From Crocinitomicaceae bacterium (GTDB lineage: Bacteria; Bacteroidota; Bacteroidia; Flavobacteriales_D; Crocinitomicaceae), in assembly GCA_029252405.1 (NCBI GenBank), contig JAQXBM010000098.1, forward strand, positions 1 through 64,000: 64,000 bases of DNA, in the 5' to 3' direction. The notes under the pieces are model-generated. The model saw nothing but the letters and a program-made list of their open reading frames with translations, did not search any database and was not told the DNA's origin. The position numbers and the translations under genes are program-made. Shown here one piece after another: positions 1-64,000 of the stretch. The number at the start of each line of letters is the position of its first letter. The stretch's first letter is position 1.

Positions 1-1476
1 CCGAAGGAGAAGAATCCAACTTACGACGGGCTAAGCACGAAATTTTTCAACCTTGATTCTAAAGGAAAGAAGCATTTTGTACAAAAAGGAACAGGCAACA
101 ACATGAACGTTCCCATCCACGATCCACATGAAGAATTTAGTCACATAACGCAACAGGTTTTTGGGAGTAACATGATTCCACTTCCTAAAACACCAGCCAC
201 AATGGACGGTTTTTACAAAGATTTTGAGAGCTTCAATTATTTTCCGGAGCAAATCATGCAATCCTATACTCCTGAGGAGCTTCCCGTTTTGAATGGATTG
301 GCGAAAAACTTTGCTGTTTCAGATAGATATTTTAGTTCGATCCCGACGCAAACAAATTGCAATAGAGCATTTGCGGCAAGTGGGAACTCACTCGGCTTAA
401 ACTCAACAACGAAAAAGCTCGAGGCATGGGTAAATAACCGAAACACGAATTATTCATGGCCAGGTTTAAGTCAACCGATAGGTCAACAATTCAACCAAAA
501 AACTATTTGGAATGTCCTGTCTGAGAACGGATTGGGATCAACATCGGATTGGATGCATTATTACAGCGACGGAACACTGTTTGAAGACATACTTGGACTC
601 GATGGTTATTCGTATACCAGGGATCTAATGGAACAAATTCAAGGTACAGAGTTCGATGCTCATTTCGATAACATGGATTCGTTTCTCGCCAGTGCAAAAG
701 CAGGAACACTTCCCAAGTTTAGTTTCTTGGAACCATCTTGGGGTCTGGAAATTCCACTTTTACTTTGGGATGTTGGATTTCAGGGGACAGATTATCACCC
801 ACCTACGAATTTAGCGCCAGGAGAGAAGTTTGTGAAGAGTATTTATGACGCCTTAACTTCGAATGCCGATGCGTGGGCGGAAACCTTGTTCATTATCAAC
901 TTTGACGAGCACGGAGGAACATATGATCATACGAAAACTCCTTGGGGAGCAAAAGCACCGTGGGCAGATCCAACAGATGGAAATAACGCACCCGCTTCGA
1001 GTGAGGGGAATTTTGAGTTCGATCGATTTGGCGTACGCGTGCCACTGATATTGGTTTCTCCTCAAATTGAAGCATCGACAGTTTTTAGAGCGGAGGGAGA
1101 CACTCCTTATGATCACACTTCTGTAATTGCTACAATTTTGAATCTTCTCGGAGTACCAAAGGCTGAATGGAAATTGGGTAGTCGAACGGCAAACGCACCA
1201 ACATTTGAAAATGTATTAACACTGAAGACTCCAAGAACTGACGTTCCCGTTATTAATGCGAATAGTCTGGGAGATGAATCGAGTGTTGACCGATCGAAAG
1301 TTGCGCCAAATGATATTCAACTTCGGATGGTGACAAGTTTAATTTCACAATTGATTGAAAGGCACAACCTGAATGAAAATGACATAGCCGATTTGGATCT
1401 CGCGTCCTTGGAGAAGGTAGATACGCTTTCAGAATTGTCGCAATTTTTGATTAAGACATTTGAAAAGACACGTTAA
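1..1476 (+). CDS. Phosphoesterase / phospholipase C-like hydrolase, 5'-truncated by window edge
   Basis: The reading frame of the tracked ORF (ATG at 103) is open back to base 1 and encodes plausible protein there (PKEKNPTYDGLSTKFFN), so the gene starts outside the window and 103 is not its start. The visible part matches the phosphoesterase family that holds bacterial phospholipase C and AcpA-type acid phosphatases: an early 'DRYFSSIPTQTNCNRAF' segment, the metal-site motif 'NFDEHGGTYDH', then 'FDRFGVRVPLILVSP' and a late 'DHTSVIATIL'. The family hydrolyses phosphate esters, often phospholipid head groups, usually outside the cytoplasm; the signal peptide would lie in the missing part. It ends 5 bp before the convergent response-regulator gene with no clear terminator between. 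The exact substrate cannot be told from sequence. Confidence 0.85.
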   Translation, partial: PKEKNPTYDGLSTKFFNLDSKGKKHFVQKGTGNNMNVPIHDPHEEFSHITQQVFGSNMIPLPKTPATMDGFYKDFESFNYFPEQIMQSYTPEELPVLNGLAKNFAVSDRYFSSIPTQTNCNRAFAASGNSLGLNSTTKKLEAWVNNRNTNYSWPGLSQPIGQQFNQKTIWNVLSENGLGSTSDWMHYYSDGTLFEDILGLDGYSYTRDLMEQIQGTEFDAHFDNMDSFLASAKAGTLPKFSFLEPSWGLEIPLLLWDVGFQGTDYHPPTNLAPGEKFVKSIYDALTSNADAWAETLFIINFDEHGGTYDHTKTPWGAKAPWADPTDGNNAPASSEGNFEFDRFGVRVPLILVSPQIEASTVFRAEGDTPYDHTSVIATILNLLGVPKAEWKLGSRTANAPTFENVLTLKTPRTDVPVINANSLGDESSVDRSKVAPNDIQLRMVTSLISQLIERHNLNENDIADLDLASLEKVDTLSELSQFLIKTFEKTR

Positions 1477-1481
1477 TTCAT

Positions 1482-2156
1482 TTAGATAATTGGAATCTCC
1501 GATGTATCAACGAGTTGTTGCTGGATGGCGTAAATAACCAATCCAGCAACATTTTTCGCTCCAGTTTTTGCGAATAAATTGTTCTTATGTCCATCAACAG
1601 TTCTGGCGGCAATGAAGAGAACTTCCGCGATCTCTTTGGATGTTTTTTGTTGGCAAATTAGTTTGAGTATTTCAACTTCCCTTTCTGAAAGAGTGTTCTT
1701 TTCGTGCAAAACTGGTTGCGGTGATTTGGATGAGATTTGATTTCGTAGAATTGTCAATTGTTCAGGCAAAAAGAAGAATCCTTTTTCAGCAACTTCCACG
1801 ACAATAGAAAGTAATTTGTCTGGGGAAATACCTTTTGGGATAAAGGCGGAAACTCCCGATTTAAGCATGAAGCCCATAAAGGATAGTTTGTAGTGCGATG
1901 ACATTACAATTACACTAATACTCGGGTAGTTCACCTTCAGAATATTTGTCACTTCAACACCGTCCATTTCCTTCATTTTTAAATCGAGTAGGAGGACCTG
2001 AGGTAATTGATCTTGTTTTTCCAGAAGAGCAATGAGTTCTTCACCACTATTCGCTGTAAGGATTACGTCAATTTGACCCTGACGATCGAAATGGGATTTA
2101 AGCAGTTCAACAATCAAGAAATCGTCATCAGTTATGGCAATTGGAATTGGATTCAT
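1482..2156 (-). CDS. Two-component response regulator, NarL/LuxR type
   Basis: A 224-residue transcription regulator. The N-terminal receiver domain (about 4-125) has the acidic cluster D10-D12, the predicted phospho-acceptor D58 in 'LLLDLKMKEMDG' and the conserved lysine K108 in 'FIPKG'. The C-terminal LuxR-type helix-turn-helix (about 155-215) reads 'LSEREVEILKLICQQKTSKEIAEV...RTVDGHKNN'. Its ATG overlaps the stop of the upstream histidine kinase by four bases (ATGA), so the two are surely co-expressed and form a cognate pair. Target genes are unknown; the membrane protein and lipoprotein at the front of the operon are the obvious sensory partners. Confidence 0.93.
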   Translation of the reverse strand: MNPIPIAITDDDFLIVELLKSHFDRQGQIDVILTANSGEELIALLEKQDQLPQVLLLDLKMKEMDGVEVTNILKVNYPSISVIVMSSHYKLSFMGFMLKSGVSAFIPKGISPDKLLSIVVEVAEKGFFFLPEQLTILRNQISSKSPQPVLHEKNTLSEREVEILKLICQQKTSKEIAEVLFIAARTVDGHKNNLFAKTGAKNVAGLVIYAIQQQLVDTSEIPII

Positions 2157-2920
2157 TCGACTAAGGATTTGGTATTAAAGATAAAGAGACTTGAGGTACC
2201 TTCGTTTAATCTTGAATTAATTCGGAATCTTCCATTCAAAAATTGCACCCGCGTCTCGATGTTCTGGAGTCCTAATCCTTTCTTCTTTGTCGTCATGTCA
2301 AAACCGACACCGTTGTCCTTGATGAGTAAAATGAGTTTGTCGGCGCTCTGTCGGATATGGACATTGATTTGAGATGCTTTAGCGTATTTTGACATATTCG
2401 TCATCACCTCCTGGAAAATACGAATGAACTGAATTTTAAATTCATTGCTATGTTCGCGATCGAATCGAAGATCTTCCCGATAGTCGATTTTCATTAATTC
2501 CTGCCAAGGATTTAGGAGGTCTTTGATCAACTCATCTAATGACATGAACTCGAGCAGTGGGGGACTCAAGTCGTGCGATATTCTTCGCGCAATTGAAATA
2601 CAATCATTGACAAGATTAGCCGACACACCATTTTCGTTCTTAACCTGTTCTTGCATTTTTAGGACGGTCAACTTTGAGATTAGCTCATCGTGTAAATCTG
2701 AAGCAATTCGTTTGCGTTCTTTCTCCTGAGTTTTGATCGTTGCATCGAGTAGGTTTTGCTGATACTCCAATTTCGCTTTAGATTCAGCTATTTTCGTTCT
2801 AACAATTTTTTGAAACATTGCACGGACAAGCAGCACGATAAAACCGAGCAGGATCAGTAAAAAAACAACTGCGATAATTACCCAGAGGGTAATCGTTTCT
2901 GGGTTTTGCCATTCTTCCAT
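2153..2920 (-). CDS. Membrane-bound sensor histidine kinase, HisKA_3 type
   Basis: I place the start at the ATG at 2920 (MEEWQNPETITLW), giving 255 residues; the tracked ORF starts 19 codons earlier at a TTG deep in the upstream gene. One TM helix (about 12-35) is followed by a short coiled coil and the DHp motif 'ERKRIASDLHDELISKL' with the phospho-acceptor His. The ATP-binding part has an N-box-like region 'EVMTNMSKYAKA' and the G1 box 'DNGVGFD'. This compact NarX/DesK-like layout normally pairs with LuxR-type regulators, matching the next gene. There is almost no extracytoplasmic domain, so sensing probably depends on the co-encoded polytopic protein. Overlaps the upstream gene by 43 bp and the downstream regulator by 4 bp. 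Confidence 0.9.
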   Translation of the reverse strand: MEEWQNPETITLWVIIAVVFLLILLGFIVLLVRAMFQKIVRTKIAESKAKLEYQQNLLDATIKTQEKERKRIASDLHDELISKLTVLKMQEQVKNENGVSANLVNDCISIARRISHDLSPPLLEFMSLDELIKDLLNPWQELMKIDYREDLRFDREHSNEFKIQFIRIFQEVMTNMSKYAKASQINVHIRQSADKLILLIKDNGVGFDMTTKKKGLGLQNIETRVQFLNGRFRINSRLNEGTSSLFIFNTKSLVE

Positions 2921-3531
2921 ATGAAATAGCTTAGGTATGAGTAAAACACTATTGTTGCTCCAAAATAAGCATACCAAATGTAAATGATGGAGGTCGCAAT
3001 CTGATTAATCAGAAGGTTAATAGGGAGCAGTAATATCAAATTCAGTGCAAAGTAAACTAATATGGCTATGTTCAGCTGTTGAATATCCTTTGAGATTTCT
3101 TTGTCCATTTTCAATTTCTGAATAAAAAACTGAAGTGCAAGAATAACTAACACAAACGATGAAGCGATTTTTGCGTAGGACTGAAACGACCGAACGTTGT
3201 AGGAATCAATGTAGATAAGTTCCCCGATTATATAGATGAGTCCTAAGGAAACAAGTGGGACAAGAAGCATACTTTTTGTCCCTAATTGGTGGAAAATGCT
3301 GGCTATGATCATCAGTTCGAGAGCGCTATAGAGAGGCAGGAAAATTAGATTGTTTCCTGTCTGAATCAAAACAACTCTCGATGAAAGATCAACCGCCAAA
3401 CTGACCATTAGATATACCAAAACTCTCTTCCTCGTTTTATCAACTGACCGAAAGAAGAAAAATCCAAAGAGTACTCCGATTGTTAAAACAAGCGGTGAAC
3501 CATGTGAGAGTACGTAATCAAATAGATTCAC
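2878..3531 (-). CDS. Polytopic (about 7 TM) membrane protein, putative sensory partner of the kinase
   Basis: A 217-residue, very hydrophobic protein with about seven predicted membrane helices and a short basic C-terminus (WKNGKTQKRLPSG). The start is GTG at 3531, overlapping the stop of the preceding lipoprotein gene; the 3' end overlaps the kinase start by 43 bp. I do not recognise a named family. Size and topology resemble 7TM modules that in other Bacteroidota are fused to the N-terminus of histidine kinases, so a split sensor is a reasonable inference, though no ligand-binding motif is visible. Confidence 0.75.
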   Translation of the reverse strand: MNLFDYVLSHGSPLVLTIGVLFGFFFFRSVDKTRKRVLVYLMVSLAVDLSSRVVLIQTGNNLIFLPLYSALELMIIASIFHQLGTKSMLLVPLVSLGLIYIIGELIYIDSYNVRSFQSYAKIASSFVLVILALQFFIQKLKMDKEISKDIQQLNIAILVYFALNLILLLPINLLINQIATSIIYIWYAYFGATIVFYSYLSYFIWKNGKTQKRLPSG

Positions 3532-4364
3532 TCTATTCCCATTGTCTTGAGAAGCCCAAAGTCTTTTGTTCGAATTTTCTTAAAAGGTGGTCCAAGATGA
3601 ACAACGTCCTCAAGGACACCAGTTAATTCACCATTGGAGATTACAGGTCTTGGTTGAACTATTTCATGCGTAGAAGTATTCACAATGATCAAATCACCTT
3701 TATACCCTCCAGTAGCATCTGCATCCTCATCCAGTGCTAAGTAACAAGTGTGTTCATCTCCATGGACCATATCCAAGGTGCGAATTACAAAGATTTGTCC
3801 CATCAAATGCCCTCTAGAGCTGTCGCAGTTCGCTGCGATCCAGTTATTTCTAATAGTGTCGTTCTTCCATGCGTTGATACGTTTATTTGCATCAGCGAGA
3901 GTAATATGATCTTCTCTTGTAGAATCTTTCACAACAGTGACGGGTAAATCTTTCATCTTTCCTTTGATCAACTCTCTTGGAGATAGACTTTCAAGATTTC
4001 CTTTTTTGTCTTTGCTGGCGGGAATTGGGAAAAGATTAATCGTACCGTGCTCGCTATCATAACCAATGTAAACATAGATAGAATCATAGCCCTCATCAGG
4101 GCGATATAAACAAAAGCGGTTCTTTAAAGTACCTACTAAGTTCTGAATTTTAGCAGAATCACCTCGCATATTATTCCATGCGCGTACTTGAGAAGTGTCG
4201 ATTGTTACCCAAGAGTCCACATGCTCAGCTTCATTTGGGGCTTCAATGGGACTAGCATCATCTAAGGGCAATTCTTCAGATGATTCTGAACAGGAACTTA
4301 AAATTGCACCAATAACGATTAGTAGAGATATTCTTTTTTTCAGTGAGAGTGATAGCTTTTTCAT
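3528..4364 (-). CDS. Lipoprotein of unknown function, first gene of the two-component operon
   Basis: The ATG at 4364 (MKKLSLSLKKRISLL...) gives a clean lipoprotein signal with lipobox 'ILSSC'; the tracked GTG start nine codons upstream puts a poor leader before it. The mature protein (about 250 residues) begins with an acidic Ser/Glu-rich linker, then a globular part with paired cysteines and no motif I can assign ('NRFCLYRPDEGYDSIYVYIG', 'GHLMGQIFVIRTLDMVHGD'). It is probably anchored in the outer membrane or exposed to the periplasm. The stop overlaps the next gene's GTG start. In this context it may act as an extracytoplasmic sensor or as the operon's effector; both are guesses. Confidence 0.75.
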   Translation of the reverse strand: MKKLSLSLKKRISLLIVIGAILSSCSESSEELPLDDASPIEAPNEAEHVDSWVTIDTSQVRAWNNMRGDSAKIQNLVGTLKNRFCLYRPDEGYDSIYVYIGYDSEHGTINLFPIPASKDKKGNLESLSPRELIKGKMKDLPVTVVKDSTREDHITLADANKRINAWKNDTIRNNWIAANCDSSRGHLMGQIFVIRTLDMVHGDEHTCYLALDEDADATGGYKGDLIIVNTSTHEIVQPRPVISNGELTGVLEDVVHLGPPFKKIRTKDFGLLKTMGIE

Positions 4365-4755
4365 AATGGTAAGAGTTCGAATATTTAGCACAAAATACTC
4401 AGAAAAATTAGAAAATCACGTCCAAGTAGTGTCAGTTCTGGAGTAGTAAGAGGTACGAATTGAAGTTCAGTTAACTTAACGCCAAATCTCCATTTTTTAT
4501 CATACGTTGATTTGAATTCTGTCTTTCGTTTGACTTTTATCCATTTTTTAGAAAGATTTCCAAAATTTCATTTGTAACGTAAATAGATGACAATCAAACA
4601 CAAAACCGACAACAAACGCGTACAAACGATAAACAAACGACTGTAAATAATTAATAACCGTTTTTAGTTTTTAAGTCGCCCCACCTTTGCAGTGTCGGTA
4701 TCGGAAAGACCGTGTATCGGCAACAAGTTTAAGTTTCATTTAAAGAAAAGTACGT
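4365..4755. other. 391-bp divergent intergenic region
   Basis: No ORF of gene-like quality on either strand. It separates the divergent lipoprotein/two-component operon from the SSB array and is AT-rich, with runs such as TTTTTAGTTTTTAAG near 4661. A promoter-like box for the SSB genes lies at its right end; I could not find a convincing box for the left operon. Confidence 0.6.
4661..4689 (+). promoter_or_regulatory. Putative Bacteroidota promoter of the SSB array
   Basis: CACCTTTG at 4682-4689 is one base from the Bacteroidota -7 consensus TAnnTTTG; a T-rich stretch (TTTTTAG) about 21 bp upstream could serve as the -33 element. It lies 66 bp before the first SSB start codon. Confidence 0.45.
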
Positions 4756-5106
4756 ATGAACACGTTGAGAAACAAAGTGAGTTTGATTGGGCGATTAGGC
4801 GCTCAACCTGAAGTAGTAAAGTTCGAATCTGGTGCAGCGCTGACGCGTTTCAGAATTGCGACGAACGAGCCTTATAAAAATAAAGCGGGTGAGTGGCAAG
4901 ATCAAACACAATGGCACGAAGTTAAAGCCTGGGGGAAGTTGGGAGAGATTGTTTCCAAATTATTGAATAAAGGTCAAGAGGTGGCCATTGACGGACGTAT
5001 CGTGAATAGCGAATACGAGTCAAAAACAGGTGAGAAGCGCTTTGCGACAAGCATCGAATTGAAAGAATTTTTACTCTTAAATGCGGTGGGTGATGCAAAG
5101 AAGTAA
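4756..5106 (+). CDS. Short single-stranded DNA-binding protein (paralogue 1 of 3)
   Basis: A 116-residue OB-fold protein of the Ssb family. It opens 'MNTLRNKVSLIGRLG' and keeps the usual order of strands: 'TRFRIATNEPYKN', 'QTQWHEVKAWGKLGEIV', 'KGQEVAIDGRIVNSEYE' and a closing 'SIELKEFLLL'. It would bind single-stranded DNA in replication, repair or uptake. It lacks the long Gly/Gln linker and acidic tip (DDDxPF-like) by which the housekeeping SSB recruits partners; it ends 'NAVGDAKK'. The length is close to that of a bare OB domain. First of three tandem SSB-like genes; a hairpin separates it from the second. Confidence 0.9.
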   Translation: MNTLRNKVSLIGRLGAQPEVVKFESGAALTRFRIATNEPYKNKAGEWQDQTQWHEVKAWGKLGEIVSKLLNKGQEVAIDGRIVNSEYESKTGEKRFATSIELKEFLLLNAVGDAKK

Positions 5107-5121
5107 TCAAACCTTGAATGG

Positions 5122-5147
5122 TGGAGTTGGCACAGGTGTCAACTCCA
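5122..5147 (+). other. Hairpin between SSB genes 1 and 2
   Basis: TGGAGTTG and CAACTCCA form a perfect 8-bp stem around a 10-nt loop, followed by the U-rich ATCTTCTTC. It may be an RNA processing site or a weak attenuator; it lacks the long T run of a strong terminator. Confidence 0.45.
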
Positions 5148-5167
5148 TCTTCTTCGACAAGCGTGAA

Positions 5168-5488
5168 ATGTCAACGAACCATGTGAATTTAATTGGAAGA
5201 ATCACATCTGAACTAAGATACTACGAACACCCAAGTGGAAGACGAGTGGCGCAATTTACCTTATCAACGAGAGAAAGCTACCTGGATGAAAACGGAGGCA
5301 CGAAGGTGAAACGTCACTGGCATAGAATTGCCGCTTGGGGCAGATGGGTGAAAGTCCTTGAGGAATTCGGAAAAGTAAATCTTCAAGTTGCACTTGAGGG
5401 AAAGCTGATCACTCGCTTTTATTTTCGAGACGGCGTAAAACATTTCATCTCTGAAGTGGAAGTAAACGACCTCGTAATTATGTCGTAA
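5168..5488 (+). CDS. Short single-stranded DNA-binding protein (paralogue 2 of 3)
   Basis: The tracked ORF starts at 5081 inside the previous gene; the ATG at 5168 (MSTNHVNLIGRITSELRYY) gives the expected SSB N-terminus, so I use it (106 residues). OB-fold landmarks are present: 'GRRVAQFTLSTRESY', 'KRHWHRIAAWGRWVKVL', 'VNLQVALEGKLITRFYF' and 'ISEVEVNDLVIMS'. The protein ends right after the last OB strand, with no linker and no acidic tip. It is more diverged than paralogue 1. Likely co-transcribed with its neighbours; the specialised role is unknown. Confidence 0.85.
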   Translation: MSTNHVNLIGRITSELRYYEHPSGRRVAQFTLSTRESYLDENGGTKVKRHWHRIAAWGRWVKVLEEFGKVNLQVALEGKLITRFYFRDGVKHFISEVEVNDLVIMS

Positions 5489-5553
5489 AACTGAACATTG
5501 CTTTACAAAAGGCTCTGGGGAGGGCTTTAACACTAACCACTAATAATCACACA

Positions 5554-5865
5554 ATGCAAACATTAAGAAACAACATTACACTTGTTGGGAACATGGGTTC
5601 CGCAGCAACGATAACAAACTTCGAAAACGGTGGGAAAGTCGCGAGATTCCAGCTTGCTATCGATCGACAGGGAAAGAAGGAAAGTACACCCGACTGGCAC
5701 CGAGTATTCGCTTGGGGAAACATGGCTGGATTCATTGAGAATTATGGAGCCAAGGGTAAACAACTCGCAATCCATGGTCGATTAGTCAACCGAACCTACA
5801 CTAACAAAGCTGGAGAAACGCGAAAGATCACCGAGGTAGAAGTGAAACATGTTATAGGGCTCTAA
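5554..5865 (+). CDS. Short single-stranded DNA-binding protein (paralogue 3 of 3)
   Basis: A 103-residue Ssb-family OB fold starting 'MQTLRNNITLVGNMG', very like paralogue 1's start, then 'VARFQLAIDRQGKK', 'DWHRVFAWGNMAGFI', 'KGKQLAIHGRLVNRTYTN' and 'TEVEVKHVIGL'. As in the other two, the C-terminal tail is absent. It lies 65 bp after paralogue 2 and is followed by a candidate terminator, which would close the three-gene unit. Confidence 0.88.
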   Translation: MQTLRNNITLVGNMGSAATITNFENGGKVARFQLAIDRQGKKESTPDWHRVFAWGNMAGFIENYGAKGKQLAIHGRLVNRTYTNKAGETRKITEVEVKHVIGL

Positions 5866-5918
5866 AAAAGAGGAGTGGTTAAAATCAACCTAACCTACCA
5901 CAACACCTGTAACATGAT

Positions 5919-5976
5919 GGCACTCTTGATACTGGAATTCAACACGATTGAAGGAAAGTTCAGGAGTGCCTTTTTT
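5919..5976 (+). terminator. Candidate terminator after the SSB array
   Basis: GGCACTC (5919-5925) pairs with GAGTGCC (5964-5970), followed at once by TTTTTT. The 38-nt interior is long, so this is a weaker terminator model than others in the window. Confidence 0.45.
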
Positions 5977-6019
5977 AGTTTTCGAGTGAATTATGATCAA
6001 AAGTACAGCACAGAACCAC

Positions 6020-6050
6020 TTGCACGGATTACCAATATTTGGTATTTTTA
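6020..6050 (+). promoter_or_regulatory. Promoter with overlapping operator-like palindrome for parDE
   Basis: TTG (6020-6022) and TATTTTTA (6043-6050) are spaced 20 bp apart, close to the Bacteroidota -33/-7 layout. Between and across them lies the perfect inverted repeat TACCAA-TAT-TTGGTA (6030-6044). A palindrome in this position is what one expects for autorepression by a ParD-type antitoxin or the ParDE complex. Confidence 0.5.
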
Positions 6051-6063
6051 GGTAAAAAATAGC

Positions 6064-6306
6064 ATGGGAAAGAATACGTCAATATCACTTGGGGATCATT
6101 TTGAGCAATTTATTAGTGAAAAGGTGAGGTCTGGTCGATATGGTTCTGCTAGCGAAGTGGTACGATCTGCTCTGAGATTATTGGAAAGAGAAGAAAAGAA
6201 AGAAAAGGCATTGATTAATGCGTTAGAGTCTGGCGAACGAAGTGGTTTCGTTGAGAATTTTGATCCTGATCAGCATTTAAAGGAGATTCATCGCAAGCAC
6301 GAGTAA
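6064..6306 (+). CDS. parD: ParD-type antitoxin
   Basis: An 80-residue protein with a ribbon-helix-helix N-terminus: '[20 protein letters not shown]' and '[18 protein letters not shown]', the classic ParD DNA-binding signature. The C-terminal half, rich in charged residues, would wrap around and neutralise the toxin. It precedes the toxin gene by 5 bp. Autoregulation is supported by the palindrome in the promoter region just upstream. Such antitoxins are usually labile and act with the toxin to repress the operon. Confidence 0.9.
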
Positions 6307-6311
6307 ATATA

Positions 6312-6605
6312 ATGGGCTACCGTATAAGTAAACTGGCGATTAAGGATTTAGAGGAAATTTGGTTGTATACTCGCAGCAAATGGTCTACTGAGCAAGCGGA
6401 TGAATATCACTCACAGATCATTCTTAAGATTGAATTCATTGCCAATAATTTCCTGATGGGTAGGCCTATTGAAGAGACAAGAAGAAACTATCGAGTCATG
6501 CAAGTTAAATCACACTTGATTTTCTACCGAAAAGTCGACGGAGACCTTGTAGAAATAGTCCGAATTTTACATCATCGAATGGACATAAAAAGGAGAATCA
6601 AATAA
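6312..6605 (+). CDS. parE: ParE/RelE-superfamily toxin
   Basis: A 97-residue protein of the ParE fold: 'MGYRISKLAIKDLEEIWLYT' at the N-terminus, a central 'GRPIEETRRNYRVMQVKSHL' and the C-terminal 'FYRKVDGDLVEIVRILHHRMD'. ParE toxins poison DNA gyrase; RelE relatives cleave mRNA. The ParD partner and the 'RILHHRMD' ending favour ParE. All expected blocks are present, so the toxin looks intact. It ends 26 bp before the convergent Wzi-like gene. Confidence 0.9.
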   Translation: MGYRISKLAIKDLEEIWLYTRSKWSTEQADEYHSQIILKIEFIANNFLMGRPIEETRRNYRVMQVKSHLIFYRKVDGDLVEIVRILHHRMDIKRRIK

Positions 6606-6631
6606 CGAGTAACAGGCTGAATCGAGCCCAT

Positions 6632-8041
6632 CTAATAATTTCGATAATCATTCCACAACTGACTGCGAATTCCAACCACCAACATGTAATTCATCGAAAG
6701 CTGATTGGTGGCGAATCGGAAGTGATTCTCCATGAAAACATGCAAGTTTCCATGCTCTGTGATTTGATAAGACCCCGTCAAAATCGCATTGAAACGATTG
6801 ACTTGTGCTCCCTGACCAGTGTAATGCCCATATTCAAACGGTCGATTCACATAGGACTGATAAATATCAGCACCATAACTGAATCCGTCTTGATCATCGC
6901 CCTTCACCGAATAATTCATGAACAACTTCGCATTCCACTTATTAAGATTCCATTTCAACTCTCCAAGGATTTCCATAAAGTTCGATCCATACGGATGCGC
7001 CAAGCTATACCCTTGATTTCCATGATTCAGTTCCTCTGAAATGTGAGAATAGGTGTAGGGACGAACGTAGTTGTATTCTCCGCGATAGAAGAAACGATGT
7101 TTTCCAATATCAAAACGTCCTTTGACACCCAATTGCGCTCCAAACTTGTTCGCCCACCATCCCGTTTTTGCGCGAAGCTCAGCAAGGTAGAACTCATCCA
7201 AAATTACTTGCGAATAAATCGTGTGACGATCATTGATATAACCAGAGATTTCAATCCCGAGTAACACATTGTCTGATGATCCTAACGAATACTCCTGAGG
7301 CCGGTAAAACACCAATGGATTCAAATATTCGACATCGAAACCACGTTGCAGTAGCGTGTCTTTTGGTTGAAAAATCACAGATTCAAAAATTCCAATGTTC
7401 AGCCATTTGGTGGGGTTGAATGAAATATGATGACTTGAGGCGAACTTACCCTCCCAACGATTTTGATCGCGCTCCTTCATGAATTGATAAAGTACACTGT
7501 ACTCGAATCGCCAAAATTTCGCACGAATCAAGCCAAAAGGATAGGGTTTTCCATAATCACTCAAGAACAAAGATCGACTTCCTTCCCCAATGAAATTGTG
7601 ATCCAACCCAACCTGAAAGTTGAAAATATGATTGGGCGTGTAGGAAATCCGACTTCTTAGATCAGTGTATAAATCGAAATCGTTTTGTGATGATGTGATG
7701 TGCGATTTCGGTTCGAAAATAGAATCCAAATTGCTGACTCCCTGAATTGCTGCCGCCTGGAAATACCATTTATCATTCAAAACAGCTGTGACTTCACCTC
7801 CCAAACCGAGTTTATAGCCTGGTTGATCTTGCTGAATAAAGTTCAAATCACCAAGTGCAGACACACGCAAATAGTTGTTGTTAAAGTTCGTTTGTCGGAT
7901 CGCAGGTCTTAAGCTCGTGTGCGTTTGAGCAGTCCGCATCACTGCAGAGTCCGAAGGTAATTCTTCGAATAAGCGACCGATTTCGGCTTGTCCAAAACTG
8001 AATCCTGAGATTAGAAGCGCTATGTAAATTAGGTACTTCAT
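6632..8041 (-). CDS. Wzi/RemB-like outer-membrane beta-barrel protein (copy 2)
   Basis: A 469-residue protein with a signal peptide (MKYLIYIALLISGFSFGQ) and an alternating aromatic/polar pattern of outer-membrane strands throughout. It shares the block 'NFIGEGSRSLFLSDYG' with its neighbour, a hallmark of the capsule-assembly Wzi family, whose flavobacterial member RemB is linked to gliding and surface polysaccharide. The ATG overlaps the upstream paralogue's stop (ATGA). It probably anchors or organises surface polysaccharide; a role in motility is known only for RemB and is inferred here. Confidence 0.75.
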   Translation of the reverse strand: MKYLIYIALLISGFSFGQAEIGRLFEELPSDSAVMRTAQTHTSLRPAIRQTNFNNNYLRVSALGDLNFIQQDQPGYKLGLGGEVTAVLNDKWYFQAAAIQGVSNLDSIFEPKSHITSSQNDFDLYTDLRSRISYTPNHIFNFQVGLDHNFIGEGSRSLFLSDYGKPYPFGLIRAKFWRFEYSVLYQFMKERDQNRWEGKFASSHHISFNPTKWLNIGIFESVIFQPKDTLLQRGFDVEYLNPLVFYRPQEYSLGSSDNVLLGIEISGYINDRHTIYSQVILDEFYLAELRAKTGWWANKFGAQLGVKGRFDIGKHRFFYRGEYNYVRPYTYSHISEELNHGNQGYSLAHPYGSNFMEILGELKWNLNKWNAKLFMNYSVKGDDQDGFSYGADIYQSYVNRPFEYGHYTGQGAQVNRFNAILTGSYQITEHGNLHVFMENHFRFATNQLSMNYMLVVGIRSQLWNDYRNY

Positions 8042-9594
8042 CAGAAATCGTCGTAATGGTTCGTGAGCGCCGTGCGCATTCCAATTTGAATGGTATTAGC
8101 TATAGGAATTCCAGCTTGTGAAGTGGTTCGCCATCTCCATCGACCAAAAATGGATAAATTCATTTTACGGTTAAAGCGATAACCCATTTCAAGACTTTGG
8201 TAGAAAATAGCCCCATCAATTGAAGGCTCCGCTTCATAAACGGGCAAATGGGCATCTTGAGAGAAGTCGTTTAGGATATAAAACACGGATTTTAAATCAA
8301 CGAACCAATGCTTATACTCATAATTTGACCTGAGGAGAATTTCCCTAAACCCACTTCCCTTGGCATGCGCAAGCGGTAAATTGTAATGAGAATAGTTCAA
8401 CCGCGGATTTTCGGATTCATACATGCCTGAAGGGACGTGATTGAATTCCATTTGAAGCATGAAATCGTTCAGTCCAAATAAGTTGTAACCGCGATATCCA
8501 AGTTGATATCCGAACTTCTCCGTGTTCCAATCGTTCATTGCGAGTTGAGCGTATACTCTGTGATTGTCACCCACCTGATAATTTGCGTTGATTCCCAACA
8601 GCGAAACAACCTCGTTTTCCCCGTCTAAAATCAAACTAGAAACAAACGGAACGGGATTGTAATAAAGCGGATGCGACATCTTACTTGTCAAAGAATCACC
8701 GCGATTCCAAATCGATCCTTCGAATAAACTAACACTTATTTTTTCCGTCGGTTTGTAGGTGAAATAATTGACGGAATGACCTTTGGTTTCGTAATAAACC
8801 TCTGCCGCACTGCTCACGCTTCTGCGAAGCAAGTTGATCAATCGAGAGCGATAGTAGGTAAAATTGAATTTTCGGTTGATCTTCCAATCGAGTCGTAAAT
8901 ATGGGGCGGAGTATGAGTTGTCAGATAGAACTAGTGATCGATATCCATCACCGATAAACTGAGGGTTATTTCCAGCAGTAATTCTAAGCTGCTTGATTGG
9001 GGCATACGAAAAATAGCCAGTGGCAAATGCATAATCGTAGCCATCTCCTTTAAAATCTTTCGTTCTACCGGCCCCAGGAATCACAGCGTTTTGAGTAAAG
9101 TACTCGCCCGAAGCATTTTGATATTGCTCACCAACGCTCGAATAATAATTGTCCTCGTATGGTGTAAATCGCGCTTGGTTCTCATAAAACGACGTAGCAA
9201 AGGAGAATTTTTTGAAGAGATCGCCCTCCACAAAAACGCCGCGTGTATTTTGCATGAGTGTTCGATCGCTTGTATCAGAAAAGTCGATTCCCGTTGAGAT
9301 ATTCGCAGCGGGACTGATCGTTATGTAGCAATCTTTGCTTGTGATTTCAATGAGATGTTTGCGATACAGAATATCCGTTACTGTGTAGTACCTTGGAGTC
9401 GAATCAAGAATTGCTGGAACGAGATCGTAATCGCCTTCACTCGCAGGCAGGAATGACCCCTCATTGTACGGTTTTGATAATTTGTTTGCGAACAGTTGAT
9501 CTTTGTAAAAGGAATGAAGAGGTAAAAGGTTCTGCTGGCCAAAAGAAAATGTCGCGCAGGCGAAGCAGAGCAATATGAGCAAGCCCCTGATCAT
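8041..9594 (-). CDS. Wzi/RemB-like outer-membrane beta-barrel protein (copy 1)
   Basis: A 517-residue protein with a cleavable signal peptide (MIRGLLILLCFACATFSFGQ) followed by a plug-like segment and a long run of predicted beta strands. The motif 'PQFIGDGYRSLVLSD' matches the equivalent block in the next gene. Family knowledge: Wzi is an outer-membrane lectin for capsule, and the flavobacterial RemB belongs to the same fold. It sits between cysQ (4-bp overlap upstream) and its paralogue (overlap downstream), so all three form one transcription unit. Confidence 0.75.
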   Translation of the reverse strand: MIRGLLILLCFACATFSFGQQNLLPLHSFYKDQLFANKLSKPYNEGSFLPASEGDYDLVPAILDSTPRYYTVTDILYRKHLIEITSKDCYITISPAANISTGIDFSDTSDRTLMQNTRGVFVEGDLFKKFSFATSFYENQARFTPYEDNYYSSVGEQYQNASGEYFTQNAVIPGAGRTKDFKGDGYDYAFATGYFSYAPIKQLRITAGNNPQFIGDGYRSLVLSDNSYSAPYLRLDWKINRKFNFTYYRSRLINLLRRSVSSAAEVYYETKGHSVNYFTYKPTEKISVSLFEGSIWNRGDSLTSKMSHPLYYNPVPFVSSLILDGENEVVSLLGINANYQVGDNHRVYAQLAMNDWNTEKFGYQLGYRGYNLFGLNDFMLQMEFNHVPSGMYESENPRLNYSHYNLPLAHAKGSGFREILLRSNYEYKHWFVDLKSVFYILNDFSQDAHLPVYEAEPSIDGAIFYQSLEMGYRFNRKMNLSIFGRWRWRTTSQAGIPIANTIQIGMRTALTNHYDDF

Positions 9595-10394
9595 ACTTGA
9601 ATGGCCTTCGTTTTGGCGATAAAGTGGGGATTGTACAGACTTTCTTTATTGTAAGTCAGTGGTTCATTTGAATATGCGTCGATAATGGTCCCTCCAAGGG
9701 CATTCAAGATCGCGTGACCTGCTGCAATGTCCCATTCCATCGTTGGGGCAAAACGAGGATAAATGTCTGCTGATCCAAGTGCGAGATTGAAAAACTTAAT
9801 TGCACTTCCTCTTCGGATATATTCGTGCGCTCGATTTTCGGTGTAAGATTCGAAATCAGTACCGCCGTTTGAAGCCTGATAGCTATGAGAGCAAATGATT
9901 CTCAGGGGATCATTCGGAGTTGAATGCGGATTAACTGACTTCCATTTTTCAGGAGAATCTACATCTTCAAACTGAATAAGAAAACAACCGTAATCGGCCC
10001 CGCCAACAATTACTTCTTTGTGGACTGGGCTCGCAATGATTCCAAATGCTGGTTGGTGGTTCACAATATGAGCAATGTTCACTGAGAATTCACCGTTACG
10101 TTTGAGGAACATGCGCGTCCCGTCGAGTGGATCAACACACCAGTTCTCAGTCCATTGAGAACGCGTTTCGAAGTCTCGTTTTTCACGTTCTTCTCCTGTA
10201 ATTGGAATGTCTGTTTTCAGAAGATGATCGGCAATAACTTTTGAAGATGCTAAATCCGCTTTCGTTACTGGAGAGCCGTCCTCCTTCATCCTTGCCGTGA
10301 CGGGTTCTCGATAAATTTCGGAAATAACTCTGGACGCACTAATTGCTGCTTGAATTGCTTGTCGGTAAATTGAAGGTAATTGGTGCATGCTCAT
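9591..10394 (-). CDS. cysQ: 3'(2'),5'-bisphosphate nucleotidase CysQ
   Basis: An inositol-monophosphatase-fold enzyme that removes the 3'-phosphate of PAP, the by-product of sulfate activation and sulfotransfer. Metal-site motifs are visible: 'GEEREKRDF', 'WCVDPLDGTRMF' and 'EWDIAAGHAIL'. The tracked ORF begins at a TTG (10403) lying inside a promoter-like TATCTTTG; ATGs at 10394 and 10388 are better starts, and a start point just downstream of that box would leave almost no leader. It heads an operon with two Wzi-like barrels, joined by 4-bp overlaps. PAP clearance together with surface polysaccharide genes could hint at sulfated polymers, but cysQ is also a housekeeping gene. Confidence 0.9.
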   Translation of the reverse strand: MSMHQLPSIYRQAIQAAISASRVISEIYREPVTARMKEDGSPVTKADLASSKVIADHLLKTDIPITGEEREKRDFETRSQWTENWCVDPLDGTRMFLKRNGEFSVNIAHIVNHQPAFGIIASPVHKEVIVGGADYGCFLIQFEDVDSPEKWKSVNPHSTPNDPLRIICSHSYQASNGGTDFESYTENRAHEYIRRGSAIKFFNLALGSADIYPRFAPTMEWDIAAGHAILNALGGTIIDAYSNEPLTYNKESLYNPHFIAKTKAIQV

Positions 10395-10400
10395 GATGTT

Positions 10401-10408
10401 CAAAGATA
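10401..10408 (-). promoter_or_regulatory. -7 box of the cysQ operon
   Basis: On the minus strand the sequence is TATCTTTG, a full match to TAnnTTTG. It overlaps the tracked TTG start of cysQ, which argues for translation from the ATG at 10394 or 10388. No well-spaced -33 TTG was found. Confidence 0.5.
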
Positions 10409-10423
10409 CAAAATCGCGAGCAC

Positions 10424-10453
10424 AAAAAAAGCGAAAGCGAAAGCTTCGCTTTA
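10424..10453 (-). terminator. Rho-independent terminator after the T9SS protein gene
   Basis: Read on the minus strand: AAAGCGAA-GCT-TTCGCTTT, an 8-bp stem with a 3-nt loop, followed shortly by CGCTTTTTTT. It lies 20 bp past the stop of the T9SS protein gene and before the cysQ promoter. Confidence 0.75.
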
Positions 10454-10472
10454 TATTGAGTAATAAACTTTT

Positions 10473-11204
10473 TTAATGTCTTACAATCACTTTTCGATTG
10501 ATTGGTCGTTGGTTGTCTGCACTCACTCGCACAAAGTAAACTCCGTTTCTAAAGCTTTCTGTGTTGATCGTTTTAGAAGATCCCATTACTGTTTCTTTCA
10601 AAACCACATTTCCAAGCACGTCTACTACCTGAACTGTTGCTCCGGTAACGTCGTTCGTTTTTACTTTGAAATACGAATTCGCTGGGTTTGGCGCTACTGA
10701 GATTGAGAGCGCAGGCGCTAACTCCTCAGCAGAAGCCGTTTTACAAACGGTAACATCGATTGAATCTAACATAATTGAACCGTCCTGAATGAAGTAGTAA
10801 CGGTAATCGCTACAACCGTAATCTGGATCTTTAGGTTTGATCGTTCCTTTAAACACACCATTGTCTCCCGGATTGATTACGAAAGAATCAGGTGAAAGGT
10901 ATGGGTTTGATGCTTGAATTCCATTGTAACACTGACCTGTTAAACCACCGTCAGATGAGGTAGCCCAGCACATGTCATCAACCCAACTTGAAACTGGACT
11001 AAGAATAACACGTTCAACGGATACGGTAATTGGACTTGCTGTGGTATTCTCTACCAGGCCGTTAACGTCAATTTTATTCGTGTCGGATGCGAAAGTATAA
11101 GATGTTCCACTTGAATGCGCAGCGCCATTTACGGTAATGCTTACTTGCCCGAAGGAGAAGCTGGAAATTACGCCTGCGAGGGCTATTAGTAATACTTTTT
11201 TCAT
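10473..11204 (-). CDS. Secreted protein with T9SS type A sorting domain (small cargo, copy A)
   Basis: The real start is the ATG at 11204 (MKKVLLIALAGVISSFSFGQ, signal peptide); the ORF track extends 29 codons upstream without support. The 243-residue product has a central beta-sandwich-like region with several cysteines ('VDDMCWATSSDGG', 'YGCSDYRYYF') and a C-terminal T9SS domain ('APNPANSYFKVK', 'VQVVDVLGNVVLKETV', ending 'NRKVIVRH'). It would be exported and anchored or released through T9SS. A paralogue with a nearly identical C-terminal domain lies just upstream. The function of the N-terminal domain is unknown. Confidence 0.85.
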   Translation of the reverse strand: MKKVLLIALAGVISSFSFGQVSITVNGAAHSSGTSYTFASDTNKIDVNGLVENTTASPITVSVERVILSPVSSWVDDMCWATSSDGGLTGQCYNGIQASNPYLSPDSFVINPGDNGVFKGTIKPKDPDYGCSDYRYYFIQDGSIMLDSIDVTVCKTASAEELAPALSISVAPNPANSYFKVKTNDVTGATVQVVDVLGNVVLKETVMGSSKTINTESFRNGVYFVRVSADNQRPINRKVIVRH

Positions 11205-11388
11205 AGAGTCTAGCGTTATGATGCTTGAATATACGCTAAAATTCTTTGATGGCGGGCCTGTTAGAGAAAATTGGGAAATTCGAAAAAGCAAGAGTGTTTG
11301 CTCCTAACGCCTTTAAAAACAAGGTTTTCCACTTGTATATGGATGCTAGGAAATCAAGTCTTGATTGAAAACACGAGAGTTTGAGCAT

Positions 11389-11419
11389 AAAAAAAGCGTC
11401 CAGATTGGTATCTGAACGC
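11389..11419 (-). terminator. Rho-independent terminator after T9SS cargo copy B
   Basis: Minus strand: GCGTTCAGAT, short loop ACCA, ATCTGGACGC (one G-T pair) then TTTTTTT. A strong stem, 29 bp past the stop codon of copy B. Confidence 0.8.
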
Positions 11420-11447
11420 CTTTTGAATATTGAATGCGACTCTACTC

Positions 11448-12167
11448 TTAGTGTCGAACGATTACTTTACGATTGATTGGTTTCGCTCCTTCAGCTTCAA
11501 CAACTACGAAGTAGATTCCGTTACGGAAGCTCTCTGTGTTGATCGTTTTAGAAGACCCCATTACTGTTTCCTTCAAAACAACGTTTCCAAGAACGTCAAC
11601 CATTTTTACTGTTGCTCCATCAACCCCATTAGTTTTAACTTTCACAAACGACTTAGCCGGGTTTGGCGCTACTGTAACTGTTAGGGGACTAATTTCCTCA
11701 ATAGAAGCGCTTTTACAAACACCGATATCTAAGTAATCCAATTCAGTTGAACCATCCATTACATAGTAACGGTAAACAGTACATCCGTTGTCACCAACTG
11801 GACTGATATGAACTGAAATTGTTCCACCTTCATCTGCAGGAACTGTTACTGCTTGTCCAGTTGTCCAAGGATTCTGTGTACTCGCTGGATAACAAACTCC
11901 TCCGAATTGATCAGACTCGTGTCCCCAACAAATGTAATCCGTCCAACCTGGTGTTTCATTAATACGCTCACGCTTGATAGTTAAATCTGCTGTTGAACCA
12001 GATGCGTTTTCTACGTGTACATCAACAACAACTTCGGCACCAGCTGAAGTGTAGTCAATTTGAGTTCCAGAAATATCTCCAGATGCTCCAACGCTTATTT
12101 CAATCTGTCCAAAAGATAGACCAGCGAAACCAGCGACTGTTAATATAGCGAGTAATGTTCTTTTCAT
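11448..12167 (-). CDS. Secreted protein with T9SS type A sorting domain (small cargo, copy B)
   Basis: A 239-residue paralogue of the previous gene: signal peptide 'MKRTLLAILTVAGFAGLSFG', a cysteine-bearing central domain ('WTDYICWGHESD', 'NGCTVYRYYVMDGSTELDYL') and a T9SS type A domain ending 'NRKVIVRH'. The central domains share layout and short motifs (C..YRYY, the LD-spaced ending 'VCKSAS') but differ widely, while the C-terminal domains are almost the same. Its own promoter-like box and terminator make it a separate unit. Likely a small surface or released protein; role unknown. Confidence 0.85.
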   Translation of the reverse strand: MKRTLLAILTVAGFAGLSFGQIEISVGASGDISGTQIDYTSAGAEVVVDVHVENASGSTADLTIKRERINETPGWTDYICWGHESDQFGGVCYPASTQNPWTTGQAVTVPADEGGTISVHISPVGDNGCTVYRYYVMDGSTELDYLDIGVCKSASIEEISPLTVTVAPNPAKSFVKVKTNGVDGATVKMVDVLGNVVLKETVMGSSKTINTESFRNGIYFVVVEAEGAKPINRKVIVRH

Positions 12168-12188
12168 ACTAAATCGTTTTGTTCATAA

Positions 12189-12220
12189 CAAATATAGGAC
12201 TTTCATCCGTACGTTTCCAA
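12189..12220 (-). promoter_or_regulatory. Promoter of T9SS cargo copy B
   Basis: Minus strand: TATATTTG (12196-12189) matches TAnnTTTG; a TTG (12220-12218) lies 21 bp upstream as a possible -33. The start codon is about 20 bp downstream. Confidence 0.5.
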
Positions 12221-12377
12221 ATTGTGCAAGGATCGATCCAAAGCTTGAAAATAAAAGGACGAAAACTCATAAATCCTAGTTAAAATAAAGATTTTGCAAT
12301 TCAAACAAGTGAAAAAAGCGCAATAGGAATTCAAGAGTTAAAAAGAACTTCTAAGATTCCGAACGATAAAATTCATG

Positions 12378-12385
12378 TACATTTG
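12378..12385 (+). promoter_or_regulatory. -7 box ahead of the thioredoxin/Omp28 cluster
   Basis: TACATTTG matches TAnnTTTG, 53 bp before the ATG of the TlpA-like gene. No clear -33 TTG at the standard spacing. Confidence 0.45.
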
Positions 12386-12438
12386 AATTCGGCAGGGTTT
12401 TTGAATTATTCGAAACCAAACCAAAACATAAAAACAAC

Positions 12439-12960
12439 ATGAAGAAAATTGCACTACTTTTTATCGGACTATCAATGGTGATGGGTTCATTTGCTCAGGA
12501 AGAATCTCATACTGAGGAGAACGAAGGAAAGAAAATTCCATCGGTTCAATTGAAAGACATGGAAGGTAACGCTGTCAATACAGCGGATCTTGGATTTGAC
12601 GGTCCAATTATCATAAGTTTTTGGGCAACATGGTGTTCTCCATGTAAAGCGGAGTTGAATACAATCAAAGATTTGTATGATGAGTGGCAGGATGAAACTG
12701 ATGTTACATTGGTTGCTGTTTCTGTTGATGATGAAAAGACGAAAAAATCTGTTCCAATGTACGCGAACGGAAAGAACTGGGAATATGTTGTTTTGATGGA
12801 TCCAAACGGAGACTTCAAACGCGCAATGGGTGTAAACAACGTTCCTCATACATTTATTATCGATACTGACGGTACAATCCGATACTCACATAACAATTAC
12901 TCGCCAGGCGATGAGTATGAATTGTACGATGCGCTGCTTGAAGTAGCGGGTATTGAATAA
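12439..12960 (+). CDS. TlpA/ResA-like extracytoplasmic thioredoxin
   Basis: A 173-residue protein with signal peptide (MKKIALLFIGLSMVMGSFAQ) and a single thioredoxin fold. The active site is C66-S-P-C69 in 'SFWATWCSPCKAEL', and the cis-proline loop is 'GVNNVPHTFIID'. TlpA-type proteins act as periplasmic thiol-disulfide reductants. It is the first gene of a same-strand run with a DUF6029-like barrel and two Omp28-like lipoproteins that themselves carry CxxC motifs, so it may keep those thiols reduced. That link is inference from context. Confidence 0.9.
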   Translation: MKKIALLFIGLSMVMGSFAQEESHTEENEGKKIPSVQLKDMEGNAVNTADLGFDGPIIISFWATWCSPCKAELNTIKDLYDEWQDETDVTLVAVSVDDEKTKKSVPMYANGKNWEYVVLMDPNGDFKRAMGVNNVPHTFIIDTDGTIRYSHNNYSPGDEYELYDALLEVAGIE

Positions 12961-13004
12961 ACTTGCATGAAAATTTGAGCCTAGGCTCTACTTTATTAAC
13001 TTCT

Positions 13005-14687
13005 ATGATGAAAATATCGCTCTGCATTGCGGCAGCGGCTGTGTCCTTGGTAGGATATAGTCAAAATCAAAACAACGGTGCATCTATTACAGGGAACATT
13101 GAAAGCACATTTCAATTCCTCAATAATGACACGCTTATTGGAGCAAATCAACCTGCAGAGAAAGGCTTGTTGAATACATATATGAATGTGTTCTATACGC
13201 AAGGAAACTTCAAAGCGGGTATGCGAGTTGAGTCTTATTTGCCAAGAATTCAGGGATACCCAAACCGTTTTGATGGAACTGGAATCGGAATGCGATACAT
13301 CGGTTATTCCAATGATTTTGTTGATGTAACACTCGGATCTTTTTACGAGCAGTTTGGTTCTGGAATGATTTTCAGAGCTTACGAAGATCGTGCCTTAGGT
13401 TACGACAACCTCATGGATGGGGCACGCTTGATTTTGCGCCCTTACGATGGAGTTACCGTTAAAGGTGTTTACGGTTACCAACGACTTTCTTTCCAAGAGG
13501 GAAGAATCGTTCATAGCGACGGAATTGTTCGTGGCTTTGATGCAGAGATGAACTTGAACACAACATTCAAGAAGTTGAAAGACAAAAAACTGGACATCAC
13601 AGTCGGTGGTTCGTTCATGAGTAAATACCAAAAAGACGATCGTGAGGATTTAATTCTTCCTGAGAATGTTGGATCATACGGAGGTCGCGCTGAGCTTCGC
13701 TATGGGAAATTCACATTGGACGGGGAATACATCATCAAGGAACAAGATCCTTCAATCGATAATAATTTCATTTACAATTATGGGCACGCAGCCTTATTCA
13801 ACTTTGGATATTCACGAAAAGGATTGGGAATTATCCTAGCAGCGAAGTCAGTTGATAACATGAGTTACCGATCAGATCGAAACAAAGAGTTACAAGATTT
13901 GTTCATCAACTTCTTGCCAGCGATGAATAAAACGCATACCTACAACTTGGTCGCGTCACTCTACCCTTACGCAACACAACCAGTAGGTGAGACGGCATTT
14001 CAAGGTGAGGTTCTTTACACGATCAAGAAAGGTTCGAAATTGGGAGGGAAGTATGGTACTTCGATCAATGCGAACTTCTCAACCGCATACAGACCGAACC
14101 AACGAACAGAAGGTGTCAATCCACTTGACTCAACAGGAGTTACTTACTCAAGCGGTTTATTCGACATGAGTGATAGCCTCTACTGGAGAGATTTCAACAT
14201 CAACATTGAGCGCAAATTCACGAAAAAGTTCAAATTAAAGGTGAGCTACTTCAATATTGTACTGAACAACGACGTTGCTAAAGTAACCGGAGGTGCTACA
14301 GGAAATATTTACACGAATATTGGCGTTATTGAAGGACAATACAAAATCAACAGAAAGCATTCAGTAAGATGGGAATTGCAAGCTCTGTTTATCAAAGACA
14401 AAGAAAACGGAGACATCAATGACCAAGGGAACTGGGCAACGGCGATTATCGAGTACAACGTTTCACCGCACTGGTTCTTTAGTGTGATGGATCAGTACAA
14501 TTACGGTAATCCAAATCCAGAGCTTCGTGTACATTACTTCTATGGAACGTTTGGATACATTAGAGGAGCAACGCGAATTAGCGCAGGATACGGAAGACAA
14601 CGAGCAGGATTGTTCTGTGTTGGAGGTGTATGTCGATTCGTGCCAGCATCTAACGGTTTAACATTATCATTTACTCAAAGTTTCTAA
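13005..14687 (+). CDS. DUF6029-like outer-membrane beta-barrel protein
   Basis: I start at the ATG at 13005 (MMKISLCIAAAAVSLVGYSQ, signal peptide); the tracked TTG start at 12963 adds 14 residues of no value. The mature protein is about 540 residues of predicted amphipathic strands rich in Tyr, Phe and Gly, e.g. 'DVTLGSFYEQFGSGMIFRAY', ending on an aromatic ('LTLSFTQSF'), typical of barrels inserted by Bam. It resembles the Bacteroidota family DUF6029; the assignment is from memory of its pattern. Gaps of 44 and 10 bp to its neighbours suggest one operon with the thioredoxin and Omp28 genes. Confidence 0.75.
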   Translation: MMKISLCIAAAAVSLVGYSQNQNNGASITGNIESTFQFLNNDTLIGANQPAEKGLLNTYMNVFYTQGNFKAGMRVESYLPRIQGYPNRFDGTGIGMRYIGYSNDFVDVTLGSFYEQFGSGMIFRAYEDRALGYDNLMDGARLILRPYDGVTVKGVYGYQRLSFQEGRIVHSDGIVRGFDAEMNLNTTFKKLKDKKLDITVGGSFMSKYQKDDREDLILPENVGSYGGRAELRYGKFTLDGEYIIKEQDPSIDNNFIYNYGHAALFNFGYSRKGLGIILAAKSVDNMSYRSDRNKELQDLFINFLPAMNKTHTYNLVASLYPYATQPVGETAFQGEVLYTIKKGSKLGGKYGTSINANFSTAYRPNQRTEGVNPLDSTGVTYSSGLFDMSDSLYWRDFNINIERKFTKKFKLKVSYFNIVLNNDVAKVTGGATGNIYTNIGVIEGQYKINRKHSVRWELQALFIKDKENGDINDQGNWATAIIEYNVSPHWFFSVMDQYNYGNPNPELRVHYFYGTFGYIRGATRISAGYGRQRAGLFCVGGVCRFVPASNGLTLSFTQSF

Positions 14688-14697
14688 AACAAGGACG

Positions 14698-15624
14698 ATG
14701 AAAAAAATCTTATTTATTCTAGCAATTGCAGCGTTTGGTTTCGCTTCATGTGATAAAGTGGAAAACCCATATCCGCCGTCAAACCAAGGAGATTACAGTC
14801 TTTATCCTGATGGTGATAGTGCTCACTACGCGCAGAACGTTTGGCCGACATTTACGACTAACGCGAATACAGATCGTAATGTTTTGATTGAAGATTATAC
14901 GGGTCACCAATGTATTTTCTGTCCAGCCGCTGCTGATGCAGCGCATCAATTAGAATTGGATAACCCAGGGAGAGTTTATGTGTCGACAATCCATACTGGA
15001 GCTTCAGGTCAAATGGAGGCATTCCAAGAGATTACGCCACCAACATACTTGATTGACTTCACAAATGATGAAGGATTTGCCATCGGAAAGTACTTTGGTT
15101 TTGATTGGCCGGGATCACCGTTTGTAGGGAACCCATTTGGTTCTATTAATCGTGCGGATCATGGAAATGGATACCCAACAATAACTGCAGGGTCTTGGGC
15201 TTCTGCGACGGACGCAACAATTTTAGCCAACGATAACAAAGTGAACATTCAGGCAGTATCAAACTACTACCCATCAACGAGAGGCTTTTTCCTCCATGCT
15301 GAGGTAGATGTGGTTGATGCGAGCTTAACGAATCAATTGAATATTGCTGTGCATGTGCTTGAGGACTCATTAGTTGCTCCTCAGAAGTACCCGTCATATA
15401 CAGAGTACAATTATGTACACCGCGATATTTTCAGAGAAAGTATCGATGGATTTACATTTGGACAACCGTTGGATGCATCCAATATTACTGTAAATGGAAC
15501 GCACGAGATGTTTTACATCTACGAACTTCCAGCAGGATATGATCCAAACAACATGCACGTAATCATTTACGTTCGTGATGCTGTAACGGAAGAAATCTAC
15601 CAAGTGATCAAAGAACATTTATAG
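14698..15624 (+). CDS. Omp28-related lipoprotein with thioredoxin-like CxxC (copy 1)
   Basis: A 308-residue lipoprotein (lipobox 'FASC', C18). The block 'NVLIEDYTGHQCIFCPAAAD' carries C72-I-F-C75 and matches the Omp28 family, whose N-terminal part resembles thioredoxin. A conserved C-terminal module ends 'IYVRDAVTEEIYQVIKEHL'. Omp28 proteins are outer-membrane lipoproteins of Bacteroidota with poorly defined roles. It lies 10 bp after the DUF6029-like barrel and is followed by a paralogue sharing most blocks. A thiol-based surface function with the upstream TlpA-like protein is suggested by context only. Confidence 0.85.
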   Translation: MKKILFILAIAAFGFASCDKVENPYPPSNQGDYSLYPDGDSAHYAQNVWPTFTTNANTDRNVLIEDYTGHQCIFCPAAADAAHQLELDNPGRVYVSTIHTGASGQMEAFQEITPPTYLIDFTNDEGFAIGKYFGFDWPGSPFVGNPFGSINRADHGNGYPTITAGSWASATDATILANDNKVNIQAVSNYYPSTRGFFLHAEVDVVDASLTNQLNIAVHVLEDSLVAPQKYPSYTEYNYVHRDIFRESIDGFTFGQPLDASNITVNGTHEMFYIYELPAGYDPNNMHVIIYVRDAVTEEIYQVIKEHL

Positions 15625-15657
15625 AAGAAATACATCTTCTAACTAAATACCACTTTC

Positions 15658-16599
15658 ATGAAAAATTTACTCTTCGCTCTAGCGATTTCGCTGGTTGGTT
15701 TCACCGCGTGTGATAAAGTTGAAAATACGATGCCAGATGGACCCGGAGGGCCTGATAACTGTGGTTGGTCAGCATACCCAAATGGTGACAGTGCACATTA
15801 CGTGGCAAATGCTTGGCCAACGTTCACAGAGAACACCAACACAGATCGCAACATTTTAATCGAGGATTTTATAGGTCATCAATGTATTTTTTGCTCCGCC
15901 GCCGCAGATTTAGCGCATCAACTCTATTTGGATAATCCGGGAAGAGTGTTTGTGTCTTCAATTCATGCTGGACCATCAGGTCAAATTGAAGGTAATCAAG
16001 AGGTGAACCCTGCGGGTGGATTTATCGAGGACTTCACATGCGAAGAAGGAATTACTTTGGGACATTACTTTGGTGGACAATGGCCGGGCTCGCCGTTTCA
16101 AGGTAATCCAAATGGAGCCATAAGCAGAGTTGATCATGGCAACGGATTTCCAATAACATCTCCATCGCAATGGGAGAATGCAACCAACTCTATGATTGCA
16201 GCAAATAATTTGAAGGTGAACATTCAAGCGGCAAATAATTATTATCCCTCGACTAGAGGTGTGTTTTTGCATACAGAAATTGAGGTAGTAGATCAAAGTC
16301 TGACGAATGAATTGAGAATTGTTGTGCACCTAATGGAAGATTCATTAGTTGGATATCAATCAACACAATCAAGTTATATTCCTGACTTTGTGCACAGAGA
16401 TATCATGCGAGGAAGTATAGATGGAAAAGCCTTCGGAGAAGTATTGGATGCTTTAAACCTCGATCCAAATGGCAAGCACTATGTGAATTACATCTACTGT
16501 TTACCAGATGAATACGATGAAAACAACGTTCACTTATTAATCTACGTTCGCGATGCTGTAACCGAAGAAGTGTACCAAGTCATCAAACAAACACTATAG
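15658..16599 (+). CDS. Omp28-related lipoprotein with thioredoxin-like CxxC (copy 2)
   Basis: A 313-residue paralogue of the preceding gene: lipobox 'FTAC' (C18), 'NILIEDFIGHQCIFC' with C76/C79, and the same ending 'IYVRDAVTEEVYQVIKQTL'. It has an extra Cys near the N-terminus (GPDNCGWSAY) not present in copy 1. The 33-bp gap and strong likeness point to tandem duplication. No strong terminator follows; a loose CCGCT/AGCGG pairing is the only candidate. Confidence 0.85.
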   Translation: MKNLLFALAISLVGFTACDKVENTMPDGPGGPDNCGWSAYPNGDSAHYVANAWPTFTENTNTDRNILIEDFIGHQCIFCSAAADLAHQLYLDNPGRVFVSSIHAGPSGQIEGNQEVNPAGGFIEDFTCEEGITLGHYFGGQWPGSPFQGNPNGAISRVDHGNGFPITSPSQWENATNSMIAANNLKVNIQAANNYYPSTRGVFLHTEIEVVDQSLTNELRIVVHLMEDSLVGYQSTQSSYIPDFVHRDIMRGSIDGKAFGEVLDALNLDPNGKHYVNYIYCLPDEYDENNVHLLIYVRDAVTEEVYQVIKQTL

Positions 16600-16726
16600 A
16601 ACCGCTTTATAATTATAAATGTCTTCTGTGCTCTTAGAGCGGCGGGCATGTTGGTTTTTTAACGTTTTTTCCCATACGATTTCCGAATATCTTTCGTTAT
16701 CTTCAAAGAACTAAACCACATGTAAC

Positions 16727-16921
16727 ATGAGTATGTTTGAATTAACAAAAAAAATTCTCCGTGTTGTCAGTTTTGATTCTCAGCTTTTCCAGAAAGAGTT
16801 GTACAAAGCACAAAAATGGATCACGGATGCAGAGGAAATCAAACGTTTCCAAGAGTGGTGCATAACCGAGTTTGGAGCAAAGTATCCTAAAATTATTCGA
16901 AAGGCATTTGCCCTTTCATAA
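16727..16921 (+). CDS. Small conserved-looking protein of unknown function
   Basis: A 64-residue protein (MSMFELTKKILRVVSFD...) without signal peptide or membrane helix. The sequence reads as a compact helical protein: basic start, then 'ELYKAQKWITDAEEIKRFQEW' and a basic end 'YPKIIRKAFALS'. It has its own strong terminator 19 bp downstream, which supports its being a real gene. I do not recognise the family. Confidence 0.65.
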   Translation: MSMFELTKKILRVVSFDSQLFQKELYKAQKWITDAEEIKRFQEWCITEFGAKYPKIIRKAFALS

Positions 16922-16939
16922 ACCAATTAAATAAATATT

Positions 16940-16965
16940 AAGGACGCGAGAGCGTCCTTTTTTTG
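16940..16965 (+). terminator. Rho-independent terminator
   Basis: AAGGACGC-GAGA-GCGTCCTT followed by TTTTT: an 8-bp perfect stem with a GNRA-like tetraloop. It closes the 64-aa gene and is almost identical to the terminator at 18661. Confidence 0.9.
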
Positions 16966-17031
16966 TGCGAAAAATTTTCAGATCCCTGTTTACTTTTTAG
17001 TGATTTCGACATTTACCTAAAAAAGAACACC

Positions 17032-18630
17032 ATGAAATCACTTATACTCGGACTGCTAACCCTAAGTTGTTTTTTATCCTTCGGACAAACAACAATTCAC
17101 GACAGTATCGTTCCAATTTATTCAGCCGATCCAGTTTTAGCTGGAGAAAACATCCAATTCATTCCAGTGAACTTTAATGCCGATCGGCTCTTGGATGAAA
17201 TTCCATCAGAATTGAAATCGTTAACGGTTGAGCGAATAGATCTTGTTTATTCTACCTACAAGGAAAATCCTGATTTTGATCAAGAAAAACTCAATGCTGA
17301 GCGGATGAAACGTTTGAAGTCAGCATGGCCCGAGGCGAGAAATCCTTTAATCAACTGGAATACTTTTGGACAATCGCAGGCAGCAGACAATAGTTCTGCG
17401 CGCGAGTTGTTTCACGGGTTTGTGATTTATTACCGTGAGAAGCCAACGGCCGAAAGCATAGAACGTGAGTTAGATGTAATAGACGCTTATTTGGAGAGCG
17501 GCGTCTTTCCTGTAGAGACGAAAACAGGTCCCGTCAAAGAAACTTCTGCTGCCCCAACTGAGGATGCTGGAACGGTCTCATCCAATTCTGTTCTAATAGA
17601 AACACGAGATGTAGCACACAGCGCTGAAACGCCAATGGGAGTCGTTGACCCCCCAATCTCAGAATCAGAAGAGGTTAAGGAACTAAGGAGCACACCAGTT
17701 GAACCCGAAGATGGAGAGCATGCCCGAGTAACGGCACTTCGAAATGACAACTTTCAAAATGAGTGTTATACATCGGAAGCAGGAATATTGAAAGCGACCA
17801 AATCGGAATTTAAAGCATTCAATGACAGCATGATGAGGCTTGGACGAATGACGCCTTGGTCAAGTTATTCATCTGACGTAGTAAAAAAGGGAAGAACAGG
17901 CAATCACTATTACGTTTATTATTTCCTGAAAGAGGAATGTGAGTTACCATACGTTCCAGTTCATTTTATTGATTTTAGCAGCCCAATGACGTGGGACAGC
18001 AAGGAATTTAATGCTGTTCAAGCAACATTCGATCGACATCCGCAATGGCAAAACACGCACATCATCATGGATGTTACTGGAAGTATGTCACCGTACATTG
18101 CCAAAACAATGGCTTGGATCAAAGCTACTCAAGACTCCAGCCAAGTGAGCGCTTTTACCTTTTTTAATGATGGAAATATGAATCCAGATCGTAATAAGCG
18201 AGTAGGTAAAGTGGGAGGAATTTACAGCGTCGAAAATAAGGCATACAAGCCCGTTTACAATCAAATGAAAAACACCATGCGCAAAGGTGGGGGAGGCGAT
18301 TGTCCTGAGAATAACATTGAGGCAACAATCAGTGGAATGAAAAGCTACCCAGATTGCGAAGAAATCATCATGGTTGCCGATAATTGGGCGACTCCACGCG
18401 ACTTATCATTATTGGGTCAAGTGGAAGTGCCGATCCACATCATTGTTTGCGGTGGACAAATGGGAATCAACGTAGATTTTATTCAAGCCGCCTACGAAAC
18501 GGGAGGTTCGATCCACACAATCGAAGATGATTTGGACGTACGCTCAATAAAGCCTGGAAAACAGTTCCGCCTCGGTCGAAACTACTTCACCTTGATTGGT
18601 GGTAAAATTGTTCGGGCCGAACACAAGTAA
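17032..18630 (+). CDS. Secreted protein with von Willebrand factor A domain
   Basis: Start set at ATG 17032 (MKSLILGLLTLSCFLSFGQ), since the tracked start lies over the previous terminator. The 532-residue product has an N-terminal domain ('PVNFNADRLLDEIPSELKSL'), a low-complexity Glu/Thr/Pro-rich linker (about residues 165-235), and a C-terminal VWA domain. The metal-site motif is 'HIIMDVTGSMSPYIAKTM' (DxTGS, a variant of DxSxS). 'MVADNWATPRDLSLLG' probably holds the last conserved Asp of the fold. VWA domains bind proteins in a metal-dependent way. No sorting domain is present, so it is likely periplasmic. Own terminator downstream. Confidence 0.8.
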   Translation: MKSLILGLLTLSCFLSFGQTTIHDSIVPIYSADPVLAGENIQFIPVNFNADRLLDEIPSELKSLTVERIDLVYSTYKENPDFDQEKLNAERMKRLKSAWPEARNPLINWNTFGQSQAADNSSARELFHGFVIYYREKPTAESIERELDVIDAYLESGVFPVETKTGPVKETSAAPTEDAGTVSSNSVLIETRDVAHSAETPMGVVDPPISESEEVKELRSTPVEPEDGEHARVTALRNDNFQNECYTSEAGILKATKSEFKAFNDSMMRLGRMTPWSSYSSDVVKKGRTGNHYYVYYFLKEECELPYVPVHFIDFSSPMTWDSKEFNAVQATFDRHPQWQNTHIIMDVTGSMSPYIAKTMAWIKATQDSSQVSAFTFFNDGNMNPDRNKRVGKVGGIYSVENKAYKPVYNQMKNTMRKGGGGDCPENNIEATISGMKSYPDCEEIIMVADNWATPRDLSLLGQVEVPIHIIVCGGQMGINVDFIQAAYETGGSIHTIEDDLDVRSIKPGKQFRLGRNYFTLIGGKIVRAEHK

Positions 18631-18660
18631 GGGCATTTTTCCAAAAATAGCAGCGCACGG

Positions 18661-18685
18661 AAGGATGCGAAAGCGTCCTTTTTTT
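18661..18685 (+). terminator. Rho-independent terminator after the VWA gene
   Basis: AAGGATGC-GAAA-GCGTCCTT then TTTTT; one G-T pair in an 8-bp stem. The core is shared with the terminator at 16940. Confidence 0.88.
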
Positions 18686-18708
18686 CTGCACGAAATAAGG
18701 TGTCTCCA

Positions 18709-18769
18709 ACCACAAAGGCACAATGGACATTCGTGTGTCTTGACGTTGTCAAGCCCGTGTCTTTGTGGT
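18709..18769. repeat. Imperfect inverted repeat in the intergenic gap
   Basis: ACCACAAAGGCAC (18709-18721) is the near-perfect inverse of GTGTCTTTGTGGT (18757-18769); the centre holds a smaller TGACGTTGTCA palindrome. Lies between the VWA gene and a convergent membrane protein gene. Could be a degenerate interspersed element. Confidence 0.55.
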
Positions 18770-18805
18770 CAAAACCTCATAGGACCTGCAACAAATGAAC
18801 AAAAC

Positions 18806-19201
18806 CTATCGCGTCTTAAACCGACTAATCAACACCCCAACCCCAAATACAATCAAACTAGAAATACAGGCAGCAGTTCCCAATTTTCCACCGAGACCAA
18901 CAAAAACGTCGCTCGAAGCCAGATAAACTCCTGAAAAAATCACTCCGCCCATTAATATCAACAACTTGCTTTGAATCAAATGACTCCCCGTCATCCCAAC
19001 AAAACTCGCCCCGAAAAATACCAAAGGAATATCAAGCGTTAATTCCGGCGAAAGCAAATCAGGAAAAGCATAAAAGAACAAGCCAACAATCAACGACAAA
19101 CCCGCAGATGCACGAACAACGCCCTGCTTCAAATCATGAGCAACAACGAATGTGAGCAAAGCTCCAATCCCTCCCGTGATAAACAAGATCAGCTCATTCA
19201 T
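18806..19201 (-). CDS. Small membrane protein, partner of the 180-aa protein (unknown function)
   Basis: A 131-residue protein with about four membrane helices. It shares with its upstream neighbour the spaced motifs 'FVGM', 'GxxxxGxxYL' and 'GLGGKLGT', which shows that they are distant paralogues. Its start overlaps the neighbour's stop by 4 bp. I do not recognise the family. Together with the biotin carrier gene it could belong to a membrane-associated system, but charged residues typical of ion-pump subunits are not obvious. Confidence 0.7.
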   Translation of the reverse strand: MNELILFITGGIGALLTFVVAHDLKQGVVRASAGLSLIVGLFFYAFPDLLSPELTLDIPLVFFGASFVGMTGSHLIQSKLLILMGGVIFSGVYLASSDVFVGLGGKLGTAACISSLIVFGVGVLISRFKTR

Positions 19202-19740
19202 AATAGCTCGTAGATAAATAAAACAACCACGACTCCTCCAAAAGCAATCGACCCTAATTTACCTCCGATTCCATTCAACGCATCTCGGGTGATGAGGTAA
19301 ATGATTCCAGCTACCAATCCAGCATACGTCACGAAAAAATAATCCTCAGCAATTAGACTACTGCACATCCCGACGAAGGTTCCACAGTAAATAGGAACGG
19401 GAAGGGATTTCAATAAAGGTGATTTGAAAAAGTTCAAATGGGAAGCAACGAATCCAAATCCTGCCGAGGCAATTACAGGACCGAAAGCTAGATCAGTGCT
19501 AATATAAAAAGTGAGAATTCCCGCTAAAACAATTGCCAAAGGATAAACGAGTAGTTCGAATTTTGTCTTCGACACATCCGGTCTTGGCACTTGAACATAT
19601 GCCAAAAGCATCAAAACAATGGATCCAAGAATCGCGTATTGAATGCCTGGACTTTTCCAGTTATCGCCGTAAACAATTGCGAAAAACACAAGATGAATTG
19701 CACTCAGAATAAGAAGTGAAATACCTCGACCGACGCTCAC
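19198..19740 (-). CDS. Membrane protein related to its 131-aa neighbour (unknown function)
   Basis: A 180-residue protein with about six predicted helices. The C-terminal half ('IYCGTFVGMCSSLIAED', 'GLVAGIIYLITRDALNGI', 'GGKLGSIAFGG') parallels the 131-aa protein, while two extra N-terminal helices are unique. It lies 4 bp after the biotin carrier gene and overlaps the next gene, so the three are one operon. No named family recognised. Confidence 0.72.
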   Translation of the reverse strand: MSVGRGISLLILSAIHLVFFAIVYGDNWKSPGIQYAILGSIVLMLLAYVQVPRPDVSKTKFELLVYPLAIVLAGILTFYISTDLAFGPVIASAGFGFVASHLNFFKSPLLKSLPVPIYCGTFVGMCSSLIAEDYFFVTYAGLVAGIIYLITRDALNGIGGKLGSIAFGGVVVVLFIYELL

Positions 19741-19744
19741 AGGG

Positions 19745-20212
19745 TTATTCGAATTCGATCAAAACTGATCCCTTCTCAACAACATCGTCCTTAGAAATAG
19801 AGATGGATTTTACCTTTCCTGTCCCTTCAGCCTTGAGAACGTTTTCCATTTTCATGGCCTCAAGCGATAATATCTCGTCTCCAACGTCCAAATCTTGACC
19901 AACTTCAACAGCAATGTTCACGATTCTACCCGGCATTGGTGCAATAAGTTCTTTCAACTGACGAACTTTTGGTTTATCCAGCCCCATTGATGCAATGAGT
20001 TCATCCAACGGTCCTTTTTTCTTCACCTCAAAAACACGGTGATTGATTTTCAAACGAAGCGTGTTGTTTTCTAAATCTTCATTCATTACTTCACCATGAA
20101 ACGTCACGCCATTGTGAACGAGCGAAAAGAAACGGTGGTCATCCCAAGTAATCATTGAGTTGATCCCACTTTCGATGTCTTGACCATCAACGGTCCAAGT
20201 TGGATTTACCAT
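19745..20212 (-). CDS. Biotin carboxyl carrier-type protein
   Basis: A 155-residue protein with a C-terminal biotinyl/lipoyl domain: 'LIAPMPGRIVNIAVEVGQDL' and the biotinylation site 'SLEAMKMENVLKAE', where the Lys of MKM is modified. The N-terminal half ('GVTFHGEVMNED...RVFEVKKKG') matches the carrier subunits found with acyl-CoA carboxylases in Bacteroidota. It would shuttle carboxybiotin between a biotin carboxylase and a carboxyltransferase, most likely for propionyl- or acetyl-CoA. Those partners are not in this window. A promoter-like TATTTTTG lies just upstream. Confidence 0.88.
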   Translation of the reverse strand: MVNPTWTVDGQDIESGINSMITWDDHRFFSLVHNGVTFHGEVMNEDLENNTLRLKINHRVFEVKKKGPLDELIASMGLDKPKVRQLKELIAPMPGRIVNIAVEVGQDLDVGDEILSLEAMKMENVLKAEGTGKVKSISISKDDVVEKGSVLIEFE

Positions 20213-20228
20213 TTATCAGCGTTTTATA

Positions 20229-20236
20229 CAAAAATA
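20229..20236 (-). promoter_or_regulatory. -7 box of the biotin-carrier operon
   Basis: Minus strand reads TATTTTTG, a full TAnnTTTG match 17 bp before the ATG at 20212. No standard -33 seen. Confidence 0.4.
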
Positions 20237-20320
20237 ACAGAATCATAGTCCGATACTGTAATATTTACGAAGCAAATGAATTTTATTTGTCTTCTTTGCA
20301 TTGAATAATTTCAAACTAGC

Positions 20321-22975
20321 ATGAAAAAATATTTAATCATCATAGGAGCGGCGATTGTGCTTGCAGCTTGTGGAGTCAAGAAGGAAAACGAAAAGAATGT
20401 TGTTGCCGTTACAGAGGCGCGACCAGAAGTTGTTGAGGAAGTCTTTATTGAGCCCGAGCCGGAACTTCCAACCGAGCGACCAATCTACCAAGAGACAGAA
20501 ACGATCTTAACAGATTTGATTCACACACGCCTTGAAGTGAATTTTGATTGGACAAAATCGCGAATGAATGGGATCGCAACAATTACAGCGAAACCTCACT
20601 TCTATACTTCAAACAAATTGATTTTAGATGCGAAAGGAATGATCATCAACTCGGTTTCCATGGATGGGGCAGCGTTGAAACATGTGTACAAGGATGATTT
20701 TTTGACAATCAACCTTGGAAAAGAATACACACGTAATGATGATTACACCGTAACAATCGATTACGTTGCTTGTCCTGATGAAAGAGTAACGGGAGGAAGC
20801 TCAGCGATCTCTTCAGATAAAGGATTGTACTTCATCAACCCAACAGGAGAAGATCCCGATAAAATGCCACAAATTTGGACGCAAGGAGAAACAGAAGCAA
20901 GCTCAGTTTGGTTCCCAACTATTGATGCGCCGAATTCGAAAACGACACAAGAAATTTTCATCACAGTTGACGAGAAATACAAAACGCTTTCAAACGGAAA
21001 GTTGATTTCTAGCAAGAAAGCCGGAAAAGGAAAACGTGTTGATCATTGGAAACAAGAATTGCCACACGCACCATACCTCTTTATGATGGGAATTGGTGAA
21101 TTCAAAGTGGTGAAGGATACCTACACGCGTCCTGATGGATCAGTGATGGAAGTGAACTACTACGTAGAGCCAGAGTGGGAACAATACGCGAGAGATATCT
21201 TTGGAGATACTCCAGACATGATTAAGTTCTTCTCTGAGTTGACAGGTGTTCACTACCCATGGGATAAGTACCACCAGATTGTTGTTCGTGATTACGTTTC
21301 GGGAGCAATGGAGAATACGGGAGCTGTAATCTTTGGTGATTTCGTGTACAAGAACAAGCGCGAATTATTGGATGCGAATGATAACTCAACAATTGCACAC
21401 GAGTTGTTTCACCACTGGTTTGGTGATTTAGTGACGTGTGAGTCATGGTCCAATTTACCATTGAACGAGTCCTTCGCGAACTACTCGCAGTACTTGTGGG
21501 ATGAGCACCGTTACGGATTGGATCAAGCAGATTACTACGCTGATCAAGAGGCAGACGGTTACTACCAAAGTGCACAAATGCAAGGATACCACGATTTGAT
21601 TTGGTTCGATTTTGATGATAAAGAAGAAATGTTCGACGGTCACTCGTACAACAAAGGAGGTCGAATTTTGCACATGCTTCGTAACTATTTAGGAGATGAT
21701 GCATTTTTCGCAGGGATGAAAAACTACCTTGAGAAGAACAAATTCAAACCAGCTGAATTCCACCAATTGCGATTAGCATTCGAAGAAGTTTCTGGAGAAG
21801 ATTTGAACTGGTTCTTCAACCAATGGTTCCTCGGTTCTGCTCACCCAATTTTGAGCTTTACGCAAGAAGTGGACGCGGGAACTGCCTCATTGAACATCAC
21901 TGTTGAGCAAAAACAAAATTTGGAGCTTTCTCCGATCTACAAAATCCCAATGGAGATTGCAGTATTCGATTCAAAAGGAAAGCACATTCACAAAGTAGTT
22001 GTTGACGCATTAACAGAAAGCATTTCTATTCCTTACGAAGGTGAATTGGAAGGATACATTTACGATTACCAACAAGCGATCTTGGCGAAAAAACGCGAGA
22101 AGAAGCCACGCGAAATCTACATCCACCAATATTACAACGGAGAGCGTTACTTAGCGCGTCGTGATGGATTGAAAAATGGAGCGAAAGGAACGACAGCAGA
22201 AAGCCAGCAATTGATTTTGGATGCTTTGAAAGATTCATTCTGGGGAATTCGTATTGATGCGATCGTCCTTACTAAGAAGTTGAAAGAAGAGAAAAGAGAA
22301 GAAGGAATCGCTATTTTGAAAGATTTGGCAGCGAATGATCCAGAATCAAGCGTGCGTGCTGCGGCATTATCGAAACTTGGAAAATTGATGGAGCCTCAAG
22401 ATGTGGAGCCAATGTATGTTACTGCCATTTCGAACGATCAATCGTACGATGTTATTTCGTCTGCATTGAGTTCACTTGGAAAAGAGAATCCTGAAAAAGC
22501 AATCGCCTTGGCCGAGCCATTGGAAAGCGAAAAGTCATCGAAGATGTTGACGGGAATTGCTCAATTGTATTCAGGATATGCAGGACCAGAGAAATACGCG
22601 TTCTTTGAAAATGCCTTGAACGGAAACACATTGCAAGGATATGACAAACTCGGAGTGATTGGCGCATACACAGGTTACGTTGCGCAGCAAGATTACGAGG
22701 TGTTTGAGAAGTCTTACGACATGTACCAGAGCTTATACGAGAACGGAGGAATGTACACGCAAATGTTCATGCCTCAATTCATCGGATACATTAAGAAGTC
22801 ATGTGGAGATAACATCGAGGATTTAGAAAAAGAGCTCGCTGCTTACGAAGAAAACAACGATGCAGCCTACGCGAATCAAACGAGACAAAAAATCGCCAAA
22901 TTCGAAGCCTTGAAATTGAAATTCGAGACCTTCGAAGGTGAATTGCTTGAGAAGAAAGAATCTTCAGAGCACTAG
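20321..22975 (+). CDS. M1-family aminopeptidase, lipoprotein
   Basis: An 884-residue zinc metallopeptidase of the aminopeptidase N family. Lipoprotein signal with C17 ('IVLAACGVK'). The exopeptidase motif G328-A-M-E-N332 and the zinc site H360-E-L-F-H364 with E383 in 'PLNESFANY' are all intact, and a Tyr/Asp-rich segment follows. The C-terminal third (about 600-880) is helical with HEAT-like repeats, e.g. 'DPESSVRAAALSKLGKL'. It would trim N-terminal residues from peptides at the cell envelope, feeding amino-acid uptake. Single-gene unit closed by a strong terminator. Confidence 0.93.
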   Translation: MKKYLIIIGAAIVLAACGVKKENEKNVVAVTEARPEVVEEVFIEPEPELPTERPIYQETETILTDLIHTRLEVNFDWTKSRMNGIATITAKPHFYTSNKLILDAKGMIINSVSMDGAALKHVYKDDFLTINLGKEYTRNDDYTVTIDYVACPDERVTGGSSAISSDKGLYFINPTGEDPDKMPQIWTQGETEASSVWFPTIDAPNSKTTQEIFITVDEKYKTLSNGKLISSKKAGKGKRVDHWKQELPHAPYLFMMGIGEFKVVKDTYTRPDGSVMEVNYYVEPEWEQYARDIFGDTPDMIKFFSELTGVHYPWDKYHQIVVRDYVSGAMENTGAVIFGDFVYKNKRELLDANDNSTIAHELFHHWFGDLVTCESWSNLPLNESFANYSQYLWDEHRYGLDQADYYADQEADGYYQSAQMQGYHDLIWFDFDDKEEMFDGHSYNKGGRILHMLRNYLGDDAFFAGMKNYLEKNKFKPAEFHQLRLAFEEVSGEDLNWFFNQWFLGSAHPILSFTQEVDAGTASLNITVEQKQNLELSPIYKIPMEIAVFDSKGKHIHKVVVDALTESISIPYEGELEGYIYDYQQAILAKKREKKPREIYIHQYYNGERYLARRDGLKNGAKGTTAESQQLILDALKDSFWGIRIDAIVLTKKLKEEKREEGIAILKDLAANDPESSVRAAALSKLGKLMEPQDVEPMYVTAISNDQSYDVISSALSSLGKENPEKAIALAEPLESEKSSKMLTGIAQLYSGYAGPEKYAFFENALNGNTLQGYDKLGVIGAYTGYVAQQDYEVFEKSYDMYQSLYENGGMYTQMFMPQFIGYIKKSCGDNIEDLEKELAAYEENNDAAYANQTRQKIAKFEALKLKFETFEGELLEKKESSEH

Positions 22976-22998
22976 AATAAACGCACGTTTATAATGAT

Positions 22999-23032
22999 AA
23001 CAGCCGTTTCGTGAGAAGCGGCTGTTTTTTTT
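22999..23032 (+). terminator. Rho-independent terminator after the M1 peptidase gene
   Basis: AACAGCCG and CGGCTGTT form an 8-bp stem, extended inside by TTC/GAA pairs, followed by a run of eight T. Confidence 0.88.
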
Positions 23033-23040
23033 ATGAAATC

Positions 23041-23143
23041 GGAGTTCGGCTTCGCTCACCCCTCGGGTGAAGCTTCTGAAAAAACACCTCGCGGGGTGAG
23101 CGGAGCCGAACCCCAAATTGTAGGCTAAGCGGAGCCGAAGTCC
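23041..23143. repeat. REP-like palindromic element, copy 1 with an extra half unit
   Basis: Arms GGAGTTCGGCTTCGCTCACC (23041-23060) and GGTGAGCGGAGCCGAACCCC (23095-23114) are inverted copies around a CTCGGGTGA...CACCTCGCG centre. A further half unit, GGCTAAGCGGAGCCGAAGTCC, follows at 23123-23143. A second copy lies at 23901. Confidence 0.75.
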
Positions 23144-23220
23144 AACTAGTCAGTTTTTTAACTGACATTAATCAGTTTTTTCCACGAACTCAGATCATTT
23201 CATTGCCAGTAGAATAGCCA

Positions 23221-23228
23221 CACCTTTG
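23221..23228 (+). promoter_or_regulatory. -7-like box upstream of the small membrane protein
   Basis: CACCTTTG, one base from TAnnTTTG, about 114 bp before the start codon. A TTG lies 15 bp upstream, short of the usual spacing. Confidence 0.35.
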
Positions 23229-23341
23229 TAAACAGACGACGATGCAACCGATGACTGTCGGAAACATCAAAAAGACAATATTCATTAAAAAAACAAGCCG
23301 ATGCGAAGGCATCAAGGTCAGGCAATAAAAAAACAACTATT

Positions 23342-23668
23342 ATGGCACAAGCAATCGCAAATAACAAGACACTAAACCAAAAACAAACTGTTACAAAAGT
23401 CAACCAAACGCAGAAATGGGAGCAAGATGCAGAGTTTAACCGCTTTGGATTAATCTCAATTGCACTGTTAATCGTTGGATGCCTCGGAGGAATTACAGTT
23501 GGAATGGGAGCAATTGACCACTTGTGGGCACTTATCCTTGTAATCATCCCAACAATGACAACTCTCAGCTTATTATTAGCTGTCGCACCAATGCGCTACA
23601 TTCTCTACGCCACTGCCGTGAGTATAGTAATCGATGTAATTCTTTTAGTATACTTCCTTATTGTCTGA
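23342..23668 (+). CDS. Small membrane protein of unknown function
   Basis: A 108-residue protein with a polar Gln/Asn-rich N-terminus (about 1-35, 'KTLNQKQTVTKVNQTQKWEQ') and three membrane helices: 'FGLISIALLIVGCLGGITVG', 'LWALILVIIPTMTTLSLLLA' and 'ILYATAVSIVIDVILLVYF'. It stands alone between two repeat elements. No family recognised; the sensible hydrophobicity pattern and the terminator-like hairpin downstream support expression. Confidence 0.65.
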   Translation: MAQAIANNKTLNQKQTVTKVNQTQKWEQDAEFNRFGLISIALLIVGCLGGITVGMGAIDHLWALILVIIPTMTTLSLLLAVAPMRYILYATAVSIVIDVILLVYFLIV

Positions 23669-23726
23669 TTCGTTTTTCTAGTCCGTTTTAGCTGTGGACT
23701 AGAACCAGTGAGCGTAGTTTAAAACG

Positions 23727-23769
23727 ACCCGATTTAATCTGATTTCGATCGATTGAGTCGGGTTTTGTT
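23727..23769 (+). terminator. Candidate terminator after the small membrane protein
   Basis: ACCCGA and TCGGGT pair with an inner ATC/GAT extension, followed by TTTTGTTG. It could work in either direction between the convergent genes. Confidence 0.45.
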
Positions 23770-23900
23770 GCGTTTTAAAATTGAATTTGGGCGTTCGAGC
23801 GGGCTAACATTTCAAGTCCAGACTGAAACGTCTGGAGCTTTCCATTAATATCCCTAACGCAACAAGCGTTTAGTTTGATTTAAGCCTACACTTTAGATAT

Positions 23901-23975
23901 CGGACTTCGACTCCGCTCAGCCCTCGGGTGATGTCTTTAAAAGAATACGTGGTGGCTGAGCAGAGCCGAAGCCCA
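23901..23975. repeat. REP-like palindromic element, copy 2
   Basis: CGGACTTCGACTCCGCTCAG (23901-23920) and CTGAGCAGAGCCGAAGCCC (23957-23975) are imperfect inverted arms with the shared inner CCCTCGGGTGA. Same plan as copy 1 at 23041, more degenerate. Confidence 0.7.
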
Positions 23976-24016
23976 ATTCTGCATTACCCAATTCTTAATT
24001 CTGCATTCAACCATTC

Positions 24017-27000
24017 TCAATTAGTCACCGGCAACACAATCTCAAACGTCGTTCCAACGCCCAGCTCAGTGTCAAAATCAATCGTTCCTTGATGGTTCTC
24101 AACGATCTGCTTCACCATCGCCAATCCAAGTCCAGTTCCAGTGCTCTTCGTAGTGAAATACGGCACGAAAATCTTCCCAACTTTCGAAGGATCAATTCCC
24201 ACACCATTGTCAGTAATTTTAACATATACCTTTTTGTCTTTCCGGGTCATCTCAATGGTAATCTTACCTGTTCGATCTGGAGGAATCGCTTGAATAGAAT
24301 TCTTGATTAAATTGTTGAACACACGCACAAACTGATCCTTATCCGCCATCACGAAAATCTCATTAGGATTCACCGTAATATCCATTTCAAACTTCTCAGG
24401 AACTTTAAATACTTCCGCAACACCGCGAACCAGGGAAACAAGATCAAAGCGTGATTCCAACGGGTTTGGCATTTTAGCGAATGACGAGAACTCATTGGCA
24501 ATGTTCGTCAATGCGTCAATTTGCTCGATCATTGAGTTGGCTACTTTTTGCAATTTCTCTCCACTTTTCGGATCATCAGGATCATAAACGCGGAGTAATT
24601 GCTGCACACTCAACTTCATCGGTGTAAGCGGATTCTTAATCTCATGTGCAACCTGTTTCGCCATTTCGCGCCAAGCAGATTCACGCTCACTCTTCGCCAA
24701 TTGCTGAGCCGCAAATTCAAGCTCCAACAACTTCTGGTTGTAATCTTTTACAAGGGCTCCAATCTCATCTTCGCGATCGTAGGAAATCTGTTCGTTGTAC
24801 TTTCCAAATTTCACGCTAGCAAAACTTTCCTGCAAGATTCTAAGCGGAGATGTCAACCAAGCTGAAATGAAAATCGCCAACACAATGGAGATTGCCAAGA
24901 GCAGAATAAACACGTTGATAATCGCCACCATGAACTTTTGGATTTGATTTTCAAACTCGCGTTGTTGTCCAAAATGCTGAAGGTTGATGAAGCCCATGCG
25001 ATCGCCCTTCTTATTATAGAAAGGAAGGTAGGCGGATGAATAATCCAATTTTCCAATGTTTTCGTCATGAACGAACTCACTAATTTGATTGAATTTCATC
25101 TCCTGCAGAGCAACGGGATTCATCTGCTCGCTGAGCAACCCAACGTTAAACACCTTCGGACGAGAAGTCGCTAATAAATACCCATCGTTGTCATACAGGT
25201 TGATATCAGTGTAGAAAACCTTCGCAAACTTCTGAAGAATGTATTGCATATAGTTTCCATTCTCATCGATGGAAAGTTCTTCGAAATCTCCGAGTTTGGC
25301 TTTTACTTCGGTCTGCACGGAATTCAACTTTTCCCGAATTACGTCATCCGTGTACTGATTATATTGATTGCTCACAAAGACTCCGCTTCCCCAACCGAAG
25401 GCCAAGAGCGATAAGAAAACGAGTGAAATCAATACCAATTGTATTTTCATCGCCAAACTAAAAGTCTTCCTGTTGGATTGACTAGCGCTATATCTGAAAA
25501 GCAAAGGGAGCAGGAGCAAGCCAAAGAAACTGAACAAGTACGAAAAGGACGTGACCAAATCAATAGCTGTGAAGTTTTTGCTCGATAAAATCACGACATC
25601 ATTGCCATCTTTTTTGAGGGCGTAGTGGTTGAATTCACCAAAATCAAAAAATCCTTTTGTCCCAATTTCCGATGGAAGGATTGCCTGATGAGAAGAAGGA
25701 TAGTTGAAATCACCGTACTTCGTCACCAATTGTCCTTCATGATATTTCGCGATGGAGTATGCTTCCAGTGTTTCAAAGACACTCGTCTGCTGCGAAATCA
25801 ACAATCGTGGAAAACCGATTTCCTCTGGAATCTTCTTCGATTTCAATGTGCAGAAGAGAACAGCAGTTGCTGTAGTGTCTTTTGAAGTCAACGGCTGACG
25901 AATGATATAACTATACTGACCCGAATAATCAGAAATGAAATAAATATTCGAATCTATTTCAGACGCCACTCCCGATTTGTGAATGATATCTTGAAGTTCA
26001 GTATACAGTGCATCCGGATCCTTTCGGTATTCAATCAAAGGCTTTTTATCGGCATCAAAGAGGCTAAATGACATTTCATAACGCTCCCAGTATCCGTTGA
26101 ACAAGCGACGCTCCATTCCTTCCTGAAAATAAGAAAAACTCATTGCTTGGGGTGAACCAATAAATCGTTGAAGGAAATTGTCCTCTTTCACCTGATCTGC
26201 CAGTTGGAAGTATTCGGCCTCTGTAACAATGTTCTTTTCTGTAGCCAATTGATTCGCATACAATTCGCGCTCGCTACGTTCCCTTTTTTGGTTGAAATCA
26301 GCAATATTGGCCGCCGTGATCAACGAGAACAAAAGAAGCAAAACGAGTCCAGCACCAAGTTGTTTGATTGCGCCAAAACGATAGATCAGGTAGACCATCA
26401 ACCCGTAGAGAAGAGCAGGAAACAGCCCGTTGAAGGATAGATCATTGCCCTCGCTAATTTCGTAAAAGAGGAAAAAGCAAGAACCAAAAAAGGTAATCAT
26501 GGCCATTTGAACGGTTGTCCATCCAACGGCTTTGCATTTAATTATCGTGTCGCGAACGAGCAAGTAAAAAGCGTAAATGAAGAACCCAATGCTTGCAATG
26601 GCGATCATTGAGTAAATGTTCAGCTCAAACAACTGATCAATAATTAAAGGAATGGAAGAATCTTCGATCAATCCGCGAAGGAGATGAACGAGCAATTCCC
26701 ACCAAGCAACTGAACCAATGAAGAAACCAGCGGCTAGCACTTTTCCGAGCGTCCCTTTTCTGAACAAGGATAAAAGTTGCCGCACCTCATACATAATGTA
26801 GATGAATATGCTCACGTTTACCGCGTATTCGACAAAATTAGGGAACCAATCATCCGTTCCGTAAAGGCTTGGTTCATGAACTTCTGTGCCCTCCATGAAA
26901 TTGAGCCAGCCCATTTCAATGGAGAGGTAGCGGAGTGCAATAATCACCAAAGGAACGACAAAGCGTACTTTCTTCGGCAGGGACTTGCCTACCTTTGTGA

Positions 27001-27661
27001 GCAGCAAAATCCACAAGGCGATGGAGCTCATTAAGAGAAGAAAAAGCATCACCGATTCCCACCGTGTGATCGTCTGTACTTCATCTGGAACAATCGAAAA
27101 TGCGAATGAATCATCTTGCATTTTCACTTGATACCCTTGTTCTTCTTCTAAACTGATCGTAGCTAAAAAGGGTAGACTTAAGTCTTCTGAAAACTCATTA
27201 ATCAGCGCACGATTTTCGTAAGAATAATTCTGTTTGATGAGAAATGAACCACAGACTAAATAGTCCCCAACTTCTATCGTTTTTGCAAAGTACCAGCCAT
27301 TTTGGAGGTCTAGTATTCCGTCCTCCGGGAAGTGAATTTCCGCGTAACGAAGAATGGGGAGCTGATTTGTATTCCAGTAGACGAGTGAGTCGTTTCGGTA
27401 AACATGAAAGCTCATAGAACTACTAGAGGCACCGACTTGGCGCCAAATGTCATCTATGCTCGTATAATTAATGGACTTTTTGAAAAACTCAAGTTCACTG
27501 TCGAGTAAATCTTGCTTGGCGTGAAAGTCTTCTTCGAAGGATTGAGATGCCGTCTCCGCGTTTCCGTATGAATGAACTGAAAAAAAATAAATCCCAAAAG
27601 TGACTGTACAAACAACCGCAGCAATCAGGATATAATATTTCTTTAACAGGCTTTTTATCAT
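24017..27661 (-). CDS. Large polytopic sensor histidine kinase (NtrY-like layout)
   Basis: A 1214-residue kinase. After TM1 comes an extracytoplasmic domain (about 30-205), then a block of eight or so helices (about 205-460), a second extracytoplasmic domain (about 465-735), two helices, a third external domain (about 805-945), TM, HAMP ('SAWLTSPLRILQESFASVKF'), a DHp helix with the phospho-His in 'MAKQVAHEIKNPLTPMKLS', and a HATPase with 'DNGVGIDPSKVG' and 'STGTGLGLAMVKQIVENHQG'. All catalytic boxes are intact. No response regulator is adjacent. It lies 10 bp after udk. Signal and target unknown; the three external regions are unusual for one kinase. Confidence 0.9.
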   Translation of the reverse strand: MIKSLLKKYYILIAAVVCTVTFGIYFFSVHSYGNAETASQSFEEDFHAKQDLLDSELEFFKKSINYTSIDDIWRQVGASSSSMSFHVYRNDSLVYWNTNQLPILRYAEIHFPEDGILDLQNGWYFAKTIEVGDYLVCGSFLIKQNYSYENRALINEFSEDLSLPFLATISLEEEQGYQVKMQDDSFAFSIVPDEVQTITRWESVMLFLLLMSSIALWILLLTKVGKSLPKKVRFVVPLVIIALRYLSIEMGWLNFMEGTEVHEPSLYGTDDWFPNFVEYAVNVSIFIYIMYEVRQLLSLFRKGTLGKVLAAGFFIGSVAWWELLVHLLRGLIEDSSIPLIIDQLFELNIYSMIAIASIGFFIYAFYLLVRDTIIKCKAVGWTTVQMAMITFFGSCFFLFYEISEGNDLSFNGLFPALLYGLMVYLIYRFGAIKQLGAGLVLLLLFSLITAANIADFNQKRERSERELYANQLATEKNIVTEAEYFQLADQVKEDNFLQRFIGSPQAMSFSYFQEGMERRLFNGYWERYEMSFSLFDADKKPLIEYRKDPDALYTELQDIIHKSGVASEIDSNIYFISDYSGQYSYIIRQPLTSKDTTATAVLFCTLKSKKIPEEIGFPRLLISQQTSVFETLEAYSIAKYHEGQLVTKYGDFNYPSSHQAILPSEIGTKGFFDFGEFNHYALKKDGNDVVILSSKNFTAIDLVTSFSYLFSFFGLLLLPLLFRYSASQSNRKTFSLAMKIQLVLISLVFLSLLAFGWGSGVFVSNQYNQYTDDVIREKLNSVQTEVKAKLGDFEELSIDENGNYMQYILQKFAKVFYTDINLYDNDGYLLATSRPKVFNVGLLSEQMNPVALQEMKFNQISEFVHDENIGKLDYSSAYLPFYNKKGDRMGFINLQHFGQQREFENQIQKFMVAIINVFILLLAISIVLAIFISAWLTSPLRILQESFASVKFGKYNEQISYDREDEIGALVKDYNQKLLELEFAAQQLAKSERESAWREMAKQVAHEIKNPLTPMKLSVQQLLRVYDPDDPKSGEKLQKVANSMIEQIDALTNIANEFSSFAKMPNPLESRFDLVSLVRGVAEVFKVPEKFEMDITVNPNEIFVMADKDQFVRVFNNLIKNSIQAIPPDRTGKITIEMTRKDKKVYVKITDNGVGIDPSKVGKIFVPYFTTKSTGTGLGLAMVKQIVENHQGTIDFDTELGVGTTFEIVLPVTN

Positions 27662-27671
27662 ATCCTCGGGT

Positions 27672-28289
27672 TCACACTTTATGCTCCGTCAGACGCTGTG
27701 AAATTTCTTCGGTTAAATTTTGGAAATCTGAATCGGCGTTGGAGTCGTTTCTGAATAAGAAATCAGCATCGTCTTGGTAAGGTAGCAAATAATTGTCAAA
27801 GCAAGGGATAACGTGATTTTCCCACTGATAAAGGATTGCTTCACGCGAATATCCCCGAGTTTCTTGATCGCGGTACAAACGACGATCGAGCTGAATTTTT
27901 TGATCTACGTGAATAAAAACCGAAAAATCCAGGAGCTCGCGAACCTTTGGATAATGAAAAAGAAACAGTCCTTCCACAATGAGAACATCCGATGGTTTTA
28001 TGGTAATCAAAACGTGCTTGTCTGGAGGCGAATTGAAGTGATATTCCTTTACGATGATTTCCTCACCGTTGACTAATCTCTGGAGGTCAGCGACCAACTT
28101 TTCTTCGTCAAGAGCTGTGGGTAAATCGAAATTCACCTCGCCATTTTTGTCTATTTGCTGGTGTTCAATTGGACGGTAATAGTTATCCATTGAAAACACA
28201 CTCGGACGAAGATCTTTATATTCCGTGTACAGTCGATTCAACAACGTTGTCTTTCCTGATCCACTACCACCACAAATTCCGATTATCAT
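27672..28289 (-). CDS. udk: Uridine kinase
   Basis: A 205-residue P-loop kinase. The Walker A motif is 'GICGGSGSGKTTLL' (about 4-17), followed by 'SMDNYYRPIEHQQID' and 'NFDLPTALDEE', both typical of uridine kinase, and the lid arginines in 'QLDRRLYRDQETRGYS'. It phosphorylates uridine and cytidine to the monophosphates in pyrimidine salvage, in the cytoplasm. The start overlaps the stop of the upstream secreted-protein gene (ATGA), and the giant histidine kinase follows 10 bp later. Confidence 0.92.
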   Translation of the reverse strand: MIIGICGGSGSGKTTLLNRLYTEYKDLRPSVFSMDNYYRPIEHQQIDKNGEVNFDLPTALDEEKLVADLQRLVNGEEIIVKEYHFNSPPDKHVLITIKPSDVLIVEGLFLFHYPKVRELLDFSVFIHVDQKIQLDRRLYRDQETRGYSREAILYQWENHVIPCFDNYLLPYQDDADFLFRNDSNADSDFQNLTEEISQRLTEHKV

Positions 28290-29509
28290 TTCTTCTTACG
28301 TTCAAATTCTACCTCACCTTTACTACCCAACTGATCAGTATTAAAAACCAAAACAGTATTCGGCAAATTTACGGTAAATTCTTCTTTCTTTTTTGGATAA
28401 AGTACGCTACTCGGGTTTACAATTGCACGTTCCGAATAATCGTTGTGCGAAGAGGTCTGACCTGCCTTGTAATAGATGATGCTCACTTTGTTGTATCCGT
28501 TATGATCCAAGTGATATCCCACGCCCTCATTCAATGGATAAATCCCCAGTTTTAGATCCTTATTTTCGATAAAATAATTCAAATTCATCTTATTGAGTTC
28601 TTTCCATTCGCCTTCTTCGTACACGTGCAAAATAAGTGCTGCACCATTATCGCTTCGTTCTGCTCCCATCATGTAAAAATTCCCGTTGATTTGGGCAAGA
28701 AGTCCTCGTTCCACAGTGTGCTTTTCCTCTAGGTAGTAGCTCCCTGTAGTTCCAAATCCGATATTCTCGATGGTCAATAAATCAGAAGGAGCTTCCAAAA
28801 AGGTTCCCGTTTTCTCTTTTCCCTTGGATGTAAATGCGCGTGTAGTCCACCCTGTCTTTTTCGTGCTGTATCCGCGAGCGGCAAAGTGAATTTCATCACC
28901 CGTAAAACCAATGTAGTTCCATTGCCCAATGTTTTCATCTTTTAGATCTGCATTTGGAATCGCTCCGAGCTCAACAGCGTAGCACAACATGTTATGATGC
29001 GTCATGAAGGTTGCAAATTCACGAACGCACTTGCCTTTTTTATCAGCATATCTGAAGTGGTGCACCAAGGCTTTATCTGTTACAACGACATTAATTAACT
29101 CCAACTTGTTGTAATCGTAACTGCCCAATTTTTTAATAGCACTTGAAATTGAAGTCGATGTTGTTTTCACATTTCCAGCAGAATTTAACTGATTGAAATA
29201 AACTTTTCCGCCATCGAGTTCAAGGTTGTCCAAAAAGTAAACGTATCGCGCATTTTCACTCGCCAAGTAATAGAATTCTTCGTTTCGAGGTCGAATCTTT
29301 TGATCCCATATGCTCTCTTCAGCATCACCAACCAAGGTCAAATTAATTTGTGGCTTCGCCATGTTCGGATCTTTACTCATGAGAATCACTCCCATCCCTT
29401 TCCACTCAATGACATCCGAGAAAGCATGATCGACCATTGGAATCGTAAACTTTTGGGAGAAGCCACTGAAAGCGATCAGTGACATTAATATTACAAGAAC
29501 TTTATTCAT
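28286..29509 (-). CDS. Secreted protein of unknown function
   Basis: Start set at ATG 29509 (MNKVLVILMSLIAFSGFSQKF, signal peptide), 19 codons inside the tracked ORF. The mature protein (about 390 residues) reads as repeated beta strands, possibly propeller-like, with phrases such as 'ENARYVYFLDNLELDGGKVY' and 'QWNYIGFTGDEIHFAARGYS'. No cysteine pattern, sorting domain or catalytic motif is recognised. The stop overlaps the start of udk, so it shares a transcript with udk and the histidine kinase. It is probably periplasmic. Confidence 0.75.
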   Translation of the reverse strand: MNKVLVILMSLIAFSGFSQKFTIPMVDHAFSDVIEWKGMGVILMSKDPNMAKPQINLTLVGDAEESIWDQKIRPRNEEFYYLASENARYVYFLDNLELDGGKVYFNQLNSAGNVKTTSTSISSAIKKLGSYDYNKLELINVVVTDKALVHHFRYADKKGKCVREFATFMTHHNMLCYAVELGAIPNADLKDENIGQWNYIGFTGDEIHFAARGYSTKKTGWTTRAFTSKGKEKTGTFLEAPSDLLTIENIGFGTTGSYYLEEKHTVERGLLAQINGNFYMMGAERSDNGAALILHVYEEGEWKELNKMNLNYFIENKDLKLGIYPLNEGVGYHLDHNGYNKVSIIYYKAGQTSSHNDYSERAIVNPSSVLYPKKKEEFTVNLPNTVLVFNTDQLGSKGEVEFERKKK

Positions 29510-29569
29510 AATTTTTGTACTTTGTGTGCTCGTTTTGATCAACAATGATCGTGCTAAAAATAACAATCC

Positions 29570-30232
29570 ATGTTATCTAATTCAAAACTGAACCAAATTG
29601 CGCGTACGCTTTTTCTAGCGCTCGCACTGCCAACCCTTGTATTCGCGGCTTCGTCTTTCTTAGTAAAGAAGGAGAAAGAATTAAAAATTGGAAAGAAAGT
29701 TCCAGCAATGGATATTCAAATGAATGCGATTGATGACAACTCGTATTCGCTTTCAGACTTCAAAGGAGAAAACGGAACAATGGTTGTTTTTTCTTGCAAT
29801 ACGTGCCCATTTGTGGTTGGAAATGACAACTTCGACGGTTGGGAAAAACAGTACAATGATTTGTACGAGAAGGCACAAGAAGCCAACATTGGTTTCGTGC
29901 TAGTCAACTCAAACGCAGCGAAGCACGAAGGTGTCGATGCAATGGATAAAATGAAAGAACGCGCAGAAGCGCAAGAATATAAAATGAATTATTTGATGGA
30001 TGTTGATTCCAAAGTTGCCGATGCATTTGGAGCGAAAACAACACCTCATTTGTACGTTTTGGATGCTGATGGGAAATTAGTGATGAGAGGAAGCATCGAT
30101 AATTCTTGGGACAGCGACCGAGAAGAACTAGAAACGTATGCGCTTGATGCAATTAACTTTTTAACAAACGGAATCAAACTACCGAATACTACTCCAGCAC
30201 CAAGAGGGTGCAGTATTAAGAGAAATAAGTAA
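29570..30232 (+). CDS. Exported peroxiredoxin/thioredoxin-like protein
   Basis: A 220-residue protein with an N-terminal signal or anchor (about 10-30, 'ARTLFLALALPTLVFAASSF') and an AhpC/TSA-like thioredoxin fold. The motif is C76-N-T-C79 in 'VVFSCNTCPFVVGND', as in the PRX_like1 subfamily, with the cis-proline loop 'AKTTPHLYVLDADG'. It may reduce disulfides or peroxides outside the cytoplasm. It ends 'PRGCSIKRNK', a conserved-looking Cys tail. It stands 38 bp before the first T9SS protease and could be co-transcribed with it. Confidence 0.88.
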   Translation: MLSNSKLNQIARTLFLALALPTLVFAASSFLVKKEKELKIGKKVPAMDIQMNAIDDNSYSLSDFKGENGTMVVFSCNTCPFVVGNDNFDGWEKQYNDLYEKAQEANIGFVLVNSNAAKHEGVDAMDKMKERAEAQEYKMNYLMDVDSKVADAFGAKTTPHLYVLDADGKLVMRGSIDNSWDSDREELETYALDAINFLTNGIKLPNTTPAPRGCSIKRNK

Positions 30233-30270
30233 GCCGATCGATTGAAAGGTTGATCAAGAACTATTGAATT

Positions 30271-31938
30271 ATGAAAAAAACACTACTCGTTATCTGCGCG
30301 TTCGCCGTGGCAGGATTTAGCACAATTGCACAAACAACTGATCTTGGTGGTCCAATTTCTTGGAAGTCAAATTTGCGCATGGATGAAATCGATTACGAAA
30401 CAATGCGCGGTTTTGATGAAACTGTTGTTGCTGCCGAAGACGCAATTAACGATGAGAATAAATCGCAACCTTGGAGATTTGGTTACAAATACGACACGGA
30501 TTTCTCGCTTCAAAATTCTGGAACGTGGGAAACCTTGGCTGATGGTAGTAAATTGTGGAGACTTGGAATCACATGTGATGGAGCAATTACAGTAAACTTG
30601 CTATTGGAAGATGTGAACATTCCTGCAGGAGCCTCTTTGTACCTTTTTGATCAAGATAAAACGAACAAGATTGGTGCTTACACTGTTCGAAACAACCGCG
30701 AAGATGGATTGTTGGGAACGGAATTGATCTACGGAGACAACATGATTGTGGAATACCACGAACCTGCAAATGTAGCTGGGGAAGGATCTTTTACGATTTC
30801 AAATGTGATTCACGGATACAGAACGCTAACGCACATTCAAGATGTTTTAACGAAAGCATTGAACAGTTCAGGAAACTGTAACATCGACGTGAACTGTCCA
30901 TTGGGAGATCCGTGGAAAAACCAAAGTAGATCTGTTGCGATGATCGTGGTAGGTGGCAATGGCGCTTGTACTGGTGCACTCATCAACAACACATGTAATG
31001 ATGGAACGCCATATTTCTTAACGGCGAACCACTGTTTGGGTGGAAGTACTGGAAACTGGGCATTCAGATTTAACTGGGAAGTTGCCGAAGGAGATCCAAC
31101 CTTATCATGTGCCACAACAACAAACACTGCGACGTCTTACAATTCTTCATCTGCTCATGATCAAACGGCAAACGGAGCGACGTTATTGGAAAACAGCGGA
31201 AGTTCAGATTTCGCATTGTTGGAAATTGACAACATGGATGTCAACGATGCTATCACTTGGGGTCTTTTCTATGCAGGATGGGATAACACGGATGTTCAAT
31301 CAGCAGTAACAGAAGCAATCGGTATTCACCACCCATCTGGAGATATCAAAAAGATTTGTCGCGCATTCGATACGGGAAATAACATCAGTCACTCAGTTGT
31401 AGGTGGAGCAGATGTTTGGTTCATCGACGCTTGGGATGACGGTGTTACGGAGCCTGGGTCATCAGGGTCACCATTGTTTGATCAAGAAGGAAGAATCATT
31501 GGACAATTGTACGGAGGAGCTGCTGCTTGTAGCGGAACGAATAACAATGGACAGTACGATTTCTACGGTCGTTTTGGAACATCTTGGGATCTTGGAGCAC
31601 AAGAAATTTTATCTCCAGCTTCATGTGGGCCAGAGCAAACAACAGACAACGGATACGATCCAAATCCAGCAACAAACTCGATCGAAGAATTGACTTCGAA
31701 CTTGTTTACAGTGAGTCCAAACCCAAGTGCTGGTTTGTTCACCATTCAATTAGAAGACTTAACAGACGATGCAGTTATCACAGTATTGGACATGACCGGA
31801 CGCGTTCTTTTAACAGAAAACGCAACGTACGGAATCACGTCTTTACTTGATTTAACATCTTCTGCAAATGGAACGTACATCGTTCGATTAACTTCGAGCA
31901 TTGGTTCTGAAATGAAAACAATCGTAATTAATAAATAA
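30271..31938 (+). CDS. T9SS-secreted trypsin-fold serine protease (lysyl endopeptidase-like), copy 1
   Basis: A 555-residue protein: signal peptide (MKKTLLVICAFAVAGFSTIAQ), propeptide-like region to about residue 200, peptidase domain and a C-terminal T9SS domain ('SPNPSAGLFTIQLEDL', 'ITVLDMTGRVLL'). The catalytic triad is visible as H254 ('FLTANHCLGG'), D313 ('SSDFALLEID') and S398 ('EPGSSGSPLF'). Multiple cysteines around the domain ('NIDVNCPLGD', 'GACTGALINNTC') match the lysyl-endopeptidase group of S1 peptidases. It is exported to the cell surface or medium, where it digests proteins. The paralogue follows after 53 bp, with a CCTTGA/TCAAGG hairpin between. Confidence 0.9.
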   Translation: MKKTLLVICAFAVAGFSTIAQTTDLGGPISWKSNLRMDEIDYETMRGFDETVVAAEDAINDENKSQPWRFGYKYDTDFSLQNSGTWETLADGSKLWRLGITCDGAITVNLLLEDVNIPAGASLYLFDQDKTNKIGAYTVRNNREDGLLGTELIYGDNMIVEYHEPANVAGEGSFTISNVIHGYRTLTHIQDVLTKALNSSGNCNIDVNCPLGDPWKNQSRSVAMIVVGGNGACTGALINNTCNDGTPYFLTANHCLGGSTGNWAFRFNWEVAEGDPTLSCATTTNTATSYNSSSAHDQTANGATLLENSGSSDFALLEIDNMDVNDAITWGLFYAGWDNTDVQSAVTEAIGIHHPSGDIKKICRAFDTGNNISHSVVGGADVWFIDAWDDGVTEPGSSGSPLFDQEGRIIGQLYGGAAACSGTNNNGQYDFYGRFGTSWDLGAQEILSPASCGPEQTTDNGYDPNPATNSIEELTSNLFTVSPNPSAGLFTIQLEDLTDDAVITVLDMTGRVLLTENATYGITSLLDLTSSANGTYIVRLTSSIGSEMKTIVINK

Positions 31939-31991
31939 GAACTGCTCGCCTTGAGCATATCAAGGTAGAATTACTCAATTAAACTAGAACT

Positions 31992-34862
31992 ATGAAAAAA
32001 CAACTGCTCTGCTTAGGAGTCTTCGCCCTATTCTCCGTGGCGGCTTCTGCGCAAATTACGGACATGGGTGGACCTGTGTCTGCAAAAGGAAAATCGGTAA
32101 CGGCCGTCAATATTCCAAGGATAACCATGCCTGGATTTGATTTGGCTCAAATTCAAGCCGAAGATGTAATCAACGATGCAGCGAAGGATGCTCCGTGGCG
32201 TTTTGGGTACAAGTATGAAACCAACATCACTGCGAAAAATAGCGGTATTTGGACGGACCTTCCAGGTGGGAATCGTGTTTGGCGAACGGAAATCGTAGCC
32301 AACGGAGCGCTTACAATTAACTTGACGTTAAAGGACATGAACTTCCCAGAGGGAGCGCATCTTTACCTATATGATGCGGCACGAACGCACACGATTGGAG
32401 CATACACGTCTCGAAACAATAACGCAAGCGGTGAACTAGGAACTGATTTGGTTTATGGTGATCATATTGTGGTAGAATACTTCGAACCAGCAGCCGTTCG
32501 CGGTCAAGGTACCTTTACAATTAATGGTGTAACTCACGGATACCGTAGCTTGAATTTGGTTCAAAAGAATCTTGCAAAAGCATTGAACAGTTCAGGAGCC
32601 TGTAACATAGACGCTCGTTGTCCGCTCGATCCTTATGTGGGAGGAATAAGTGCTTGGGATGATCAAATTCGTTCTGTTGCAATGATCGTTGTAAATGGAA
32701 GTGGAATTTGTACTGGAGCATTGATCAACAATTCTTGTAACGATGGAACGCCTTATTTCTTAACGGCGAATCACTGTCTTGGTGGAGGAACATCCAACTG
32801 GTTGTTCAGATTCAACTGGGATGTGCCTGAAGGAAATCCAGGAATGTCTTGTGCTACTACAGCCAATACTCCAACCTCATTCAACAACCCTTCTAATTAC
32901 GATCAAACGACAGTAAATGGAGCGACTGTTTTGGTGAGTGGAGGTCAAGCTGATCACGCACTACTTTTATTAGACAACATGACTGTTGGAGATGCAACTA
33001 GCTGGGGATTATTCTATGCAGGTTGGGACAATTCTGATGTTCAGAATGCGGTAACTGAAGTAACGGGAATTCACCACCCTGCTGGTGACATTAAGAAAAT
33101 TTGCCGTGCAGATGATAATGGAAATGGAATCTTCCATGCTAACAATGCGGGAGCTGCAACATGGGAGATTGATTCGTGGGAAGACGGAGTAACAGAACCA
33201 GGTTCGTCAGGATCTCCATTATTCGATCAAAATGGTCGCATTATCGGACAATTATACGGAGGTGCTGCGGCATGTTCAGGAACAGTAAACAATGGACTGT
33301 TAGATTACTACGGACGTCTTGGAGTCTCTTGGGGACTTGGAGTTGGAACTTACCTTGATCCTGCTTCTTGTGGAGGATCAAATACCGTAAACGACGGATG
33401 GGATCCAAACGCAGCGACAACTAGTGACGATGCAAGCATTCAAGGAATTACTTCTCCGGAGGCACAACTTTGTGGCGCTACTTTCGATCCAGTAGTGACG
33501 TTGAGAAACGCTGGAGCGAATGCATTGACTTCAGTTACGATTCTTTACAATATTGATGGTGGAGCAAACTCAACCTTCAACTGGACAGGAAACTTGGCGT
33601 CAAATGCAAGTGCAGCGGTTACGTTACCAACACAATCAACGACTGCTGGAGCACACATTTTCAACGCAAGTACAAGCAATCCAAACGGAACAACAGATAC
33701 GAACCCAGCTAACGATGCTTCTTTGGCAAACTTCAACGTTACAATTGGAGGTCTAGCGGCAACGTTAACAATCGAAACAGATTGTTGGGGATATGAAACA
33801 TACTGGGAAATCGTAAATGATGGAACAACAACGGTAGTCGCATCAGGTGGAAACACAACAGGTATTCCTCCAGGTGGTGCACAAGGCGCAGCGCCAGGTG
33901 ATCCAGGATCGTATGGTAATGAAATTACCATTAACGAAAACCTATGTTTGGCGGCAGGATGTTACGACTTGATCATGTATGATGATTGGGGTGACGGAAT
34001 GGACGGTACTGCTTCTGGATGTGCGATCGACGGAGATTGGTCAGTGACAGATGGTTCAGGAACTGTGTTAGCTCAAATGACAACAATTTCTTACTCATCT
34101 AATACAAGCAACTTCTGTTTGACTTCACCATGTACATCAACATTCTCGTACACAACGGTTGAGCCGACATGTGCTGAGAATAGTGATGGATCTATTACTG
34201 TTTCGTTTGTGACTGGTAACTCATCTGGTGCGACGTACGATATTGGTAGCGGACCTCAAGGAAGTGGAACGTTTACAGGACTTTCAACTGGAAATTACAC
34301 AGTGAACGTGATAGATGGAAGCGCATGTCTTACATCCGTACCAGCTGTCTTAACTGGACCAGCACCTCTTACTTCATCAACAACTAACGTTACAGATGAA
34401 ACGAACGGTGGCGACGGTGCAATCGATATCACTGTAGCTGGAGGAACTCCAAACTATACTTTCGCTTGGACGGGTCCAAATGGATTTACTGCCTCAACGG
34501 AAGACATTACAAACTTGGAAGATGGAACGTACTCAGTAACTATTACTGATGACAACGGATGTGTAACGACAATTAATGACATCACTGTTGAGCCATCAGC
34601 AGGTCTCGATGAAATCGAAGAGTCGCTATTTGTTGTTTATCCAAATCCAACGAATGGAATAGTGAACATTGTATTGAATAACCCTGCAAATGATGTACGT
34701 TCAATTCAAGTAACAGACGTTACAGGAAGAATTGTTTACGATTCAAATCTTGAAGGGCTTTCTTTCAACATTGATTTATCAACTGCCGCAGATGGAACTT
34801 ATTTCCTGAACGTAGCAACGGATAACAAACGCACAACTCAACCAATCGTATTGAAAAAATAG
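31992..34862 (+). CDS. T9SS-secreted serine protease with CARDB- and SprB-like repeats, copy 2
   Basis: A 956-residue paralogue of the preceding protease. Its peptidase half (about 1-475) keeps H261, D321 and S406. It then gains modules: a CARDB-like domain ('CGATFDPVVTLRNAGANALT', about 490-590), a cysteine-bearing beta domain with 'CYDLIMYDDWGDGMDG' (about 600-715), two SprB-like repeats ('PTCAENSDGSITVSF', 'TNGGDGAIDITVAGGTPNY', about 720-870) and a T9SS type A domain. SprB repeats are known from the flavobacterial gliding adhesin. A surface-bound protease that adheres to its substrate is a fair inference. A strong terminator follows. Confidence 0.9.
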   Translation: MKKQLLCLGVFALFSVAASAQITDMGGPVSAKGKSVTAVNIPRITMPGFDLAQIQAEDVINDAAKDAPWRFGYKYETNITAKNSGIWTDLPGGNRVWRTEIVANGALTINLTLKDMNFPEGAHLYLYDAARTHTIGAYTSRNNNASGELGTDLVYGDHIVVEYFEPAAVRGQGTFTINGVTHGYRSLNLVQKNLAKALNSSGACNIDARCPLDPYVGGISAWDDQIRSVAMIVVNGSGICTGALINNSCNDGTPYFLTANHCLGGGTSNWLFRFNWDVPEGNPGMSCATTANTPTSFNNPSNYDQTTVNGATVLVSGGQADHALLLLDNMTVGDATSWGLFYAGWDNSDVQNAVTEVTGIHHPAGDIKKICRADDNGNGIFHANNAGAATWEIDSWEDGVTEPGSSGSPLFDQNGRIIGQLYGGAAACSGTVNNGLLDYYGRLGVSWGLGVGTYLDPASCGGSNTVNDGWDPNAATTSDDASIQGITSPEAQLCGATFDPVVTLRNAGANALTSVTILYNIDGGANSTFNWTGNLASNASAAVTLPTQSTTAGAHIFNASTSNPNGTTDTNPANDASLANFNVTIGGLAATLTIETDCWGYETYWEIVNDGTTTVVASGGNTTGIPPGGAQGAAPGDPGSYGNEITINENLCLAAGCYDLIMYDDWGDGMDGTASGCAIDGDWSVTDGSGTVLAQMTTISYSSNTSNFCLTSPCTSTFSYTTVEPTCAENSDGSITVSFVTGNSSGATYDIGSGPQGSGTFTGLSTGNYTVNVIDGSACLTSVPAVLTGPAPLTSSTTNVTDETNGGDGAIDITVAGGTPNYTFAWTGPNGFTASTEDITNLEDGTYSVTITDDNGCVTTINDITVEPSAGLDEIEESLFVVYPNPTNGIVNIVLNNPANDVRSIQVTDVTGRIVYDSNLEGLSFNIDLSTAADGTYFLNVATDNKRTTQPIVLKK

Positions 34863-34881
34863 ATCGGTAGAAATAACTGAA

Positions 34882-34928
34882 AACCCTGACATTCGTCCCG
34901 ATAGCTATCGGGATTGTCAGGGTTTTTT
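34882..34928 (+). terminator. Long-stem terminator after the protease pair
   Basis: AACCCTGACA and TGTCAGGGTT form the outer stem around an inner perfect palindrome TCCCGATAGCTATCGGGA, followed by TTTTT. The outer core is shared with the terminator at 50418. Confidence 0.88.
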
Positions 34929-34963
34929 TATTTAGAATCATTTTAAATACCCTGTTTCTGGTA

Positions 34964-34994
34964 TTGTGAGAACTAAGCTCATCTTGTTTCTTTG
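34964..34994 (+). promoter_or_regulatory. Putative promoter of the DUF4856-imelysin-HTTM-TonB operon
   Basis: TTG (34964-34966), 20 bp spacer, TTTCTTTG (34987-34994; 7 of 8 to TAnnTTTG). It lies 50 bp before the first gene. No Fur-like palindrome was evident by eye. Confidence 0.4.
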
Positions 34995-35044
34995 CAGAAA
35001 GCTTTTAACCTAGCTGATGCGCAGCAGCTGTTAAGAAACAAATT

Positions 35045-36184
35045 ATGAAAACATTAATAATCTCTTCTTTATTATTAGTCACAGTAGTGACTATCTCCAG
35101 CTGCAAAAAGGGGTGTACGGACCCAACAGCGATCAATTACGACGAAAAAGCCAAAAAAGACGACAATACCTGTCAGTTCGAAGAAAGCTATACGGTTCCA
35201 ACGACGTATTCTTTCATGGACGCATCAGGAAACTCTACGGTGAGTTATTCTGGACAAACAGAACGCTTGGATCAGTTGAGCGAAATGGTTGTTTTGATGA
35301 AAACAGGAACAAGCACAGTTCTTGACGCTCAAGTTTTGAAAGACATGTTCTCCAATGAAAACGGAAACGGAAATGGGAACTTCTCTTTTACATCAACAAA
35401 GCAATTGAAAAATAAGTGTTTCACAGTTGATCAAGGATTATTTGAAACTTTCATGGATGCCTTGGCAATAGCCAGTGTTGACAATGCTAATACTGCCTCG
35501 GATGGTGTGGCAGGAACATTGTCTTCAGGATCATCGACATATCTATTCGATGAAAATGGAGTAGAGCATGTTCAGGTAATCGAAAAAGGTTTGATGGGTG
35601 CAGTATTCTTGAATCAAGCGTTAAACGTTTATTTCGGAAGTGGTAAAATGGATGTGGATAACACTACAGCGGTTGATGTAGCAGCTGGAGATTATTACAC
35701 AGCAATGGAACATCATTTCGATGAAGCTTTCGGATACTTTGGAGTCGACACGGATTTTCCATCAACTGTTCCGGATCGATTCTGGGGGAAATACTGCAAC
35801 AATCAAGACGCTTTGCTCAATTCAAATGCGGACATGATGAATTGCTTCTTGAGAGGAAGAGCGGCCATTTCAGCAAACGAATTGACGGATCGCGATCAAA
35901 CGATTCTTGCGCTTAGAAAAGAGTGGGAGGAAATTTCAGCCTACCAAGCCATCGACTATATTGACGGTGCAATTGCGAATTTCGGAACAGATGACGCAAA
36001 ATTCTTGCACGAGCTTTCTGAAGCGTATGCATTTGCTTGGAACCTTCGTTACGCACCAGTTGAAACGAGAAGAATGGATCCAACGGAACACGCTGCTTTG
36101 ATGGCGCAATTTCCAACGAACTTTTGGTCAATCACACTTGTCGATTTGAATAACATCAAAAACACAATCAACGCAATCTATTAG
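35045..36184 (+). CDS. DUF4856-like lipoprotein
   Basis: A 379-residue lipoprotein (lipobox near 'VTISSCKKG') with, right after the lipid site, a Cys-bounded 'GCTDPTAINYDEKAKKDDNT' module common in Bacteroidota surface proteins. The main domain begins 'VPTTYSFMDASGNSTVSYSG' and 'QTERLDQLSEMVVLMKTG', as in DUF4856 proteins, which often sit beside imelysin genes. It also contains 'DYYTAMEHHFDEAFGYFGVD', a helix with spaced His/Asp/Glu that might bind metal. First gene of a four-gene unit, 2 bp before the imelysin gene. Probably part of an iron acquisition system at the cell surface. Confidence 0.8.
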   Translation: MKTLIISSLLLVTVVTISSCKKGCTDPTAINYDEKAKKDDNTCQFEESYTVPTTYSFMDASGNSTVSYSGQTERLDQLSEMVVLMKTGTSTVLDAQVLKDMFSNENGNGNGNFSFTSTKQLKNKCFTVDQGLFETFMDALAIASVDNANTASDGVAGTLSSGSSTYLFDENGVEHVQVIEKGLMGAVFLNQALNVYFGSGKMDVDNTTAVDVAAGDYYTAMEHHFDEAFGYFGVDTDFPSTVPDRFWGKYCNNQDALLNSNADMMNCFLRGRAAISANELTDRDQTILALRKEWEEISAYQAIDYIDGAIANFGTDDAKFLHELSEAYAFAWNLRYAPVETRRMDPTEHAALMAQFPTNFWSITLVDLNNIKNTINAIY

Positions 36185-36186
36185 TT

Positions 36187-37257
36187 ATGAATAGAATTCA
36201 ACGAATTTCCATCTTACTTGTCCTCGCAGTGGTTTCTATGGCATCTAGCTGTAATAAACCAGAAGAAACTCCAGAGTTCGACAAAGCAAGCCTACTTGTC
36301 AATTTTTCAGACAACCTGATCGCTCCTTCGCTATCCATGTTAAAAATGGCAGTTGATCAAATGGAGGCGGATTTCGTTGAATTTCAATCGAACCCAACAC
36401 AAGCAAACCTTGACGTTCTCAGAAACTCGTGGAAAGAGGCTTACTTGACATGGCAGACAGTAAAACCGTTTGATTTTGGTCCAATCAGAGATTACGGATT
36501 TAAGGCGGCAACAGGAACTTATCCTTCAGATACAGCGAAAATTGAATCGAATATAGCTGTGGGAAGTTACACCTTAGGTTCCGCTTCAAACATTGATGCA
36601 ATTGGATTACACTCGCTTGATTTTCTATTGCACAGAGCAGACGCCCTATCTTACTTCACAGGGGATGCAAACTACATGACTTATACGAGTGATGTAATTG
36701 CGAAATTGAAATCAGAGACGGATGCAGTAACGAGCGCCTGGGCGGCGTATGCTCCAACCTTCAAAGAATCAACAGGAACGGAAACAACTTCAGGATTTTC
36801 TCAATTGGTGAACGAATTCAACCGCGATTACGAGTTGGTGAAGGTGGCGAAATTGGGAATTCCAATCGGAAAGCAAAGCTTGGGCATTCAGATGCCAGAA
36901 TACCTCGAAGCACGAAACAGTGGAATCGCTTTAGATTTGCTTCGCCAAAATGTGTTGGCACTCGAACAGTACTACAAAGGGAATTCATTTTCTACCGGCC
37001 AATCTGGAGTTGGCTTCGACGATTACCTTCTTCATCTTGAGCGATCAGCGCTTGATGGAACAATTGCGGACAATTTCAGTGCAATTCTCGCGAAAGTTGA
37101 TTCCTTTTCAGGAACGATGGAAAATGAAATGAACTCGAATCCGCAAGGGTTAGACGAATTATATACCCTCATGCAAGGTCAAGTGGTCTCGCTGAAAACG
37201 GATATGACATCTGCTTTCGGCGTGTTGATTACGTATCAAGACAACGACGGTGACTAA
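36187..37257 (+). CDS. Imelysin-family lipoprotein
   Basis: A 356-residue lipoprotein (lipobox 'SMASSC'). It matches the imelysin family (IrpA/EfeO-related helical bundles linked to iron uptake): an N-terminal bundle with 'NSWKEAYLTWQTVKPFDFGP' and the site region 'IGLHSLDFLLHRADAL', corresponding to the family's GxHxxE motif but with Asp in place of Glu. It lies 2 bp after the DUF4856 gene and overlaps the HTTM gene by 8 bp. The D-for-E change is conservative and would still permit metal binding. Confidence 0.88.
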   Translation: MNRIQRISILLVLAVVSMASSCNKPEETPEFDKASLLVNFSDNLIAPSLSMLKMAVDQMEADFVEFQSNPTQANLDVLRNSWKEAYLTWQTVKPFDFGPIRDYGFKAATGTYPSDTAKIESNIAVGSYTLGSASNIDAIGLHSLDFLLHRADALSYFTGDANYMTYTSDVIAKLKSETDAVTSAWAAYAPTFKESTGTETTSGFSQLVNEFNRDYELVKVAKLGIPIGKQSLGIQMPEYLEARNSGIALDLLRQNVLALEQYYKGNSFSTGQSGVGFDDYLLHLERSALDGTIADNFSAILAKVDSFSGTMENEMNSNPQGLDELYTLMQGQVVSLKTDMTSAFGVLITYQDNDGD

Positions 37258-38614
37258 ATCGAGATTCCAAACATATTTTGATCCTTTCAAGGAAGTTTCT
37301 AATGCTCCGTTAATTGTATTCCGTATAATTTTTGGAGCATTAATGCTTTTCGGGATTTCTCGTTTTCTCATCAACGGTTGGGTCGAGCAGCTCTACATTG
37401 AACCAACGCATTATTTCACATATCTAGGATTTGATTGGGTTCGGCCATTAGATGGAAATTTGATGTACGCCCCTTTTATTTTGATGATCATTGCATCGAT
37501 TTCGATCATGCTTGGGATGTTTTACCGCTGGGGAACGGTCATTTTCTTTATCTGCTTTACCTACATTGAGCTGCTCGACAAATCCAATTACTTAAATCAC
37601 TATTACTTTGTAAGCCTCGTAAGTTTTTTAATGATTTGGGTTCCAGCAAATGCTCGGTTTTCAATAGATGTACTGCTCATGCCCTCCATCAAACGCTCTA
37701 CGATGAGGCAATGGCATTCAGGGATTATTAAGTTCCAATTGTCGGTTGTTTACATTTTCGCAGGTATTGCCAAAGTCAATTCTGATTGGTTATTCGAAGC
37801 GCAACCCCTCAAAACATGGCTTCAAGCACATCATCAAATTCCAGTAGTTGGAGGATACCTTCAGCAAGATTGGGCGGCGTATCTCTTCAGTTGGTCAGGC
37901 TGTATTTACGATTTGTTCATTGTGTTTTTCCTTTTGAGTGCACGTTTTCGTCCTTTTGCCTACTTCTTCGTGGTGTTTTTCCATCTCGTAACGTGGTATT
38001 TATTCCCAATTGGCGTGTTCCCTTGGGTGATGATTTTCTCAACATTGATTTTCTTTTCAGACCATTTTCACGAAGGAATCCTCAATCGACTGGGAGCTGT
38101 TAACTCAAGAAAAAAGAAGACACCGCTTCCTAGACCGCGAAAGTTTGTGCGAACAGCCCTACTAGTCTACGTTGTGATTCAATTGCTAGTTCCCATGCGC
38201 TTTCTGCTATACAAAGGCGATTTATTTTGGAATGAAGAAGGATTCCAATTTTCGTGGCGCGTGATGCTCATGCACAAGGAAGGACATGCAACATTTTATC
38301 TGGTAGACAAAAAAACGGGGCGTGAATCAGAAATTCAAAACTCCGATTTTCTTACACCTACACAGGAAGACCAGATGGCAACTCAACCCGATATGATTTT
38401 GCAATACGCCGACATATTGAGGGAGCATTATGATGGGCAAATCCTGGAATTCGGAGATTACAAATTCCCGATTGACGACCCTGAGATTCGTGCTGAAATT
38501 TACGTGAGTTTGAATGGAAGACCCTCACAATTGTTTGTTGACAAGAAGCACGATTTAACAAAATTACCCTACAACTTGGCTCACCGAGAATGGATAGAGA
38601 CACTTAAAGAATGA
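37250..38614 (+). CDS. Vitamin K-dependent gamma-carboxylase-like HTTM membrane protein
   Basis: A 454-residue integral membrane protein starting at GTG 37250 inside the end of the imelysin gene. N-terminal HTTM region: 'PLIVFRIIFGALMLFGISRF', 'YLNHYYFVSLVSFLMIWVPA' and 'FQLSVVYIFAGIAKVNSDW'. The last aligns by eye with human GGCX around its active-site Lys218 (AGVKKLDADW), so K175 here corresponds to the catalytic base. A C-terminal soluble domain (about 305-454) has 'FSWRVMLMHKEGHATFYLVD', also as in GGCX. Family members carboxylate Glu or oxidise vitamin K hydroquinone; many bacterial ones are uncharacterised. It overlaps the TonB receptor gene by 4 bp. Confidence 0.85.
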   Translation: MTKSRFQTYFDPFKEVSNAPLIVFRIIFGALMLFGISRFLINGWVEQLYIEPTHYFTYLGFDWVRPLDGNLMYAPFILMIIASISIMLGMFYRWGTVIFFICFTYIELLDKSNYLNHYYFVSLVSFLMIWVPANARFSIDVLLMPSIKRSTMRQWHSGIIKFQLSVVYIFAGIAKVNSDWLFEAQPLKTWLQAHHQIPVVGGYLQQDWAAYLFSWSGCIYDLFIVFFLLSARFRPFAYFFVVFFHLVTWYLFPIGVFPWVMIFSTLIFFSDHFHEGILNRLGAVNSRKKKTPLPRPRKFVRTALLVYVVIQLLVPMRFLLYKGDLFWNEEGFQFSWRVMLMHKEGHATFYLVDKKTGRESEIQNSDFLTPTQEDQMATQPDMILQYADILREHYDGQILEFGDYKFPIDDPEIRAEIYVSLNGRPSQLFVDKKHDLTKLPYNLAHREWIETLKE

Positions 38615-41025
38615 AGTTTTTAACCACTATATTGTTTTTGTTCATTTTGATGACATCCCTCGCGCAAGTGAAAGGTGTGGTGCTGGATTCTGAAAAAATT
38701 GGAATTCCAGGTGTGAAGCTGAAAAACCCAAGATCGGGAGAGATGGCGTTAACATCAGACGACGGGACATTCCAAATTGAGGCGAGTCATTTCGACACAC
38801 TGATTTTTTCAGCTCTCGGTTTTGATACGCTCATTTATACGCTTTCGCAATACAACATGACTCAGACCTTTCAGATCTCGATGACTGAAAGTTACCAAGA
38901 CGTAGATGGAGCAAATGTCATTCGTAAACACATGGAAGGTTTTGACGTAGGTTTTCTCCCTCCGGTTCGTGGAGTTCAAATTTACACTGGAACAAACGCT
39001 GTAATTGAACTTTCTGAATTAAGTGGAGCGAAATCAGCAGCGAATCCAAGGGAGATTTTTGCAAAAGTACCTGGATTGAATATTTGGGAAAGTGACGGTG
39101 CGGGAATTCAAGTTGGAATCGGAGGGCGAGGATTGAGTCCGAACAGAACGGCGAATTTCAACACCCGCCAAAACGGTTACGACATCAGTGCAGATGCGCT
39201 CGGCTACCCTGAAAGTTATTACACGCCACCTTTCGAAGCATTGAAAGCAATTGAAATTATACGTGGATCAGCATCACTTCAGTTTGGTTCTCAATTTGGC
39301 GGATTGTTGAATTTCATCATCAAAGACGCACCAACCAATACCCCTTTCGAGTTTACGTCCCGGACGACGAGCGGAATGTATGGCTACCTCGGAACATTCA
39401 ACCGCATTGCAGGATCGAAAAACCGCGTTTTCTATCAGGCATACCATCAATACAAACGTGGAGATGGTTACCGAGAGAACTCGAACTTTGCGCAGCATCA
39501 GGCATTCGCCCAAGTTGGATATTACCTCACCGACAACATCAAACTTCGCTTAGAATACACGCACATGAATTACTTGGCGAAGCAAGCGGGAGGTTTGTCC
39601 GATGTGCAGTTTGAGGAAAATCCACGTCAGAGTTTGCGTGACAGAAATTGGTTCAAGGTAAACTGGAACATGTTAGCGCTTCACTACGATCATGAAATTT
39701 CGAAGAAATCGCACTTCAACATTCGAGCGTTTGGAATGGCGTCGAGCCGTAAAACCTTGGGGTTTTTGGGTAAAATCACCCAACAAGATCCTGGAGGTGC
39801 ACGTGAAATGTTAGCAGGAGATTTCCGAAATGCAGGAATTGAAGCACGATTCCTACAGCGCTACGATTTCAATAAGAAGGAGGAAGTATCGAAATTTAGA
39901 GGAGCTTTCCTCGTTGGAGCTCGCTATTATCGAGGAACTACAACAGCCGATCAAGGCACTGCAACGGATGGGAGTGATGCCAATTTTACGTATCAAAACC
40001 CGGAAGATTTGGAGGGTTCATCGTTTACATATCCATCTGAAAATACCGCAGGATTTGCGGAGAACATCTTGTTTATTGGCGATCGAACAACGGTCAATTT
40101 CGGACTGCGAATGGAATCGATTCAAAGTGGATCGGGCGGATATTACAAGCGTTATTCGATTCATCCCGTGAACCTAGACACGCTCGCCGTTTACACGATT
40201 GAAGACAATAATAGTGTAAATCGATTTGTACCGTTATTTGGAGCTGGAACATCATTTAGAACGAGCAAACGATCGAAAGTTTACGCAAATTTCACACAGA
40301 ATTACCGAGCGATCAATTTCACGGATATTCGAATTTCCAACCCAAACATCGTCATTGATAGTTTGATCAAAGATGAATACGGCTACACTGCAGAACTTGG
40401 TTTTCGTGGTATTCAAAGTGATTTTTGGATTTATGATGTTGCGGCATTCTACGTTTTCTATGGAGATAAAATTGGATTGGCGCCGAAAGCAGGAACAACA
40501 TTCAAAGAGCGAACGAATATTGGTAACGCTAGAAATATGGGAGTGGAGGTTTTCTCCGAGTTTGATTTCATCAAAGCGTTCAGGGATTCGGCGAAGCACT
40601 CGCTGTCACTTTTTGTAAACGCGGCTTACATAGATGCAAGATACATTAGATCAAAGGAGCCGAATTTTGTCGGGAAGAAAGTAGAATACGTCAGTCCGTT
40701 TATCCTCAAATCGGGAGTTAAGTACAAGTACAAAGGATGGAGTTTTCAAGTTCAAGGGTCGTACAATTCGGAGCAATTTTCAGACGCATCCAATTCAGTG
40801 CTCCCTTCCGGTGATGCTGTAATTGGTTCGATTCCATCGTATCTTGTGTTCGATTTCTCGGCTAGATATTCCTTTACGAAATACATTCAGCTCGAAGGAG
40901 GAGTGAATAACTTCACAAATCAAAAATATTATACACGACGTGCTGCGGCATATCCTGGGCCTGGAATTCTTCCTTCAGATGGAATCAACGCCTACTTGAC
41001 GCTTCAATTCAAGTTTGCTAAGTAG
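38611..41025 (+). CDS. TonB-dependent outer-membrane receptor, FecA/iron type
   Basis: An 804-residue receptor: signal peptide (MKFLTTILFLFILMTSLA), a carboxypeptidase-regulatory-like domain (about 20-95, 'VKGVVLDSEKIGIPGVKLK'), plug ('NPREIFAKVPGLNIWESDGA', 'LKAIEIIRGSASLQFGSQFG') and a 22-strand barrel ending 'GINAYLTLQFKFAK'. Residues such as 'GIGGRGLSPNRTANFNTRQN' resemble the FecA/ferric citrate group. The ATG overlaps the HTTM stop. It is the outer-membrane uptake step of this operon. The exact ferric ligand is not deducible. Confidence 0.9.
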   Translation: MKFLTTILFLFILMTSLAQVKGVVLDSEKIGIPGVKLKNPRSGEMALTSDDGTFQIEASHFDTLIFSALGFDTLIYTLSQYNMTQTFQISMTESYQDVDGANVIRKHMEGFDVGFLPPVRGVQIYTGTNAVIELSELSGAKSAANPREIFAKVPGLNIWESDGAGIQVGIGGRGLSPNRTANFNTRQNGYDISADALGYPESYYTPPFEALKAIEIIRGSASLQFGSQFGGLLNFIIKDAPTNTPFEFTSRTTSGMYGYLGTFNRIAGSKNRVFYQAYHQYKRGDGYRENSNFAQHQAFAQVGYYLTDNIKLRLEYTHMNYLAKQAGGLSDVQFEENPRQSLRDRNWFKVNWNMLALHYDHEISKKSHFNIRAFGMASSRKTLGFLGKITQQDPGGAREMLAGDFRNAGIEARFLQRYDFNKKEEVSKFRGAFLVGARYYRGTTTADQGTATDGSDANFTYQNPEDLEGSSFTYPSENTAGFAENILFIGDRTTVNFGLRMESIQSGSGGYYKRYSIHPVNLDTLAVYTIEDNNSVNRFVPLFGAGTSFRTSKRSKVYANFTQNYRAINFTDIRISNPNIVIDSLIKDEYGYTAELGFRGIQSDFWIYDVAAFYVFYGDKIGLAPKAGTTFKERTNIGNARNMGVEVFSEFDFIKAFRDSAKHSLSLFVNAAYIDARYIRSKEPNFVGKKVEYVSPFILKSGVKYKYKGWSFQVQGSYNSEQFSDASNSVLPSGDAVIGSIPSYLVFDFSARYSFTKYIQLEGGVNNFTNQKYYTRRAAAYPGPGILPSDGINAYLTLQFKFAK

Positions 41026-41030
41026 ATGAT

Positions 41031-41924
41031 TTAGGCAATAATAATTCGCAAAGCTTTTGGCAGAACTTCAACCGTAATCGATGATCGACCAGCGATTTCG
41101 CCGTCAGTCTCGACACACAAGTTTTTATTCGTCGTAGAAACATGAATTTTTTCAAATTCGTGGTACTTCACTTCTGGATGATCTATTTTCCGACCTTCTT
41201 TCAAGTTGCCCAGATTCTTGGCATATTCAAACAAACTCACATTGCCAATTACAGCAAGTCCGAGCTTCGCACTATCAAGTTGTGCTTCAGGGTAAATTTG
41301 GAGTCCGTGCCCAAAAGTTGTCCCATTGCTGAAAACAACCATCAGTGATTTACCCTCGAATTCGAATTCGTTGTTGTGCACGCGCAGAACAGGTTTCCGA
41401 TAAGAAAAGAATGTGCGAAGAATGGCTAAATTATAAGACAGTTTACCTCCAATGCCGCTCTTTCGTTGTCGATTCATCGTTTCAACTACACTTGCTCCGA
41501 ACCCGATGTCTGCGACATTCAAAAAATACCTCGATGGTTGTCCAAAGTCTATTTTTCCCAAATCAATACTTTTTGCTGATCCCTCCACGATGGAAGTCAC
41601 AAATGCGTATGGATCGAAAGGAGGAAAATTGCGTACAAAGTCATTCCCAGTGCCGTTAGGAATCACACCAAAGATAATTTCGGGGTTGGGTGTAATCATT
41701 AGACCATTCACGACTTCATTGCACGTTCCGTCCCCACCAACAGCAATAACAACGTCCGATTTTGTACTGGCGGTTTGGGCAATTTCAGAAGCGTCACCAG
41801 GACCTTTGGTCAATTTCTTCTTAATGATTAACGTCGGCTCACCATTCATTAATTCAATTGTTTCCAGCGTTTTATCTGCTAGCTTGCGGTGACCATGAAC
41901 AATTAAGGTGACAGTTTTTTTCAT
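41031..41924 (-). CDS. Diacylglycerol kinase-like lipid kinase (DagK/YegS family)
   Basis: Start set at ATG 41924 (MKKTVTLIVHGHRK), five codons into the tracked ORF. The 297-residue product has the catalytic-domain signature 'VVIAVGGDGTCNEVVNGLM' and 'GVIPNGTGNDFVRNF' (nucleotide loop), then a beta-rich C-terminal domain with 'LCVETDGEIAG'. The family phosphorylates diacylglycerol or sphingoid bases at the membrane, recycling lipid head-group precursors. It is convergent with the TonB gene (5 bp apart) and divergent from the giant T9SS gene; an inverted repeat CTTGG-AGTA-CCAAG lies right at its start (41927-41940). Confidence 0.88.
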   Translation of the reverse strand: MKKTVTLIVHGHRKLADKTLETIELMNGEPTLIIKKKLTKGPGDASEIAQTASTKSDVVIAVGGDGTCNEVVNGLMITPNPEIIFGVIPNGTGNDFVRNFPPFDPYAFVTSIVEGSAKSIDLGKIDFGQPSRYFLNVADIGFGASVVETMNRQRKSGIGGKLSYNLAILRTFFSYRKPVLRVHNNEFEFEGKSLMVVFSNGTTFGHGLQIYPEAQLDSAKLGLAVIGNVSLFEYAKNLGNLKEGRKIDHPEVKYHEFEKIHVSTTNKNLCVETDGEIAGRSSITVEVLPKALRIIIA

Positions 41925-41980
41925 AACTTGGAGTACCAAGATGACAAAAAATTATCAATTCCGCGAATTGCCACTTCCCT

Positions 41981-41988
41981 TATCTTTG
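41981..41988 (+). promoter_or_regulatory. -7 box of the sortilin-like T9SS gene
   Basis: TATCTTTG, full match to TAnnTTTG, 14 bp before the ATG at 42003. This supports the ATG over the tracked start at 41928, which lies upstream of the box. Confidence 0.5.
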
Positions 41989-42002
41989 GAAAAACTACCC
42001 GT

Positions 42003-45000
42003 ATGAAAACAATTCTAGCTTCAATTCTTATTCTTGCATCTTTTATTGGATGGGCACAAGATTTCCAAGAGAAGTATAAAGTTACTGATGAATCTCCCGC
42101 TTGGATTAAATACATGTATGGTGATACGGTAAGCCTGTTTTCGCTTCGTGAACAATTTGAGGATTTCTACAAAGTGAACCCTTTCGAAAAGAACCAACAC
42201 ACGCAGTATTTCAAACGTTTAATGAAGGAATATTGGTTGGATCTTGATACCGATGGGTTCATAACGGAACGGTTAAATAGTGCAGCACCAGCCCAAGCAA
42301 AAAGCCCGACTTCGCCTTGGCAAGAGGTAGGACCTTGGGATTACGACCACGAACAGGCAATGGCGTTCAGTGTTCAAAGTCCTGGATCTGCACATGTGTA
42401 TACTGTTGAGCAATCACCAGTGGATTCTGATCTAATTTATGCAGGAACGGCAACTGCCGGTTTATGGAAATCCTCGGATAAAGGAATGAATTGGACGCTG
42501 GTCACGCGCGATTTAGACGTAAACAGCGTTTATGCTATCGCGATGGATCCGAATAGTTCAAGCACGGTTTATTTTGGTGAGTCGAACGGTAAATTATGGA
42601 AATCAACCGATGGTGGGATAAACTGGTCGATGACAGGAGATGCTGGTTTTCAGTCAATGAACATGCGCGTTCGAGATCTTAAATTTATCGGAATCAATAC
42701 ACTTTTGGCTGCTACAAGTAATGGTCTTTATAGAAGCGTAGATGGCGGTGCGAATTGGACAGAAGTTCACGCGGGTGAGCACATGGAAATTGAAATCAAA
42801 CCAAATGACCCAACAATACTTTACACAGTAAAACTGGTAGGAGACAAAACGGAATTTTACAAATCGGAGGATACTGGATTGACTTGGACTTTGAAGCCGA
42901 ATGGATGGCCTTCTCCTGCGAACGGGGATGAACAAAAGAGATGTGAAATTTCGGTGTCAGCGGCGAACCCAAACCTGGTTTATGTATTGGCTTCTGGAGA
43001 TGTTGGTCCTGATGGAGGGCTGTATGGTATTTACAAAAGTACCGATGCGGGAGAGAGCTTTTCGTTCGAATGTTGTGATGGATCCGCTGGTGGAGCACCA
43101 ACAGTCACGAATCCAAATATTTTAGGATGGTCTGAAGATGGCACAGGAGACGGTGGACAATACTATTATGACCTGGCACTAGGCGCTTCGCCAACGGATG
43201 CTGATCGGTTATTTGGTGCTGGAATCAATGTTTGGAGATCATTAAATGGTGGATCAGACTGGACGCTCAACGGGCATTGGGTGACTTGGGCGCAAGGCGG
43301 AAGCTTGAAACACAGGTATAGTCACGCTGATGTTCATGACATTAAATTCTTCGACATTGGATCATCGATTGACATGTGGGTAGCTTCTGACGGAGGATTG
43401 TTTTATTCGGCCACGCAGGGAGATTCACTCGAACCAAGAATGCATGGAATTCACGGGACAGATTTCTGGGGATTTGGTGCTGGGTTCAAGGATGGTTATG
43501 TCATGGTCGGTGGAACTTATCACAACGGAACGCTTATCAGGTATAAAGATATTTACAAAGGAGGATTGGCAAATCCAAGTGAGGGAGGTTGGCTCGCTGA
43601 GAGAGGTGGAGACAACTACCGCGGATTTGTGAATTACGGAGACAACAAAATCGGATATGATGATGGAGGGTCGTTCGAGTTCTCAGAAGTCCGCGAAATT
43701 CGAAAAACAGGAAGATCGTTCCAGTCGGATAAAAAATGCAACACTTCCTACGTGGCTGGAGAGTACGGAACCTATGGTTTTGAATCGACATGTTATAATA
43801 ACTTTTATTCTCCAGTAGGGACAGAATTGTATAAAACGACCAACGGTGGTGTTTCTTTTGAATTTGTTCACGATTTCGGTGGAGATAAGGTGATTCAAGT
43901 GAAAGTAGCTTGGAACGATCCATTGACAATTTACGTAACACACAAAGTTGGATCAGGAAATTATCAAGTACGAAAATCCAATGATGGAGGTGCGACATGG
44001 GGAATTTGTACTCCACCAAGTTCGGTAACGAACAACAATTCTAATCGCGTTAAATACATTGAAGTGGATGATGAAAATCCTGATAAACTTTGGTGTATCT
44101 TGATGGGAAGCCAGAGTGGTTACAAGGTTTTTGAATCGGTAAATGGAGGCTCCAATTGGACAAACATTACTGGGAATGCCTTGACAGGAGAGAATGTCCG
44201 CTCGATTGTTCATCATTATGGAACGGATGACGGGCTATATGTTGGAACGACCAAGCGCATGTATTATCGTAATGCGTCAATGTCCGATTGGGCTTTGTTC
44301 AATAACGAGTTACCTGCTTCAGTCAATTGTCAATTTTTGCAACCGTATTATGGTGAGGGGAAAATTCGAATGGCTAGTCAGCGTGGAGTGTATGAATGCG
44401 AATTCTATGAGGATGATGCGCCGCCTGTGGCAATGTTCGCTGCGGATCAGGTAAGTCTGAATTTGGCGACAAATTGCATTGCTGATACGGTTCAGTTTGT
44501 TGATCATAGTACGGTGCGCCAAGCTTCGGCTGCGTGGGAGTGGTATTTTGAGGGTGGAACACCAAGCACTTCTACTTTGGAAAATCCCCAAGTGATTTAC
44601 ACAAGTCCGGGGACCTATGATGTTCGATTAATTGCTTCGGATATGTATGGAGTGGATACAATTGAGATTGCTGATTTTATGGAAATCACCGAATCGTATG
44701 ATTACCCGACAATCGCTGAAGATTTCAACGGAACGGAATTTCCACCAGCAGGATGGAAGTTATTTGATTCCGAGGGTTCTTCATGGGAGCAAGATTGGCC
44801 GCTGGACGATCCGAATAATAAAGTTGCGGGATACCCGAATTATTGGGTGGATGCCACGGGAGAGCAACACTTGTTAATTATGCCGGCGTTTGACTTCACG
44901 AATCTCCTCAACATGGACATGACATGGGATTACACATACAATGATAATAATGGATATACGGATTCTCTCGCTGTTGTATATCGAACAGGTTCAAACCCTA

Positions 45001-45476
45001 ATTGGCAAACCTTATGGATTCGTGGCGGAGTAGATTTGGAAGTGTTCGGAACACAAACATGGTTTTGGGACGCATCAACGCCAACAATTAATTGGGGCCC
45101 TGGATATTTGAACCTTGATTTTTTAGCTGGGGAATCGTGCGTTGAAATCGCTTTTGATAACCGTGGGTATTACGGGAATCACGTTTGGGTAGATAACGTT
45201 AACTTACTCGGAACGTACGATAGTTCTGAGTTGGATGAATTGGAAATGAGTGTGAATGTTTTTCCAAATCCATCGAAAGGATCTTTTAAAGTGCTTTCAT
45301 CGGAATTGATTGTTTCGTATACGGTTGTCGATCTCACGGGCAGAAACGTAATTGAGAACGAAGAGATTAGTACAAAGCACTTCTCGATTGATTTATCGGA
45401 CGAGCGATCAGGAATGTATGTCCTAGAGATTACCACGAATTCAGGAAGAAGCATTACGAGGTTGATTAAGGAATAA
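42003..45476 (+). CDS. Large T9SS-secreted protein with sortilin/BNR-like propeller repeats and PKD domain
   Basis: Start at ATG 42003 (MKTILASILILASFIGWAQ). A 1157-residue protein. From about residue 120 to 800 it carries Asp-box/sortilin-type repeats of the form 'GLWKSSDKGMNWTLVTRDL' and 'KLWKSTDGGINWSMTG', which build one or two beta-propellers. Then follow a PKD domain ('QFVDHSTVRQASAAWEWYF'), a jelly-roll-like domain ('EDFNGTEFPPAGWKLFD', about 905-1065) and a T9SS type A sorting domain ('VFPNPSKGSFKV'). The propeller resembles exo-acting glycan hydrolases or protein-binding sortilin domains; no catalytic residue is certain. Cell-surface adhesin or degradative enzyme. Confidence 0.88.
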   Translation: MKTILASILILASFIGWAQDFQEKYKVTDESPAWIKYMYGDTVSLFSLREQFEDFYKVNPFEKNQHTQYFKRLMKEYWLDLDTDGFITERLNSAAPAQAKSPTSPWQEVGPWDYDHEQAMAFSVQSPGSAHVYTVEQSPVDSDLIYAGTATAGLWKSSDKGMNWTLVTRDLDVNSVYAIAMDPNSSSTVYFGESNGKLWKSTDGGINWSMTGDAGFQSMNMRVRDLKFIGINTLLAATSNGLYRSVDGGANWTEVHAGEHMEIEIKPNDPTILYTVKLVGDKTEFYKSEDTGLTWTLKPNGWPSPANGDEQKRCEISVSAANPNLVYVLASGDVGPDGGLYGIYKSTDAGESFSFECCDGSAGGAPTVTNPNILGWSEDGTGDGGQYYYDLALGASPTDADRLFGAGINVWRSLNGGSDWTLNGHWVTWAQGGSLKHRYSHADVHDIKFFDIGSSIDMWVASDGGLFYSATQGDSLEPRMHGIHGTDFWGFGAGFKDGYVMVGGTYHNGTLIRYKDIYKGGLANPSEGGWLAERGGDNYRGFVNYGDNKIGYDDGGSFEFSEVREIRKTGRSFQSDKKCNTSYVAGEYGTYGFESTCYNNFYSPVGTELYKTTNGGVSFEFVHDFGGDKVIQVKVAWNDPLTIYVTHKVGSGNYQVRKSNDGGATWGICTPPSSVTNNNSNRVKYIEVDDENPDKLWCILMGSQSGYKVFESVNGGSNWTNITGNALTGENVRSIVHHYGTDDGLYVGTTKRMYYRNASMSDWALFNNELPASVNCQFLQPYYGEGKIRMASQRGVYECEFYEDDAPPVAMFAADQVSLNLATNCIADTVQFVDHSTVRQASAAWEWYFEGGTPSTSTLENPQVIYTSPGTYDVRLIASDMYGVDTIEIADFMEITESYDYPTIAEDFNGTEFPPAGWKLFDSEGSSWEQDWPLDDPNNKVAGYPNYWVDATGEQHLLIMPAFDFTNLLNMDMTWDYTYNDNNGYTDSLAVVYRTGSNPNWQTLWIRGGVDLEVFGTQTWFWDASTPTINWGPGYLNLDFLAGESCVEIAFDNRGYYGNHVWVDNVNLLGTYDSSELDELEMSVNVFPNPSKGSFKVLSSELIVSYTVVDLTGRNVIENEEISTKHFSIDLSDERSGMYVLEITTNSGRSITRLIKE

Positions 45477-45480
45477 GCAC

Positions 45481-45512
45481 AAAAAAAGCGGCGCCCTTCA
45501 CAGACGCCGCTT
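45481..45512 (-). terminator. Rho-independent terminator of recA
   Basis: Minus strand: AAGCGGCG, 11-nt loop, CGCCGCTT, then TTTTT. It starts 18 bp after the recA stop; the A/T-rich flank could also help stop the convergent gene. Confidence 0.88.
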
Positions 45513-45530
45513 CCATTTACGATATGCAAA

Positions 45531-46565
45531 TTAATCGTGCTCTTCCACCAAGTCAACCTCTCCTGATGGAACGAGAGCTTCTTTAATCTTTTGTTCAAGT
45601 TCCTCCATAAGCTCAGGATTGTCTTTGATAATTCCTTTAACGGAATCGCGACCTTGTCCTAGTCTTGTTTCGCCGTAGGAGAACCATGATCCGCTTTTCT
45701 TGATGATGTTGAGATCAACACCGATGTCGATAATTTCACCAACCTTCGAGATTCCTTTTCCATACATGATGTCGAATTCAGCTCTTCGGAACGGAGGTGC
45801 AACTTTATTCTTTACGACTTTAACTTTCGTTCTGTTTCCAATTACTTCGTCGCCATCTTTAATTTGGCTAGATCGACGGATATCCACACGAACTGAAGCG
45901 TAAAATTTCAATGCGTTACCACCAGTAGTTGTTTCTGGGTTTCCGAACATCACACCAATTTTCTCACGCAACTGGTTGATGAAAATACAGCAACAGTTTG
46001 CCTTGTTAATTGATCCTGTCAACTTACGAAGTGCTTTCGACATCAAACGGGCTTGAAGCCCCATTTGGGAATCTCCCATTTCGCCTTCAATCTCAGCTTT
46101 TGGAGTAAGTGCGGCAACGGAATCGACTACCAATAAATCGACTGCTCCAGAGCGAATCAAGTTATCAGCGATTTCTAAGGCCTGCTCACCGTTGTCTGGT
46201 TGTGAGATTAATAGGTTGTCAATATCAACGCCTAAACTTTTGGCGTAAAACTGATCGAATGCGTGCTCAGCATCTACAATAGCAGCAATTCCACCTTGTT
46301 TTTGTACTTCTGCGATTGCATGAATTGCGAGTGTTGTCTTACCCGAAGATTCAGGTCCGTAGATTTCAACAACACGCCCTTTTGGGAATCCGCCCACACC
46401 CAATGCTAAATCGAGGGTAAGTGAACCTGTTGGAATTACATCTACTTCAAGTGCGGGAGCATCTCCTAAGCGCATCACGGATCCTTTACCGTATGTCTTG
46501 TCCAGTTTTTGCATTGTTAACTGGAGCGCTTTCATTTTTTCTGCATTAGCTTCTTTAGCTGCCAT
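45531..46565 (-). CDS. recA: Recombinase RecA
   Basis: A 344-residue RecA, full length for the family. Walker A 'GPESSGKTT' begins at G70; Walker B is in '[20 protein letters not shown]'; loops L1/L2 ('[19 protein letters not shown]', '[18 protein letters not shown]') and '[15 protein letters not shown]' are intact. It forms the presynaptic filament for homologous recombination and triggers the SOS response. Single gene with its own terminator. A possible -7 box (TAGATTTG) lies 61 bp upstream; I see no clear SOS operator in the 89-bp leader. Confidence 0.98.
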
Positions 46566-46625
46566 ATCGTATTTGTTTAAAGTTTATGTGCGGTGAAGCA
46601 CAAGGGTTGAATGATTTTGATGATA

Positions 46626-46633
46626 CAAATCTA
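46626..46633 (-). promoter_or_regulatory. Possible -7 box of recA
   Basis: Minus strand TAGATTTG matches TAnnTTTG, 61 bp before the ATG. No -33 TTG at proper spacing, so this is weak. Confidence 0.3.
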
Positions 46634-46654
46634 GAGGGGTTGATCGTAAATTAT

Positions 46655-47131
46655 TTACGATGTTTTATTTTTTTCGAAAATTGCTAATATTTCTTCTGCG
46701 TGAGCCTTGTTTTTGGGTTTTTCAATAATACCTATTATAGTATGTGTCTCATCGATGATAAATGTGGTGCGATGAATGCCATCGTATACCTTACCCATAA
46801 ATTTCTTTTCTCCCCACACTCCGTATAGTTGGATTAACTCTTTTTCCACATCAGCAATGAGAGGAAAGGGAAGGTCGAATTTCTTAATGAACTTTTGATG
46901 TGATTTTTCATCATCCGCACTCACCCCAATTACAACAATGTCTTCCGCGAGCAATGCCGAGTAATTATCGCGCAAATTACACGCCTGTGTCGTGCAACCT
47001 GGAGTGTTATCCTTCGGGTAAAAATAGATTACAACGGGTTTCCCTTTGAAATCAGACAGTGAAATATCCGCGCCGTTTTGGTCTATACCAGTGAATGCTG
47101 GAGCCGCTTGGTTAATTTTTAAATGTTTCAT
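46655..47131 (-). CDS. bcp: Thioredoxin-dependent thiol peroxidase Bcp (PrxQ type)
   Basis: A 158-residue peroxiredoxin. Peroxidatic C46 and resolving C51 occur in 'YPKDNTPGCTTQACNLRD', the CX4C pattern of the Bcp/PrxQ group; 'VIGVSADDEKSHQKFIKKFD' and 'LYGVWGEKKFMGKVYDGIHR' complete the fold. It reduces hydrogen and organic peroxides with thioredoxin in the cytoplasm. It lies just upstream of recA on the same strand, with about 90 bp between, probably as a separate unit. Confidence 0.95.
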   Translation of the reverse strand: MKHLKINQAAPAFTGIDQNGADISLSDFKGKPVVIYFYPKDNTPGCTTQACNLRDNYSALLAEDIVVIGVSADDEKSHQKFIKKFDLPFPLIADVEKELIQLYGVWGEKKFMGKVYDGIHRTTFIIDETHTIIGIIEKPKNKAHAEEILAIFEKNKTS

Positions 47132-47156
47132 GTAAACTTATTGACGATTAATTAAT

Positions 47157-47164
47157 CAAATATA
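47157..47164 (-). promoter_or_regulatory. -7 box of bcp
   Basis: Minus strand TATATTTG, a full TAnnTTTG match, 26 bp before the ATG. A second identical box (47200-47207) lies further upstream. Confidence 0.4.
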
Positions 47165-47252
47165 CTGTTTATATTTTAATCAATACATCATCACTTGCCC
47201 AAATATAATTTTTAAACAAAAAAAACCGATTTAGTTAAATCGCTGAGATTTT

Positions 47253-47282
47253 TTGTCTCTAAGCGTTTTTGGCGTACCTTTG
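47253..47282 (+). promoter_or_regulatory. Best Bacteroidota-type promoter in the window, ahead of the GEVED T9SS protein
   Basis: TTG (47253-47255), exactly 19 bp spacer, TACCTTTG (47275-47282): full match to the Bacteroidota -33/-7 pattern. The ATG is 20 bp downstream of the box. Confidence 0.75.
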
Positions 47283-47302
47283 TGGGATAAAAAATTATTC
47301 TT

Positions 47303-50300
47303 ATGAAAAAATTACTACTATTAGTAGTCGCCGCGTTCGGTGGGTTTGTTGCTTGGGGGCAGTGTTTGCCAACATACAATAGCCAATGTACGTCAGGTGA
47401 CTTCATTAATGGTGTTGTATTTAACACTATTAGCAACACGGGAACTGGATGTACTAATCCTGGAACGAACAATTACACTGATTACACTGCAATTTCTACC
47501 AATGTTCAACAGAATACGTCGTACACAATTGATGTATCTTCAGGACCATCTTGGGGTCAGTACCATGCTGCGTTTATCGATTTCAATCAGGACGGTGATT
47601 TTGATGATGCTGGTGAGTTCTTTGATGTTGGTTATGCAGCTGCGGGTGCAACAGCATCAAACACAATCTTGATTCCTAACGGAATTCCTGGTGGACCAAC
47701 AATTATGAGAGTAATATGTAAATACAATACTACTCCGATTACTGCAGGTCAAGCATGTAACAACTTTAGTTACGGAGAGTGTGAAGAATACACTTTGAAC
47801 ATCGCTTCTCCATTAACGGACGACGCTGGTATTGCTCAATTCGTAACACCAACGCTTCCTACATGTAGCTTCACAGATTCAGTTCGTGTTGAGCTTTACA
47901 ATTACGGAACAGATTCTTTGTTCTCTGCTGATATCGCATTTACGATTAACGCGGGTATCCCATCAATCACTAACTGGACTGGTGCTATTGCTCCATTCTC
48001 ATCGGAGACTGTAAACCTTGGACTTTTCCCACTTGCTAGTGGAGACAACTTAGTAGCGATTGCATCTAACCCGAATGGTGTTACTGAAGATCCTGCAGGT
48101 GCATGGAATGATTTTGCTGACATCGCTAGTTTAGAAGCTGGTTTATCAGGAACGTACACAATTGGAGGTACAACACCTGATTACGCTGATTTCGCTACGG
48201 CACTTTCAGATGCTGCAACATTCGGATTATGTGGAAGCGTAGTTTTCGATGTTCGTGACGGTATTTACAATGAGCAATTGGATCTTACAGGTATTCCTGC
48301 AGATTCTACAAATACACTTACAATCAAATCTGAAAATGCAGACGCATCATTGGTAACTGTAACTTACGCATCAACAGGAACTGCTGACAACTACATTGTT
48401 AGAATGTCAGATAACGATTACGTTACGTTCCTTGATTTGACAATGGAGAATACAGGTACTATTTATGGACACGTTCTTGAAATCACAGGAGGTTCAGATT
48501 ATAACCACTTTGAAAACTGTCATTTCCACACAGTAACGTCGACAGGTACTTCTACTAACACTGCAATTCTTTACTCTAACAACTCTAGAGATAACTGGAA
48601 CTCATTCATCAACAACATCTTTGAAGGTGGTAGTTACGGTGGTTACTGGTACGGAGCTGGAATAGCAGCAACTGATTTAGAAGAAGGAACTGTATTTGAC
48701 GGAAATGTGTTCGTTGATAACTATTACTACGGTCTTCGTTGCGAGAGACAAGATGCTCCAGTTCTTAACGGAAACTCTTTCATGGGTGAATCAACTTACA
48801 CAGGATCTCGTTTCGCGTTGTACTTGAACTACAACGATAACGGCTTCACTTGTACAAATAACGTCATCAAAGGAGATGAAAACGGAAACGGAAGTTGGAG
48901 ATACGGAGTCTACGCATTGAACAATGATGGAACTAACGTTAATCACGCGAACTTGTCAAACAACATGGTTCAAGTAGGACAAGCGGGAAGTACAGCTACT
49001 TTCTACGGAATCTACACTTCAAACTCTGGATACATTGATATCGCGCACAACTCGGTGTTCATCTCTGAAGGAGGAACTTCTTCACGTGCTTACTACGGTA
49101 CGAGTGGTGGTGGAAACACGTTGAAAAACAACATGTTTGTAAACTACACAGCAGGATATGCAATTTACCTTGCAAGTAACTACACAATTGTTGAAGCAGA
49201 TAATAACTTATACCACTCTCCAAGTGGAAACGTAGGTTACTTCGCTAATACAAACCAAGCAACTCTTGCTGATTGGCAAGCTGCTTTTGGTGCTGATGCT
49301 AACAGTGTTGATATGGATCCATTATTCCACTCGCTTTACGACCTTCACGTTTGTAACGAAATGGCTGGTGGATTAGGAACACCTTTGGCGAACATTACAA
49401 CGGATATCGATGGTCAAGGTAGAGATGCAGTTGCTCCAGATATGGGTGCTGATGAATTCTCTTCTTTATCAGGAAACTTCCTTGGATCTGATGTTGAAGT
49501 TTGTACTGGTGACGTATTTACATTGTCTGCTGGTTCTCCTAACGACACGATCTTATGGTCGACTGGTGACACAACAACTTCAATTGATGCGTCTGCACCA
49601 GGAACTTACTACGTAGACATTATTAGTGTTTGTGGAACTGGTTCAGATACAATCATCGTTTCAGCTTCAGCTGATGTATACACTGACTTCTTAGTTGCAG
49701 ATACTCTTGAGTTCTGTGCTGGAGGTAGCGCGTTGTTATACTCTAATGCAGCTTACGATTCTTACTCTTGGACTGGTGGATCATCAAATGATTCATTGAC
49801 AGTTACAGCTGGAGGAACGTACACATTAGACGTAACAGACGCTTGTGGAACTGGAACTCAATCTGTAACAGTTACAGAAAACGATGTGCCAGTTGCTGAT
49901 TACACTTGGACAGCTTCATACGTAACAGGATTGTTCACAAACACTACAACTTCTGCTGGTTCAGGAGCGACATATGCTTGGGACTTCGGTGACGGTGTTG
50001 GAACATCAACTGATGAGAACCCATCGTACGTATACAGTGCTGCTGGAACATACTATGTAACAGTCACTGTAACGAACGCTTGTGGAACTGATACTTACGG
50101 TGATTCAGTACTTGTAACAACAGTTGGACTTGAGGAAATCGCAGGATTGGGAACTATCGCAGTTTACCCGAACCCATCGAACGGAATCTTCAACTTGGAC
50201 GTTAACTTCAATGAAGCTGCTAACCTTAACTTAGTTGTTGTAGACATGCTAGGTAAAGAGGTTGCTGTGAAACAAATCAACGCAGCGAATGGAATCCATT

Positions 50301-50401
50301 CAGATGTGATTGATCTTTCAACAAGCGCTACAGGAGTTTACTTCTTGAAAGTTATTTCTGATAACAATACAATCTCGACGCAAGTCTTGGTGAAAAAGTA
50401 A
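47303..50401 (+). CDS. Large T9SS-secreted surface protein with GEVED, beta-helix and PKD domains
   Basis: A 1032-residue protein: signal peptide (MKKLLLLVVAAFGGFVAWG), a GEVED domain (about 60-155, 'AAFIDFNQDGDFDDAGEFFD', 'YGECEEYTLNI'), a CARDB-like sandwich (about 165-260), a right-handed parallel beta-helix (about 285-665, repeats such as 'NGNSFMGESTYTGSRFALY'), Ig-like domains with 'CTGDVFTLSAG' and 'CAGGSALLYSNAA', a PKD domain ('YAWDFGDGVGTSTDENPSYV', about 885-950) and a T9SS domain ('VYPNPSNGIFNLD'). Such proteins are usually adhesins or polysaccharide-binding proteins; the beta-helix could hold lyase activity but no active site is seen. It has a textbook promoter and a strong terminator. 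Confidence 0.9.
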   Translation: MKKLLLLVVAAFGGFVAWGQCLPTYNSQCTSGDFINGVVFNTISNTGTGCTNPGTNNYTDYTAISTNVQQNTSYTIDVSSGPSWGQYHAAFIDFNQDGDFDDAGEFFDVGYAAAGATASNTILIPNGIPGGPTIMRVICKYNTTPITAGQACNNFSYGECEEYTLNIASPLTDDAGIAQFVTPTLPTCSFTDSVRVELYNYGTDSLFSADIAFTINAGIPSITNWTGAIAPFSSETVNLGLFPLASGDNLVAIASNPNGVTEDPAGAWNDFADIASLEAGLSGTYTIGGTTPDYADFATALSDAATFGLCGSVVFDVRDGIYNEQLDLTGIPADSTNTLTIKSENADASLVTVTYASTGTADNYIVRMSDNDYVTFLDLTMENTGTIYGHVLEITGGSDYNHFENCHFHTVTSTGTSTNTAILYSNNSRDNWNSFINNIFEGGSYGGYWYGAGIAATDLEEGTVFDGNVFVDNYYYGLRCERQDAPVLNGNSFMGESTYTGSRFALYLNYNDNGFTCTNNVIKGDENGNGSWRYGVYALNNDGTNVNHANLSNNMVQVGQAGSTATFYGIYTSNSGYIDIAHNSVFISEGGTSSRAYYGTSGGGNTLKNNMFVNYTAGYAIYLASNYTIVEADNNLYHSPSGNVGYFANTNQATLADWQAAFGADANSVDMDPLFHSLYDLHVCNEMAGGLGTPLANITTDIDGQGRDAVAPDMGADEFSSLSGNFLGSDVEVCTGDVFTLSAGSPNDTILWSTGDTTTSIDASAPGTYYVDIISVCGTGSDTIIVSASADVYTDFLVADTLEFCAGGSALLYSNAAYDSYSWTGGSSNDSLTVTAGGTYTLDVTDACGTGTQSVTVTENDVPVADYTWTASYVTGLFTNTTTSAGSGATYAWDFGDGVGTSTDENPSYVYSAAGTYYVTVTVTNACGTDTYGDSVLVTTVGLEEIAGLGTIAVYPNPSNGIFNLDVNFNEAANLNLVVVDMLGKEVAVKQINAANGIHSDVIDLSTSATGVYFLKVISDNNTISTQVLVKK

Positions 50402-50417
50402 TCAGACCTTAATACTG

Positions 50418-50454
50418 AAAGCCCTGACATTCGTTTGAATGTCAGGGCTTTTTA
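50418..50454 (+). terminator. Very strong terminator after the GEVED protein gene
   Basis: AAAGCCCTGACATTC-GTTT-GAATGTCAGGGCTTT: a perfect 15-bp stem with a 4-nt loop, then TTA. The core CCCTGACATTCGT recurs in the terminator at 34882. Confidence 0.92.
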
Positions 50455-50504
50455 TTTGTGGCAATTTTCGATTGATCCGCAATAGCTAGATGTTAGAAAA
50501 AAAG

Positions 50505-50512
50505 TAACTTTG
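50505..50512 (+). promoter_or_regulatory. -7 box of the aspartokinase gene
   Basis: TAACTTTG, full TAnnTTTG match, 15 bp before the ATG at 50528. It overlaps the tracked TTG start (50510), which therefore cannot be the true start. Confidence 0.5.
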
Positions 50513-50527
50513 TTAAAATTTATTTTG

Positions 50528-51799
50528 ATGAAAGTTTTCAAGTTTGGTGGTGCCTCAGTAAAAGATGCCGATGCTGTTAAAAATGTATTGAGAATCCTTC
50601 AACTCTATAAAGGGAAGAAGCTTGGGGTGGTTATTTCTGCAATGGGGAAAACGACCAACGCGATGGAATCAATCGTGGATGCTCTTTGGAAACGAGAAGA
50701 GAGCCTTTTTAACGACTTGGTAGAAGAACGCCGACAATTCCACTTGGACATCATGGGAGAGCTCTTCAGTAGCCCTGAAAACACCATCTATAACCAGATC
50801 AATACGCAGTTCGATGAACTGATGGTAAAATTCAACGACCCTATACCAGACAATTACGATTTCGAATACGATCAAATCGTATCGCTGGGAGAGGTCATTT
50901 CAACGAAAATTGTAACGGCGTATATTCAGCAAGAAGGAGTTGAAGCAAAATGGATGGATGCTCGAAAACTCATTCGAACAGATCGTCAATATCGACAAGC
51001 TGAGGTACATTGGGAGAAAACAACAGCAATTTTCCAAGAACGATTTTTACCCGAATTCAACGACAATCATGTTTTGATCACTCAAGGCTTCGTTGGACAT
51101 ACTTCTGAGGGATTCTCTGCAACATTAGGACGTGAGGGGTCCGATTTCTCCGCAGGAATTATTGCGTATTGTTGCAATGCGGATGACGTTACGATTTGGA
51201 AAGATGTGCCAGGAATGCTCAATGCCGATCCAAAGTGGTTCGACAACACGGTTAAATTGGAGCAAATTTCTTTCAAAGAAGCCATTGAATTGTCTTATTA
51301 TGGAGCTTCGGTGATTCACCCGAAAACAATCAAACCGCTCCAAAACAAGAAGATTCCCCTGTACGTAAAATCATTCATTGAACCGGAATCTGAAGGAACA
51401 ATCATTCAAGAATCAACAGCCTCAGATCACTTGGTGCCGTCTTTCATCTTCAAAATGAATCAACTTTTGTTTTCATTTACACCGAAGGATTTCTCCTTTC
51501 TCGTAGAGAAAAATTTGAGCCATATTTTTGATCTTCTTTCGAAATCCAATGCGAAAATCAATATCATGCAGAACTCAGCACTTGATTTCTCCATTTTGGT
51601 TGATGCTGAAAAGGTTTCCATCGATCGGATTTTAGAGTTGTTCTCGGATGACTACCGCGTGAAATTTAACGAGGGGTTAGAGTTGGTTACTATCAGACAT
51701 TACGATCAAGCTACGATCGACCGTGTAACAGTTGACAAGGAAATTTTGCTTCAGCAGAAGACGCGTGAAACAGCGCGATTGGTTGTAAAACAGAAATAG
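50528..51799 (+). CDS. lysC: Aspartate kinase, monofunctional
   Basis: Start at ATG 50528 (MKVFKFGGASVKDAD); the tracked ORF begins six codons earlier at a TTG inside the promoter-like box. A 423-residue kinase with the amino-acid kinase motif 'KFGGASVKD', 'FVGHTSEGFSATLGREGSDF' in the catalytic core and 'SYYGASVIHPKTIKPLQNKK'. The C-terminal quarter corresponds to ACT-like regulatory sequence ('SKSNAKINIMQNSALDFSIL'). It phosphorylates aspartate, the first step to lysine, threonine and methionine. The gene symbol names the activity; isozyme type and feedback ligand cannot be told. Confidence 0.9.
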   Translation: MKVFKFGGASVKDADAVKNVLRILQLYKGKKLGVVISAMGKTTNAMESIVDALWKREESLFNDLVEERRQFHLDIMGELFSSPENTIYNQINTQFDELMVKFNDPIPDNYDFEYDQIVSLGEVISTKIVTAYIQQEGVEAKWMDARKLIRTDRQYRQAEVHWEKTTAIFQERFLPEFNDNHVLITQGFVGHTSEGFSATLGREGSDFSAGIIAYCCNADDVTIWKDVPGMLNADPKWFDNTVKLEQISFKEAIELSYYGASVIHPKTIKPLQNKKIPLYVKSFIEPESEGTIIQESTASDHLVPSFIFKMNQLLFSFTPKDFSFLVEKNLSHIFDLLSKSNAKINIMQNSALDFSILVDAEKVSIDRILELFSDDYRVKFNEGLELVTIRHYDQATIDRVTVDKEILLQQKTRETARLVVKQK

Positions 51800-51845
51800 A
51801 TTTTAAATACCGCAAAAGAGTGAGTGAATTCTAGTGCTCAAGTCC

Positions 51846-51853
51846 TATTTTTG
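51846..51853 (+). promoter_or_regulatory. -7 box of the feo operon
   Basis: TATTTTTG, full TAnnTTTG match. It lies 7 bp before a GTG at 51860 that would give an FeoA of normal length; the tracked start at 51824 is upstream of the box. Confidence 0.42.
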
Positions 51854-51859
51854 TGTCTT

Positions 51860-52102
51860 GTGATAAATTCTCTCGATTCTATACCGAACGGAACGACAGT
51901 TCTCGTGAAAAACGTCAAGGCATCTGACTTAAAAGTCAAGTTGTTGGAGATGGGGTTTTCGGAAGGAAAGCAACTCCGCGTTTTGTACCGAGCTCCGCTA
52001 GGCGATCCAATGGCAATCGATATTGGTGGGTATGTTTTATCACTTAGAAATGTTGAGGCGGCGCAAGTTGAAGTAGAAATCATTGAAAACTTGCAGGAAT
52101 GA
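51860..52102 (+). CDS. feoA: Ferrous iron transport protein A
   Basis: A small SH3-like protein: 'IPNGTTVLVKNVKASDLKVK', 'LLEMGFSEGKQLRVLYRAPL' and 'GDPMAIDIGGYVLSLRNVEA' are classic FeoA. I place the start at GTG 51860 (80 residues), just after a promoter-like box; the tracked GTG at 51824 adds 12 unlikely residues. FeoA assists FeoB in Fe2+ uptake at the inner membrane. The stop overlaps the feoB start (ATGA). Confidence 0.9.
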   Translation: MINSLDSIPNGTTVLVKNVKASDLKVKLLEMGFSEGKQLRVLYRAPLGDPMAIDIGGYVLSLRNVEAAQVEVEIIENLQE

Positions 52103-54048
52103 AAATCGCTTTACTTGGAAATCCTAATACTGGGAAGACCTCCGTCTTCAATATTCTCACAGGTCTTCGACAGCAAGTGGGGAATTTCCCTGGAGTTACT
52201 GTTGATCGAAAGGTCGGGAAACTAAAAATCGATGAGCAAGATTGCGAATTGATTGACTTCCCTGGAACTTACAGCATTTATCCAAGATCCAAGGACGAAG
52301 CTGTTGTTTATGACTGTTTATCGAATCCTGATAATGACAGTTATCCTGATGTTGTTGCTGTGGTCGTTGACAAGGCAAACCTCGAAAGAAACTTGTTGTT
52401 TTTCACGCAAGTTTACGATTTGCAGTTGCCAACGGTCATGATTTTGAACATGACAGATTTAGCGCAGCGACAGGAAATTCAATACGACGTCGAGGGATTG
52501 AAAGCACTTTTCCCCGAGGCAATTATCGTTGAGTCGAATGCCCGAATCAAGTCAGGTAAAAGCAGAATTGAGCAAGCGATTGTCAACGCAACTGAACGAA
52601 AAGGACATGCGTTTTTAGAGAATGCGAGTCTTTCAGAAATGGAGGATTTGGCGAGCCAAGAGAAAGAAACAGAATCGCGTTTTTCGAAGATCAGGAGACA
52701 GCTTTCGGATATTCAAGTAGTGACCAAAAAGGAAACGACTCGTTCCGAAAAACTCGATAAAATTCTGGTTCACCCAATTTTTGGCTACGCCATTTTCGCG
52801 GCGATATTGATGGTGATTTTCCAATTTATCTACGCGTTTTCGTCCATTCCAATGGATTTAATAGACACGGCGTTCGCGAGCTTAAGTGAATGGACCTCGA
52901 GCGTTATGCCCGAAGGAGTTTTCACTGATCTCGTTACCCAAGGAATCATTCCAGGGATTGGTGGTGTAGTGATTTTCATACCTCAAATTGCCCTGCTATT
53001 TTTCTTCATCGGAATATTGGAAGAGACCGGCTACCTCGCGCGTGTTGTTTTCATTATGGATCGAATTATGCGACCTCTCGGCCTGAATGGTAAGAGTGTT
53101 GTTCCGTTGATGTCCAGCGTAGCATGTGCGATTCCCGGGGTCATGGCAGCGCGAACCATCTCCGATTGGAAAGAGCGAATGATCACTATTATGGTTGCTC
53201 CGCTCATGAGTTGCAGCGCCCGAATTCCAGTTTATACCTTGCTGATTGCGATTGTAATTCCAGAGGAAACTGTCGGTGGAATCTTTGGGTTGCAGGGTCT
53301 AGTTCTATTCGGATTGTACGCATTGGGAACGATTAGCGCTCTATTGGTAGCGTGGGTACTGAAAGTGATCATCAAAACCAAAGAGAAAGGGTTTTTGCTC
53401 TTGGAAATGCCATCGTACAAATCTCCGCGTTGGGGAAATGTCGGCATGACTGTCCTTGAAAAAGTGCGGATTTTTGTTTGGGATGCGGGTAGAGTGATTC
53501 TCGCAATATCCATCATTTTGTGGGTGCTTGCCACTTATGGACCTTCCGAGCGACGAGAAAACGCGATAGCGTATGCAAAAGAGACTGCACAAATCGAGAA
53601 CTTGAGTCCTGAAGAGACGAATGAACTAATTGCCTCTGCAAAACTGGAATCGTCGTATATCGGGTACATGGGGAAAGCGATTGAACCTGTTATTGAGCCT
53701 CTCGGTTACGACTGGAAGATTGGAATTTCACTCATTACTTCTTTTGCCGCGCGCGAAGTTTTTGTAGGGTCAATGGCAACAATTTACTCCGTTGAAGATG
53801 ACGGAGAGAGCAATCAAACCCTCATTCAAAAAATGAAGGCTGCAAAGCGCAGAGATGGGACACCCGTGTACACATTAGCAGCAGGTGCCAGTTTAATGGT
53901 ATTCTTTGCATTCGCAATGCAATGCATGTCAACCTTGGCAATCGTAAAACGAGAAACACGCAGTTGGAAATGGCCCCTCATCCAAGTTGGATACATGGGA
54001 ATTCTGGCGTATCTTGGAGCGTGGATCACATTTATACTCCTCAGCTAA
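52099..54048 (+). CDS. feoB: Ferrous iron transporter FeoB
   Basis: A 649-residue Fe2+ permease. N-terminal G domain: G1 'GNPNTGKTSVFNILTG' (about 7-22), switch 'GNFPGVTVDRKVG', G3 'DFPGTYS', G4-like 'LNMTDLA'; then a helical linker and the membrane part with two Gate motifs ('VPLMSSVACAIPGVMAARTI', 'VAPLMSCSARIPVYTLLIA'). The length is a little below the 700-770 usual for the family, with a short linker. Translationally coupled to feoA, and its stop overlaps the start of a small third gene. Confidence 0.96.
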   Translation: MKIALLGNPNTGKTSVFNILTGLRQQVGNFPGVTVDRKVGKLKIDEQDCELIDFPGTYSIYPRSKDEAVVYDCLSNPDNDSYPDVVAVVVDKANLERNLLFFTQVYDLQLPTVMILNMTDLAQRQEIQYDVEGLKALFPEAIIVESNARIKSGKSRIEQAIVNATERKGHAFLENASLSEMEDLASQEKETESRFSKIRRQLSDIQVVTKKETTRSEKLDKILVHPIFGYAIFAAILMVIFQFIYAFSSIPMDLIDTAFASLSEWTSSVMPEGVFTDLVTQGIIPGIGGVVIFIPQIALLFFFIGILEETGYLARVVFIMDRIMRPLGLNGKSVVPLMSSVACAIPGVMAARTISDWKERMITIMVAPLMSCSARIPVYTLLIAIVIPEETVGGIFGLQGLVLFGLYALGTISALLVAWVLKVIIKTKEKGFLLLEMPSYKSPRWGNVGMTVLEKVRIFVWDAGRVILAISIILWVLATYGPSERRENAIAYAKETAQIENLSPEETNELIASAKLESSYIGYMGKAIEPVIEPLGYDWKIGISLITSFAAREVFVGSMATIYSVEDDGESNQTLIQKMKAAKRRDGTPVYTLAAGASLMVFFAFAMQCMSTLAIVKRETRSWKWPLIQVGYMGILAYLGAWITFILLS

Positions 54049-54188
54049 TGCAAGACGCACTCGTCATATTAACTGTTTCGGCAGCCGTTTTTTTCATCGG
54101 AAGGATGATTTATAAGCAGTTTTTCACAACGGATTCTGGGTGTGATACGTGCGGAATGAGTCAATTGACTGATGATCCGATTGTCTGA
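54048..54188 (+). CDS. FeoB-associated Cys-rich small membrane protein
   Basis: A 46-residue protein hidden inside a longer tracked ORF (53922-54188), whose upstream part is a shadow of feoB. The ATG at 54048 shares one base with the feoB stop (TAATG). One TM helix ('DALVILTVSAAVFFIGRMIY') is followed by a tail with two Cys, 'DSGCDTCGMS'. This matches the small FeoB-associated Cys-rich proteins that take the FeoC position in some operons. The CxxC may bind metal or sense redox state; its function is not established. Confidence 0.8.
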   Translation: MQDALVILTVSAAVFFIGRMIYKQFFTTDSGCDTCGMSQLTDDPIV

Positions 54189-54227
54189 TCATCCGATTTT
54201 CCGAAAACATAAATTGAACTTTACCGA

Positions 54228-54331
54228 TTGGATAATCCAACTGCAACAACATCAAGGGTGTCAGTCTAACAGGCGCAGCCGAATGTAAGAGCGCAGCGAT
54301 CTAATCATCTAGTAGCGAAGCGAGTCTAACA
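54228..54331. repeat. Short repeat-rich intergenic segment
   Basis: After a small TTGGAT-A-ATCCAA palindrome (54228-54240), the phrase AGTCTAACA occurs at 54263 and 54323, and related GCGCAGCCGA / GCGCAGCGAT / GCGAAGCGAG units lie between. It separates two convergent genes; no ORF. Confidence 0.5.
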
Positions 54332-54333
54332 AC

Positions 54334-55368
54334 CTACTTCCCCCTCGGAACGTGCTTTGAAGTGAATTTCTCAGCTGCCTTGTTCCAGTTATCAATCTTT
54401 TCACCACGTTCTTTGTTCGCAGTTTCATTCCCAGAATTGTAGTCGTTAACGGCCTTATTCACTTTTTCAACCGCCGCGTTGAATGTATCCACATCTTCTT
54501 GCGTGCGATTCTTTTCTTTTTTCGCTTCAAATGCCTCTTTGATCTTCGCGAAGCTTTCGTTCGCTTCAAAGAATTCCAAGATCACATCAATACCTTCTCC
54601 CGCTTCTTTCTGATAGAATTTCAAGAGGTTGCGTGTCGCTTCAATCATTGATTTGTCGCCTTGGTAAAGCTTCACTTCTTTCAGTTTTCCCATTCCTTCC
54701 TCAACTGTTGAGAGGAGTGCGTCTCTGTTCTGCTCAATCGCGTTGATGTCGTTGCGATCAATCGCTTCCATCAAATACAATTCTTGTTTGTACGACTTAA
54801 AGAAAATCAAGTAGATTTCATTGTAATGATCGTACACTTGGTTGGCAATCTCCATCTTCTGATCGAGCTTCGTATCTTCTCCTTCGATGATCGTGATTCC
54901 ATTATCTTCCGCGAATTTTCTGTGCTCTCGGTTGATCATCTCTCCTGCTTCCTTCATTTTGTCACTCGCCAAATCACGCGCCATCATGTAAGCTTCCATT
55001 GCATCGTAAGATTGCTCCGCAATTGCTTCCATATCAACAATTTTTGCGTAATCTTCCTTTAAAACAATCTCGATCAATTCGAAGTACATCACCACAGAAT
55101 CGCGGTAACGAACATCTTCTTTAAATCCTTTGGCGCGCTTCGCTTTGTTCTTAGCTGAGCTCGTTGTTTGAATCAATTCGGAACGACGTTTCTCCACTTT
55201 TCGTGCGCTTTTCCCGTGCGATACAGAACGTGTGTAATCCCACATATCTTCTTGAATCTGGAGATATTCGGAAGAAAAGTAATCCATGTATTCTCCAGGA
55301 TTTGAGGAGCTTTGAGCAGTGAGATTCAATGCGAGAAAGAGTGCTGCGAGTGATAAAAGATGTTTCAT
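54334..55368 (-). CDS. Secreted helical protein, LIC11966-like
   Basis: A 344-residue protein with signal peptide (MKHLLSLAALFLALNLTAQ). The mature part is almost wholly alpha-helical and highly charged ('RKVEKRRSELIQTTSSAKNK', 'KLDQKMEIANQVYDHYNEIY'), suggesting a long helical bundle. The N-terminal 'SNPGEYMDYFSSEYLQIQED' recalls the LIC11966 surface-protein family; this is tentative. It lies 4 bp after the C-terminal processing protease gene, on the same transcript. No enzymatic motif. Confidence 0.75.
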   Translation of the reverse strand: MKHLLSLAALFLALNLTAQSSSNPGEYMDYFSSEYLQIQEDMWDYTRSVSHGKSARKVEKRRSELIQTTSSAKNKAKRAKGFKEDVRYRDSVVMYFELIEIVLKEDYAKIVDMEAIAEQSYDAMEAYMMARDLASDKMKEAGEMINREHRKFAEDNGITIIEGEDTKLDQKMEIANQVYDHYNEIYLIFFKSYKQELYLMEAIDRNDINAIEQNRDALLSTVEEGMGKLKEVKLYQGDKSMIEATRNLLKFYQKEAGEGIDVILEFFEANESFAKIKEAFEAKKEKNRTQEDVDTFNAAVEKVNKAVNDYNSGNETANKERGEKIDNWNKAAEKFTSKHVPRGK

Positions 55369-55372
55369 AGAG

Positions 55373-57442
55373 TTATTGGTTATTTGAAAGTTCTATTTGT
55401 TTTTCTAAGATTTTGTACGCTTCGTTCAACTCGACATCTTGAGTCAATCGTTCCATAAACGCATCGTTGTAGCTTTTCAAAAATGGCGACAACTTCAATA
55501 TTGTTTCGTCAAACTGAGTCGATTCAGGAAGATAAGCATATTCGGCTTCTTTCTTCAATGACTTGTACCTTTTGAATAAGTCTGATTCAAGTTCGAGCAG
55601 TTCAATTGCCTTGTTGATGTCAAGCTCAGTATAAATCTCCTCCTGAACAACTCGAATTGAGTCTGCAACAACAAGAAGTTTATTGATTACTGGAGATTTC
55701 GAATCCGACTGTGTAATCTGCAAATCCCCAATTGGGAAATCAGCTTTCGGCTTGTAATAAATTTTCTTTTCGATGTTTTCCAAAGAAAGAACGTTGGGTA
55801 AATCGCGTTCGTAACTTGATTCGTATGGACTCAAATCGGGAAACACAATATCGGGCGAAACACCTGAATTCTGAAGGGATGAATTGCTCAAACGATAGAT
55901 TCCAGTCAGTGTAATTTTGGCGTAACCCCAGCTTGCGTCCTCGGGATAAAAACTTGGTGTGGATGGGTTAACGAGCGGATCCAAAGGAAGAATGGTCTGG
56001 CTCGTAGCTTTTCCAAATGTTGGTTGACCGATGATCACTGCCCGATTGTAATCTTGAAGCGCAGCAGTAACAATTTCTGAGGCTGATGCAGAGTTCGAAT
56101 TCACCAAAACGACCAAGGGGCCATTGTAAATTGAACCTCGGTTAAAATCTTTGGAAGTGAAGAGTTCACCATCGTTGTACTTTTCGGTCATCACGGGACC
56201 GTAATCGATGAAAATTCCGACTAAGTCGATAGCTTCTTTTACTGATCCACCGCCGTTGTTGCGAAGGTCAATAATCAACCCATCGATGTCTTTCTTTTTG
56301 AGTTTTCTCAAGGATTTCGCAACATCATTCGCGCAGCCTAGGTTCGAAGTGTCTGTCCAGCTCGTGTAAAAATCAGGCAATGAAATGTATCCAATATTGG
56401 TGTTCTCGCCAGCCAACAACGCTGATTTGATGATGTCGTCATCACTGTACACTTTAGATTTGACAAGTGTAACAGTCGATTTCACACCTTCTGATTTCAA
56501 CAATAAATCAATTGTATCGGTAGAAATCTGGAAGAAAAAATCGTTGATTTCTGCACGCGTTGATGAGCTTGGGACTATGCTCGTTCCGTCGCTTTCGGTG
56601 ATCTTCAAAACGATATCTCCAACGTTCACTTCTTCGTTGAACCAAGCCGAGCTGCCGGGTGCGGTTCCAGTTATTTCGTATTCACCTTTCTCATTTTTCG
56701 CGTAAGTGATTCCAAAAATGCGTCGCTCCGAAGATAGTTCCTCAGTGAATTCTTGGCGAATGGATTCGTTGAAATAGTTGGAGTGCGGATCGAAGCATTG
56801 TGCAATGGCATTGATGTATGAAAGTTCGAAATAATCACCTGTAAGTTCGATTTCATCAAAGTAGGAGCTGAACGTTTGTTTTGCCCAAGTCACTGCTTTT
56901 TCTAGCTCCGCCTCTAAATCAACTTCATCTTTTGGCAAGTCTTCTATACTTGATAGAATTTCCTCCTGAAGACGTTTTAAGGTATAGTTCGTCCAGTTTT
57001 CGGTCAACTCTTCGGCTGTTTTTGGGTAAGATGTCGGGTCCAAATATTCCCCTTTTCGTATCAGTACACGTTTAGCTTCGTCCAAAGCCGATTCGCATGC
57101 CTTGCGAGCTTCAGTTAATCGTTCGAGAAAAATGCGTTCGACCTCAAGAATGTAGCGCGTTTCCTTTCCAAGAATTTGATCGTCAAGTGAGTCCGACATT
57201 GCTTCCAAAAAATCAATATCCGATTGGTGGAACAGCATAAATTCGCCGTCCAAGGAATTGATAAATGAGGTGTGGACATCCCTTCCAAACGCATCGTCGA
57301 TGTCCCTAGGTTGAAGGTGATAATCGTTGAAAAAGTCGACTAATCTTCGTGCATGCTTGGCGATCTTTTCTTCATCCAAACAAAAGGAATTGCTTGAGAT
57401 TAGTAGCACAAATCCCAGAAGAAGAAATCGGTAAAAGTTCAT
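55373..57442 (-). CDS. Carboxy-terminal processing protease (tail-specific, S41)
   Basis: A 689-residue exported protease: signal peptide (MNFYRFLLLGFVLLISSNSF), a long helical N-terminal region (about 25-230), a PDZ domain ('GTAPGSSAWFNEEVNVGDIV', about 250-335) and the S41 catalytic domain. The Ser-Lys dyad is S453 in 'NSNSASASEIV' and K478 in 'PTFGKATSQ', with the same 25-residue spacing as in E. coli Prc. A C-terminal helical extension follows. It degrades or trims periplasmic proteins by their C-termini. The promoter region upstream is occupied by a transporter relic. Confidence 0.92.
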   Translation of the reverse strand: MNFYRFLLLGFVLLISSNSFCLDEEKIAKHARRLVDFFNDYHLQPRDIDDAFGRDVHTSFINSLDGEFMLFHQSDIDFLEAMSDSLDDQILGKETRYILEVERIFLERLTEARKACESALDEAKRVLIRKGEYLDPTSYPKTAEELTENWTNYTLKRLQEEILSSIEDLPKDEVDLEAELEKAVTWAKQTFSSYFDEIELTGDYFELSYINAIAQCFDPHSNYFNESIRQEFTEELSSERRIFGITYAKNEKGEYEITGTAPGSSAWFNEEVNVGDIVLKITESDGTSIVPSSSTRAEINDFFFQISTDTIDLLLKSEGVKSTVTLVKSKVYSDDDIIKSALLAGENTNIGYISLPDFYTSWTDTSNLGCANDVAKSLRKLKKKDIDGLIIDLRNNGGGSVKEAIDLVGIFIDYGPVMTEKYNDGELFTSKDFNRGSIYNGPLVVLVNSNSASASEIVTAALQDYNRAVIIGQPTFGKATSQTILPLDPLVNPSTPSFYPEDASWGYAKITLTGIYRLSNSSLQNSGVSPDIVFPDLSPYESSYERDLPNVLSLENIEKKIYYKPKADFPIGDLQITQSDSKSPVINKLLVVADSIRVVQEEIYTELDINKAIELLELESDLFKRYKSLKKEAEYAYLPESTQFDETILKLSPFLKSYNDAFMERLTQDVELNEAYKILEKQIELSNNQ

Positions 57443-57520
57443 TTATTCAAAATTCAAGCCTTGCTTTTTCAGTAAACATTTTGCGACAAAAGCAAGCGCT
57501 ACAAGGTACGGAAAATTCAT
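57443..57520 (-). pseudogene. 3'-terminal relic of a second MFS transporter
   Basis: The 77-bp gap between the MFS and protease genes encodes, on the minus strand, 25 codons reading 'FPYLVALAFVAKCLLKKQGL' plus NFE and a stop. This lines up without gaps with the C-terminus of the adjacent intact MFS protein ('FAYLAAFAFIVKRTLKKQGL' plus ATE): 14 of 24 positions identical by my count. Reading frame and stop are intact, but nothing of the rest of such a gene remains. It looks like the tail of a tandem paralogue lost by deletion or recombination. An ATG (57520-57518) at its upstream end overlaps the MFS stop, so a 25-aa peptide could in principle be made. Confidence 0.75.
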
Positions 57521-59316
57521 TACTCCGTCGCTAACCCTTGCTTCTTAAGTGTGCGTTTCACAATGAATGCGAATGCCGCCAAGTAGGCGAAACAAAGCGC
57601 TCCAACGAAGAACGACTCTTGGATACCGATGATATCCGAAAGTTTCCCTTGGATTGGTGGGATAATCCCTCCTCCCAAAATCATCATCACCAAGAAGGCA
57701 GAACCTTGCGTTTGGAATTTCCCTAATCCTATCAACGATAGAGAGAAAATAGATGGCCACATGATTGAGCAGAAAAGTCCTGCACTCAAGAAAGCATAAA
57801 TGGTTACCATTCCAGAAGATGTCAACCCAATAATCATCGCGACGAATGCGAGTGTTCCAAATATTCCTAGGGTTATTGCTGGTCGATCGTTCGTTATGTA
57901 CGTCACAACGATTTGAAGCAACACGCAGAAAATGTACCAGTAGAATGGTTTCACATCGTGTCCAGCGATCGCGGAAGCAAGCAAAACAACACCAAAAGCG
58001 ACTAGCGGTACCACGAAGCGTAAAATCTGTTTTGTTTGCTTTTTCATTTCGAAAGCATTGATGGCACCTCCCCAACGGCCAATCATCAAACTTCCCCAGA
58101 ACATAGCGACGTATGGCGCGATTTCAGAAGTTCCTAATCCACCGAATTTGGGTTGTTTCAACAATTCTGCGAGGTTACTTCCAACAGCAACTTCCACTCC
58201 CACGTAAGTGAAAATGGCTAACATTCCGAAGGTCAATTGTGGATACTGCATAGCGCCCCATCCTTCTTTTTGTTTGTTCGCCACTCTGTTAATGATCAAC
58301 ATTCCAAGAACGATCACAGCAAGTGCGCCCAACAACCAGTACATTCGTGTTTGTTCAAGTGGTTTAAGCAGATCTTCATTTGTCGTTTCTAATGCGCTAA
58401 TTTCAGCTGTTTCTGTCGGACAAACTTCAGCTGATAATGTTTCGAGTTCTTCCTCTTCCATTTCGCCCACTTCGTAGTTGGCAGCTTCCAGCTTTTCCGT
58501 GATATCATCTTGGATATCAGAAATCGATGTTTGATTCGTCTCGATGGCCTTTGCGTCTTTCGAAGCGTAGCTTGCAAATACTGGAGCAAAACATCCAATC
58601 AACAAACCGGTAATCAACAATAAAGTGACAACCGCTTTTCGAGCGCGTTCTGGTTTTCCTTCAACGATTCCAGCTGGAACTTTTTTCGAAAAGCCGATTA
58701 ATGCGGCAATCCCTATGAACAATCCTCCAACGAGGGCATACAAAACGATGACCTTCCAAAGGTCCAAATTGGCAATTTCTTCTTGGGTAAATGTTCCGCT
58801 TCCGAATAGCGCAAATGCAATCACTAAAGGTCCAATTGTTGTTCCCAAACTGTTGATTCCACCTCCTAAATTGATTCGGTTACTTCCTGTTGATTCATCT
58901 CCAAGTGAGATCATAAAAGGGTTGGCACCAGTTTGCTGGAGGGAGAATCCGAGGGCTACGATGAACAATCCCAAGAGCATTCCTGAAAAGACATTGAATT
59001 CGACTGAAATGATCATTGCGACGGCTCCAAGAGCGGAGAAGAGGAGACCAAAAACGATACTTTTTTTGTATCCCCACCCACCTACAAGGTCTTTACCAGT
59101 GGAAGAACCGTAGACGAACAATCCAAGTGCGCCCAAGTAGTAAGCTCCATAGAATGCAAAGTCGATTAACTGACTTTGAAATTGATCGAGACTGAAATAA
59201 TCTTTACAAAATGGGATAAAAACACTGTTTCCAGCGGCGATAAATCCCCAGAAAAAGAAAACGAGCGTGATTGTAGTAAGTGCTCCGTAATTCGTCTGTT
59301 TCGGCTTATTGTCCAT
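57520..59316 (-). CDS. FucP-like MFS transporter with an extra acidic two-TM insertion
   Basis: A 598-residue major facilitator of the FucP/sugar:H+ symporter type: 'FFFWGFIAAGNSVFIPFCKD', 'GFSLQQTGANPFMISLGDES' and 'YPQLTFGMLAIFTYVGVEVA'. Usual members have about 430 residues; here roughly 160 extra residues at the midpoint add a helix ('VVTLLLITGLLIGCFAPVFA'), an acidic loop of about 70 residues ('EVGEMEEEELETLSAEV') and another helix ('YWLLGALAVIVLGMLIINRV'), predicting 14 helices. It lies 69 bp after the hydroxyproline oxidase gene, so it may serve that pathway, though the family normally moves sugars. Confidence 0.88.
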   Translation of the reverse strand: MDNKPKQTNYGALTTITLVFFFWGFIAAGNSVFIPFCKDYFSLDQFQSQLIDFAFYGAYYLGALGLFVYGSSTGKDLVGGWGYKKSIVFGLLFSALGAVAMIISVEFNVFSGMLLGLFIVALGFSLQQTGANPFMISLGDESTGSNRINLGGGINSLGTTIGPLVIAFALFGSGTFTQEEIANLDLWKVIVLYALVGGLFIGIAALIGFSKKVPAGIVEGKPERARKAVVTLLLITGLLIGCFAPVFASYASKDAKAIETNQTSISDIQDDITEKLEAANYEVGEMEEEELETLSAEVCPTETAEISALETTNEDLLKPLEQTRMYWLLGALAVIVLGMLIINRVANKQKEGWGAMQYPQLTFGMLAIFTYVGVEVAVGSNLAELLKQPKFGGLGTSEIAPYVAMFWGSLMIGRWGGAINAFEMKKQTKQILRFVVPLVAFGVVLLASAIAGHDVKPFYWYIFCVLLQIVVTYITNDRPAITLGIFGTLAFVAMIIGLTSSGMVTIYAFLSAGLFCSIMWPSIFSLSLIGLGKFQTQGSAFLVMMILGGGIIPPIQGKLSDIIGIQESFFVGALCFAYLAAFAFIVKRTLKKQGLATE

Positions 59317-59385
59317 AGTACCTTAAGTTTTAGTGTGTGTAAAATAAGGAGAATTTTCGAATATCTCAGAAAAGAGCATTTTTTC

Positions 59386-60636
59386 TTAGAAACGACGATC
59401 TGGATGGAAACGTTCGATGTTCACTTGCGCCTCTTTTTCGGCGATAATTGAAGACACGATCGATCCTGTTGCTGGACCTAAACTCAAGCCCATCATAGCG
59501 TGACCCGTCGCGATGATTGCATTGGAAATTTTTATTGATCGACCGATGTAGGGTAATCCATCTGGAGAACAAGGTCGAAATCCGTACCATTGATTTTCCT
59601 TTTTTGGAAATTGAATGTCCATTTCAGGGTAAAATGAATTCGCCGTTTCCACAATTCCTTGAAGTCGTTTTTGGTTGATTTTTGTGTCGCGAACATGTGT
59701 GATTTCCATCGTCCCTCCAAAACGTAAGTCTTTCCCCATAGGCGTTACGGCCACTTTTCCTTCACAGAGAATGGAAGGAATGATTGGGCGCTCTGAGGGA
59801 TTCATCAATGTGAAACTGTAGCCTTTTCCTGCGAGGAGCGATAATTTTATTCCGAGTTGTTTCGCGAGATCTGAGCTCCAAGACCCACCGGCAATGACAT
59901 ATTCATCTCCCACGATTGTTTCTGATGAAGTTGAGATGGATTGAATCTTTCCGTTTTCAACTTTGATCGATTCGACTTCTGTTTCTTCTTTGAACTCAAC
60001 GCCGTTTTTGCGACAGGATTCGAGCAGAAATTGCATTAATTTGTGAGGGTAGAGGTGAGCATCTGATTTGAAATGAACCCCGCCAATAGCATTCACTTTT
60101 GAGCCTGATTCCAATTGCTGAACTTCCTCTTTTGATAAAAAATCTACTTCTAAGCCGAGTGATTTGACGATTTCGCCAGCGTGCGTTTCTTCTTCGCCTA
60201 CTTTGTCAGATTGAAACAACATCAGCAATCCTTTTTCTTCGTAGGCAATTTCGGCACTATGTTTAGCTAAATCTTGATACAGTTGTTTACTCAACAAGGA
60301 TAAATCGCGCAGAGCGGGCATGGATCGATTAACATGTTGCTCGTTCGCCGATCGATAAAAATTCTTTCCCCAAGAAATGAGTTCTTTGTTCAGTCGAGGT
60401 TTGACGTAAAATGGACTTTTTGAATTGAGCATCCAGCGCATTCCTTGAGAAATCATTCCTGGAGCTGCGAGCGGAATAACGTGACTTGGGACAATCATTC
60501 CCGCATTACCAAAGGAACAACCACTGTCGATTTTACCGCGATCGATCAATGTCACTTGGTGTCCGTCCTGACTCAAATAGTAAGCACAGCTCAGCCCAAT
60601 GATTCCACCTCCAACAATTACGACTTTCTTTTCCAT
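59386..60636 (-). CDS. FAD-dependent D-amino acid (cis-4-hydroxy-D-proline) oxidase/dehydrogenase
   Basis: A 416-residue DadA/DAO-type flavoprotein. FAD-binding 'VVIVGGGIIGLSCAYYLSQD' at the N-terminus, a central substrate domain with 'GGVHFKSDAHLYPHKLMQFL', and the C-terminal 'WYGFRPCSPDGLPYIGRSI' and 'ATGHAMMGLSLGPATGSIVS'. In hydroxyproline degradation this enzyme oxidises cis-4-hydroxy-D-proline to pyrroline-4-hydroxy-2-carboxylate. That substrate is inferred from its place 5 bp after the epimerase gene; by sequence alone other D-amino acids are possible. Confidence 0.88.
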   Translation of the reverse strand: MEKKVVIVGGGIIGLSCAYYLSQDGHQVTLIDRGKIDSGCSFGNAGMIVPSHVIPLAAPGMISQGMRWMLNSKSPFYVKPRLNKELISWGKNFYRSANEQHVNRSMPALRDLSLLSKQLYQDLAKHSAEIAYEEKGLLMLFQSDKVGEEETHAGEIVKSLGLEVDFLSKEEVQQLESGSKVNAIGGVHFKSDAHLYPHKLMQFLLESCRKNGVEFKEETEVESIKVENGKIQSISTSSETIVGDEYVIAGGSWSSDLAKQLGIKLSLLAGKGYSFTLMNPSERPIIPSILCEGKVAVTPMGKDLRFGGTMEITHVRDTKINQKRLQGIVETANSFYPEMDIQFPKKENQWYGFRPCSPDGLPYIGRSIKISNAIIATGHAMMGLSLGPATGSIVSSIIAEKEAQVNIERFHPDRRF

Positions 60637-60641
60637 CTGAT

Positions 60642-61643
60642 CTAGATTACTTGAAAGCCGTGAGCATAAGGATCATCGTCATCGATGATGATTTCATTGT
60701 GACCATAAATTCGCGCCCAACCTTCAATACTTGGAATGATTGCTGGTCGGTCGAATAATGTCGTTTCTTCTTCAATTCTGCCCGTAAAAACTGATCCGAT
60801 GATGCTTTCATGAATGAATTCATCTCCTTTTTTCAATTTCCCTTGGGCGTGCCATTGTGCCATTCTCGCCGATGTCCCCGTTCCACATGGAGAGCGATCG
60901 ATGGCTTTATCACCATAAAAAACCGCATTTCGAGCAGTTGATTTTGGGTCCAAAGTTTCACCTGTCCATAACAAATGACTCAATCCGTTGATGGTTGAAT
61001 CTTCTGGATGAACGAAGGTGTGATGATTATTGAGTTCTTTTCGAATTGCGCGACTCCATGAAATCAATTGGTCGGCAGTGTGATCTTGAATGCCATTGAA
61101 GTTCGATTGAGGATCAACAATCGCATAGAAATTTCCGCCGTAGGCAACATCGACAACTAGTTCTCCCAAACCAGGGCAATTGACTGCTATTTTTTCTGCG
61201 GCTAAAAATGATTTTACATTCGTAAGCTTCACTGAAGTGACTTTGTCCCCATTCTGAGAGTAGTCTATTTTCACCAATCCAGCTGGCGTTTCCAATCGAA
61301 GTTGACCGGGTGTTTTCGGCTGAATTAATCCTTCTTCGAGCGCAATGGTTACCGTTCCAATGGTTCCATGGCCGCACATGGGCAAGCATCCACTAGTTTC
61401 AACAAATAGCACTCCACAGTCGTTTTTTGGGTCTGCTGGTGGATACAAAATACTCCCAGACATCATGTCGTGACCGCGCGGTTCGAACATCAATCCTTTT
61501 CGAATCCAATCGTATTCTTTGAGGAAATGTTGCCTTTTTTCTGACATCGTTGCACCTGATAATTCAGGTCCTCCATTTGCTACTACGCGAACTGGATTTC
61601 CACAGGTGTGTCCGTCAATGCATGAAAAAACAGAACGTCCCAT
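60642..61643 (-). CDS. 4-hydroxyproline 2-epimerase (proline racemase family)
   Basis: A 333-residue enzyme of the proline racemase family. Both catalytic cysteines are present: C90 in 'LPMCGHGTIG' and C253 in 'DRSPCGTGTSARMAQ'. A Thr at the first or second site would mark the related dehydratases, so the Cys-Cys pair supports true epimerase or racemase activity. The N-terminal 'CIDGHTCGNPVRVVANGGPE' is typical of hydroxyproline epimerases. It converts trans-4-hydroxy-L-proline to cis-4-hydroxy-D-proline. It lies 2 bp after the aldehyde dehydrogenase gene and 5 bp before the oxidase gene. Confidence 0.92.
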   Translation of the reverse strand: MGRSVFSCIDGHTCGNPVRVVANGGPELSGATMSEKRQHFLKEYDWIRKGLMFEPRGHDMMSGSILYPPADPKNDCGVLFVETSGCLPMCGHGTIGTVTIALEEGLIQPKTPGQLRLETPAGLVKIDYSQNGDKVTSVKLTNVKSFLAAEKIAVNCPGLGELVVDVAYGGNFYAIVDPQSNFNGIQDHTADQLISWSRAIRKELNNHHTFVHPEDSTINGLSHLLWTGETLDPKSTARNAVFYGDKAIDRSPCGTGTSARMAQWHAQGKLKKGDEFIHESIIGSVFTGRIEEETTLFDRPAIIPSIEGWARIYGHNEIIIDDDDPYAHGFQVI

Positions 61644-61645
61644 TA

Positions 61646-63229
61646 TTAAGAAATTGCATCGCGAGTGTCGACATTATTCACTTTACGCGAAATGCCCAAT
61701 GGATTCTCATTTTTCAACTCAGGCGGAAGTAATTCGTTCGGCCAATCTTGGTAAGAAACAGGTCGAATCCATCGTTGAATAGAATCTGTTCCAACCGCTG
61801 TAAAACGCGAATCTGTTGACGCGGGGTAAGGACCTCCATGCAACATGGAAGGACAAACTTCCACTCCTGTCGGAACGCTGTTGAAGATCAAACGACCCAC
61901 ACGATCTTGCATCGCACGAACGATTCCTGGGCGATCGGCTATTTCGGATTCTTCTGTAAGGATAGTACCTGTCAATTGACCTTCTAATCCTTCAATAATT
62001 CGTGTTAATTGATCCAAATCATCACATTGAATAACTAATGAAAAAGGGCCGAAAATTTCTTCATGAAGCGATGGGTTATTGAGAAAAGTACTTCCGTCGA
62101 CAGTTGCAATTCCTTGTTGCGCATAATTTGGTTCACTTGTCAGGATAGCATGATTGACGATCTTTGTTCCATCCTGCTGAAGTAATTTCAGTTTTCCAGA
62201 TTCAAAGTTCGAAGCAATCGTTGGGTGAAGCATGCACGAAGGTTTGATCTCCGTGATTTCGTTCCCCAATGTGTCCATAAAAGAAGTCAAGGTATCCGAC
62301 TTAACCCCAAGAATTAATCCTGGGTTAGTGCAGAACTGACCTGTTCCAAGCGTGATAGATCCTGCGTATGTTTTTGCAATTGAGTCTTTGTTTTTTTCTA
62401 GGTAATTCGGCATCAAAATAACAGGGTTGATGCTGCCCATCTCTGCGAAAACCGGAATCGGTTCTTTTCGCTTTGCTGCTAAATCGAACAAAGCGCGACC
62501 TCCGCGAATACTACCTGTAAATCCTACACCTTTCACTTCAGGGTGTTTCACGAGTTTCGTTCCAACTTCAATTCCTCGACTGTTCAAATTTGAGAAAACA
62601 CCGTTCGGCATGCCTGTTTTTTCTGCTGCTTTGATGATGGCGCTCGCGACCAACTCTGATGTTCCAGCATGCATAGGATGACCTTTGACAATCACTGGAC
62701 AACCAGCGGCCAAAGCACTCGCTGTATCTCCTCCAGCCGTTGAGTATGCTAAGGGGAAATTGCTCGCACCAAATACGACAATCGGCCCGAGACCAATCAT
62801 CATTTTGCGCAAATCTACTTTTGGGGCAGGCGTTCGATCTGGAATAGCTGTATCGATTCTCGCTTCTACCCATGAACCTTCGCGCACTAAATCAGCGAAT
62901 GTGCGAAGTTGGAAGATCGTTCTACCGCGTTCGCCTTTTGCTCGACCTTCAGGTAGCCCCGATTCGTTCATGTAAACTTGGACTAGGGCATCATCAAGCG
63001 CTAATATTTCATCAGCAATAGCATCCAAAAAAGCACCTATTCGTTCACCGGACATCGCTCTAAATTCTCCAAAAGCCTCATTCGCCAATGAAACAGCTTC
63101 ATGAATTTCTACATCCGTTGCTTCAGTGAAAACCTGATCGTTTTCTGTATTTGTTTGAGGATTGAACGTTCTAAACTTCACCGTTCCTTCCGCTTTCGAT
63201 TCATTCCCAATTTGATTCTTTCCTGTCAT
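61646..63229 (-). CDS. 2,5-dioxovalerate (alpha-ketoglutarate semialdehyde) dehydrogenase
   Basis: A 527-residue aldehyde dehydrogenase of the ketoglutarate-semialdehyde group. Landmarks: 'VVFGASNFPLAYSTAGGDTA' (cofactor region), 'GVGFTGSIRGGRALFDLAAK', the general-base Glu in 'VFAEMGSINPVILMP' and the catalytic Cys in 'LGTGQFCTNPGLIL'. The 'ASNFPLAYSTAGGDT' stretch is characteristic of this group. It oxidises 2-oxoglutarate semialdehyde to 2-oxoglutarate, the last step of hydroxyproline and some sugar-acid pathways. The ATG overlaps the stop of the upstream lyase gene by 4 bp. Confidence 0.92.
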   Translation of the reverse strand: MTGKNQIGNESKAEGTVKFRTFNPQTNTENDQVFTEATDVEIHEAVSLANEAFGEFRAMSGERIGAFLDAIADEILALDDALVQVYMNESGLPEGRAKGERGRTIFQLRTFADLVREGSWVEARIDTAIPDRTPAPKVDLRKMMIGLGPIVVFGASNFPLAYSTAGGDTASALAAGCPVIVKGHPMHAGTSELVASAIIKAAEKTGMPNGVFSNLNSRGIEVGTKLVKHPEVKGVGFTGSIRGGRALFDLAAKRKEPIPVFAEMGSINPVILMPNYLEKNKDSIAKTYAGSITLGTGQFCTNPGLILGVKSDTLTSFMDTLGNEITEIKPSCMLHPTIASNFESGKLKLLQQDGTKIVNHAILTSEPNYAQQGIATVDGSTFLNNPSLHEEIFGPFSLVIQCDDLDQLTRIIEGLEGQLTGTILTEESEIADRPGIVRAMQDRVGRLIFNSVPTGVEVCPSMLHGGPYPASTDSRFTAVGTDSIQRWIRPVSYQDWPNELLPPELKNENPLGISRKVNNVDTRDAIS

Positions 63230-64000
63230 GCTGTTGCAGTTTGTAATACTTTATAGTTTGGCAAAGATGGTCGTGATTTCAATCCGTCCTCAATGATTTG
63301 AAGCACATTCGCTCGTTCTTCACCGATCAGTGGAAGTCGTGGAGCCCGAACATGTTCACTTCCGATACCCGTTGCGACCTCTGCCAACTTAATGTTTTGT
63401 ACCAATTTAGTATTAATATCTAATTCCAAGAGCGGGAGGAACCAACGATAAATAGCAATTGCTTCGTCTGTTCGTCCGGCTTTCGCCAATTCATAAATTG
63501 CCACAGTTTCCTTCGGGAAGGCGCACACGAGTCCTGCCACCCATCCATCGGCTCCCATGAGCAAGCTTTCAAGAGCCAAAGTATCTACTCCTGAAAGAAT
63601 TTGAATGCGGTTTCCAAATCGGTTTTTGAGTCGAGTGATGTTCGAAAGGTCACGCGTCGATTCCTTCACTGCCTGAATGTTATCGCAAGTAATGAGTTCT
63701 TCGAACATGTCCAAAGTCACCTCAATTCCGTAATCTACAGGGTTGTTGTAAACCATAATTGGCAATGAAGTACTGTTGGCGACAGCTTTGTAATATTCCA
63801 CCGTTTCGCGGTCATCCGCTTTGTAGCGCATTGGAGGCAACATCATCAATCCACTTGCTCCATCTTCCTTCGCTTTTTGAGCGGCAAGAATGGCGTGTTT
63901 GGTAGTTTGCTCCGCGATATTTATGATGACAGGAATAGTTCCTTCAACCACCTCAACGGCTTTACGAACCAGAATTCGTTTTTCGTCATCTTCCAAAGTA
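63226..64000 (-). CDS. DapA-family deaminase/aldolase, 5' end beyond the window
   Basis: The frame runs open to the window edge, reading '..TLEDDEKRILVRKAVEVV'; 'TLEDDEK' is the normal continuation of the family's TTGE-type N-terminal motif, so the tracked TTG start at 63996 is internal and about 45-50 residues are missing. Seen: 'LPIMVYNNPVDYG' (YNNP) and the Schiff-base Lys in 'QAVKEST'. In this operon it fits pyrroline-4-hydroxy-2-carboxylate deaminase, which yields 2-oxoglutarate semialdehyde for the next enzyme. Other DapA-family lyases (e.g. N-acetylneuraminate type) cannot be excluded by sequence alone. Confidence 0.88.
   Translation of the reverse strand, partial: TLEDDEKRILVRKAVEVVEGTIPVIINIAEQTTKHAILAAQKAKEDGASGLMMLPPMRYKADDRETVEYYKAVANSTSLPIMVYNNPVDYGIEVTLDMFEELITCDNIQAVKESTRDLSNITRLKNRFGNRIQILSGVDTLALESLLMGADGWVAGLVCAFPKETVAIYELAKAGRTDEAIAIYRWFLPLLELDINTKLVQNIKLAEVATGIGSEHVRAPRLPLIGEERANVLQIIEDGLKSRPSLPNYKVLQTATA

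Follow-up and report, generated by a model that had tools for sequence, protein, structure and literature searches.

Protein gamma-carboxylation is known from animals, and GGCX chemistry requires naphthoquinol, O2 and CO2 on the lumenal or periplasmic side. The 64,000-nucleotide stretch of DNA analysed here (the window) comes from a Flavobacteriales genome whose closest relatives are Fluviicola/Crocinitomicaceae, and it encodes a GGCX-like protein, VKGC-A, within a probable iron-uptake operon. What such an enzyme could do there, directly behind the gene for an imelysin, a type of protein for which to our knowledge no biochemical function is agreed, is the question raised by this locus. The operon and the sites discussed below are the following.

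34930..34948, + strand: Fur box ATTTAGAATCATTTTAAAT, about 100 bp upstream of the DUF4856 gene, two mismatches to the Riemerella consensus
35045..36184, + strand: DUF4856 lipoprotein with a MEHHxDEAFGY motif (Pfam PF16148, E 6e-48)
36187..37257, + strand: imelysin (Peptidase_M75) lipoprotein of the IPPA/PA4372-like type (Pfam PF09375, E 1e-24)
37240..37254, + strand: carboxy-terminal imelysin peptide Asp-Asn-Asp-Gly-Asp (DGD-COOH in 79/79 loci)
37250..38614, + strand: VKGC-A, GGCX-family membrane enzyme (GTG start, 454 aa)
37286..38059, + strand: HTTM membrane domain of VKGC-A
37595..37600, + strand: codons of Asn116-His117, equivalent to human N159-H160 (Glu pocket / quinone contact; conserved 82/82)
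37772..37774, + strand: codon of Lys175, equivalent to the human catalytic base K218 (conserved 82/82)
38138..38608, + strand: VKGC lumenal (periplasm-facing) domain of VKGC-A (PF22777)
38611..41025, + strand: TonB-dependent receptor, siderophore/ferric-dicitrate-receptor-like (PF00593, PF07715)

Two Pfam domains, HTTM (PF05090, 266 bits) and VKGC_lumenal_dom (PF22777, 170 bits), account for VKGC-A, and its sequence matches human GGCX chains in the PDB along almost all of its length (E 7e-38). The AlphaFold (AF2) model, with a pLDDT of 92, retrieved 16 GGCX chains from the PDB at E <=2e-14 and TM scores up to 0.84 (9wfc_A); beyond GGCX this fold search returned nothing below E 0.2, the next unrelated hit having E 0.25. 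A chance relationship is excluded, and by its domains, predicted fold and catalytic base VKGC-A is a member of the GGCX family. The homology proposed for the HTTM protein in the sequence-only reading is therefore borne out by domains, sequence match and fold, as is the aligned block claimed for the soluble domain, with 'SWRVML' opposite human SWDMM (residues 398-402).

The numbering of human residues was reconstructed from the PDB alignment and is consistent with the residues named in PMC12589487 that this alignment covers. The lysine singled out as catalytic, K175 in window numbering, stands opposite human K218, with A174 opposite K217, and neither the sequence nor the fold alignment places it away from the active site. 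K218, N159, H160, A214, F286, H287, F299 and M402 are conserved in 82/82 relatives and W223 in 81/82, and F294, V210 and G259 are near-invariant. In the human enzyme the K218A substitution abolishes catalysis with binding retained; K217 links the membrane and lumenal parts, and catalysis survives its loss (PMC12589487). The quinone pocket (V210, A214, W223, G259, F286, F294, F299) is kept in VKGC-A, with M401V and N290T as altered positions. All or nearly all of the 82 relatives carry Leu at N158, Ala or Ser at K217, Val at M401 and Thr at N290. On the Glu side Y395 is replaced by or kept as F, Y or M, and R436 by Q or M; R436 and N158 are the contacts to the Gla backbone. The substrate Glu in the GGCX structure is held by N159, H160 and Y395 (PMC12589487), but the conservation of H160 is no proof of a Glu substrate, since this residue touches the quinone ring too. 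The oxygenation machinery of VKGC-A looks intact, and its substrate side looks remodelled.

The structures of human GGCX (9wfc, 9bvq, 9l6s and others; cryo-EM) share with VKGC-A the fold along its entire length, K218, N159/H160, the pocket residues F286, F294, F299, W223, A214 and G259, and the Q446/D442 interface. The human protein has 758 aa and VKGC-A 454; both the VKGC-A alignment and the protein itself stop near human residue 504, so that the region of R513, I532, G558 and T591 is absent, and with it the arch and the rest of a complete two-lobed propeptide-binding domain. K217A, N158L, M401V and the lack of the C99-C450 disulphide are further differences, and human GGCX has propeptide/Gla substrates, whereas none is known for VKGC-A. 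VKGC-A cannot be equated with human GGCX, since it has an incomplete propeptide-binding region and a partly altered Glu pocket. The missing part, as read from the alignment, separates VKGC-A from the human-type enzyme and not from the wider family.

A second subfamily in Bacteroidota, VKGC-B (~440 aa; loci L094-L100, L102, L104-L106, L165), has the same domains and the same K218, N159 and H160 as VKGC-A, but retains M401 and, in most members, N158, so that its active site is nearer to human GGCX. In the flavobacteria examined VKGC-B genes lie mostly directly behind ribF, imelysin is absent, and a Fur box (<=3 mismatches) was found at 0/11 of them. The Leptospira VKD carboxylase is reportedly a bacterial GGCX homologue acquired by transfer, and we know of no link between it and an imelysin operon; the Leptospira homologue is mentioned in PMC4555120. 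A further GGCX-like protein with K218/N159/H160 is encoded beside a DUF393 gene on plasmid p1 of Paracoccus albus (L167, 6944-8335). Ubiquinone is used by Paracoccus and by alphaproteobacteria generally, and this case is a hint that the quinone is perhaps not menaquinone in every family member. The host genome itself encodes a second HTTM protein of 530 aa that lacks the lumenal domain (contig C34, L002 1216-2805); its alignment suggests that Lys is retained at the position of K218, and His at 160.

The VKGC-A gene is tightly packed between its two neighbours, to which the sequence-only reading described it as translationally coupled: its start is overlapped by 8 bp by the end of the imelysin gene (stop TAA 37255-37257), and its stop overlaps the ATG of the TonB-receptor gene. 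The imelysin profile matches PDB entries 3n8u, 3pf0 and 4ecg, the GLHSLD motif in the window is a variant of GxHxxE, and the lipobox cysteine, Cys22, is conserved in 76/76 sequences; the corresponding Cys20 of the DUF4856 protein is conserved in 69/72. The best NCBIfam resemblances of the receptor are to TonB-siderophor and FecA, both below cut-offs. Across 80 loci, judged wherever the contig was long enough, the genes stand, with few exceptions, in the order DUF4856 - imelysin - VKGC - TonB receptor, which supports the linkage of VKGC to imelysin and DUF4856, and the receptor adjoins VKGC in nearly all of them. Carriers include Crocinitomicaceae, Brumimicrobium, Flammeovirga, Algoriphagus, Mucilaginibacter, Fodinibius and Roseithermus.

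An evenly drawn sample of 248 Bacteroidota genomes gave 65 matches to the VKGC lumenal domain; 47 lie within 3 kb of an imelysin, and most of the others belong to VKGC-B. The 49 genomes of this sample that carry VKGC-A are also the 49 that carry DGD-tailed imelysins, and the two genes are linked in 47; the 49 include G108, where both genes are kept far apart, and G136, where the imelysin is cut by the contig end and its tail is not visible. No VKGC was found in the eight genomes with IrpA-type imelysins only. It is strongly supported that the IPPA-type imelysin and the TonB receptor are the constant partners of VKGC-A. A small number of operons gain or swap in a di-haem gene and an IrpA-type imelysin, and VKGC then still directly follows the second imelysin; in hybrid operons a DHOR-like di-haem gene and VKGC flank one DGD-tailed imelysin (L012, L049, L054, Persicobacter plasmid L168). 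The idea that VKGC replaces the di-haem enzyme was rejected, as both are present in these hybrids.

The Fur box follows an apparent terminator hairpin of the preceding gene (about 34880-34929, by eye) and is the sole place in the window with <=3 mismatches to the Riemerella Fur box, the chance expectation being 0.06. With the same limit on mismatches and a distance of up to 400 bp, a Fur box was found in 56/72 related operons vs 2/155 control ORFs of the same loci, and it is retained at the orphan VKGC-A gene of G108 (L103). In Riemerella anatipestifer, genes of the same types (RAYM_09779-09794, coding for TonB receptor, VKGC, imelysin and a hypothetical protein) rise by 2.1-3.1 log2 units at low iron; the Fur effect was measured by RNA-seq, and the delta-fur mutant is still iron-responsive (PMC5609570). 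Given the Fur box statistics and these data, the iron context is real, and the earlier description of an iron-uptake operon agrees with the Fur box, the Riemerella regulon and the TonB receptor. There is strong support for VKGC-A being produced when iron is short, from an operon under Fur control, the iron response being known from Riemerella. The claim of novelty for a bacterial operon stands in part: the Riemerella VKGC gene was already published as a table entry among Fur-regulated genes, and its chemistry was left uncommented there (PMC5609570). The Fur-iron-imelysin setting of VKGC is conserved across Bacteroidota, and was not found discussed as such in the literature searched. The bacterial GGCX homologue now has a defined setting, comprising one regulon (Fur), a constant DGD-tailed imelysin and one receptor.

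Genes for menA and haem-copper oxidases are present in the host genome; VKOR, for recycling of quinone epoxide, was not found in it. The genome G230 lacks a haem-copper oxidase, and in the order centred on it only one genome of 149 has VKGC, one that does encode such an oxidase; this rarity fits an O2-using enzyme, with phylogeny as a confounder. Counting haem-copper oxidases across the whole sample proved of little use as an O2 test, 237/248 genomes being positive.

We tentatively favour, at clearly less than an even chance, the reading that VKGC-A is a carboxylase-type enzyme which is driven by menaquinol and O2 and acts on a periplasmic iron-uptake partner, most likely the adjacent imelysin, at an unspecified residue. 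The enzyme would lie in the inner membrane and use O2 to oxygenate menaquinol at Lys175, at the periplasmic face. The strong base arising from quinol oxygenation would deprotonate the side chain of an acidic residue in a periplasmic lipoprotein; the candidate substrates are the exported lipoproteins of the same operon, the imelysin being the likeliest. Addition of CO2 would then give a metal-binding dicarboxylate for iron capture behind the TonB receptor. The narrower proposal that glutamates of the operon partners are gamma-carboxylated lacks clear support: these proteins contain no Gla-like Glu cluster (on average at most about 5 Glu in 40 residues) and no conserved glutamate-rich region, the part of human GGCX beyond residue ~504 is missing from VKGC-A, and several Gla-holding residues are altered. 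Only two Glu are conserved in the imelysin, both also in other imelysin types. It is because no Gla-like cluster was found that modification of the imelysin is favoured here without naming a residue. The lack of VKOR, the altered substrate-side residues and the DGD tail outside VKGC loci count against the carboxylase reading.

Imelysins preceding VKGC end in Asp-x-Asp-Gly-Asp in 79/79 loci, mostly as ITYQDNDGD, and the VKGC-linked imelysins of the sampled genomes end in Asp-Gly-Asp in 47/47, the upstream Asp sometimes being Ser. Synonymous codons are used freely at the invariant positions, which places the constraint at the protein level. In the model of the window's imelysin the final six residues have low pLDDT, and in the crystal of Psychrobacter 3pf0, whose sequence ends in NSTDGD, the final six are disordered. 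Such an invariant and disordered C-terminal peptide points to docking or modification. IrpA-type imelysins lack the tail (0/16), and it is also found on imelysins of DHOR operons with no adjacent VKGC (L144, L146, L147), from Bacteroidota genomes that have VKGC-A elsewhere; because of the latter the tail is a feature of IPPA-type imelysins and not of VKGC pairing alone. The notion that it marks a VKGC substrate is weakened by its occurrence in DHOR operons and in 3pf0. That the DxDGD tail is itself the site of VKGC-A action or docking, with a carboxyl group added to aspartate or a nearby residue to give an iron-binding tail, we regard as decidedly unlikely; if true, it would mean bacterial quinol-driven protein carboxylation for iron uptake, on aspartate rather than glutamate.

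The main and serious rival to the carboxylase reading, though itself somewhat unlikely, is that VKGC-A is a menaquinol oxygenase or epoxidase without protein carboxylation, performing a redox reaction beside the imelysin, e.g., to hold iron in the appropriate oxidation state. The Leptospira GGCX homologue is reported to epoxidise vitamin K with carboxylation altered. The catalytic base and quinone pocket of VKGC-A are kept and parts of its Glu pocket drift, and the missing VKOR is in line with this alternative. Other imelysins are accompanied in a similar way by DyP (EfeB) or di-haem DHOR enzymes, and a peroxidase-type enzyme is the partner of almost every imelysin (PMC3143127). In particular, operons of the PA4370-PA4373 type are Fur-linked and contain the same DGD-tailed imelysin, but have a DHOR di-haem enzyme and an IrpA-type imelysin in place of DUF4856 and VKGC (PMC3143127). 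The hybrid operons, where VKGC and DHOR-like genes occur together, argue against a simple replacement, and the invariance of N159 and H160 also speaks against an oxygenase alone.

It is unlikely that VKGC-A modifies or carboxylates a small molecule or iron ligand delivered by the TonB receptor instead of a protein. The constancy of the receptor, with its resemblance to siderophore and ferric-dicitrate receptors, and the absence of the C-terminal part that contributes to propeptide gripping in human GGCX would fit this explanation, but biosynthesis genes are absent from the operon and the imelysin is retained even in G108, where it is unlinked. That VKGC-A is a membrane partner of the imelysin/TonB system which is non-catalytic or acts differently, its active site being a relic, is very improbable, as the full conservation of the catalytic lysine and pocket in proteins down to ~45% identity argues for active chemistry.

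The conserved MEHHxDEAFGY motif of the DUF4856 protein (window 35681-35755, residues 213-237) contains HxxE, recalling GxHxxE of imelysins; a profile comparison of the two families is weak (probability 78, 14% identity), and sequence searches found no relatives of DUF4856 with a solved structure. In L160, from G230, where no haem-copper oxidase was found, DUF4856 adjoins genes for Peptidase_Mx1, DUF4302 and an fn3 protein, which replace imelysin and VKGC. Directly 5' of the operon in the window lie two tandem genes for secreted trypsin-like proteases with type IX secretion tails (Por_Secre_tail; 30271-34862).
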